Below are positions 1 to 35,385 of a stretch of 35,385 bases of DNA, piece after piece. The notes under the pieces were generated by a model. The model saw only the letters and a program-made list of their open reading frames with translations. It searched no databases and was not told where the DNA came from. The translations under genes were made by a program, and so were the position numbers. The stretch lies in assembly GCA_902783285.1 (NCBI GenBank), contig CACZQM010000065.1:1-35385 (forward strand). The letters are read 5' to 3'. This stretch comes from an uncultured Desulfovibrio sp. (GTDB lineage Bacteria; Desulfobacterota; Desulfovibrionia; Desulfovibrionales; Desulfovibrionaceae). Every line of letters begins with the position of its first letter. Position 1 is the first letter of the stretch.

Positions 1-43
1 AAAAATCCTCCTGGATCAATGGTATCAACATCGATCCAAGAGG
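1..43 (-). terminator. Possible second terminator downstream of tRNA-Met
   Basis: On the minus strand, 43-29 and 21-7 form a 15-base stem in which every position pairs if two G-U pairs are allowed, with a 7-base loop, followed by A and five T (5-1). The plus-strand RNA would carry two mismatches, so the leftward direction is favoured. It would back up the hairpin at 101-147. The window edge cuts off what lies beyond. Confidence 0.5.
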
Positions 44-100
44 CATATAGGCTACCTGCCTGTTTACACAGAATTGTTTACACTCTCGCTGTAGGCTGCC

Positions 101-147
101 ATGAAAAGCAAAGCCTCACGCAGTCATACAGACGTGTGAGGCTTTGC
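101..147 (-). terminator. Intrinsic terminator of tRNA-Met
   Basis: Arms 108-119 and 136-147 are perfect 12-base complements. Read leftward, the hairpin is followed by TTTT (107-104). It lies 12 bases past the tRNA 3' end on the same strand, as expected for a single-tRNA transcript. Confidence 0.8.
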
Positions 148-159
148 CATGATCTGATA

Positions 160-236
160 TGGTAGCAAGGGGGAGATTTGAACTCTCGACACTGCGGGTA
201 TGAACCGCATGCTCTAACCAACTGAGCTACCTTGCC
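160..236 (-). tRNA. tRNA-Met (CAT anticodon)
   Basis: A 77-base cloverleaf on the minus strand. The acceptor stem GGCAAGG pairs with CCTTGCT (terminal G-U pair), the D arm is GCTCAGTTGGTTAGAGC, the anticodon stem TGCGG/CCGCA encloses loop TTCATAC with anticodon CAT, and the T arm is GAGAG/CTCTC. The CCA end is encoded. The sequence resembles elongator methionine tRNA rather than initiator (no mismatch at 1-72 of the initiator kind, no three G-C anticodon pairs). A CAT tRNA modified to read isoleucine AUA cannot be fully excluded from sequence alone. Confidence 0.95.
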
Positions 237-259
237 ATGTCCGTGAGCGGGACAAAAGG

Positions 260-288
260 CTTATAAAGGAAATCGGATGCGTTGGCAA
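260..288 (-). promoter_or_regulatory. Promoter of tRNA-Met
   Basis: Read leftward, TTGCCA (288-283) is separated by exactly 17 bases from TATAAG (265-260). The tRNA begins about 24 bases past the -10 box, leaving a short leader with a small hairpin (GTCCGTGAGCGGGAC in plus orientation) for processing. Confidence 0.7.
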
Positions 289-319
289 GAGATTAATGGG
301 GCGGTCGGAAAAAAATCCC

Positions 320-1207
320 CTACTCGGCAAGATTTCCTTTGGAAGCGCGGAAGGAAGCACCAGCGATGCGCACCCTGTAATCGGTCGCCTCGGCGGGGAA
401 ATCGGCAAAAAGCAGGGTGAAAGGGGCCTCGTCGCCAAAGCGCACGTTGAAATTATTGGAGATGATGCTGACTTTGCTGTTCAAAAGCTCATCCAGCTCC
501 GCTTTTTCCAGGCGTTCCAGCTGCATCTGGCTGATGAAGGCGCCCGCAACCTGCCGCTTCGACATCAAGGGGCGGCCTTCACTGTCGCACAGGTCGGCCT
601 CCAGCTGGATCATGTCGCATGGGTCCACGGCATTGTTCCTGACTTTCCCTTCAATGACGAGGACGCGGCCGAGATTCTTGTTGTCCACGATGTACTGCCG
701 CACCTCGCGCAGCTCCAGCTTTTCCATGGCCGGCTTCTGCACGGCAGGAGCGTCATGCTTCATTTTGTCCTGCTTGATCTGGGGCAGCCATTCAAGCACC
801 TGTTCCGGCATGTTGCCGTAGAGCCAGGGCTTGATCCCATCAAGGTAGCTGGTGTTCACCAGGGCCCAATGCGCTCCCCAGCCGGCAAGGCCTATGAGCA
901 GCAGTATGAACAGCCATGCCAGGCCATGCGACTTTTTTCCTTCCTGGATGACAAGGGGGGCATCCTGCGCCGCGCCCTGCACCGCATTCCGTGAAGCATC
1001 GGGCAGAGACCCGCTCAGGGAAAGTCCCTCGCCAAGGCCGTCAGGCTGTACGCCGCCGGCCGGAGCCTCCTCCCTGGCCTCCTGTGCCGGTGATCCGGAG
1101 AGGGAAAAAACATTTTTGCAGACAGAGCAGCGGAACCTGGCATTTTCCTTGAATTTATCGTCGGGGATCCTGAATTTTGTGCCGCATTCCGGGCAAACGA
1201 TATCCAT
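320..1207 (-). CDS. Zinc-ribbon, DUF3426-type membrane protein
   Basis: A 295-residue protein. An N-terminal MJ0042-type zinc ribbon has two CxxC pairs, C5/C8 and C27/C30. A low-complexity acidic and glycine-rich linker follows to about residue 90, then a single transmembrane helix at about 95-116, then a DUF3426-like domain at about 150-290 that should be periplasmic. This architecture is widespread in Deltaproteobacteria, but its job is not known; a role in sensing or assembling something at the envelope is only a guess. It is the last gene of a leftward operon, starting 15 bases after the hpt stop, and the start at 1207 has an AGGAG about 9 bases upstream. Confidence 0.9.
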   Translation of the reverse strand: MDIVCPECGTKFRIPDDKFKENARFRCSVCKNVFSLSGSPAQEAREEAPAGGVQPDGLGEGLSLSGSLPDASRNAVQGAAQDAPLVIQEGKKSHGLAWLFILLLIGLAGWGAHWALVNTSYLDGIKPWLYGNMPEQVLEWLPQIKQDKMKHDAPAVQKPAMEKLELREVRQYIVDNKNLGRVLVIEGKVRNNAVDPCDMIQLEADLCDSEGRPLMSKRQVAGAFISQMQLERLEKAELDELLNSKVSIISNNFNVRFGDEAPFTLLFADFPAEATDYRVRIAGASFRASKGNLAE

Positions 1208-1222
1208 GGTCAGCTACTCCTG

Positions 1223-1744
1223 CTAAAGGGTAAAATCATAGAGTTCGTAGATGGCGTCGAGGTTGCGGTATTTTTCCGCAAAGTCAAGTCCATAGCCGAC
1301 GATGAAGCCGTCTTCCATCTCGAATCCGGCGAAATCGGGCTCGATGCTTTTTTCCCTGCGGCCATGCTTATTGATGAGTGCTGCGATGCGTATGGAGGTG
1401 GCCCCGCGCGAAGACAGATAGCGCGTGAAGAAATCCATCGATTTCCCGGAATCCACGATATCCTCGACGATGAGGACATGGCGGCCTTCCAGTGAGATCT
1501 CCACATCCTTGGTGATCTCGATATGCGTGCTCTGCGTCTTGTTGCCGTAGCTGGCAAGACGGACGAAATCGATGATGACGTCTGTTTTCATGTTGCGCAG
1601 CAGGTCGCTGAAAAAAGCGAAGGCCCCTTTGAGGACGCATATGACGACCAGCTCTTCGCCGGCATAGAGGGAGTCGATCTGTGCCGCCATCGCGGCAACG
1701 CGTTCCTGTATCTGCTCTTTGCTGAACAGCACTTTCTTTTGCAT
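1223..1744 (-). CDS. hpt: Hypoxanthine phosphoribosyltransferase
   Basis: A 173-residue purine salvage enzyme of the cytoplasm that transfers the ribosyl phosphate of PRPP to hypoxanthine (and usually guanine), making IMP or GMP. The PRPP-binding loop VLIVEDIVDSGKS is at residues 90-102, with the two acidic residues that hold the ribose. The pyrophosphate loop CVLKGA is at 36-41, and the flexible catalytic loop with ASYG is at 65-68. Length is normal for the bacterial Hpt type. It is the middle gene of the operon: its start is 11 bases after the tlpA-like stop, with GGAG 7 bases upstream. Confidence 0.95.
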   Translation of the reverse strand: MQKKVLFSKEQIQERVAAMAAQIDSLYAGEELVVICVLKGAFAFFSDLLRNMKTDVIIDFVRLASYGNKTQSTHIEITKDVEISLEGRHVLIVEDIVDSGKSMDFFTRYLSSRGATSIRIAALINKHGRREKSIEPDFAGFEMEDGFIVGYGLDFAEKYRNLDAIYELYDFTL

Positions 1745-1755
1745 GGGAGGCTCCG

Positions 1756-2286
1756 TTAGCGCCTTATAAGGGCCATGAGGAATTTTTTGAGTTCAGAGAC
1801 AGGCACATAGCCTGCTTCGCTGGCTTCGATGCGCCCCTGGCGGTTGTAAACGACATTGAAGGGGATGGCATCTATCCGGTAGGCTCGCGAGACCTCGTCG
1901 CCGCCGTAGAAGACAGGATACGCATCCTGGATCCCCAGGGATTTGATGAACCGGGCTGCTTCCCTTATGTTTTCATCGATCGCCACGCCCACGATGAGCA
2001 GGTCCTTTTCGGGGATCTCCTTGCGCAGTTTCATGAGCTCAGGGATCTCCTTGCGGCAGGGACCGCAGAACTCAGCAAAAAAATTGACGAGGATGACCTT
2101 GCCATGGCTTGCGGCAAGGAAGGAGAGGAGTTCATTGACCGTCACATGTTTCAGGGAAAAAGCGGTCTGCGCCTGCCCCTGGGGCCGTTCCGCAGCGGGG
2201 GCGGCGAAAGCCGGGGCCACGGCCAGCATGACGGCAGGCAAAAGCCATAGGACGAGCCTGCGCAGCAGAGGATGCCTGTTACCCAT
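1756..2286 (-). CDS. TlpA/ResA-like thioredoxin-fold protein, exported
   Basis: A 176-residue protein with a signal peptide (positive n-region RHPLLRR, hydrophobic stretch, cleavage after AFA near residue 28). The thioredoxin-fold domain carries the redox motif CGPC at residues 74-77 inside the sequence NFFAEFCGPCRKE, and a proline loop near AIPFNVV. Proteins of this kind reduce disulfides in the periplasm, for instance in cytochrome c maturation. No cytochrome gene lies beside it, so the substrate is unknown. It is the first gene of the leftward operon. The start at 2286 has a strong AAGGAG. The pairing with hpt looks like co-transcription without shared function. Confidence 0.9.
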   Translation of the reverse strand: MGNRHPLLRRLVLWLLPAVMLAVAPAFAAPAAERPQGQAQTAFSLKHVTVNELLSFLAASHGKVILVNFFAEFCGPCRKEIPELMKLRKEIPEKDLLIVGVAIDENIREAARFIKSLGIQDAYPVFYGGDEVSRAYRIDAIPFNVVYNRQGRIEASEAGYVPVSELKKFLMALIRR

Positions 2287-2312
2287 GTCCTTCTCCTTGG
2301 TATGTCGTCGCA

Positions 2313-2341
2313 GTTATATCTCGTTTTTAAGGGACCTGAAA
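2313..2341 (-). promoter_or_regulatory. Candidate promoter of the tlpA-like/hpt operon
   Basis: Read leftward, TATAAC at 2318-2313 is a good -10 box; 17 bases upstream is TTTCAG (2341-2336), a weak -35 box. The start codon is about 27 bases past the -10 box, with room for the ribosome site. Confidence 0.5.
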
Positions 2342-2345
2342 AGCA

Positions 2346-2374
2346 TTGAACAATCCGCTCATAAAGTATAGTAT
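2346..2374 (+). promoter_or_regulatory. Candidate promoter of rpoH
   Basis: TTGAAC at 2346-2351, a 17-base spacer, then TAGTAT at 2369-2374 (TATAGT at 2367-2372 is an alternative with 15 bases). It would give a leader of roughly 180 bases before the chosen rpoH start. Its -35 box is only four bases from that of the divergent promoter. Confidence 0.55.
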
Positions 2375-2563
2375 GCCCCCCGTTATGGAAAGGGCACGTC
2401 ATTGCGGCAGGCTTGTTATGGCACATATCGCGACCAATATCAAAACCCTATTGCGCCCCCGCGGCAAAAAAACTGCGGATCTGCCTTTTTTTGCCCATGC
2501 AGCAGGCTCTGGATGCGCTCCGTGCCCCCTTTGCCTGGCGCAGGATGCCCGGAGGATGTCCGC

Positions 2564-3682
2564 GTGAAAGAGACTTCCGGGGCCCTTGCCCCCTCCGCTG
2601 AGGAAGGTGGTGTGATGATGCCTCTGCCCGGAGGCGCCCGGTCTGATGCCGGCGCAGCACCGGACGACAGCCCGTCCGCTGTCCTCCAGGGCGATGCCCA
2701 GGACATCGAGATCCTTCCTCCTGAAGACGCAATGGATCTCGATGACGGCGACATACTGGAAGATGACGCCATCGACGAGTCGAGCAACCTTCCTGCCCTT
2801 GCTTCGGAAAGGCTGCCCAGCATCCCTTCCCGGGACGGTCTTCATGCCTACCTGCAGAAGATCAACAAATTCCCCATGCTCGCCCCCGAGGAAGAAACGC
2901 AGCTCGCCCGGCTCGTGCGCGACCACAATGACCCCCAGGCGGCATTCCGGCTCGTATCCTCCCATCTGCGGCTGGTCGTGCGCATCGCCCTCGATTTCCA
3001 GCGCCGCTGGATGCAGAACGTGCTCGACCTCATCCAGGAAGGCAACGTAGGCCTGCTCCGTGCAGTGAACAAGTTCGACCCTGACAAGGGCATCAAGTTC
3101 TCCTACTACGCGTCGTTCTGGATCAGGGCGTACATCCTCAAGTTCATCATGGACAACTGGCGCATGGTGAAGATAGGCACGACCCAGGCGCAGCGCAAGC
3201 TGTTCTACAACCTGAACAAAGAGAAGCAGAAGCTCCTCCAGCAGGGGTTCGATCCCGATTCAGCCATGCTTTCAGAGCGGCTCGGCGTTTCCGAAGACCA
3301 GGTGATCGAGATGGAGCAGCGCCTCGATTCCAGCGACGTTTCGCTTGATGTCCCCGTGAGCGACGAAAGCGGCAGCGCATCCCGGATGGACTTCCTGCCT
3401 TCGCAGGATGTTGCCGCCGAAACGCATATCGCCGGCGCCGAGATGTCGGACATCCTGCATGCCAGCCTTGAGAAGCTCATCCCCAGCCTTTCCGAAAAAG
3501 AACTTTTCATCCTGCGCCGGCGGCTGCTTTCCGACGAGCCCATGACCCTGCGCGAGATCGGAGAGCATTACCACGTGACGCGCGAACGCGTGCGCCAGCT
3601 GGAAGTGCGGCTGCTCGAAAAGCTCAAGGCGCATCTCAAGACGGACATAAAAGATATTTCAGAAGACTGGATCGATCCATAA
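2564..3682 (+). CDS. rpoH: RNA polymerase sigma factor, RpoH (sigma-32) family
   Basis: Directs RNA polymerase to heat-shock type promoters. From the GTG at 2564 it has 372 residues. An acidic N-terminal tail of about 85 residues is longer than in E. coli RpoH. Region 2 follows, with DLIQEGNVGLLRAV and the FSYYASFWIRAYI aromatic stretch, then the RpoH-box-like AQRKLFYNL that marks this family. Region 4 ends with the helix-turn-helix MTLREIGEHYHVTRERVRQLE. The GTG start has GGAGG at 2551-2555 with 8-base spacing. An ATG at 2615 with AGGAAGG upstream is a real alternative, giving 355 residues. The next gene starts 16 bases downstream. Confidence 0.93.
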   Translation: MKETSGALAPSAEEGGVMMPLPGGARSDAGAAPDDSPSAVLQGDAQDIEILPPEDAMDLDDGDILEDDAIDESSNLPALASERLPSIPSRDGLHAYLQKINKFPMLAPEEETQLARLVRDHNDPQAAFRLVSSHLRLVVRIALDFQRRWMQNVLDLIQEGNVGLLRAVNKFDPDKGIKFSYYASFWIRAYILKFIMDNWRMVKIGTTQAQRKLFYNLNKEKQKLLQQGFDPDSAMLSERLGVSEDQVIEMEQRLDSSDVSLDVPVSDESGSASRMDFLPSQDVAAETHIAGAEMSDILHASLEKLIPSLSEKELFILRRRLLSDEPMTLREIGEHYHVTRERVRQLEVRLLEKLKAHLKTDIKDISEDWIDP

Positions 3683-3698
3683 ACCTCGTGAGCGAGCA

Positions 3699-5501
3699 AT
3701 GCGTTACCTATCCACCGGAAGGCGCGACCGTGCATCTGCAAGGCTGACATGCCGCCTTCCCATGTTCACCGCAGCCCTGTGCGTATTCTTCCTCTCCGCA
3801 GGCTGCACCTCTGCCGGAACGGGGATGGCTTCGGAAGAGCCCTTTGCCCCTGCCCTGCGCGCTTCGGGGGATGCCAGCGTCCCGCTCGCTTCCCCGGGTG
3901 CAGAACTTATCTATGCCCAGATCGTCCTCAGCCAATCCATGGTCCGCAACGATCATCGGGGCGTGCTCGAAATGGCCCGCATCATTGCCGGCAGCAGGGA
4001 ATTTTCCTCCGCCCAGGCCACGGCCGTCATCGACGCCTCGGCATGGCTCGTCGCCAACGGCCACGCCGCTGAAGCTGAAGAACTGCTTGAAGTCGCATCC
4101 CAGCGCCTCCACGATGATTTCAACCTGCTTGCCATGCGCGCCGACCTCCGCATGCAGTCCGGAAAGAACCAGGAGGCTCTGGCCCTTTTGCGTGAGTTCA
4201 CCAGCCGCCATCCAGAAAACATGAAGGCCAAATCGGCGTTGGCGACCGTCATGATCCGCTGCGGCCAGGTCAAGGAAGCGCTGAAGATCCAGGACAGCAT
4301 ACCCGAAAGCGACTTTACGCCGGAGATGCGCTTTGCCTACGCCCAGGCCCTGCATATCGAGGGCGACATGGCAAACGCCGAAAAGCAGCTGCGCATCGCG
4401 CTGCAGGCCAAGCCCGACTATGCCGAAGCCATGACGCTGCTTGCCCTTACGCTGGAACGCTCCAAGCGTTATGCCGAAGCAGAGGATCTTTATGAAAAGA
4501 TCCTGGAGCTGGACGAAGACAACAGCAGCAGCCGCCTCCTGCTCCTGCGGCTCTACCTGTTGGAAGGAAAGATCGACAGCGCCGTGCAGGCCGTGCTTTC
4601 GTCGGGAGAGCCCGTCAAATTCGCGGCGTCCGCCGCATCCATCGCCATGGAGGAAAAAAATTTTTCCGCCCCGGTACGCTTTCTCGAACAGCTTGAGAAG
4701 CGCAGGGAATTCGCCCCGGAGCTCTATTTTTACCACGCCTCGCTCTTGTATGAGCACAGGAACGACGCTGAAAGCGCCCTGAAGCTCCTCGACAAGATCC
4801 GCTACGGGGATGAGAGCTTTGTGTCCGCGACGAAGCTGAAGATCCAGATCCTCCTCGACAAGCATTCCGCCGGTGAAGCCTACGCCCTGCTCGACAGGCT
4901 CATCGAAGCCCACCCCGGCGATATCGCGCCCCTGATACTTGCAGGGGATACCTATGCCCGCCAGAAAGATCACGCGGCTGCAGAACGCTTCTATGCCAGG
5001 GCGCTCGAGATCGAACCGGATCAGAACTATGCCATGTATCAGCTGGCCTATCAGAAAGAGCTCCAAGGGCTCCATGACGAGGCCTGCGCCATGATGGAAA
5101 ACATCATCAGGCAGCATCCCGACAACGCTCTCGCGCTCAATTACATCGCCTACTACCTTGCCGAACACGGAACGGAACTCGACAAAGCCCTCGACTACGC
5201 CGCCCGTGCCGCAGACCTCGAGCCCCAGGCCGACTTCATCCTCGATTCCCTGGCATGGGTGCATTATCAGCGGAAGGAATATGAGCAGGCATGGAAAGTC
5301 ATGCAGCGGGCGCATATGCTGCACTTCCTTTCCAGCGAACATGATCCCGTCCTGCTCGAACACTATGGCGACATCGCCGCCGCCGCAGGGGAATGGGCTC
5401 CTGCACGCAAGGGCTGGCAGGAAGCGCTCGAACTCTTCCGCCGGCAGGGGCAGGCTGACGATGAAGCCCGCGTACGCGGCAAACTGGAGAAGATGGAATG
5501 A
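3699..5501 (+). CDS. TPR-repeat lipoprotein
   Basis: A 600-residue secreted protein. The arginine-rich n-region, hydrophobic segment at about residues 22-34 and cysteine at residue 36 (SAGC) fit a lipoprotein signal under the permissive pattern. The rest is a chain of tetratricopeptide repeats, seen as recurring pairs such as NAEKQLRIALQAKPDYAEA, YAEAEDLYEKILELDEDN and AAERFYARALEIEPDQNYA. It probably forms a protein-protein interaction superhelix at the inner face of the outer membrane; partners are unknown. The start at 3699 is preferred over ATG 3762 because the latter would leave the signal peptide without positive charge. It overlaps the following gene by an ATGA. Confidence 0.9.
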   Translation: MRYLSTGRRDRASARLTCRLPMFTAALCVFFLSAGCTSAGTGMASEEPFAPALRASGDASVPLASPGAELIYAQIVLSQSMVRNDHRGVLEMARIIAGSREFSSAQATAVIDASAWLVANGHAAEAEELLEVASQRLHDDFNLLAMRADLRMQSGKNQEALALLREFTSRHPENMKAKSALATVMIRCGQVKEALKIQDSIPESDFTPEMRFAYAQALHIEGDMANAEKQLRIALQAKPDYAEAMTLLALTLERSKRYAEAEDLYEKILELDEDNSSSRLLLLRLYLLEGKIDSAVQAVLSSGEPVKFAASAASIAMEEKNFSAPVRFLEQLEKRREFAPELYFYHASLLYEHRNDAESALKLLDKIRYGDESFVSATKLKIQILLDKHSAGEAYALLDRLIEAHPGDIAPLILAGDTYARQKDHAAAERFYARALEIEPDQNYAMYQLAYQKELQGLHDEACAMMENIIRQHPDNALALNYIAYYLAEHGTELDKALDYAARAADLEPQADFILDSLAWVHYQRKEYEQAWKVMQRAHMLHFLSSEHDPVLLEHYGDIAAAAGEWAPARKGWQEALELFRRQGQADDEARVRGKLEKME

Positions 5502-6283
5502 AACTGCTTTCGCTTGCCTTCCCTGTCCTGCTTGCCGCCCTGATCTCGTCAGGATGCGTCAGGACGCAGCCTCCTGTTGATATGCACCGCGAGAGCGCAT
5601 GGTCGGCCTTCCAGGCGGAAGCTGCAGGCTCCCCCGTGACCCTGTCACCAGCAAAGGACGTCCTTTCCGGCAGCATACGCTTCGGCCTCCCGCAGGACAC
5701 GCGCCGCGTGACCTACATGCTCTGGCCCATCCACGCGCAGGAAAACAGCCGGGGCCTTCCCGGACTTAGGCTCGAAGTGAACGCAGGGGCAGGCCCCTCC
5801 GTGTGCAGCGCGCTCTGGCAGAGCGGCCGCATCACGCTCCTGCTGCATCAGGAAAAGCAGGCATGGACGTGCAGGGATTCCCGTGAAAACCTGGGAAAGC
5901 TCCTCGGCATCTCTCTTCCGCTCGAACTCCCCCGCATATACGCATTCCTCTGCGGACGTTCCTATTCCGCCCTCGGGAAGCCATCCCCGGTCTCCGGCAC
6001 CGGAGGTGCTTCCTTTGCTTTTGGCAGGGATGCGCTTGTCAGCCGGATCACGCTGCGTCCCGATGGCTCTCCCGTACAGCTCCAGACATGGGATGGCTGG
6101 GATGTGGATGTGGATTACGGCGATGACCGGCTTCCCGCCCGGCTGGACGGGAAGCTCAAGACCCCTGACGGCGACCTGCGCTTCCTCCTCCTCGTGAAAG
6201 GCCGTGCGCCCCTGAACGCAGCGCAGCCGCCTGCGGGGCTTTCCATACCGGCCGGTTACAGCATCCGTGAACTGGATGACTGA
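5498..6283 (+). CDS. LolB-like putative lipoprotein
   Basis: A 261-residue protein with a lipoprotein signal (MKLLSLAF, hydrophobic core, SSGC with the cysteine at residue 20). The middle and end show a pattern like LolB, the outer-membrane receptor that inserts lipoproteins: a stretch LGKLLGISLPLELP followed by a glycine-rich beta region with VDYGDDRLPARLDGK. Similarity is judged by eye and is weak, so LolB function is a proposal. Its start codon overlaps the stop of the TPR lipoprotein (ATGA), so the two are translationally coupled and probably work in the same envelope process. Confidence 0.8.
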   Translation: MKLLSLAFPVLLAALISSGCVRTQPPVDMHRESAWSAFQAEAAGSPVTLSPAKDVLSGSIRFGLPQDTRRVTYMLWPIHAQENSRGLPGLRLEVNAGAGPSVCSALWQSGRITLLLHQEKQAWTCRDSRENLGKLLGISLPLELPRIYAFLCGRSYSALGKPSPVSGTGGASFAFGRDALVSRITLRPDGSPVQLQTWDGWDVDVDYGDDRLPARLDGKLKTPDGDLRFLLLVKGRAPLNAAQPPAGLSIPAGYSIRELDD

Positions 6284-6319
6284 CCTTTTTTCAACCTGCA
6301 AAGCATGTACGGAGATGCA

Positions 6320-6748
6320 ATGAAACGTATTTACATCGCTTCGGATCACGGCGGATTCAACCTCAAGTCATTCTTGGCAGGCTACCTCAGGGAAAAAGGT
6401 CATGACGTATTCGACCTTGGGCCATCCGATCCGGCGAGCTGCGACTACCCTGTCAAGGCCAAGGCTGTCACCGATGCCGTCCTGGGATGCGAAGAATCCG
6501 TCGGCATCCTCATTTGCGGCACAGGCCTGGGCATGAGCATGGCGGCGAACAGGGTCCGCGGCATACGCGCGGCGCTCTGCACGACGGAATTCCATGCAAA
6601 ATTTGCCAGGGCGCACAACAATGCCAATGTCCTGTGCATGGGAGAACGCGTGACAGGCCCGGGCCTGGCTGCGAGCATGGCGGACATCTTCCTGGAAACG
6701 CCCTTCGAAGGCGGCAGGCATCTGCGCAGGATCACCATTTTCAACTGA
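6320..6748 (+). CDS. rpiB: Ribose-5-phosphate isomerase B
   Basis: A 142-residue cytoplasmic enzyme of the non-oxidative pentose phosphate pathway, interconverting ribose 5-phosphate and ribulose 5-phosphate. It has the family signature: ASDHGGFNLK at residues 7-16, the catalytic cysteine C66 in ICGTGLGMSMAANR, the anion-hole GTG at 67-69 and histidine H99 in RAHNNANVLCMGER. The start at 6320 is chosen over the upstream in-frame ATG at 6305 because GGAG lies 5 bases before it and family members begin with this MKRIYIASDHGG pattern. It ends 15 bases before a perfect palindrome separating it from radA. Confidence 0.95.
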   Translation: MKRIYIASDHGGFNLKSFLAGYLREKGHDVFDLGPSDPASCDYPVKAKAVTDAVLGCEESVGILICGTGLGMSMAANRVRGIRAALCTTEFHAKFARAHNNANVLCMGERVTGPGLAASMADIFLETPFEGGRHLRRITIFN

Positions 6749-6763
6749 CCCACAGCATGATGC

Positions 6764-6791
6764 GCGGCCCATGGCTGCAGCCATGGGCCGC
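6764..6791 (+). terminator. Perfect 28-base palindrome, weak terminator or mRNA end hairpin
   Basis: Bases 6764-6777 and 6778-6791 are exact inverted copies, with CTGCAG at the centre. A hairpin with a short loop would form in RNA. Only CTTTCCCC follows, so termination is likely partial. It also sits only 14 bases before the radA start, where no Shine-Dalgarno sequence is visible. Confidence 0.45.
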
Positions 6792-6805
6792 AGCTTTCCC
6801 CTGCC

Positions 6806-8149
6806 ATGACCAAGGTGCGCGAATTCTACATCTGCCGGAACTGCCATGCGCAAAGCATGCAGTGGCATGGGCAGTGCCCCCGGTGCCGCGAGTGGAACAC
6901 CCTTGTTCCTGCCCAGGGCGTGCCGCGCGCAGCCGGGCGTCCGCCTTCGCCGCAGGGCACGCCCGGGATCATCCCCCTCGCCGACGCCCCTTCCCAGGCG
7001 CCTCATGGGTTCAGCACCGGCTGCCAGCCCCTGGACGGCCTGCTGGGGGGCGGCTTCATGCCCGGAGCCTCCTTGCTCATCTCTGGAGAGCCTGGCATCG
7101 GGAAGTCTACCCTTCTCCTGCAGCTTGCCGGTTCTGCTGCCCGCGAAGGCAAGACCGCGATCTACGCCAGCGGTGAGGAAACGCTTTCCCAGGTGCGATC
7201 GAGGGCGGAAAGGCTCGGCGTGCTGCATCCGCGGCTCCTGGCCGTATCCACCACGCGCATGGAAGACATCCTGCCCAGGCTGGAAGCCGGCGGCTCCCCT
7301 CCCGACCTGCTCATCATCGACTCCGTGCAGACCATGTCTGCCGAATCGGCAGAAGGACTGCCCGGGAATGTCACGCAGGTACGCGCCGTATCCGGTGAAC
7401 TCGTCAGCCGCTGCAAGCAGTGCGGCACTGCGCTCGTTCTCGTAGGCCATGTGACAAAAGACGGTGTGCTCGCAGGCCCAAGGCTGCTGGAACATCTTGT
7501 CGATACCGTGATCTCCCTGGAAGGCGACAGGAAAGAGAGCTACAGGCTGCTCCGCGTCCTGAAAAACCGCTTCGGTCCGAATCAGGAGCTCCTGCTGTTC
7601 CGCATGGAGCGCAGAGGGATGGAACTCATCGAAGATCCTTCCACGCTCTTCCTGGGGACCCACGACCCTTCCCTCAGCGGCACTGCGCTGGTGATGACCA
7701 TGGACGGGCAGCGGCCCTTCGCCGTCGAGATACAGGCCCTGGCCGCCAAAAGCTGGCTGGCCGCGCCCAGGCGCGCCGCCCTGGGCTTTGATGTCAACCG
7801 CCTCTACATGCTTCTTGCCGTCATCGAAAAGCGCCTGCGCATCAATTTTGCGCAGGCGGACATCTACGCCAAGATCGGCGGAGGCATCAGGATGCAGGAG
7901 CCGGGGCTGGACCTTCCCCTCGTTGCCGCCATCCTTTCATCCTACTATGACAAGCCGCTCCCTGAACGCTGCATCCTCTGGGGAGAGATCGACCTCAACG
8001 GGCAGATACGGGCCGTCCACGGGCACGACATCCGCATGAACCAGGCAAAGAAGCTGGGCTACGCGCCCATCATCTGCCAGAACAAGGATCATACAGGCCC
8101 GATCGGCAGCCTCGCCGACCTGCATTCGTTCCTGTTCAGGCGCACGTGA
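6806..8149 (+). CDS. radA: DNA repair protein RadA
   Basis: A 447-residue ATPase that helps process recombination intermediates by driving branch migration. Domains in order: a four-cysteine zinc finger (C10, C13, C24, C27), a RecA-like core with Walker A GEPGIGKST at 94-102, the RadA hallmark KNRFG at 253-257, and a C-terminal Lon-protease-like domain containing GGGIRMQEPGLDLPLVAAIL, which lacks the Lon catalytic pair and acts structurally. The start at 6806 matches the family N-terminus, though no ribosome site is visible upstream, and the strong palindrome lies immediately before it. The gene is convergent with prmA, with only 18 bases between the stops. Confidence 0.95.
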   Translation: MTKVREFYICRNCHAQSMQWHGQCPRCREWNTLVPAQGVPRAAGRPPSPQGTPGIIPLADAPSQAPHGFSTGCQPLDGLLGGGFMPGASLLISGEPGIGKSTLLLQLAGSAAREGKTAIYASGEETLSQVRSRAERLGVLHPRLLAVSTTRMEDILPRLEAGGSPPDLLIIDSVQTMSAESAEGLPGNVTQVRAVSGELVSRCKQCGTALVLVGHVTKDGVLAGPRLLEHLVDTVISLEGDRKESYRLLRVLKNRFGPNQELLLFRMERRGMELIEDPSTLFLGTHDPSLSGTALVMTMDGQRPFAVEIQALAAKSWLAAPRRAALGFDVNRLYMLLAVIEKRLRINFAQADIYAKIGGGIRMQEPGLDLPLVAAILSSYYDKPLPERCILWGEIDLNGQIRAVHGHDIRMNQAKKLGYAPIICQNKDHTGPIGSLADLHSFLFRRT

Positions 8150-8167
8150 CCCTTGTTCCGCAAGGCA

Positions 8168-9052
8168 TCATCCCCAGTAAAGGCAGATCCACTCATCCTG
8201 TTCCGCGCTCCCTTCTTTCGTGGGATCTGTGGCGGCAGACGGGCATGAGATCTTTCCGGGCACGCCCAGGGGGGCATAGGCTTTCAATAATGCCGGCAGC
8301 TGGCACTGCAGGAACCCCGAGAGCACCAGGCATCCGCCCGGACGCATGAGGTCCATGAGCGGCCCGGCCATCTCCACGAGGGGGCCGGCAAGGATATTGG
8401 CGATGACAAGGTCGAATCGCCGGCCGGCAAGGACTTCGGTGCTGCCTTCGGTGAACGCCACCCCTTCCGTCCCGTTGAGGACGGCATTTTCCCGTGCGTT
8501 GCTGATGGACAAGGGATCGATATCCACCCCCACGCCATGCAGCTCCATTTTGGCGCAGGCTATGCTCAGGATGCCGGACCCCGTCCCGACATCGGCGAAA
8601 TCCATGCCCGCGCGTATCGACCCGGAACGCATCAGCCGTGTCATGGCATCCAGGCACATGGTCGTCGTGGGATGGTGTCCCGTGCCAAAAGCGGAGCGTG
8701 GTTCGATGATGATGCGGCACGCGGCGTCTCCTCCGGCAGGCTCATCGGCAAGCCATGGGGGGACGATGCGGAAGCATCCCGCATCCACAGGAGTGAAAAA
8801 GGCGCGCCATTTTTCCTGCCAGTCGACATCAGGCAGTTCCGTGAACTCCACCCGGGAGCCGGGGACGAAACGCTCCAGTCCATCGCGCAGGGCCTGCAGT
8901 CCTTCCATGGTCTCCGACGTGACCTTGAGCAGGTGGTCGCCGTTGGGCAGGGATTCTTCTTCCCAACCCTGGGGAGAGTTGACCGAAACCAAAGCTTCCG
9001 CTAAAGGAAAGCAGTCTTCATCCACGATGATGTTCAAACGGTGAAGCACCAT
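8168..9052 (-). CDS. prmA: Ribosomal protein L11 methyltransferase
   Basis: A 294-residue cytoplasmic enzyme that uses S-adenosylmethionine to trimethylate ribosomal protein L11. It has an N-terminal substrate-binding domain (about 1-95), then the PrmA signature EPRSAFGTGHHPTT at 117-130, the SAM-binding motif DVGTGSG at 154-160, VGVDIDPLSI where the ribose is held, and VIANILAGPL, the family's catalytic-loop sequence. The start at 9052 is chosen because GGAGGT lies 7 bases upstream and the protein aligns from there; the open frame extends further upstream without support. It is transcribed away from pth, which begins 76 bases off. Confidence 0.92.
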   Translation of the reverse strand: MVLHRLNIIVDEDCFPLAEALVSVNSPQGWEEESLPNGDHLLKVTSETMEGLQALRDGLERFVPGSRVEFTELPDVDWQEKWRAFFTPVDAGCFRIVPPWLADEPAGGDAACRIIIEPRSAFGTGHHPTTTMCLDAMTRLMRSGSIRAGMDFADVGTGSGILSIACAKMELHGVGVDIDPLSISNARENAVLNGTEGVAFTEGSTEVLAGRRFDLVIANILAGPLVEMAGPLMDLMRPGGCLVLSGFLQCQLPALLKAYAPLGVPGKISCPSAATDPTKEGSAEQDEWICLYWG

Positions 9053-9128
9053 TCTGCACCTCCATTCTGAGCGGTGCCGCCTTGCCTGCGCAGGACGGCC
9101 TGCATTCATCCCCCTATCCGGAAAGACG

Positions 9129-9743
9129 ATGGAACTCAAAGGCCTCATAGCCGGGCTGGGCAATCCCGGCAGCCAGTATGCCGCGACAAGACATAACATG
9201 GGCTTTGCGGCAGTACAATCCTTTTTGGAACATGCGCGCAGACAGGGCGCAGCCGTCGAACCTGTCAGCGGTTCGAGGTTCAAGGCGGAACTGTGGAAGA
9301 TCACCCTTTCTCCGCAAGCGGCCTGGCTGGCCGCGATGCCCCAGACGTTCATGAACCTGAGCGGCGAAAGCATCCAGCCCCTGCTGAACTGGTACAGGAT
9401 CCCCACGGAAAACCTCCTTGTCATCCATGACGAGCTCGACCTGCCTCCGGGGAAGATCAAGCTCCAGCTCGGCGGGAGCCCCGCCGGGCATAACGGGCTC
9501 AAGTCCATACAGCAGCGCCTCGGGAGCGCAGGCTTCTACCGCCTGCGCATAGGTGTCGGGAGGCCTCCGGACCGCGACAACGCCATTTCCTGGGTGCTTG
9601 GCCGCTTCCCGGCGGACGAAGCTGCCGTCATGGAAAAAACCTTCCCGTTCATCACCCAGGTGATCTCGTGCTACGTCGATGAAGGCCCTGTCAAAGCCAT
9701 GAACATGGCCAATGACAGGAGGAACATCGTGCGCCCCGCGTGA
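9129..9743 (+). CDS. pth: Peptidyl-tRNA hydrolase
   Basis: A 204-residue essential enzyme that frees tRNA from peptidyl-tRNAs that drop off the ribosome. All marks of bacterial Pth are present: GLGNPGSQYAATRHNMG with N12 and the catalytic histidine H22, TFMNLSG with N76, DELDLPPGKIKL with D101, and GGSPAGHNGLKSI. Length is normal. Ribosome site GGAAAGA precedes the start. In Desulfovibrio, pth and rho commonly lie close together, as here; the rplY, prs and ispE neighbours I would expect in that group are not seen in this window. Confidence 0.95.
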   Translation: MELKGLIAGLGNPGSQYAATRHNMGFAAVQSFLEHARRQGAAVEPVSGSRFKAELWKITLSPQAAWLAAMPQTFMNLSGESIQPLLNWYRIPTENLLVIHDELDLPPGKIKLQLGGSPAGHNGLKSIQQRLGSAGFYRLRIGVGRPPDRDNAISWVLGRFPADEAAVMEKTFPFITQVISCYVDEGPVKAMNMANDRRNIVRPA

Positions 9744-9758
9744 TCCCCCATATTTTTC

Positions 9759-9787
9759 TTGCTTCTTTTTCATCATGTGCATAGGAT
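9759..9787 (+). promoter_or_regulatory. Candidate promoter of rho
   Basis: TTGCTT at 9759-9764, a 17-base spacer, then TAGGAT at 9782-9787. It would yield a leader of about 100 bases before the rho start. The leader (9795-9897) is rich in pyrimidines and contains no obvious terminator hairpin. Confidence 0.5.
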
Positions 9788-9897
9788 ATGCGTGCATGAT
9801 CCGGGGATACATCCACAACGAGGCATGCCAACGACTGCTGCCCGCGTTCCCCATCCCTACTCCCTCTGTCAATCTTTAATAGAACTGGTGGTGTTCG

Positions 9898-11223
9898 ATG
9901 CCGTTGCGCAAACGCAGAACTCCTGTTGAAGCAGAACAGGAATCTACCCCGGATGTCCTGGACGAAAGCGTCCTGAACCTTTCCGAGCTCAAGACCCTGA
10001 GCATGCAGGAGCTCATGTCCCTGGCTGAAAAATATCAGCTCGAGAATGTCAGCGCCATGCGCAAGCAGGAACTGATCTTTACGCTCCTCCAGGCATGCAC
10101 GTCGCAAAACGGCGTCATCCAGAGCGATGGCGTCCTCGAGATCATGCCCGAAGGCTATGGCTTCCTGCGGTCTCCCCTGTGCAGCTACATGCCCGGCCCG
10201 GACGACGTCTATGTTTCCCCGTCGCAGATCCGGCGCTACCACCTGCGCAAGGGCGACTGCGTTTCCGGGCAGATACGCCCCCCCAAGGAAGGGGAACGCT
10301 ATTTCGCGCTGGTCCGCGTCAATGAGATCGGCTTTGAACCTCCCGAGAACGCCCGGCACCTGGTGCTGTTCGACAATCTCACGCCCGTGTATCCGGATCA
10401 GCAGCTGCGCATGGAGACGGACCCCAAAAACCTTTCATCCCGCATCATCGACCTCATGGCGCCCATCGGCCGCGGGCAGCGCGCCCTTATCGTGGCCCCG
10501 CCCCGCACCGGCAAGACCATATTGATGCAGACCATCGCCAACGCCATAAACGCCAACTATCCGGACATCTACCTGATCATCCTCCTGGTCGATGAACGCC
10601 CTGAAGAAGTCACCGACATGGAGCGCACCGTCAAAAAGGCGGAAGTGGTGAGCTCCACCTTCGACGAGCCCCCGCAGCGCCATGTCCAGGTCTGCGAAAT
10701 GGTCCTGGAAAAGGCCAAGCGCCTGGTCGAACGCAAAAAAGACGTCGTCATCCTTCTTGATTCCATAACCCGCCTGGGCCGGGCGTACAACACCGTCACC
10801 CCATCCAGCGGCAGGGTGCTTTCCGGCGGCCTCGACGCCAACGCCCTCCAGCGCCCCAAGCGTTTCTTTGGCGCAGCCAGGAACATCGAAGGCATGGGCT
10901 CGCTCACCATCATCGCGACCGCCCTCATCGATACCGGATCGCGGATGGACGAGGTCATCTTCGAAGAATTCAAGGGCACGGGCAACTGTGAGATCTACCT
11001 TGACAGGCATCTTGCAGACAAGCGCGTCTTTCCTGCGATGGACATCAACAGGAGCGGCACCCGCAAGGAAGACCTGCTGCTGGACGAAGATGTCCTGAAC
11101 CGCGTATGGATCCTGCGGAAGATCCTTGCCCCCATGTCCCCCATCGACAGCATGGAATTCCTGCTCGACAAGATGAAGGGGACGAAAAGCAACAGCGAAT
11201 TCCTCAAGAGCATGGGGCGGTGA
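9898..11223 (+). CDS. rho: Transcription termination factor Rho
   Basis: A 441-residue RNA-dependent ATPase that acts as a hexameric ring to end transcription. It has an N-terminal helical domain ([19 protein letters not shown]), a cold-shock-like RNA-binding domain at about 75-145 with [15 protein letters not shown], Walker A APPRTGKT at 200-207, Walker B in [17 protein letters not shown], and the secondary RNA-binding R-loop in [20 protein letters not shown]. The C-terminal DKMKGTKSN is also typical. Length and motifs are complete. The ribosome site is GGTGG about 8 bases upstream. A strong terminator follows 15 bases after the stop. Confidence 0.97.
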
Positions 11224-11237
11224 CCCCCCTGCCCTGC

Positions 11238-11274
11238 AAACACAAGAGCCTGCACTCCGCAGGCTCTTGTGTTT
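11238..11274 (+). terminator. Intrinsic terminator of rho
   Basis: Arms 11238-11253 and 11259-11274 are perfect 16-base complements around the loop ACTCC. The stem ends in GTGTTT and is followed by AAATAT, so the poly-T tract is short and partly inside the stem. It is still the strongest hairpin in this part of the window. Confidence 0.8.
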
Positions 11275-11353
11275 AAATATCCATCCTTGCCATGCCCGGC
11301 GCAGGACGGACATCGCTCTGGACAGGGATCTTCCTTGCCTGTACCATGCCCTC

Positions 11354-11536
11354 ATGGACATTGCATCGCTGTTCACGGTGATCTTCATTCTTTCCGCATC
11401 GATCTTCCTCGTCCTCGTTTCCTTCCTTGGAGTGCTCTGGGCGACCGCTGCATTGTGCAGGCGCTGCCGCAGGAAACGGGTACACAGCAGCAAGGACGGC
11501 ATGGGACATGAAACAGGCATCCAGGAAACGCGATGA
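11354..11536 (+). CDS. Small membrane protein, unknown
   Basis: A possible 60-residue protein. From the ATG at 11354 it begins with MDIASLF and has one long hydrophobic helix (about residues 6-36), then a basic cysteine-containing stretch CRRCRRKR that would face the cytoplasm, then a polar tail. Third codon positions in the first half are GC-rich, like real genes here. No Shine-Dalgarno site is visible, which is the main reason for doubt. It lies between the rho terminator and the secG operon, where no other gene explains 490 bases. No family is recognised. Confidence 0.45.
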   Translation: MDIASLFTVIFILSASIFLVLVSFLGVLWATAALCRRCRRKRVHSSKDGMGHETGIQETR

Positions 11537-11651
11537 CGGCAGGACCGGCTGCCTGAAAGTGGCGGCATGCACCGTGCTGGTCCTCCTTGCCGTATGGCTG
11601 CTGCTCCACCTGATCGCAGGCGTCATCCTCCTGCCCTGCCTTTTCGATTGA
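11508..11651 (+). CDS. Very small membrane protein, unknown
   Basis: A possible 47-residue protein starting MKQASRKR, with a basic N-terminus, a transmembrane helix at about residues 19-42 (TVLVLLAVWLLLHLIAGVIL) and a short CLFD tail. It overlaps the preceding small ORF by 29 bases in another frame, and both have a basic flank plus one helix. GC-rich third positions favour coding. The ribosome site is weak (AAGGA about 11 bases upstream). If real, the two could be translationally coupled. An imperfect hairpin at 11657-11678 follows, without a T tract. Confidence 0.45.
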   Translation: MKQASRKRDDGRTGCLKVAACTVLVLLAVWLLLHLIAGVILLPCLFD

Positions 11652-11712
11652 CGTGCCGGCAGGATCTGCACCCTGCCGACCCCCATCGTCCTCACGGTCC
11701 CCAGCTCTGGGC

Positions 11713-11743
11713 AAAAAAAAAGCGCTGCCCGTGAAGACAGCGC
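11713..11743 (-). terminator. Intrinsic terminator of tpiA-secG
   Basis: Read leftward, GCGCTG (11743-11738) and CAGCGC (11727-11722) form a stem followed by nine T (11721-11713), a textbook terminator 20 bases after the secG stop. Confidence 0.88.
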
Positions 11744-11763
11744 AATATGGACGCGGAAAGAGG

Positions 11764-12075
11764 CTATTTGGTTTCCGGAGCGGGGGCGCCCTGCGGAGCG
11801 GGCACTTCCTCGAACTGGATGTCAAGGACGGTTTCCGCAGACTTCTTGAACGTTCCCGTCATGATATTGTATCCCAGTGACGTGCATACGAAAATGACGG
11901 CAAGGAATGTGGTCAGCTTGACAAGGATGCCGCTGGCTCCGGCCGTGCCGAAAACAGAGCTGTCGCCGCCGCCGCCGAAAATGACGCCCATCCCTTCACG
12001 GCCGGATTGCAGGAGGACCAGGATAACAAGTAAGACGCACACTATCACGTGCAAGGTCAAAATGGCAGTTTGCAT
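11764..12075 (-). CDS. secG: Preprotein translocase subunit SecG
   Basis: A 103-residue inner-membrane subunit of the SecYEG channel. It has two transmembrane helices: residues about 3-22 and about 53-73. Between them is the family signature LLQSGREGMGVIFGGGG, followed by DSSVFGTAG. The C-terminal tail (EEVPAPQGAPAPETK) is longer and proline/alanine rich, as in many proteobacteria. The start at 12075 is chosen over the upstream in-frame codons because AGGGAG precedes it and the protein begins with the first helix. It lies 19 bases after tpiA in the same direction, a gene order that recurs in many bacteria. Confidence 0.95.
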   Translation of the reverse strand: MQTAILTLHVIVCVLLVILVLLQSGREGMGVIFGGGGDSSVFGTAGASGILVKLTTFLAVIFVCTSLGYNIMTGTFKKSAETVLDIQFEEVPAPQGAPAPETK

Positions 12076-12094
12076 GCCGCAGCTCCCTTGAATG

Positions 12095-12850
12095 TCATGC
12101 AGTAATGATTTTGCTGAATTGCTCAGCCTCCAAAGAAGCACCTCCTACCAAGACTCCATCGACATTGTCAAGCAAAAGTATTTCGCCGGCGTTGGACGCC
12201 TTGACGCTGCCACCGTACAGGAGGGGGATCGAAAAGGCCTCATCCCCGGCTATGGAACGCATGATCTCGCGGCACAGGGCATGCGCTCCGGCAATATCGG
12301 AAGGCGTGGCCGTCCTGCCCGTGCCGATGGCCCAGACCGGCTCGTAGGCGACATAGAACGAATGTCCGGAGAGCAGCCCGGCATCGAACGACATGGCTGT
12401 GATCAGCTGCCGCTCCAGGACATTGCGCAGCAGCCCCTGCTCGCGTTCTTCCAGGGTCTCCCCTATGCACAGCATGACCTTAAGGCCGTGCTGAAGGGCG
12501 AACAGGGTCTTGCTGGCAACGGTCTTGTCATCCTCTCCCATGATATGGCGGCGTTCGGAATGCCCCGTGAGGACGATCCCGGCCCCCGCGCTCCTGATCA
12601 TATCCGCCGAGATCTCGCCTGTGAAGGCGCCCTTTTCCGCCGGATACAGGTTTTGGGCTCCGGCCTGCACCCAGCCAAGGGCGCCGGCTGAGCGCGCTGT
12701 TGCCTCTAGGGCTGTGAACGGTGCGAAAACAATGACTTCACGCCCCTCCGGCACGGCCCCGTCAAAAAGCTCCTTCAGCCGGGCCATGAATCCCTGGGCC
12801 TCGCTGGCGGTCTTGTTCATCTTCCAGTTGGCTGCTATGACCTTGTCCAT
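12095..12850 (-). CDS. tpiA: Triosephosphate isomerase
   Basis: A 251-residue glycolytic enzyme interconverting dihydroxyacetone phosphate and glyceraldehyde 3-phosphate. The substrate-binding AANWKMNK is at the N-terminus, the electrophile histidine is in TGHSERR, the base glutamate is in the hallmark AYEPVWAIGTG, and the phosphate-binding LLYGGSVKASNA is near the end. The start at 12850 is chosen because the family begins here and AAGGAGG lies 5 bases upstream. It is the first gene of the operon with secG, and a strong promoter lies 50 bases upstream. Confidence 0.96.
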   Translation of the reverse strand: MDKVIAANWKMNKTASEAQGFMARLKELFDGAVPEGREVIVFAPFTALEATARSAGALGWVQAGAQNLYPAEKGAFTGEISADMIRSAGAGIVLTGHSERRHIMGEDDKTVASKTLFALQHGLKVMLCIGETLEEREQGLLRNVLERQLITAMSFDAGLLSGHSFYVAYEPVWAIGTGRTATPSDIAGAHALCREIMRSIAGDEAFSIPLLYGGSVKASNAGEILLLDNVDGVLVGGASLEAEQFSKIITA

Positions 12851-12899
12851 CGTGCCTCCTTGCATCATCGCGGTCCTACTCGTGCATCGTCGATGCTTT

Positions 12900-12928
12900 C
12901 TTATACAGGCAAACGGAACGGACTGCAA
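12900..12928 (-). promoter_or_regulatory. Promoter of tpiA-secG
   Basis: Read leftward, TTGCAG (12928-12923), a 17-base spacer and TATAAG (12905-12900). The leader would be about 43 bases. Confidence 0.65.
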
Positions 12929-13094
12929 CAGATCCTGCAGCTGCCCTGCCGCAGGAGCCCCATGTGCCTGCCTTGCTGCCTTGCATCCCTCCGGAAGCGA
13001 TCCGCGACCTCATGATGGACTTTTTTCCGAAAGGTGATAAGAGATGGAGGAAGGAATGAAAACGTGATCCTTAAAACGATCAGGAGAGGATGAC

Positions 13095-13469
13095 ATGACG
13101 CTCCAGGAATTATACGGCCGCATAGGCGGCAGTTATGAAGCAGCCAGGCGGATCCTGCCCATGGATACGCTCATCAGCAAATTCATCATACGGCTGCTTT
13201 CAGACGGATCCTGTGGCAGGCTCATGGAAGCCTATGCCCATGACGATGCCCGCGGGATCTTCGAAGCCGCCCACAGCATGAAAGGCGTCTATGCCAACCT
13301 CGGGCTGCTCGAGCTCTCCTCCATGTCAAGCGCCATCGCCGAAGAATTCCGCCCCGGAAAAGAGAGGAAAATGACCGATGGCGAGCTTTCCGCCCATATC
13401 GCTGCGCTGGATGAAAAATACCGTGCGGCGATGGCTGCCATCAGGCAATTTGAAGCTGAGCAGGACTGA
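13095..13469 (+). CDS. Histidine phosphotransfer (Hpt) domain protein
   Basis: A 124-residue single-domain protein. The four-helix Hpt fold is recognised by EAAHSMKGVYANLG with the phosphate-accepting histidine H60, matching the family pattern AHxLKGxxxxLG. It carries no kinase or receiver domain, so it should pass phosphate between a hybrid sensor kinase and a response regulator encoded elsewhere. The start at 13095 follows GGAGAGG by a few bases. It precedes the LapG-like protease by 40 bases on the same strand, so it may belong to the same transcript; whether it belongs to the same pathway is unknown. Confidence 0.88.
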   Translation: MTLQELYGRIGGSYEAARRILPMDTLISKFIIRLLSDGSCGRLMEAYAHDDARGIFEAAHSMKGVYANLGLLELSSMSSAIAEEFRPGKERKMTDGELSAHIAALDEKYRAAMAAIRQFEAEQD

Positions 13470-13509
13470 CGTGCCCTCCTGCACCACTTTAAGCCTGCAG
13501 GGCATCATC

Positions 13510-14160
13510 ATGAAACGCATCGCATCCTGCCTCCTGCTTTCTGCCTGCGTACTTGCCGTGGGCCTGGGCCTTTCCTTCCCGGCGTCAGCAGGAGATGCGT
13601 CGTTCGCCAGGATCTTCGGCACCGTTTCCTTCCAGCGCCCCATGAAAGTGTTCGGCCAGTGGATCGACGTCCAGAAGCGCAACAGGGCACGCAGCATTTA
13701 TGCCGGATCCCCCCTCAAGCTCCGGTCGAACGAGACCACGGCGACACTGCTCAGCAAGGCCGGGCAGATGTCGGGGATGCAGCGGCTCCGCTTCATCAAC
13801 ACCTTCTGGAACCGCTATCCCTATGTCACCGACATAAAAAACTGGGGCAAGCAAGATTACTGGGCCATCCCGTCGGAATTCGTCGCCCGGTGCGGCGACT
13901 GCGAAGACTATGCCATCGTGAAATATTACACCCTGCTCGAACTCGGCCAGCCCGTGGGCACCATGCGCATCGTGGTGCTCAAAGACACACTGAGAAAACT
14001 CGCCCATGCCGTCCTTGCCGTTGAAGAAGGCGGCAGCATTTACATACTCGACAACGTTTCCAACGCCATCGTAAGCCACGACAGGCTTTCCCATTATGTC
14101 CCTGCCTATTCCCTGAACCGGGATAATGCCTTCGTGCATATCAAAGGGAAAAAGCTCTGA
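13510..14160 (+). CDS. LapG-like periplasmic cysteine protease (bacterial transglutaminase-like)
   Basis: A 216-residue exported protein with a signal peptide (cleavage after ASA, about residue 27). It belongs to the bacterial transglutaminase-like cysteine protease family, whose best-studied member LapG cleaves the N-terminus of giant RTX-type adhesins and so releases biofilm cells. The triad can be seen: cysteine C131 in CGDCEDYAIVKY, histidine H166 in KLAHAVLAVE and aspartate D181 in IYILDNV. The acidic residues right after the cysteine match those that bind calcium in LapG. Start choice: MKR plus a hydrophobic core; a weak AGGG lies upstream. The next gene begins 17 bases downstream and likely regulates it. 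The adhesin substrate and its type I exporter are not in this window. Confidence 0.88.
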   Translation: MKRIASCLLLSACVLAVGLGLSFPASAGDASFARIFGTVSFQRPMKVFGQWIDVQKRNRARSIYAGSPLKLRSNETTATLLSKAGQMSGMQRLRFINTFWNRYPYVTDIKNWGKQDYWAIPSEFVARCGDCEDYAIVKYYTLLELGQPVGTMRIVVLKDTLRKLAHAVLAVEEGGSIYILDNVSNAIVSHDRLSHYVPAYSLNRDNAFVHIKGKKL

Positions 14161-14177
14161 AGGGCAAGGAGATGACC

Positions 14178-16103
14178 ATGCATAGCGACACTGCTTTGGG
14201 AAAATCGCATAAGAAACGCCTCCTCTGGCTTTTTGCCTGCACAACGCTCCTCGTTGCCGCAGCCATCGCGTTCACCCTCTCGGTGCTTTCAGAAAAGCGA
14301 TCGTCCATCCTCAAGGAAACGGCAGACACCTGCAGGGAAGAACTTGTCCTGCTCAATGCCCGCCTCGCTGAATGGCGGTCTTCGACCCAGGCAGTCATTT
14401 CCTCCATCGCCCAGGAAAACCTCTTCCGGGTATTCCTTTCCGACTACGCTTCCACAGAAAGCGGCATCGCGCGCTTCGAAGCCTTGAAAAAAGAGACGGA
14501 TTCCCAGGAAAGCGAATTCTACCATTACCTCGGTGACGTGCTCAGCGATGTGGCGCGCATGCATGGGATACGCAACGCCGCGCTGCTCCTTCCCGATGGT
14601 CGCCCGCTCCTCGGCGAGCCTCTTGACGTGGACAAAGCGTTCCTCAAGGGGTCGGGCAGCTTCCGCATCATTTCCTGCTCTGAGGAGAACGGCAGCGCGT
14701 ACGCAAGGACGGTGACAGCCGTTTTTCCCGTGGATGACGACGAACGGGCCGGCGCCTACCTCCTCCTTGACATCCCCCTCGACAACGGATTTGCCAAGGT
14801 CTTGTCCAGCGAGACGCACAACTCCATGCAGTATGCCTTGCTCACTTCCTCGGGCAGGCTCACCCTTTCCGGCGGCAACGTGCGGTTCCAGCCTGGCGGC
14901 TCCGCTGCCTTTCCCGTGGACAGCTTCATCGAGGAGAACGGCACTGATCTCTGCATGTACGCGGCTGTCAGCGATCCCGCAGAGGGTTTCCTCCGCGCAT
15001 CCATCGCCAAGGACATCATCGAAGGGCGCGAAGCAAAAGCAAAATGGAACGTCCTGATCTACGCCATCACGGCCATAGCCGCCCTGCTGATGCTGGCGCT
15101 CGCCCTGTATTTCGCCGAGATGGCTGCCAATGAATCCAGGCTGAACCGGAGGATCTCGCACCACAGCTTCCTGCTGGAAAGCATCAACAGCTCTGTGGAA
15201 AACGGCATCGTCCTCGTTGAGCCCGGCGGGACGGTCCTGTATAAGAACAAGCAGTTCCCCGGGGCTGACTGGGAACGCGTCCCCCTGTCTGCCATCATCC
15301 CCGGTGACGCAGCCACCGGCATCCTCGACAAGACCAGGGAAGTCATCGCCGACCGCAAGCCCGCCACCATCGAAACAACGATGCAGCAAAACGATGAAAA
15401 GCGCCTCTACCGCGTCGCCCTGTTCCCCTATGTCCCGGAAAGGAAAAAGGGGGCGGACGCCCTTGCCGTCATCCAGTTCACCGACATCACGGTGTTCAGG
15501 CAGCGCGCCATGGAGCAGAAGCGCCGCGTGGAAAGCCTGCTTGACGTCTTTGCCTGCGCCATGGAAAGCGTGGATAAGGGCTTCCGCGGCCAGACGCAGA
15601 AAATGCTTGCCGTCATCGACCTCCTCCGCACGCCGCTCGCGCTCTCGCCCGATGAGATCCAGACGCTGAGCATCGCAGCGCGCCTGCAAAGCATCAGCAA
15701 GCTTTTCATACCCCGTGAACTCGTGACCAAGCAGGGAAAGCTCACCGATGAAGAAAAAGCGCGCATAGCCCAGGCCAATGCCATGGCGAGCCATATGATC
15801 CAAAACTTTGATTTCCGCCTCCCCGTTTCCGAAACGCTCGGCCAGAGCAACGAGCGCATGGACGGCACAGGCAGGCCCGCCGGACTGAAGGGCGATGCCA
15901 TACTGAAAACGGCGCGTGTGCTTGCCGTCGTGACATCCTTCTGTGCCATGACCAGCCCGCGCTCCTACCGGGCGGCCTTTTCCGCCGCCGAAGCCCTGCA
16001 GAAGCTCTCTTCGGACACCGGCTACGACCGCACCATCGTCGACAGCCTTGCCGGATGCGGTCCAGAGGCGCTGGAACAGCTCAGCAGCACAGCCGATGCC
16101 TGA
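14178..16103 (+). CDS. Membrane sensor with PAS and degenerate HD-GYP domain (DvhD-like)
   Basis: A 641-residue inner-membrane protein. Transmembrane helix 1 is at about 13-37, a large periplasmic sensor domain at about 38-288, helix 2 at about 291-314, a PAS-like domain at about 330-440, and a C-terminal HD-GYP-like domain at about 450-625. The HD-GYP fold is clear from GKLTDEEKARI, GTGRPAGLKGD, ARVLAVV and SPRSYRAAFS. The metal-binding residues are gone: HD is replaced in AARLQSISK, HHE reads SNE, and GYP reads GRP. It is therefore unlikely to hydrolyse cyclic-di-GMP but could bind it. Paired with a LapG-like protease it probably replaces LapD. The start at 14178 is preferred over 14172 because AAGGAG needs the extra spacing. 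Confidence 0.88.
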   Translation: MHSDTALGKSHKKRLLWLFACTTLLVAAAIAFTLSVLSEKRSSILKETADTCREELVLLNARLAEWRSSTQAVISSIAQENLFRVFLSDYASTESGIARFEALKKETDSQESEFYHYLGDVLSDVARMHGIRNAALLLPDGRPLLGEPLDVDKAFLKGSGSFRIISCSEENGSAYARTVTAVFPVDDDERAGAYLLLDIPLDNGFAKVLSSETHNSMQYALLTSSGRLTLSGGNVRFQPGGSAAFPVDSFIEENGTDLCMYAAVSDPAEGFLRASIAKDIIEGREAKAKWNVLIYAITAIAALLMLALALYFAEMAANESRLNRRISHHSFLLESINSSVENGIVLVEPGGTVLYKNKQFPGADWERVPLSAIIPGDAATGILDKTREVIADRKPATIETTMQQNDEKRLYRVALFPYVPERKKGADALAVIQFTDITVFRQRAMEQKRRVESLLDVFACAMESVDKGFRGQTQKMLAVIDLLRTPLALSPDEIQTLSIAARLQSISKLFIPRELVTKQGKLTDEEKARIAQANAMASHMIQNFDFRLPVSETLGQSNERMDGTGRPAGLKGDAILKTARVLAVVTSFCAMTSPRSYRAAFSAAEALQKLSSDTGYDRTIVDSLAGCGPEALEQLSSTADA

Positions 16104-16123
16104 CCTGCCTTGCCGGAGCCCTC

Positions 16124-16753
16124 ATGAAAGCCGCCTTCCTTGCCGCCATCCTCCTGCTCTTCGGGCATGCCGGAGCAACCGCAGCGGCATCCGAAACGCC
16201 CCTGCCCTCGTTGCCTGCTGATGCAGGACACACGCAGCGTGTCATTTCCTATGATGACGCTTCGGGGAAGAACATCGTCGTCCTCACGGAAAGCGATGTC
16301 AGCACGCGGACTGCGCCGGGAAGCCCGGATGTCCGCCTTGCATCGAAACGCCTGCATGCCTATGGATACCTCTCCACTCCCCATGGCTTTGACAGGCAGT
16401 GGAGCGTCACAGACCATGTGAAGGACTGCCCGGAGTACACCAGCATCGGCGTCCGCCATCAGGCGGACCGCCTGACGGTGACCGACCTGGACGGCGATGG
16501 CATGGCCGAGGTATGGATGTCCTACGAGCTGTGGTGCAAGGGAGATGTCTCACCCAACACGCTCAAGGTGATCATGGTGGAAAATGGACGCAAGCACGCC
16601 ATCCGGGGAGAAACCCTTGTCGAGCTGCCCGGTACAGCCCCGGTGGGCGGCTTGGGCGTCATGGATGGACACTTCCGCAAAGCCCATCCTGCCATGCGCT
16701 CCTTTGCCCGGGAATACTGGAAAGGGGCCAGCGGCGGAGGCATGGCGCGATAG
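16124..16753 (+). CDS. Exported protein with DLDGDG motif, unknown
   Basis: A 209-residue protein with a clear signal peptide (MKAAFLAAILLLFGHAGATA, cleavage near residue 22). The mature part has the sequence VTDLDGDGMAEVWMSY at about 118-134, where DLDGDG resembles a calcium-binding loop of the EF-hand or FG-GAP type. Two cysteines (C102, C138) could form a disulfide, and KVIMVENGRKHAIRG follows. I recall a poorly described family of secreted proteins with the same DLDGDG-then-RG order, but the match is by memory only. It starts 20 bases after the HD-GYP-like gene, so it is probably co-transcribed with the Lap-like pair. Confidence 0.82.
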   Translation: MKAAFLAAILLLFGHAGATAAASETPLPSLPADAGHTQRVISYDDASGKNIVVLTESDVSTRTAPGSPDVRLASKRLHAYGYLSTPHGFDRQWSVTDHVKDCPEYTSIGVRHQADRLTVTDLDGDGMAEVWMSYELWCKGDVSPNTLKVIMVENGRKHAIRGETLVELPGTAPVGGLGVMDGHFRKAHPAMRSFAREYWKGASGGGMAR

Positions 16754-16769
16754 CGCATCATCCCCGTCT

Positions 16770-17657
16770 TCACTGCCCGGACGCGCCACCGCCGCATCCA
16801 TGCCACTCGACGGAAAAGGTTCTGAAACGCCGGCGCATGGTCTCTATCGCCTGTGGATTCTCATCGATGAGGATGCAGTTCCGGCCACGGCGGAATGCGG
16901 CCTCCCCCAGGGTGCCGCTCCCGGCAAAAAAATCCATCAGCATGTCGCCAGGCCTTGAATGCACCCTGACGATGCGGTCGATGATGCCAAGCGGCTTCTG
17001 GGTGGGATAGCCTGTCTTTTCCCTGCCATTGGGGCTCACGATGGTATGCCACCACACATCGGTGGGGGTCTTCCCGCGCGCGGCCTTTTCCGGTCCGACC
17101 AGGCTGGGCGCCAAATAGGGGATGCGGTCGATGTCGTCGTAGTTGAAGGTATAGGAGGCGGGATCCTTGGCATACCATAATATGTTGTCATGCTTCGGCG
17201 ACCAGCGCGACCTGGAACGCGCGCCGTAATCGTAGGACCAGATGATCTCGTTGATGAACGAATCACGCCCGAAGATCCCGTCCAGCATGACCTTGCAGTA
17301 ATGCACCTCGCGGTAATCGATATGGAAGAAGAGGGATCCGCCGGGCGCGAGCAGGCGCCTTGCCTCTTCCATGCGGGGCCTGAGGAACCCCAGGTAGTCA
17401 TCATAGCTGTCGCCGTATGAAGAACTGCCGAGGGCAACGGTCCTGTAGCGCCGGCTCTGGAACCCCACCCTGTCGCCATGCTCATCACGGACTGTCCTGA
17501 TGCGGGTGAGGTTGCGCTTCTTTCCCGTATTGAAGGGGGGATCGATGTAGATGAGGTCGATGATGCCTTCGGGGAGCGACCTCAGGACCTTCAGGTTGTC
17601 GTCATGGTAAACGATGATCCGCGGTTCAGGGATGGCGTTTTCTGGAGCGATGTTCAT
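16770..17657 (-). CDS. Solitary DNA methyltransferase, N6-adenine or N4-cytosine type
   Basis: A 295-residue site-specific methyltransferase. The catalytic motif DPPFNTG is at 39-45 and the SAM-binding motif DFFAGSGTLG at 242-251, with the target-recognition region between them. This order is the beta class, the same class as CcrM, although the C-terminal extension of CcrM is absent. TGYPTQKP at 215-222, just before motif I, is also typical. No restriction endonuclease gene lies on either side, so it is an orphan or its partner is elsewhere. Target sequence cannot be told. It is convergent with the exported-protein gene, with 16 bases between the stops. The ribosome site is weak (AAGATGG). 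Confidence 0.9.
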   Translation of the reverse strand: MNIAPENAIPEPRIIVYHDDNLKVLRSLPEGIIDLIYIDPPFNTGKKRNLTRIRTVRDEHGDRVGFQSRRYRTVALGSSSYGDSYDDYLGFLRPRMEEARRLLAPGGSLFFHIDYREVHYCKVMLDGIFGRDSFINEIIWSYDYGARSRSRWSPKHDNILWYAKDPASYTFNYDDIDRIPYLAPSLVGPEKAARGKTPTDVWWHTIVSPNGREKTGYPTQKPLGIIDRIVRVHSRPGDMLMDFFAGSGTLGEAAFRRGRNCILIDENPQAIETMRRRFRTFSVEWHGCGGGASGQ

Positions 17658-17699
17658 GCCGCCATCTTACTGCCTGACCTGCCGGCGTCAAGCGCGTGA

Positions 17700-17728
17700 T
17701 TGACGAAATCGTGTTCTGCCATTAATGT
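17700..17728 (+). promoter_or_regulatory. Candidate promoter of nadA
   Basis: TTGACG at 17700-17705, a 17-base spacer and TAATGT at 17723-17728; the -35 is strong and the -10 weak. The leader would be about 40 bases. Confidence 0.5.
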
Positions 17729-17774
17729 CTGATGCCTCACCAGATGCATGCCGTCAAGACGCAGGAGGAACACC

Positions 17775-18848
17775 ATGATCCCCACTCCATCCGGCAAAAA
17801 GGATATTTCAGCCCGAATCGAGCAGATCCGCCAGCGCTATGGAAAGGACCTCGTCATCCTGGCGCATCACTACCAGACCGACAGCATCGTCAGCCATGTG
17901 GATTTTTCCGGAGATTCCCTGGAGCTTGCCAGGCGCATCCCCGATATCAGCGCACGGCACATCGTGTTTTGCGGCGTCTTCTTCATGGCGGAATCCGCCT
18001 GCCTTCTTGCCCGCCCGGGCCAGCAGGTCTACCTGCCTGACCACAAGGCCGGATGCCGCATGGCCAATATGGCACGGCAGAACGATGTGGAGCGCATCCT
18101 CACTGTCCTCAAGGATTCCGGCCGCAGCGTCGTCCCGCTTGCCTATGTCAATTCCTCCCTGGCGGTAAAGGCGGTCGTCGGTCGCTTCGGCGGAGCCGTA
18201 TGCACTTCTTCCAATGCCGTCAGGATGATGGAATGGGCCTTGGCTCGTGCTGACTCCGTGCTGTTCCTCCCAGACCAGAACCTGGGCATGAACACGGCGG
18301 ACCTGCTTGGCATCCCGGGATCACAGCAGTTCCTCATCGACATCGCAGGGAAGACGCTCCAGAGCCCTGAGGCAAGGTCGGCCCGCATCCTGCTCTGGCC
18401 GGGCTACTGCCCCACCCATGCACTGGGCATGCTCCCCTCCCACGTCCAGGAATTCCGCAGGGCCCACCCCGGATGCCGTGTCCTGGTCCATCCGGAATGC
18501 ACGCCGGACGTGGTCGATCTTGTCGATGGCGCCGGCTCCACGGCCTATCTCATCAAGGAGACCGAAAAGGCCGCCCTCTCCGGCAGGGAAAAGGTCCTCT
18601 GCATCGGCACGGAATACCACCTTGTCAACCGCCTCACAAAGCGTTTCGCAGGGACTATCGACGTCCGTCCCCTGGTGAAGGCCACCTGTCCGAACATGGA
18701 AAAGATCACCCTTCCCAAGCTGCTTGCCACCCTCGAAGGCATGGAACAGGGAGAAGGAGCCGTCACTGTCGATGAATCGCTCAAGTCGCCGGCTCGGCAG
18801 ACGCTCGTGCGCATGCTCGAGCATTGCAAGCCTGCGCAGGCGAAATGA
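17775..18848 (+). CDS. nadA: Quinolinate synthase A
   Basis: A 357-residue cytoplasmic iron-sulfur enzyme that condenses iminoaspartate with dihydroxyacetone phosphate to quinolinate in NAD synthesis. Family marks: LAHHYQTDSI, DFSGDSLELAR, and three cysteines that hold the 4Fe-4S cluster, in DHKAGCRMANM (C94), VHPECTPDVV and KATCPNMEKIT. The start at 17775 follows AGGAGG by 6 bases; an upstream in-frame ATG at 17748 has no ribosome site. The partner genes nadB and nadC are not beside it, so the pathway is dispersed in this genome or nearby beyond reach. Confidence 0.95.
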   Translation: MIPTPSGKKDISARIEQIRQRYGKDLVILAHHYQTDSIVSHVDFSGDSLELARRIPDISARHIVFCGVFFMAESACLLARPGQQVYLPDHKAGCRMANMARQNDVERILTVLKDSGRSVVPLAYVNSSLAVKAVVGRFGGAVCTSSNAVRMMEWALARADSVLFLPDQNLGMNTADLLGIPGSQQFLIDIAGKTLQSPEARSARILLWPGYCPTHALGMLPSHVQEFRRAHPGCRVLVHPECTPDVVDLVDGAGSTAYLIKETEKAALSGREKVLCIGTEYHLVNRLTKRFAGTIDVRPLVKATCPNMEKITLPKLLATLEGMEQGEGAVTVDESLKSPARQTLVRMLEHCKPAQAK

Positions 18849-18971
18849 CCGTGCGCCCGCGCCGCGTGACCGCACGCCGGGCCATGCACCATAGCGGATC
18901 CCATGGCTGTCCCGGCAGCATCGCATGAAGGCAGGGCCCGCCAGCACACGAAACCCTATTGGAGGCAGATG

Positions 18972-19184
18972 ATGCAGAAAACCGTTTTGATCGACGGCAT
19001 GATGTGCCCGCATTGCGAAGCACATATGAAAAAAACCTTTGAAGCCATCGACGGTGTCGTTTCGGCTTCTCCCAGCCATGAAAGAAAATGCGCCCTCCTC
19101 GAACTGTCCCGCGACGTCCCCGAAGAGGAACTGAAAAAAGCCGTTGCCGCCGCCGGCTACCAGTATGCCGGCATCAAAGCCTGA
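18972..19184 (+). CDS. CopZ-like heavy-metal chaperone (HMA domain)
   Basis: A 70-residue single HMA domain. The metal-binding motif is GMMCPHC, with cysteines C12 and C15, near the N-terminus, followed by the beta-alpha-beta pattern ending in AAAGYQYAGIKA. It should bind Cu(I) or a similar soft metal and hand it to a P-type ATPase, which is not nearby. GGAGG at 18961-18965 favours the ATG at 18972 over the one at 18969. It stands alone: 123 bases after nadA, and closed by its own terminator. Confidence 0.9.
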   Translation: MQKTVLIDGMMCPHCEAHMKKTFEAIDGVVSASPSHERKCALLELSRDVPEEELKKAVAAAGYQYAGIKA

Positions 19185-19206
19185 ACTGGCTGCCCGCCAC
19201 CTTTAC

Positions 19207-19229
19207 GCCAGCCTCCGGCTGGCTTTTTT
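19207..19229 (+). terminator. Intrinsic terminator after the HMA protein gene
   Basis: GCCAGCC (19207-19213), loop TCC, GGCTGGC (19217-19223), then six T (19224-19229). Confidence 0.88.
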
Positions 19230-19270
19230 CACGCCGTGCGCAAAGGAAAGCACCGTCGGAAAAATAAGGC

Positions 19271-19299
19271 TTGAAATATCTTTACTGCGCTGTTAGACA
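19271..19299 (+). promoter_or_regulatory. Candidate promoter of the glycine cleavage operon
   Basis: TTGAAA at 19271-19276, a 17-base spacer and TAGACA at 19294-19299, about 22 bases before the gcvT start. No glycine riboswitch fits in such a short leader. Confidence 0.5.
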
Positions 19300-19321
19300 A
19301 AACCAACCAGTGAGGGTCATC

Positions 19322-20407
19322 ATGGAAAAGAAAACACCACTTTACGACGTACACGTTTCAGAAGGCGGAAAGATCGTGCCGTTCGGCGGCTACCTGCTCC
19401 CCGTGCAGTACGGGACAGGCGTGATCAAAGAACACATGGCCGTCCGTTCTGCCGCCGGACTCTTCGATGTATCGCACATGGGAGAATTCGTTTTCTCCGG
19501 TCCGGGGGCGCTCGACACGCTCAATCACCTGCTCACCAATGATTTCACCGGGATGGAGACAGGCCGCGTCCGTTACAGCGCCATGTGCTATGAAGATGGC
19601 GGGACCGTGGATGACCTGGTCATCTACAAGTTCGGCGAAGAAAGCTATCTTGCCGTCGTCAACGCCGCCAACCGCGAAAAGGACTGGGCGCACATGAGCG
19701 CCAACCTGCTTCCGGGGACCCATGCCGAAGACATTTCCGACACCGTTGCCGAAGTCGCCCTGCAGGGTCCCAATGCGCCTGCCATCATGGCCAGCCTGCT
19801 CCCCGATGACCAGATACCCAAAAAATACTATTCCGCCATACGCCGCGTGACCATAAACGGCATGGACTGCATGATCTCACGCACGGGGTATACGGGCGAG
19901 CTTGGCTACGAGATCTATACGAAGTCTGCCCATGCGGAAGACCTGTGGCGCACCCTGCGCGAAGCAGGTTCGGCTTTCGGGCTGATCCCCTGCGGGCTTG
20001 GCGCTCGCGATACGCTCCGCCTCGAAGCCTCCATGCCCCTGTACGGCCATGAGCTTTCCGAATCCATCACGCCCCTTGAATGCGGCCTGCAGTTTGCCGT
20101 CAAGCTTTCCAAAAAGGAATTCATCGGCAAGGATGCCCTCATCCGGAAAGGGGCTCCGTCACGGGTTCGCGTCGGCCTCGTCATGAAGGGGCGCGGCATC
20201 GCCAGGGAGCACCAGCCGGTGTTCCTGGACGGGACGCAGATAGGGATGACCACGTCGGGAACGCATGCTCCCCTTTTGGGCAAGGCCATTGCCATGGCCA
20301 TGGTCGATGCCGGGCACAGCGGCATAGGCACCGCCGTCGAAGTGGATATCCGCGGCAAGCTCACCGCAGCGGAGATCGTGCCCATGCCATTCTATAAACG
20401 TCCATAA
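19322..20407 (+). CDS. gcvT: Glycine cleavage system T protein (aminomethyltransferase)
   Basis: A 361-residue cytoplasmic enzyme that takes the aminomethyl group from lipoylated GcvH, releases ammonia and forms methylene-tetrahydrofolate. It starts [18 protein letters not shown], has LFDVSHMGE, the catalytic aspartate region [11 protein letters not shown], and [14 protein letters not shown] in the folate-binding part, followed by the C-terminal barrel domain with [12 protein letters not shown]. Length is normal. The ATG at 19322 has GAGGG upstream and matches the family. It is the first gene of the gcvT-H-PA-PB operon; gcvH starts 24 bases after its stop. Confidence 0.96.
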
Positions 20408-20431
20408 CCAACGCACGAAGAGAGGTGCATC

Positions 20432-20815
20432 ATGTCCAATATCCCTGCCGGTCTCAAGTATTCAGACACGCATGAATGGATCAAGGAAGAAAACGGCCTG
20501 TGGGTCATCGGCCTCACCGACTTTGCCCAGAGCGAACTGGGCGACATCGTTTTCGCCGAACTTCCCGAAGCCGGCGATCCGGTCACCGCGGGCAAATCGT
20601 TTGCCAACGTGGAATCCGTCAAGGCGGTTTCCGAAGTCTTCAGCCCCGTCACCGGCACGGTCGCCGAAGTCAATGCCGCGCTGATCGATGAGCCGGGGCT
20701 CATCAACGCCGCCCCCTACGACAACTGGCTGATCAAGGTCAAAGACGCCACGGCGTTCGGAGCCCTCCTCGACAGCGACGGATATGCCGCCGTCTGCGCC
20801 AAAGAAGGAGCCTGA
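20432..20815 (+). CDS. gcvH: Glycine cleavage system H protein
   Basis: A 127-residue lipoyl carrier that shuttles the aminomethyl intermediate from the P protein to the T protein. The lipoylated lysine is K64 in VESVKAVSEV, and the fold is seen in THEWIKEENG, LGDIVFAELPEAGD and SPVTGTVAEVN. The gene needs lipoate attachment and a dihydrolipoyl dehydrogenase (L protein); neither is in this window. GAGAGG precedes the start. The gcvPA start comes one base after its stop codon. Confidence 0.96.
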   Translation: MSNIPAGLKYSDTHEWIKEENGLWVIGLTDFAQSELGDIVFAELPEAGDPVTAGKSFANVESVKAVSEVFSPVTGTVAEVNAALIDEPGLINAAPYDNWLIKVKDATAFGALLDSDGYAAVCAKEGA

Positions 20816-20816
20816 G

Positions 20817-22127
20817 ATGGGCAGCTACATCCCATGCACCGCGGAAGAACGGAAAGCCATGCTCGCCGAGCTGGGGCTTAAGGAACCTTCCGACTTGTTT
20901 TCCCACATCCCTGCCGAGGTGCGCACGGAAACGCTGGATATCCCGCAGGGCATGAGCGAGATGGAAGTGAGCCGCGCCATGGACGCACGCTCCGCCCGGA
21001 ATACCCGCTTCGCCAGCATTTTCCGCGGTGCAGGGGCGTACTGGCATTATATCCCGGCCATCGTACGCACCGTGACATCCAAGGAAGAGTTCCTCACCGC
21101 CTACACTCCCTACCAGGCAGAGATAAGCCAGGGCGTGCTCCAGTCCATTTTCGAATACCAGACGCAGATATGCGAGCTGACCGGGATGGACGTTTCCAAC
21201 GCATCGATGTACGACGGCGCTTCGGCCTCAGCCGAGGCGGTCTTCATGTGCGAAGAGCGCAAGCGCAGCGGCGTGCTGCTGCCCCTGAGCGTCGATCCGC
21301 AGATCCGCCAGGTCATCAAAACGTATTGCGAAAGCAGATCCGTCCCCGTGACGGAGATCCCTGCCGGCAGCGGCGTGGCAGACCTGCAGGCCGTGCAGGA
21401 AGCCCTGGGATCCGGGAATGCGGCGAGCGTATTCGTGCAAAGCCCCAATTACTGGGGGCTGCTGGAACCGGTTGAAGAACTGGCTGCCGCCGCCCATGCC
21501 CATGGGGCGAAGCTGATCATGAACGCCAATCCCATTTCCCTGGGGCTCTTCAAGACCCCCGGCGAACTCGGAGCAGATGTCGCCGTGGGCGAAGGACAGC
21601 CCATGGGGATGCCCCTTTCCTTCGGCGGGCCCTACATCGGCTTCCTCGCCTGCAGGAAAGACATGATGCGGCGCCTGCCCGGGCGCATCGTCGGGCAGAC
21701 GGAAGACGCGCAGGGGCGCCGCTGCTTCGTGCTGACGCTCCAGGCACGCGAGCAGCACATACGCCGCGAAAAGGCCTCGTCCAACATCTGCTCCAACGAA
21801 GCCCTGTGCGCCATGACCGTTTCGGTCTATCTTGCCGCCATGGGCGCGAAGGGGCTGCACCAGGCCGCCGCGAGCTGCTATGCCCATGCGCATTACCTGG
21901 CCGGCGAACTGGAAAAGATCGGTTTCAAGCGCGTCCACAAGGGCGAATTTTTCCATGAATTCCTCACCACGTGTCCCTGCGGGACGCAAAAGCTCTCGGA
22001 CCGCCTGGCAGCCAGCGGCATCCTTTCCGGGCTCCCCCTGGACGGAAACATGCTCTGGTGCTGCACCGAGATGAACAGCCGTTCCGACATGGACAAACTG
22101 ATCTCGATCGCCAGGGAGGTATGCTGA
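20817..22127 (+). CDS. gcvPA: Glycine dehydrogenase (decarboxylating) subunit 1
   Basis: A 436-residue N-terminal-half subunit of the split P protein. Its fold is that of a PLP enzyme, but the subunit lacks the PLP lysine, which sits in subunit 2. Marks: YIPCTAEERKAML at the start, GAGAYWHYIPAIV, TGMDVSNASMYDG and PFSFGGP-like LSFGGPYIGF. The ATG at 20817 follows AAGGAG by 6 bases and lies just past the gcvH stop. It overlaps the start region of gcvPB, and the two subunits must be made in equal amounts, which coupling helps. Confidence 0.95.
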   Translation: MGSYIPCTAEERKAMLAELGLKEPSDLFSHIPAEVRTETLDIPQGMSEMEVSRAMDARSARNTRFASIFRGAGAYWHYIPAIVRTVTSKEEFLTAYTPYQAEISQGVLQSIFEYQTQICELTGMDVSNASMYDGASASAEAVFMCEERKRSGVLLPLSVDPQIRQVIKTYCESRSVPVTEIPAGSGVADLQAVQEALGSGNAASVFVQSPNYWGLLEPVEELAAAAHAHGAKLIMNANPISLGLFKTPGELGADVAVGEGQPMGMPLSFGGPYIGFLACRKDMMRRLPGRIVGQTEDAQGRRCFVLTLQAREQHIRREKASSNICSNEALCAMTVSVYLAAMGAKGLHQAAASCYAHAHYLAGELEKIGFKRVHKGEFFHEFLTTCPCGTQKLSDRLAASGILSGLPLDGNMLWCCTEMNSRSDMDKLISIAREVC

Positions 22128-22129
22128 AC

Positions 22130-23563
22130 ATGAAACTCCTTTTTGAACGGAGCCGCCCCGGCAGGGGCGCATCCCTGATCCCCGCCCCGGAAAAAGGCCT
22201 TCCCGCTCCGGACCCTTCCCTGTTGCGTTCCGTGCCCCCACGGCTGCCCGAGATCTCCGAAGTCGACCTGGGCCGCCACTATACCGAACTGGCCAAGCAG
22301 ACCCACGGCGTCAACGACGGCTTTTATCCGCTCGGCTCATGCACCATGAAATACAATCCCCGGATCGATGAGGCAGCGGCCTCGCTTCCCGGGTTCACGG
22401 GCATCCATCCGCTCCAGCCGGCAGAAAGCGCCCAGGGCTGCCTTGAAGTGCTTTACGACGCAGAGCGGCTGCTCTGCGAGATCACCGGCATGGATGCCAT
22501 GACCATGCAGCCGGCCGCCGGCGCCCATGGCGAGTACACGGGGCTCCTGCTCATCCGCTGCTACCACCTTTCCCGCGGCGACAGGGAGAGGACCAGGATC
22601 ATCGTTCCCGATTCCGCCCACGGCACCAATCCTGCCTCTGCAGCCATGGCCGGGTTCACGGTGGTATCCATCCCCTCCAATGCCGAAGGCGGCGTGGATC
22701 TTGATGCGCTGCGGGCTGCCGTCGGCAAGGATACTGCGGGCCTCATGCTCACGAATCCCAACACCGTCGGCCTGTTCGACCCGAACATCCTGGAGATCAC
22801 CAAGATCGTCCATGATGCCGGCGGGCTCTGCTACTATGACGGGGCGAACCTCAATGCCGTCATGGGGCATGCGCGTCCCGGCGACATGGGGTTCGACTGC
22901 GTCCATGTCAACCTCCACAAGACATTCTCCACCCCGCACGGCGGGGGCGGACCGGGCAGCGGTCCCGTGGGCTGCAAAAGATCCCTGGAACAGTTCCTGC
23001 CCTCCCCGCGCGTCGTCATGCGCGACGGCACGCTGGTGTTTGCCGATCCTCCGGCATCCATGGGCAAGGTGCGTTCCTTCTATGGAAACTTCCTTGTCGT
23101 CGTGCGCGCCCTGACATACATCATGACCCTGGGCAGGGAAGGCATCCCCGAGGCTTCCGCCGGCGCGGTGCTCAACGCCCGGTACATGATGAAGAAGCTC
23201 AGCGGCGCCTACCGCATGGCCTACGACAGCCCCTGCATGCACGAATTCGTCATGACCCTTGAACAACTGAAGAAGGACACGGGGGTCTCCGCCATGGATG
23301 TTGCCAAGTCGCTCCTTGACTACGGCATCCATCCGCCGACGATGTACTTCCCCCTTATCGTCCATGAAGCCCTGATGGTCGAACCCACGGAAACAGAGAG
23401 CAGGGAGACCCTTGACGCAGCTGTGGACATCTTCCTGGAGATCCTCCGCAAAGCCGGTGATGACCCGCAGTACCTCCATGAAGCGCCCCATGGCTGCCCC
23501 ATCGGCAGGCCGGACGAGGTGAAAGCCGCCCGCAGCCCCGTGCTGCGGTATCCTTTTGAATGA
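22130..23563 (+). CDS. gcvPB: Glycine dehydrogenase (decarboxylating) subunit 2
   Basis: A 477-residue catalytic subunit that decarboxylates glycine with PLP and loads the aminomethyl group on GcvH. The PLP-binding lysine is K264 in VNLHKTFSTPHGGGGPGSG, with GFYPLGSCTMKYNP, PAAGAHGEYTGLL and DSAHGTNPASA also typical. The start at 22130 is preferred over the in-frame ATG at 22121, because AGGGAGGT touches the latter and spaces the former by 9 bases. It ends the operon; a strong terminator follows 11 bases after the stop. Confidence 0.95.
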   Translation: MKLLFERSRPGRGASLIPAPEKGLPAPDPSLLRSVPPRLPEISEVDLGRHYTELAKQTHGVNDGFYPLGSCTMKYNPRIDEAAASLPGFTGIHPLQPAESAQGCLEVLYDAERLLCEITGMDAMTMQPAAGAHGEYTGLLLIRCYHLSRGDRERTRIIVPDSAHGTNPASAAMAGFTVVSIPSNAEGGVDLDALRAAVGKDTAGLMLTNPNTVGLFDPNILEITKIVHDAGGLCYYDGANLNAVMGHARPGDMGFDCVHVNLHKTFSTPHGGGGPGSGPVGCKRSLEQFLPSPRVVMRDGTLVFADPPASMGKVRSFYGNFLVVVRALTYIMTLGREGIPEASAGAVLNARYMMKKLSGAYRMAYDSPCMHEFVMTLEQLKKDTGVSAMDVAKSLLDYGIHPPTMYFPLIVHEALMVEPTETESRETLDAAVDIFLEILRKAGDDPQYLHEAPHGCPIGRPDEVKAARSPVLRYPFE

Positions 23564-23574
23564 CGCAACATCCT

Positions 23575-23603
23575 GGCCCTGCCGACCGGCAGGGCCTTCT
23601 TTT
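23575..23603 (+). terminator. Intrinsic terminator of the gcv operon
   Basis: GGCCCTGCC (23575-23583) pairs with GGCAGGGCC (23588-23596) around a 4-base loop, followed by TTCTTTT. Confidence 0.88.
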
Positions 23604-23824
23604 GGGCATCTCCACTTCATTTTGTCAATTTTCCCGTGTATATCATCCCGCAAAATGGCAGAGGCATTTAACAATAAAAATCTATCTTTTTTCAACTCAT
23701 GGTTAAAATCGACCGTATCTGAGCGAATAAAAATCACTCAAATAAGAAAAGACATGGAAACAAAAGATATTGACACTTTTTTATCAAAGACATAAAAATA
23801 AATGAGTTCATTTTGGAGGATGAT
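23604..23824. other. AT-rich intergenic island before the MucR-like gene
   Basis: About 220 bases whose base composition falls sharply below the GC-rich surroundings, with many A and T tracts (for example AATAAAAATCT, AATAAAAATCACTC, TTTTTTATC, CATAAAAATAAATG). It holds the promoter at 23770-23798. A 46-codon frame at 23655-23795 is open but has no ribosome site and unusual codon use, so I do not call it a gene. Ros/MucR proteins bind AT-rich DNA, so this may be a self-control region. Confidence 0.6.
23770..23798 (+). promoter_or_regulatory. Promoter of the Ros/MucR-like gene
   Basis: A perfect -35 TTGACA at 23770-23775, a 17-base spacer and TAAAAA at 23793-23798, about 26 bases before the start codon. 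Confidence 0.65.
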
Positions 23825-24250
23825 ATGGACGAATATATAGGTGCTGCGCAAAAGCTTGTTGCGGCCCAAGCCAGCGTCAGGGTCATGACGGAAGACGAAA
23901 TGGTGAGCATGATCGCTTCCCTTGCCGCAAATCTGCGGATCATGGACAACGCGCAGCCTTCGCCGAAGGCTGCCGATGTGATCGCCGATGACTCCATCGA
24001 TCCCCGGGTATCCAAAAAATCCATCACAGATAAAAGCATCACGTGCCTTTGCTGCGGTAAAAAAGCCAAGGTCCTCAACAAAAAGCACCTGGCGACCCAT
24101 GGGCTCACCCCATCCCAGTACAGGGCGAAATTCAAGCTGCCCAAGGGCATCCCCCTCACATGCAAGGATCTTACGAAGAGCCGCCGGGACAAGATGAACG
24201 AGATGCGCCTGTGGGAACGGCGTCCCAGGAACACCGATACCAAGGCATGA
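23825..24250 (+). CDS. Ros/MucR-family zinc-finger transcription regulator
   Basis: A 141-residue DNA-binding protein. The N-terminal helical part (GAAQKLVAAQASVRVMTEDE) resembles the oligomerising region of MucR. The zinc finger is at about 74-104, with ligands C74, C77, H88 and H92, followed by GLTPSQYRAKFKLP, the family's signature. In rhizobia and Brucella such proteins act as global, H-NS-like repressors of AT-rich promoters; the role here is unknown. GGAGG 5 bases before the ATG at 23825 sets the start. It is preceded by an AT-rich region that may be its own operator and followed by a terminator hairpin. Confidence 0.9.
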   Translation: MDEYIGAAQKLVAAQASVRVMTEDEMVSMIASLAANLRIMDNAQPSPKAADVIADDSIDPRVSKKSITDKSITCLCCGKKAKVLNKKHLATHGLTPSQYRAKFKLPKGIPLTCKDLTKSRRDKMNEMRLWERRPRNTDTKA

Positions 24251-24262
24251 CCTTTCCGCATG

Positions 24263-24295
24263 AGACCCCATGGCACCTGCATGGGGTCTTCTCTT
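24263..24295 (+). terminator. Probable terminator of the MucR-like gene
   Basis: AGACCCCATG (24263-24272) pairs with CATGGGGTCT (24280-24289) around a 7-base loop, followed by TCTCTT, a broken T tract. Confidence 0.65.
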
Positions 24296-24324
24296 CCCGA
24301 TCCCAGCCCAGAGGAGCCATGGCC

Positions 24325-24786
24325 ATGCAGGACGAACATGCCGTCATACGTTCCGCGACTGCCGGGGATGCCGGTAAGATCGTTTCCATCGCCCAGGAAG
24401 CCTATGCCATGTACGTGCCCAGGATGGGAAAGAAGCCCTTCCCCATGCTCGATGACTATGGCGCCCATATCAGGGATGGCCACGCTGCCGTCCTCGAGGT
24501 AGGCGGGGAAGTCCAGGGCTTTGTCATACTCCTTCCGGCGGGATCCGGCACCCTCCTGCTCGACAATGTCGCCGTATCTCCCGCTTGCCAGGGGCGTGGC
24601 TACGGGCGCATGCTCATTGGATATGCCGTGGATGCTGCCAGGGCCCGAGGCTGCGAACGCATCATCCTTTATACCAATGTAGCCATGACGGAAAACCAGG
24701 CCCTGTACCCGCACCTTGGCTTTGCCGAGAGCCACCGCATCTGCGAAAAGGGCTACCAGCGCATCTATTACGCCAAAGACCTCTAG
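24325..24786 (+). CDS. GNAT-family N-acetyltransferase
   Basis: A 153-residue acetyltransferase. The acetyl-CoA-binding motif is VSPACQGRGYGRMLIGYA, with the QGRGYG pyrophosphate loop; the strand before it is LLLDNVAV, and the C-terminal FAESHRICEKGYQRIYYAKD is typical of the fold. The substrate is not known; the family covers amines, amino acids and proteins. GAGGAG at 24311-24316 better suits the ATG at 24325 than that at 24319. It stands between the regulator and the TagO-like gene with no sign of a shared operon. Confidence 0.9.
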   Translation: MQDEHAVIRSATAGDAGKIVSIAQEAYAMYVPRMGKKPFPMLDDYGAHIRDGHAAVLEVGGEVQGFVILLPAGSGTLLLDNVAVSPACQGRGYGRMLIGYAVDAARARGCERIILYTNVAMTENQALYPHLGFAESHRICEKGYQRIYYAKDL

Positions 24787-24884
24787 GTGCAGCACCTGCA
24801 GGACTGTGAGCCCCTGATCTTCATGCAGGCTCCAGGCAGCCTTTGTTCCTTTCCCTGCCGGCGTACCGGGCTTCAAAAGGAATC

Positions 24885-24913
24885 TTGCTCCTGCTCCTGA
24901 TGCCGGTTATGAT
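24885..24913 (+). promoter_or_regulatory. Candidate promoter of the TagO-like gene
   Basis: TTGCTC at 24885-24890, a 17-base spacer and TATGAT at 24908-24913, about 28 bases before the start codon. Confidence 0.55.
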
Positions 24914-24941
24914 CCAGGCAGAAGCCAAGGAGCGATCTCTC

Positions 24942-25544
24942 ATGCGTATGCTTTGCCTGCTTTTCCTTGCCGTTTTTGCCATGCCTCTGCCCGTGCATGC
25001 CGAAGGGCTCTCCTCCGATCTGGCAGCCTGCGCTACGATCGAGGACGGCAGCCGCCGCCTGGAATGCTATGACGCGCTTGCCCAGCGAGAAAAAGAAGCC
25101 GCGGAGCTGGCTAAGAAGGAGCCATGGTTCGTATCCCAGTATGCATCGAAGCTGGATGACAGCCAGAATGTGTTCCTGTCTGCTTCCGCCATGGCTCCCT
25201 TCATCGACAGGGATGGGCGCCCCCACTGGCCCAGCCTGTGCATACGCTGCTCGGAAAACAAGACCTTTGCCTATGTCATTTGGGATATCCCGCTGGGCAG
25301 TCACGACTTGAAGGTCACGGAACGCCTCGACCAGCAAAAGGCAGAGGAAGCGACGTGGGAGGTGTCCTCCGACCGCAAGGCGTGCTTCCGCCCTTCTGCG
25401 GTCGCCTTCCTCAAGTCGCTTGTCAGGCACAACAAGCTGCTGCTGCAGGTCGTGCCGGAAAACGATACGGCGCAGACAGCAGAATTTTCCCTGGAAGGAC
25501 TCGCAAAGGCCATCGCCCCCCTGCGCAAGGCATGCGGCTGGTGA
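24942..25544 (+). CDS. TagO/VasI-like type VI secretion-associated protein
   Basis: A 200-residue exported protein with a signal peptide (MRMLCLLFLAVFAMPLPVHA, cleavage near residue 20). The mature part follows the VasI/TagO pattern: LAACATIEDGSRRLECYDALAQ with cysteines C30 and C42, PWFVSQYASKLDDSQNV, LCIRCSENKT, VTERLDQQKAEEATWEVSSD, and the characteristic end LRKACGW. Members of this family are accessory proteins of type VI secretion, but no type VI genes lie in this window, so the copy may be a stray or serve another role. AAGGAG 9 bases upstream supports the ATG at 24942, and the open frame before it is not needed. Confidence 0.87.
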   Translation: MRMLCLLFLAVFAMPLPVHAEGLSSDLAACATIEDGSRRLECYDALAQREKEAAELAKKEPWFVSQYASKLDDSQNVFLSASAMAPFIDRDGRPHWPSLCIRCSENKTFAYVIWDIPLGSHDLKVTERLDQQKAEEATWEVSSDRKACFRPSAVAFLKSLVRHNKLLLQVVPENDTAQTAEFSLEGLAKAIAPLRKACGW

Positions 25545-25553
25545 TCCGCTGTC

Positions 25554-26009
25554 CTATCCCAGGGCGTCCAGCATCTGCTGGGGGTTGTCGTCTGGCTTGA
25601 CCGGTCCGAATGCCTTGAGGATAACGCCCTGCTCGTCGATGAGGTATGCCGTGCGCACGACGCCCATGGTGACCTTCCCGTAGTTCTTCTTCTCGTGCCA
25701 TACGTCATACGCTTTTATGACGGCAAGGTCAGCGTCCGAAAGCAGGACGAAGGGAAGGGAATATTTCTGCTCGAATCTCTTGTGCGAGGCAACGCTGTCC
25801 CTGCTGATGCCGATCACGGCAGCATTCTTTCCGTCGAACCGGGGGAAGCGCTCGGCAAATCCGCAGGCCTGCCTGGTGCAGCCCGGGGTATTGTCTTTGG
25901 GATAAAAATAAAGAACGACCTTCCGGCCCCTGAATTCTTCCAGAGAGCGTTCGCGCCCGTCCTGGTCGGGAAGCGTGAACATGGGGGCGGGGATGCCTGT
26001 CGGGAGCAT
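25554..26009 (-). CDS. bcp: Peroxiredoxin, Bcp (PrxQ) type
   Basis: A 151-residue thiol peroxidase that reduces hydrogen and organic peroxides. The active site is FYPKDNTPGCTRQACGF: the peroxidatic cysteine in NTPGC and a second cysteine five residues later, the PrxQ arrangement with both on one helix. GISRDSVASHKRFEQKY and LLSDADLAVIKAYDVW are also typical. The start at 26009 has AGGAGG 5 bases upstream. It is convergent with the TagO-like gene (9 bases between stops) and would help an anaerobe survive oxygen exposure. Confidence 0.95.
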   Translation of the reverse strand: MLPTGIPAPMFTLPDQDGRERSLEEFRGRKVVLYFYPKDNTPGCTRQACGFAERFPRFDGKNAAVIGISRDSVASHKRFEQKYSLPFVLLSDADLAVIKAYDVWHEKKNYGKVTMGVVRTAYLIDEQGVILKAFGPVKPDDNPQQMLDALG

Positions 26010-26042
26010 GGCAGCCTCCTGGCTGAAGTGGCATGATGCATC

Positions 26043-26071
26043 TACTTAACCCCCGCCTGCATGGCCGTCAA
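26043..26071 (-). promoter_or_regulatory. Candidate promoter of bcp
   Basis: Read leftward, TTGACG (26071-26066), a 17-base spacer and TAAGTA (26048-26043). The leader would be about 27 bases. Confidence 0.5.
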
Positions 26072-26145
26072 CTGGACAGGGCACCGTGCGCCTGCGCCCG
26101 TTCGTGGCATCCTCTGCAAAGCCTGCAAACACATCCAGCCAATGA

Positions 26146-26174
26146 TTGATCTTTTTTAATGCAAATATTAAATA
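26146..26174 (+). promoter_or_regulatory. Candidate promoter region of the TAXI transporter operon
   Basis: TTGATC at 26146-26151 with TAAATA at 26169-26174 (17 bases), or TTAAAT one base earlier. The following 120 bases, to the start codon at 26296, are AT-rich, and a second weak candidate (TTGCTA at about 26223) lies there. The intergenic region 26010-26295 holds no gene. Confidence 0.4.
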
Positions 26175-26295
26175 TGTGACAACTCCGGCCCGCGGCAACA
26201 CCCACATATCCTTCATAAAATGCTTGCTATTTTTCCACATTCAATTATTTTTACAAAACACATTCCATCATTTTTTATGCAGGAGACGGATAGAT

Positions 26296-27369
26296 ATGTT
26301 TGCTTTGAATCTGCGTCATGTCGTAGCAGCAGCGGCAGCCGCCGCGTTCATGGTCTCCGGGGCCGTGTGTGCCGAGCCTGCCCTGGCAGCCAAAACGGAA
26401 AAGATCGTCTTTGCCGCCGGCCGTCCTGATGATGCCTGGTTCGCCTTGTCCCACGGGCTTGCCTCCATGATCAACGAGCGTTCGGAATGGCTCGAAGCCG
26501 AAGTCGTCGCCACCGCCGGCATCGGCGACGCGACAAAGCTGGCCCAGCGCGACCCCGAAAAGCGGAAGAACCATATCGTCATCACCATGACGCCCGGCAT
26601 GGAGCTCTGGGCCACGCCCGAGTACACCACGAAGAAGATCGGTTCCATGGGCATGCTCGCATCGGCCCTTGTCACGCTCGACCCCAACATCAAGACCTGG
26701 GCAGACCTCAAGGGCAAGACCATCGCACTTCCCCGCAAGGTCAAGCAATCCTACACCTACCTCTACATCGACATGCTCCAGCAGGCCGGCATACTCGACA
26801 CGGTCAAGCTCCGCCATGGCGGGACATCGGCATGCCTCACCGCCCTCCAGGACGGCGCCGCCGATGCCGGAGCCATCACCATCGACTTCCTGTTCCCGGA
26901 CAAGGCTACCCCCGGTTCCTTCCTCGAGCAGCTGCAAACGCGCGGCCCCGTCTATTTCATCGAGCAGGGCAATACCCAGAAGAACATCGACATGATGGCC
27001 CTGGCCGGCAAGCAGAAGGAATTTGAAGGCGCCGAAGTCCCGCCGCTCGCCATGGTCGCTCCGGCAGGATCTTTCGGTCCGACGCAGACAGAGCCCCTCA
27101 CCATCATGACCCCCCCGGTGTTCTGGGCCGCCGGCACCCAGGTCCCCGACAAGATCATTTATGAAGTCGTGCGCATCATGTACGAAGCGGCCAAAAACAA
27201 CGAGTTCGGGCAGTACCATGTGCGCGGCAAGGGGATGACCGCTGATTTCATCGTCACTTCCTTCTGGCCCACTGTCGAAGAATGCCGCAAAAACTGGCAT
27301 CCCGGCGCTCTGAAATACTTTGATGAACATGGCATCCGGCTGAGGACCGTCAGCGAAAGCTACAAGTAG
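26296..27369 (+). CDS. TAXI-family TRAP transporter substrate-binding protein
   Basis: A 357-residue periplasmic binding protein. It has a signal peptide (to about residue 31, cleavage after ALA), then KIVFAAGRPDDAWFALSHGL, the TAXI opening resembling GTGGTGGTYYPLG in other members, IKTWADLKGKTIALPRKVK, and TALQDGAADAGAITIDFLF. TAXI proteins bind glutamate, other carboxylates or unknown ligands; the ligand here is not known. Its partner, a fused permease, is encoded 64 bases downstream. The start at 26296 has AGGAGA 9 bases upstream. A stable hairpin in the gap probably keeps the binding-protein mRNA abundant. Confidence 0.9.
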   Translation: MFALNLRHVVAAAAAAAFMVSGAVCAEPALAAKTEKIVFAAGRPDDAWFALSHGLASMINERSEWLEAEVVATAGIGDATKLAQRDPEKRKNHIVITMTPGMELWATPEYTTKKIGSMGMLASALVTLDPNIKTWADLKGKTIALPRKVKQSYTYLYIDMLQQAGILDTVKLRHGGTSACLTALQDGAADAGAITIDFLFPDKATPGSFLEQLQTRGPVYFIEQGNTQKNIDMMALAGKQKEFEGAEVPPLAMVAPAGSFGPTQTEPLTIMTPPVFWAAGTQVPDKIIYEVVRIMYEAAKNNEFGQYHVRGKGMTADFIVTSFWPTVEECRKNWHPGALKYFDEHGIRLRTVSESYK

Positions 27370-27392
27370 CCTCATCAGCACACAGCCTTCCA

Positions 27393-27418
27393 GGGGGCGC
27401 TCCGTCCGGGGCGCCCCC
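27393..27418 (+). promoter_or_regulatory. GC-rich intercistronic hairpin
   Basis: GGGGGCGC (27393-27400) pairs with GCGCCCCC (27411-27418) around a 10-base loop. No T tract follows, so it is more likely an mRNA-stabilising or attenuating hairpin than a full terminator. Confidence 0.6.
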
Positions 27419-27433
27419 CCATTCAGGACCGAT

Positions 27434-29317
27434 ATGCATTCCGATTCCCCCCTGTCATCCGCGGCACGCATCCTGTGCGCGATCCTGGCCCTGTCCATGA
27501 TCGCCTACCATTTTTTCTACATCGTGGAACTTCCCTTCGAGCCCTCCATCAATGCCATCATCCACCTGGGGCTGGCCTTCTGCGTCCTGCTCACGGCCAA
27601 CATGGGCTACCGCTTCCGCGTTGTCGACCTTCTCTTCCTTGCTGCCGCCATCGGGGTCACGGCCTACTTTTTCTACGATTACGAGACCATCCTGGAAGAT
27701 CCCAGCTATCCTCCCCGGACTGCGCTGATTGCGGGCATTGCGGCCGCAGCCGTGACATTTTACCTCACATGGCGTGATTTCGGCTATATCTTCCCCTTCA
27801 TCGCCGTGCTGGGGATCGCCTACATGTGGTTCGGCTCCCAGCTGCCCGGAGCCCTGCGCGCACCCTCCATGGATTTTGAGCGCATGGTCACCCTGCTCTG
27901 CGCTGACGTCACGTCTCCATGGGGGCTTTACGGGAGCCTGCTCATCCTTTCCGCCAACTACCTCTTCCTCTTCATCATATTCGGCACGGTGCTCGAAGCC
28001 TTCGGTGGCCTCCGCTTCATCATGCATATCGGGAACTGGGCGGCGCGCTTTTTCCGCAGCGGCGCGGCAGCCCTCTCCATCGTTTCCAGCGCGCTCCTCG
28101 GCTCCATCACCGGCAGCACCGTGGCCAACATCACCGTCACGGGCACGTTCACCATCCCGTTGATGAAGAAGACCAACTATACGCCTGAGCAGGCCGCAGC
28201 CATCGAGACCTCCGCTTCCTGCGGCGGACAGATCCTCCCGCCCATCATGGGCGCCACGGTCTTCGTCATGAGCGGCTTCACGGGGATCCCCTATGTCGCC
28301 ATCGTCGAAGCCTCCGTCGTCGGGGCCCTCATTTATTTCGCGCAGCTTCTCGTCTATGCGGAATTGAACGCCCGGAAAAGGAACATCCTCCCCCTGCCGG
28401 ACAAAAGCGTGGACATGCGCTCCATGCTCATTGCGGCACCCGTCTTCATATGCCCGCTCGCCCTGCTGCTCGTGCTCCTTTTTTCAGGGCTATCGCTGAT
28501 GAAGACGATCTTCTGGTGCATCCTTTCCGTCGTGGCCATCGGCGTCACCGCAAACGTTTTCCAGAAGGAAAAGCTGGATTGGAAGGAGGTCCTCACCAGC
28601 ACGGTCAAGGGCACGGTATCCGGCAGCCAGATAGCCGTCGTGCTGGCGCTCATCGGTGTGGCCGTCGCCTGCGTGGAAGTCACGGGGCTGGGCATGCGTC
28701 TCGGCACCTTCCTGGTCTCCCTGAGCATGAACAACCTCTTCATACTCCTCTGCCTCACGGCCTTCACGGCCATCCTGCTGGGCATCGGCCTGCCTTCGCC
28801 GGCGGCGTACATCATCTGCGCCACCATCCTTTCTCCGGCACTGGTCAAGATGGGCGTGCCCCTGCTCCAGGCACATATCTTCCCCCTGTTCTATGCCCTG
28901 TTCTCACACCTTACGCCACCGGTGGGCATAGGCCTCATGGTCGCCTGCAAGATGGCGGAATCCCGCTATACGGCTTCGGCCATGGAAGCGCTCAAGGCGG
29001 CTTTCCCCTCCTTCCTCCTGCCGTTCTTCTTCGTGTATACACCGGGGATCATGCTGCTGGCGCCCACAGCCACGGAAAACGCCGTCCACATCCTGGCGGC
29101 ATTGATCTTCATCTTTGTATTTTCCATCGTGGTGAACCGCTATTTTGCCGTCAGGGCATCCCTGCTGGACATGGCGCTCGGCACCGCATCATGCGCCGCC
29201 ACGGGGATGTTCATACTGCTGCCTGCGCATCCCGCTGGCTTCCTGGCGACCGGTGCCGTGCTCGGCATCTGCTGCGCGGCATGCAACCTGTTCCATGCGC
29301 GCGCTGCCACCAGCTAG
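27434..29317 (+). CDS. TRAP transporter, fused DctQ-DctM type permease (TAXI partner)
   Basis: A 627-residue inner-membrane protein with about 16 or more hydrophobic helices. The first part (to about residue 170) corresponds to the small DctQ subunit and the rest to the large DctM subunit, as in TAXI systems, where the two are fused. DctM marks: LLGSITGSTVANITVTGTFTIPLMKK (first 20 residues shown as LLGSITGSTVANITVTGTFT), SCGGQILPPIMGA, and LGIGLPSPAAYII. Transport is driven by a sodium or proton gradient. ATG at 27434; AGGA lies a few bases before. It is convergent with the RocB-like gene (40 bases between the stops). Confidence 0.92.
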   Translation: MHSDSPLSSAARILCAILALSMIAYHFFYIVELPFEPSINAIIHLGLAFCVLLTANMGYRFRVVDLLFLAAAIGVTAYFFYDYETILEDPSYPPRTALIAGIAAAAVTFYLTWRDFGYIFPFIAVLGIAYMWFGSQLPGALRAPSMDFERMVTLLCADVTSPWGLYGSLLILSANYLFLFIIFGTVLEAFGGLRFIMHIGNWAARFFRSGAAALSIVSSALLGSITGSTVANITVTGTFTIPLMKKTNYTPEQAAAIETSASCGGQILPPIMGATVFVMSGFTGIPYVAIVEASVVGALIYFAQLLVYAELNARKRNILPLPDKSVDMRSMLIAAPVFICPLALLLVLLFSGLSLMKTIFWCILSVVAIGVTANVFQKEKLDWKEVLTSTVKGTVSGSQIAVVLALIGVAVACVEVTGLGMRLGTFLVSLSMNNLFILLCLTAFTAILLGIGLPSPAAYIICATILSPALVKMGVPLLQAHIFPLFYALFSHLTPPVGIGLMVACKMAESRYTASAMEALKAAFPSFLLPFFFVYTPGIMLLAPTATENAVHILAALIFIFVFSIVVNRYFAVRASLLDMALGTASCAATGMFILLPAHPAGFLATGAVLGICCAACNLFHARAATS

Positions 29318-29357
29318 CGCTGCCGAATCGTTCCCGCCTTCCTCCCATCACGTCCGT

Positions 29358-30998
29358 TCACGGTCCGGACAGCAGGTCGATGGCCATGTCCAGCATGGCG
29401 GGCGCGGCATGCAGCGAAAAGTCCAGTTCAAGGCGTTCCGTATCCTTATGGGCGTCCTTTCCTGCAGGACCCAATGATGCGATGGGCACATCGAGCGAAA
29501 GAAGGTCCTCCATGGGCAGGGAAAAGATCCTGCCCCACCCCGGCATGTTCTCCGCCAGGGCAAGCAGTTCCTTCCTGCTCCCCTGGAAGCCCATGTAGCT
29601 GAGATCCATGATCCCGGTGAAGCATTCCACAAGCTTCACGTTCCCCAGATCAGACTCCGCCATGCCGCAGAGCCGTTCCATGACCGCGCGCAGCCGGCGC
29701 TCCTTGTCTGTCGCCCTCCGGTTGATGCGGTGCGGATAGTAGGGAGGCAGGAAGCCGATGATCACGGCAGGGCCTTTGATGCCGGCCAGTTCTGCCATGC
29801 GGTTCGCGATGGCTATGCCCTTCTCGCGTGCGTCCATATCCGCTGGCAGGCCGGACATGAACGTGTCCAGCTCGCCGCGCGACGGCTCCGCCATGCGCGC
29901 GAGATCATCGATGCACAGCACCCTGGTGCTCCAGTCCGGCATGGCGCCCATCCCGCCCGCACGTTCCGCAAAGGCGCGCACGTTCTCCTTCTGCCTGGAT
30001 ACCGCAGCATCGAGCGCCTGCGAAGCGACGTTCCGGCACATCTCCAGCACTTCAGCCGGGCTGCGCGTCACGGTGAGCACGTTGAAATAGGCCACGGCCT
30101 TTTCCGGCAAAGTCACGGAATAAGCATCGCGCAGGTCTTTCATTTTCAGGCACACGGGAGGAGGCAGGACTTCACCTCCCACCCCGTCGAGGAAGGCAGG
30201 GCTCCCCTCCATGCGCGAAACGACTTCGGCAGCGATGGACGCGGCATTGAGCCCATCGAAGCAGAAGCCTGCGTGCGCTTCGCGCTCGATGCAGAAAAAC
30301 ATGGGCATGACCTTCCCGGTCGTGCCGGTAAAAAACACCCGCTCCCCAGTGCCCCGGCCAGGACCATGCACCCAGAAGGCAGGCTCGCCGGAAAGCGCGG
30401 CCCTTACGTCCAGGGAGTTCCGGGCGATGAACGACGCGAGCACGGGCAGTGATCCCCGCATCCCTGCGGAATCTCCTTCCTCGTCAGGCACGGCGAGGAA
30501 CAGGAGGTTGGAGCGCAGGAGGTCCCGCTTTGAGGCCCTGTGTTCCATGCAGGCCATGTGCATGGCAAGCCCGCACTTCATATCCATCACGCCCCGTCCG
30601 AAAAGCCAGTTCCCCGTGCGGAGGTCGCGCAAGGCTTCTCCGGGGAGCACGCGGCCGCCCATCCGCCGGGTATATTCCCCGGGATCGAAGGCGCAGCCCG
30701 CCAGATCTCCGCAAACATCTGTGTCCACGACATCGAAATGTCCATTGAGCAAAAGCGTGGCGTCCGTATCGCAGCCTGCCCTGAGGAATGCCAGCACGGC
30801 CATGCGCTTTTGCCCGGCTTCCTCGACGGGGAACAGCAGCAAATGTTCCGGATGTTCCTGGAAATACGGCATGCGGCGGAAAAAATCGTGGATGAAGGCG
30901 GCCGCTTCATTTTCCCGCCCGCTGCCCGTGACGCTTGGTATGGACACCAGCTCCCTGGTCAGCTGGAGTATCCCGTCGGCATCGAAATGATCTCTCAT
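29358..30998 (-). CDS. RocB-like M20-family metallopeptidase
   Basis: A 546-residue protein, close to the length of RocB from Bacillus arginine degradation, whose exact reaction is not settled. The M20 marks are present: NGHFDVVDTD with H87 and D89, GRGVMDMKCGLAM with D139, and DEEGDSAGMRG with the glutamates that bind zinc. The family normally cleaves peptides, acyl-amino acids or carbamoyl groups. No arginine catabolic gene is adjacent. Its neighbour, a TAXI transporter, is transcribed toward it; a shared substrate is possible but not shown. The start at 30998 has GAGGAG 5 bases upstream. Confidence 0.9.
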   Translation of the reverse strand: MRDHFDADGILQLTRELVSIPSVTGSGRENEAAAFIHDFFRRMPYFQEHPEHLLLFPVEEAGQKRMAVLAFLRAGCDTDATLLLNGHFDVVDTDVCGDLAGCAFDPGEYTRRMGGRVLPGEALRDLRTGNWLFGRGVMDMKCGLAMHMACMEHRASKRDLLRSNLLFLAVPDEEGDSAGMRGSLPVLASFIARNSLDVRAALSGEPAFWVHGPGRGTGERVFFTGTTGKVMPMFFCIEREAHAGFCFDGLNAASIAAEVVSRMEGSPAFLDGVGGEVLPPPVCLKMKDLRDAYSVTLPEKAVAYFNVLTVTRSPAEVLEMCRNVASQALDAAVSRQKENVRAFAERAGGMGAMPDWSTRVLCIDDLARMAEPSRGELDTFMSGLPADMDAREKGIAIANRMAELAGIKGPAVIIGFLPPYYPHRINRRATDKERRLRAVMERLCGMAESDLGNVKLVECFTGIMDLSYMGFQGSRKELLALAENMPGWGRIFSLPMEDLLSLDVPIASLGPAGKDAHKDTERLELDFSLHAAPAMLDMAIDLLSGP

Positions 30999-31061
30999 GG
31001 CGGCTCCTCAACAACAATGGGCACCGTGCATCCTGCCCTCCGGACAGGAGCCATGTTTCTC

Positions 31062-31090
31062 TTGCGCGGGGATGGCGCTTGGCGTAAGTT
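31062..31090 (+). promoter_or_regulatory. Candidate promoter of the rdgC-like/dpp operon
   Basis: TTGCGC at 31062-31067, a 17-base spacer and TAAGTT at 31085-31090, 44 bases before the first start codon. Confidence 0.5.
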
Positions 31091-31133
31091 ATCCATGCAT
31101 AACGCCCCCAACCCGCTGGAAAGGATTATATCC

Positions 31134-31751
31134 ATGAGCTTTCTCAAGGCAAGCAGCAGCTTTACCCGGTTCCGCATCATAGATGAGATCCCGCAGGAGA
31201 CCTGGGAATCCATCCCGTCAAAGCTGCGGCAGTTCTCCTTCCGCGACATAGACGACATCGCCGAGGAGCGCTCGTTCGGCTGGACGAATTTCGATGACAT
31301 GCTCGACACCGCCTGGAGCGTCAGCCCGCCGGAAAAGGCTGACTACCTTGCCTTCACCCTGCGGCTCGACACGCGGCGCATACCGCCTGCCGTCATGCGC
31401 AAGCATGTGCAGCTTGCCCTGCGTGATGAATTGAAGCGCATCAAGGAATCAGGCAAGAACTTCATCCCCCGCGAACGGAAAAAGGAGCTCGCCGAGCAGG
31501 TCAAGCTCCGCCTGATGGGCAGGTTCCTGCCTATCCCCGCTGAATTCCAGGTCATATGGAACACGGTCCAGGGGACGGTATGGCTCGGCTCGACGCAAGG
31601 CAAGATCATCGACATGTTCCTGGAGCTTTTCACGCGCTCGTTCAATATACGCCTCGAGCAGATGCTGCCCTACAATCTGGCGCTTGCCATGCTCGGCAAC
31701 GGCTTTTCCGAAAAATTAGACGCTCTCGAAGCGACGCAGTTTTTTGCTTGA
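31134..31751 (+). CDS. RdgC-like protein, N-terminal half
   Basis: A 205-residue protein matching the first two thirds of RdgC, a ring-shaped DNA-binding protein that limits RecA-driven recombination. By eye against E. coli RdgC: the GW of SFGWTNFDD, the LRLDTRRIPPAVMRKHV region, EQVKLRLMGRFLPIP, and IWNTVQGTVWLGSTQGK all align. It ends at a TGA (31749-31751) where RdgC would continue. The next gene, in the same reading frame and four codons later, continues the match. Either a natural two-gene form or an interrupted gene. Start ATG 31134 has GAAAGG about 10 bases upstream. Confidence 0.8.
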   Translation: MSFLKASSSFTRFRIIDEIPQETWESIPSKLRQFSFRDIDDIAEERSFGWTNFDDMLDTAWSVSPPEKADYLAFTLRLDTRRIPPAVMRKHVQLALRDELKRIKESGKNFIPRERKKELAEQVKLRLMGRFLPIPAEFQVIWNTVQGTVWLGSTQGKIIDMFLELFTRSFNIRLEQMLPYNLALAMLGNGFSEKLDALEATQFFA

Positions 31752-31763
31752 CCTGAGGTCACC

Positions 31764-32351
31764 ATGGCAGACATAAGCTATATCGGACAGAATACGGACC
31801 TTATCCTGGGGCAGGAATTCCTCACCTGGCTCTGGTTCCGCAGCGAGACCGGCAGCGTCTTCCGCATGGAAGACGGACCGCATGCCCATGAGCCCTTCAC
31901 CGTCGCCATGGAGCAGCGCATCGTCGTCCGCGGCGGCGAAGGAGAACATCAGGAGACCGCCACGGTCGCCGGTTCCCTTTCCCCCCTTCGCGAAGCACGC
32001 CTCGGCCTCCAGACGGGGAAGCTTGTCGTGCGGGCCCTCGTCAAGCTGGAGAAGGACGGCATGGACTGGCAGGTGACCCTGCGCGCCGAAGACCTGAGCC
32101 CCAGCTCTTTCCGCACGCCCAAGGTCTCCCGTGAGGACGCCTCCGACGATCCCGACGCCGTCTTTCTCGAAAAAGCCTACTTCATCGAGCTGGGGCTCGC
32201 CATGCTCGACGAGATGTTCCGCCAGTTCCTCGGCATCCGCCTTTCCGCTGCCCGCTGGCAGGAAGAGACCAAATCCATGGCCAAGTGGATGGCGCATGAC
32301 CTGAGCCAGGGCGCCATCCTCGTCCAGGACCAGCCTGATGCCGGTCGCTAA
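31764..32351 (+). CDS. RdgC-like protein, C-terminal half
   Basis: A 195-residue protein. [52 protein letters not shown] and a C-terminal helix [19 protein letters not shown] follow the order of the C-terminal third of RdgC (EWVRSG, EAGKVV, QFVMCDDGSLKRLKF). It begins four codons after the stop of the upstream half, in the same frame, with its own ribosome site (GAGGTC) 4 bases before the ATG. That ribosome site argues for a true separate gene rather than a decayed one. Its end overlaps the start of the permease gene by 14 bases, so all these genes form one operon. Confidence 0.78.
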
Positions 32352-33366
32352 GTCATCGGCCTGGGGATCGCTCCTCTGGCGTTTCCTCAGGAAAAGCACT
32401 TGGATGGCTGCCGTCCTGCTGGGCATCACGGCAGTCAGCTTCCTGGTCATCCATCTTGCGCCTGGCACGCCGACGGAGATGCAGACAACGCTCAATCCCC
32501 TGGCCAACGACCTCGTGCGCGAACGGCTCAATGCCCTGTACGGCCTCGACCGGCCGCTCTGGGAACAGTATCTCGACTGGCTTTCACGCATCCTGCGGCT
32601 CGATTTCGGCACGTCCCTTTCCAGCGACGCCCGGCCGGTCCTGGAAAAGATCCTCGAAAGAGCGCCGCTCACCATCGGGATGAATGTCATATCCCTGTTC
32701 CTCACCCTGCTCATTTCCCTGCCCATAGGCATCGTTTCCGCCATGAAGAGGGGGTCGTTCCTGGATAAGTCCCTCACCGTCCTCGTCTTCATTGGCTTTG
32801 CCATGCCCAGTTTCTGGCTGGCCCTGCTCCTCATGCTCTATTTTGGCATCGACCTGGGCATCCTTCCCATGTCGGGCCTTACCTCGCTTGATTTCGCGCA
32901 GCTTTCGTGGACAGGCAAATGCCTCGACATCGCCAGGCATCTTATGCTCCCCATCCTCGTCGGGCTCGTCGGCAGCATCGCGGGGACGTCCCGTTTCCTG
33001 CGTTCTTCCATGCTCGAAGTGCTGCAGCAGGACTACATCGCCACGGCACGGGCCAAAGGGCTTCCGGAAAGGCTGGTCATCTGCAGGCATGCGCTGAGGA
33101 ACGCCCTCCTGCCCGTCATCACCCTCCTGGGTCTTTCCGTCCCCGGGCTCATCGGCGGCAGCGTCATCATCGAAAGCATCTTCGCCCTGCCCGGGCTCGG
33201 CCAGCTTTTCTACAGCGCCGTCATGGCCAGGGACTACCCCCTGATCATGGGCAACCTGGTGCTGGGCGCCGTGCTCACGCTCCTGGGCAACATGCTTGCC
33301 GATGCCGGATACGCCCTGGCCGATCCGCGCATCAGGACATCCGCCAAGGGAGCGACGTCCTCATGA
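32338..33366 (+). CDS. Peptide/nickel-type ABC transporter permease, DppB family
   Basis: A 342-residue inner-membrane protein with about six helices. Starts with a single helix ([20 protein letters not shown]) and the conserved loop after it ([15 protein letters not shown]), and has the coupling-loop sequence [23 protein letters not shown] that meets the ATPase. The family moves di- and oligopeptides, nickel or related ligands; which one cannot be told from the permease. It overlaps the RdgC-like gene before it by 14 bases and the next permease by ATGA. AGGA lies upstream of the ATG. Confidence 0.93.
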
Positions 33367-34184
33367 GCGCTCTGTCACGGTATGGCATGCTCATCGCCGG
33401 GGCTTCCATCGTGCTCTTCATGAGTGCGCTCGCCCTCCTTGCGCCCTGGCTGGCGCCCTTCGACCCGGCGCAGCTGGACCTCGACAACATCCTCCTGCCA
33501 TCCTCGTCCGTGCATCTTCTGGGCACGGATGCCCTGGGCAGGGACATCTTCTCCAGGCTGCTCTACGGCGCCCGCGTTTCCCTCTGGGTAGGCTTCGTCG
33601 CCGTGGGCATATCCACAGCCATAGGCATAGCGCTCGGCCTGGTGTCCGGCTATTTCGGCGGCTGGATCGACGAGGTCATCATGCGCGGGGTCGATGTCAT
33701 GCTCTGCTTCCCTTCCTTCTTCCTCATCCTTGCCGTCATTGCCTTCCTGGAGCCGAGCCTCACCAACATCATGGTCGTGATCGGACTGACATCATGGATG
33801 GGCGTGGCCCGCCTCGTCCGTGCCGAGACCATGAGCCTGCGCGAAAGGGATTTCATAGCCGCGTCCCGCCTGGCGGGCGCTTCCACGCCGCGCCTGCTGT
33901 TCCGCCATATCCTTCCCAATGCCCTGGCACCCGTACTGGTTTCCGCAACGCTCGGCATCGCCGGAGCGATACTCGTCGAGTCCTCCCTCAGCTTCCTCGG
34001 CCTTGGCGTCCAGCCGCCCGACGCGAGCTGGGGCAACATGCTCATGGAAGGGAAAAACGTCCTTGAGATCGCCCCCTGGCTCTCCCTCTGGCCAGGCCTT
34101 TCCATCCTGATCACTGTCCTGGGATACAACCTTCTTGGGGAGAGCCTGCGCGATCTTTTCGATCCCAGGCTCAAGGGCAGGTAG
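33363..34184 (+). CDS. Peptide/nickel-type ABC transporter permease, DppC family
   Basis: A 273-residue inner-membrane protein. The N-terminal helix, the loop [20 protein letters not shown], and the coupling loop [21 protein letters not shown] are diagnostic for DppC. It ends with the usual [18 protein letters not shown]. It overlaps the dppB-like stop by four bases (ATGA), so the pair is coupled to give equal amounts of the two channel halves. The ATPase gene follows 32 bases later. Confidence 0.93.
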
Positions 34185-34216
34185 CAGATCCTTTCCCCGA
34201 TCGAGAGCGAGGCAGC

Positions 34217-35173
34217 ATGCAGCCCTTATTGAACGTAGATGACTTGACCATTTCCTTCGGCGGCCTCGATGTGGTGCGCGGCATCAGCTTTTCGCTGCAG
34301 CGCGGCCGTGTGCTGGCCCTTGTCGGAGAATCTGGTTCTGGCAAGAGCATGACTGCCCATGCCATCATGCGACTCGTGCCCCGCCCAGGACGCATCACGT
34401 CCGGGAAGATCACTTTTTGCGGAAAAGAACTGCTCGCACTGCCCGAACACTCCATGCGGCAGATGCGCGGTAAAGATATCTCCATGATATTCCAGGAACC
34501 TATGACCTCCCTCAATCCGGTTCTCACCGTAGGCAGGCAGATCATGGAGCCTATGGAGATCCATGACGGGCTTTCGCGCAGCGAGGCGAAAGCCAGAGCC
34601 ATCGCCTTGCTGGAAAGCGTGGGCATCCCCGCCCCTGCCGCGCGATTTTCCGACTACCCCCATCAGTTTTCCGGCGGCATGCGCCAGCGTGCCATGATAG
34701 CCATGGCGCTTGCCTGCTCTCCCGCCCTGCTCCTGGCTGATGAACCGACGACGGCCCTGGACATCACCATACAGCGCCAGATCCTCGGGCTCATCAAAGA
34801 CCTCGCGCAGTCACGTGACATGGGCGTCCTGCTGATCACGCACGACCTGGGCGTCGTCGCCGAATGCGCCGACGACGTGTCGGTGATGTACGCCGGGCAG
34901 CTCCTCGAACAAAGCACGGCCGAAGTTTTTTTTCGCGAGCCTCTCCATCCCTACGCGCGCATGCTCATGGAATGCGCACCCCTGGTGGGCAATCACGAAA
35001 GGCAGAGGCTTCCCTTCATCCCCGGTTCCGTGCCACGGCCCGGCGAGATCCAGGAAGGCTGCCTGTTCCGTCCGCGCTGCCCCCTGGCTCAGCCTTCCTG
35101 CCGGGAGCCGCAGCCCATGCGCTGCATCGGCGGTGACCACATGGTCCGCTGCTGCCTGGCAAAAAATCTTTAA
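34217..35173 (+). CDS. Peptide ABC transporter ATPase, DppD family
   Basis: A 318-residue ATPase. Walker A GESGSGKS is at 37-44, the Q-loop in [11 protein letters not shown], the signature FSGGMRQR, Walker [13 protein letters not shown] and the switch histidine in LITHDLG. The C-terminal oligopeptide-type extension has the cysteine cluster [14 protein letters not shown] that in relatives holds an iron-sulfur centre. A second ATPase (DppF) and the binding protein are not downstream: tRNA-Leu follows within 56 bases. The transporter therefore needs parts encoded elsewhere, or DppD acts as a homodimer. GAGCGAGG precedes the ATG at 34217. Confidence 0.93.
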
Positions 35174-35190
35174 AATCCGCAAAAAAACGC

Positions 35191-35219
35191 TTGCTATCCT
35201 CAGGGACAAAGATTATCTT
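35191..35219 (+). promoter_or_regulatory. Promoter of tRNA-Leu
   Basis: TTGCTA at 35191-35196, a 17-base spacer and TATCTT at 35214-35219. Transcription would begin only a few bases before the tRNA. Confidence 0.65.
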
Positions 35220-35228
35220 GCCTTCTGC

Positions 35229-35315
35229 GCCGAAGTGGTGAAATTGGTAGACACGCTAGGTTCAGGGTCTAGTTCCCGTACGGGAGTAGGAGTTCGACTC
35301 TCCTCTTCGGCACCA
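35229..35315 (+). tRNA. tRNA-Leu (CAG anticodon)
   Basis: An 87-base tRNA with the long variable arm of leucine tRNAs. Acceptor stem GCCGAAG/CTTCGGC, anticodon stem CTAGG/TCTAG around loop TTCAGGG (anticodon CAG), variable arm TTCCCGTACGGGAG, T arm AGGAGTTCGACTCTCCT, and encoded CCA at 35313-35315. Anticodon CAG reads CUG, a frequent codon in this GC-rich genome. Confidence 0.95.
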
Positions 35316-35322
35316 GAAATTT

Positions 35323-35361
35323 CAAGGATTACAGCAAGTTGCTGTAATCCTTGTTTGTTTT
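35323..35361 (+). terminator. Intrinsic terminator of tRNA-Leu
   Basis: Arms 35323-35335 and 35341-35353 are perfect 13-base complements around a 5-base loop, followed by TTTGTTTT. Confidence 0.9.
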
Positions 35362-35385
35362 AACTGCCTGAGAGAAGAGAAATGA

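Follow-up and report, generated by a model that had tools for sequence, protein, structure and literature searches.

A probable, divergent DvhD-type receptor with a degenerate HD-GYP domain encoded next to a LapG-type protease in an uncultured Desulfovibrio

The stretch of DNA analyzed in this work (35,385 nucleotides of contig CACZQM010000065.1 from an uncultured Desulfovibrio sp.; hereafter the window) carries on its forward strand a set of three genes in the order Hpt-LapG-DvhD. The first one (13095..13469, + strand) encodes an Hpt phosphotransfer protein of 124 amino acids (Pfam Hpt, E 3.7e-6). The second (13510..14160, + strand), whose start codon was picked by eye to fit a signal peptide, encodes a periplasmic cysteine protease of the LapG/DvhG type: it is recognized by Peptidase_C93 of Pfam (E 2.1e-17), matches the LapG-type structures 4u65 (E 3.2e-19) and 4fgo in the PDB and keeps the Cys, His and Asp of the catalytic triad; the NCBIfam LapG model scored 84.6 bits, under its cut-off of 320. 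The third gene (14172..16103, + strand) encodes a DvhD-type receptor of 643 amino acids. Its end is overlapped by 49 bases by an open reading frame (16055-16753) that matches the NCBIfam model for an M949_RS01915 family surface polysaccharide biosynthesis protein (140 bits), and no counterpart of this frame was found at the corresponding L002 or L003 locus of the relatives described below.

The receptor comprises a first transmembrane segment (TM1), a periplasmic dCache-like domain (residues 43-289; 14298..15038, + strand), a second transmembrane segment (TM2), a PAS domain (residues 342-443; 15195..15500, + strand) and a degenerate HD-GYP domain (residues 463-622; 15558..16037, + strand). An earlier note on this DNA had described 15525-16060 as HD-GYP; the domain does lie inside these limits, but the gene is much longer. 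The HD-GYP assignment comes from HD_5 (PF13487; 107.2 bits, E 9.8e-31) and from a 161-residue alignment to 9rbz_A with 34% identity, whereas the PAS_4 match is weak, with E 7e-4 just below the curated cut-off. When the PDB sequences were searched with the receptor, 9rc0 (E 6.5e-32) and 9rbz, both from DvhD, ranked far above intact HD-GYP enzymes. A template-free model, for which the sequences of three relatives were used beside that of the window protein (mean pLDDT 67), begins with a long helix at the N-terminus, followed by a periplasmic alpha/beta domain, TM2, PAS and the helices of an HD domain, and a Foldseek/VIA fold search with this model matched the DvhD entries 9rc0, 9rbz and 9rc2. 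Among these the PAS/HD-GYP structure 9rc0 came first (Z 16.3, covering residues 324-641), the HD-GYP structure 9rbz reached Z 14.4, the periplasmic part (residues 48-286) matched 9rc2 with Z 14.6 over 227 residues (rmsd 4.0, 12% identity) and the PAS region found numerous PAS structures with Z 10-15. Confidence is low in the modelled HD-GYP part (pLDDT 30-60 in places), so the model backs the domain order more than the detail.

DvhD of Desulfovibrio vulgaris has a dead HD-GYP domain that was crystallized with c-di-GMP in 2026 (PDB 9rbz, 9rc0 and 9rc2; PMC13090378). It has two sites for c-di-GMP, a canonical and a bridging one, binds the nucleotide with a Kd of about 99 nM and does not hydrolyze it, 3',3'-cGAMP being bound about five times more weakly, and the dvh system has been reported in other Desulfovibrionales (PMC13090378). 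The same paper, together with earlier work that it cites, shows that DvhD controls the LapG homologue DvhG in cells, much as LapD does with LapG (PMC13090378). The window protein shares with DvhD of D. vulgaris Hildenborough (DVU1020, BfsD) the order TM, periplasmic dCache, TM, PAS and HD-GYP, as judged from Pfam and structure matches, together with the lost metal ligands, the core of the nucleotide pocket, a LapG-type protease gene directly upstream and the same branch of the HD-GYP tree. It is an orthologue of DvhD and a divergent member of the family; the sequence comparison was made with the PDB construct of DvhD.

Fifty-five HD-GYP domains, 23 intact and 32 dead, were aligned in DvhD numbering. 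All 23 intact domains have H, H, D, H, H, H and D at positions 527, 559, 560, 588, 612, 613 and 641, where the window domain has Q, Q, S, A, S, N and T; since every one of the seven invariant His/Asp positions is replaced, the ligand loss is complete. The loss reported in the earlier note is thus borne out, its readings QS, SNE and GRP being confirmed at receptor residues 506-507, 559-561 and 567-569, and it extends to more positions than were listed there. On the + strand, the changed residues are Q474 (15591..15593), corresponding to H527 of DvhD, which is His in the intact domains and in nearly all other DvhDs; Q506-S507 (15687..15692) in place of the intact HD; A535 (15774..15776) in place of a His invariant among the intact domains; S559-N560-E561 (15846..15854) in place of HHE; G567-R568-P569 (15870..15878) in place of GYP, with R568 at Y621 of DvhD; and T588 (15933..15935) in place of Asp, this position being N in all other DvhDs. 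The Glu of HHE is the only residue of the HD and HHE motifs kept in the window, and it is invariant in 32/32 dead domains. The Tyr of GYP should not be counted among the metal ligands as it had been before; Y621 of DvhD contacts a phosphodiester of c-di-GMP (PMC13090378).

Compared with DvhD of D. vulgaris the window thus has QS for SQ, SNE for MNE, GRP for GYP, Q for H527, T for N641 and the replacement Y523G. The intact phosphodiesterases PmGH (4mcw) and PA4781 (4r8z) share the fold and part of the substrate pocket with the window domain, but in these enzymes the HD, HHE and GYP-type motifs are present and metals are bound. With QS and SNE in place of the HD/HHE metal ligands of the active enzymes, the window domain presumably cannot hydrolyze c-di-GMP.

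The residues that contact c-di-GMP in DvhD, eight at the canonical site and additional ones at the bridging site, were taken from PMC13090378 and located in the window by alignment to 9rc0/9rbz. At five of the eight canonical contacts the window has the same residue as DvhD (L577, K582, M646, R650 and Y652 of DvhD); of these, M646, R650 and Y652 fall, together with the likewise retained R653, in the segment M593-R600 (MTSPRSYR; 15948..15971, + strand). A sixth, E668, is conservatively changed to D; position 668 is a specificity residue and varies in the family. The other two, Y523 and Y621, are replaced by G and R in all six domains of the subclade to which the window belongs. L577 and R650 show no variation among the 32 dead domains, and M646 and R653 are shared by the whole subclade. 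The window retains P567 of the bridging site but has V at K520 and E at R569, two positions that vary in many other DvhDs too. Because two c-di-GMP contacts are replaced in the subclade, binding by the window's receptor is likely but not certain.

The maximum likelihood tree of the 55 domains places 32/32 dead domains on one side of a single branch with support 100/99, and the result was the same when the tree was rerun without 15 motif columns. The window's subclade comprises the window, a Mailhella sp. (L002) and two Desulfovibrionaceae MAGs (L003 and L004) with tandem domains; it is held together with support 100/100 and sits on a long branch (1.05). It differs from other DvhDs by QS or QG for SQ, GRP for GYP and Y523G, and the same seven metal positions are lost in every one of its homologues. 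Most other DvhDs keep H527, and all 26 outside the subclade have S559, Q560, M612 and N641 (DvhD numbering), so most of the new residues are fixed and not drifting. The dN/dS ratio of the HD domain (NG86) is about 0.07 for the window versus L002, where dS is saturated, and about 0.10-0.13 for L003 versus L004; the HD domain also diverges less than the periplasmic part (dN 0.14 vs 0.45). The domain is therefore under purifying selection, and with the metal positions lost across the whole subclade the changes are attributable neither to chance nor to a sequencing slip. A close relative with an intact HD/GYP orthologue, which would point to recent decay, was looked for in 59 genomes, and none was found. 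Relatives do have intact HD-GYP domains, one of them being L118 in the genome of the sister Mailhella, but among the 55 domains the intact sets fall only in a separate group of the tree. The ligand loss is old and common to the DvhD group; recent decay is rejected by the low dN/dS and by the tree.

At the window's locus and at all other DvhD loci examined (L002-L004, L007-L030) LapG lies 5' of DvhD and in the same orientation, and by our own count over the 59 genomes it is present in 26/26 genomes with DvhD versus 5/33 without it. One of these five genes is broken by a stop codon (L064; G013:C34:48378-48695); as DvhD is missing from this genome, the two genes seem to have been lost together. 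Next to intact HD-GYP loci LapG was not found within the fetched flanks of about 1.5 kb, with the exception of L119, a T1SS-dvh locus that includes a complete dvh set, with the intact HD-GYP about 3 kb further downstream.

The genome to which the window belongs (93% complete, 1.9 Mb, 206 contigs) contains a single HD-GYP domain, the dead one described here. EAL, intact HD-GYP and PilZ were not found in it by profile searches, the phosphodiesterase count being based on the EAL and HD_5 profiles. One GGDEF protein (L035) is encoded, with an intact RIGGDEF motif and a possible RxxD inhibition site (REED), and over its whole length it shares 46% identity with the GGDEF protein at the dvh locus of L003. 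It carries GHDIGD, whose Asp occupies the position of the Ser of Hypr cGAMP synthases, so c-di-GMP is its likely product. The circuit recovered from this 93% complete genome thus consists of one synthase, one known receptor and no known phosphodiesterase. A T1SS ABC exporter of the LssB/LapB type is encoded together with HlyD on another contig (C64), not beside the dvhGD pair as in D. vulgaris, where the T1SS genes are adjacent. No match to the LapA retention module or to the VCA0849 C-terminus of adhesins was found in the genome, but these models also miss near relatives that have the system, and absence of the adhesin is therefore not claimed.

The receptor is orthologous to DvhD, has lost the metal ligands, shows the DvhD domain order and has a protease partner, and a LapB-type T1SS exporter is encoded at another place in the genome. 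On these grounds we consider it highly probable that the window encodes an inside-out receptor of the DvhD type, in which a dead HD-GYP domain senses c-di-GMP and controls the neighboring LapG and thereby adhesin release. The domain would derive from a c-di-GMP phosphodiesterase that lost its metal centre and kept the core of the nucleotide pocket. By analogy with D. vulgaris, from which binding, switching and protease control are extrapolated, c-di-GMP bound in the cytoplasm would most likely rearrange the dimer through the stalk, the PAS domain and the transmembrane helices; the dCache-like domain would then restrain the LapG-type protease, so that a large T1SS adhesin would stay on the cell surface, and a fall in c-di-GMP would free the protease to cut the adhesin loose. 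The proposal of the earlier note, a LapD-like receptor evolved from a phosphodiesterase, is supported by the adjoining LapG-type gene and by the orthology to DvhD (PMC13090378). The analogy is right, but both the analogy and this kind of convergence have already been published for the family (PMC13090378). LapD of Pseudomonas fluorescens follows the same logic, a dead c-di-GMP enzyme domain controlling LapG across the inner membrane, with unrelated domains (LapD/MoxY periplasmic, HAMP, GGDEF and EAL); none of these was detected by Pfam in the window's receptor, and the genome is likewise without EAL.

Three other explanations have been weighed against the DvhD-type receptor. The HD-GYP domain of the subclade might no longer bind c-di-GMP and might control LapG as a fixed scaffold or through signals of the dCache-like and PAS domains only. 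The loss of two contacts by Y523G and Y621R in all six domains of the subclade is in keeping with this, as are the changes at every metal position, some of them unlike those in other DvhDs, and a c-di-GMP signaling much reduced by the single GGDEF and the lack of EAL, intact HD-GYP or PilZ. We nevertheless regard it as unlikely, given the invariance of R650 and L577 in the dead domains, the retention of M646 and R653 across the subclade, the stronger conservation of the HD domain than of the periplasmic part and an apparently functional diguanylate cyclase kept in the genome. Binding of another nucleotide, such as 3',3'-cGAMP or pGpG, is less probable still: DvhD itself binds 3',3'-cGAMP, about fivefold more weakly than c-di-GMP (PMC13090378), and the specificity residue E668 is D in the window and variable in the family, but the sole GGDEF protein carries the Asp that points to c-di-GMP as its product. 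Finally, that the gene is a phosphodiesterase decaying in a reduced genome is very improbable. The small, fragmented assembly and the long branch of the subclade speak for it, but the 643-codon frame and the adjacent LapG are intact, dN/dS is low, the loss is common to the whole DvhD group and its new residues are fixed.

As a DvhD-type receptor on a distant branch, the window protein supports the notion that a phosphodiesterase fold was converted to a c-di-GMP receptor serving a LapG protease, apparently in a single early event among these sulfate reducers and related bacteria, and its subclade illustrates how much the former active site can be altered later. The extent of this change, a tandem form in two relatives and a very small c-di-GMP circuit are what is new here; the main text of PMC13090378 makes no mention of Mailhella, of a duplicated HD-GYP domain or of Hpt. 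GRP, Y523G and the tandem domains are natural variants for probing which DvhD contacts matter. As gut relatives carry the system, it probably governs the surface attachment of commensals.

The tandem form is found in L003 (5986-8520) and L004 (4997-7528), DvhD relatives of about 844 amino acids with two HD-GYP domains that both lack the metal ligands. In the tree the two domains of the tandem form group as sisters, which places the duplication after the split from the window's branch. The order Hpt-LapG-DvhD is common to the window, L002, L003 and L004, and Hpt was detected at this place only in this subclade; D. vulgaris differs in having no such gene upstream. At the L003 locus (1644-8520) genes for GGDEF, REC-GGDEF-EAL, Hpt, LapG and DvhD with two dead HD-GYP domains follow one another in one orientation, and at the L004 locus (399-7528) GGDEF and REC-GGDEF-EAL genes likewise precede Hpt, LapG and DvhD in one orientation. 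Such a gene set possibly forms a dedicated c-di-GMP cassette with a phosphorelay, and the Hpt gene of the window may be what is left of an L003-like set. It is a tentative and rather doubtful extension that the subclade represents a remodelled DvhD branch with altered contacts, wired to a phosphorelay, and that the circuit of the window's organism is reduced to one cyclase and one receptor, with no known phosphodiesterase. Adhesion would then be released by lack of synthesis and by dilution, not by hydrolysis.

Two genomes that have DvhD also encode second dead HD-GYP paralogues with SQ and MHE motifs (L082, G019:C51; L086, G017:C34). No LapG lies near them within the fetched flanks, and it is possible that these paralogues have a different receptor output.
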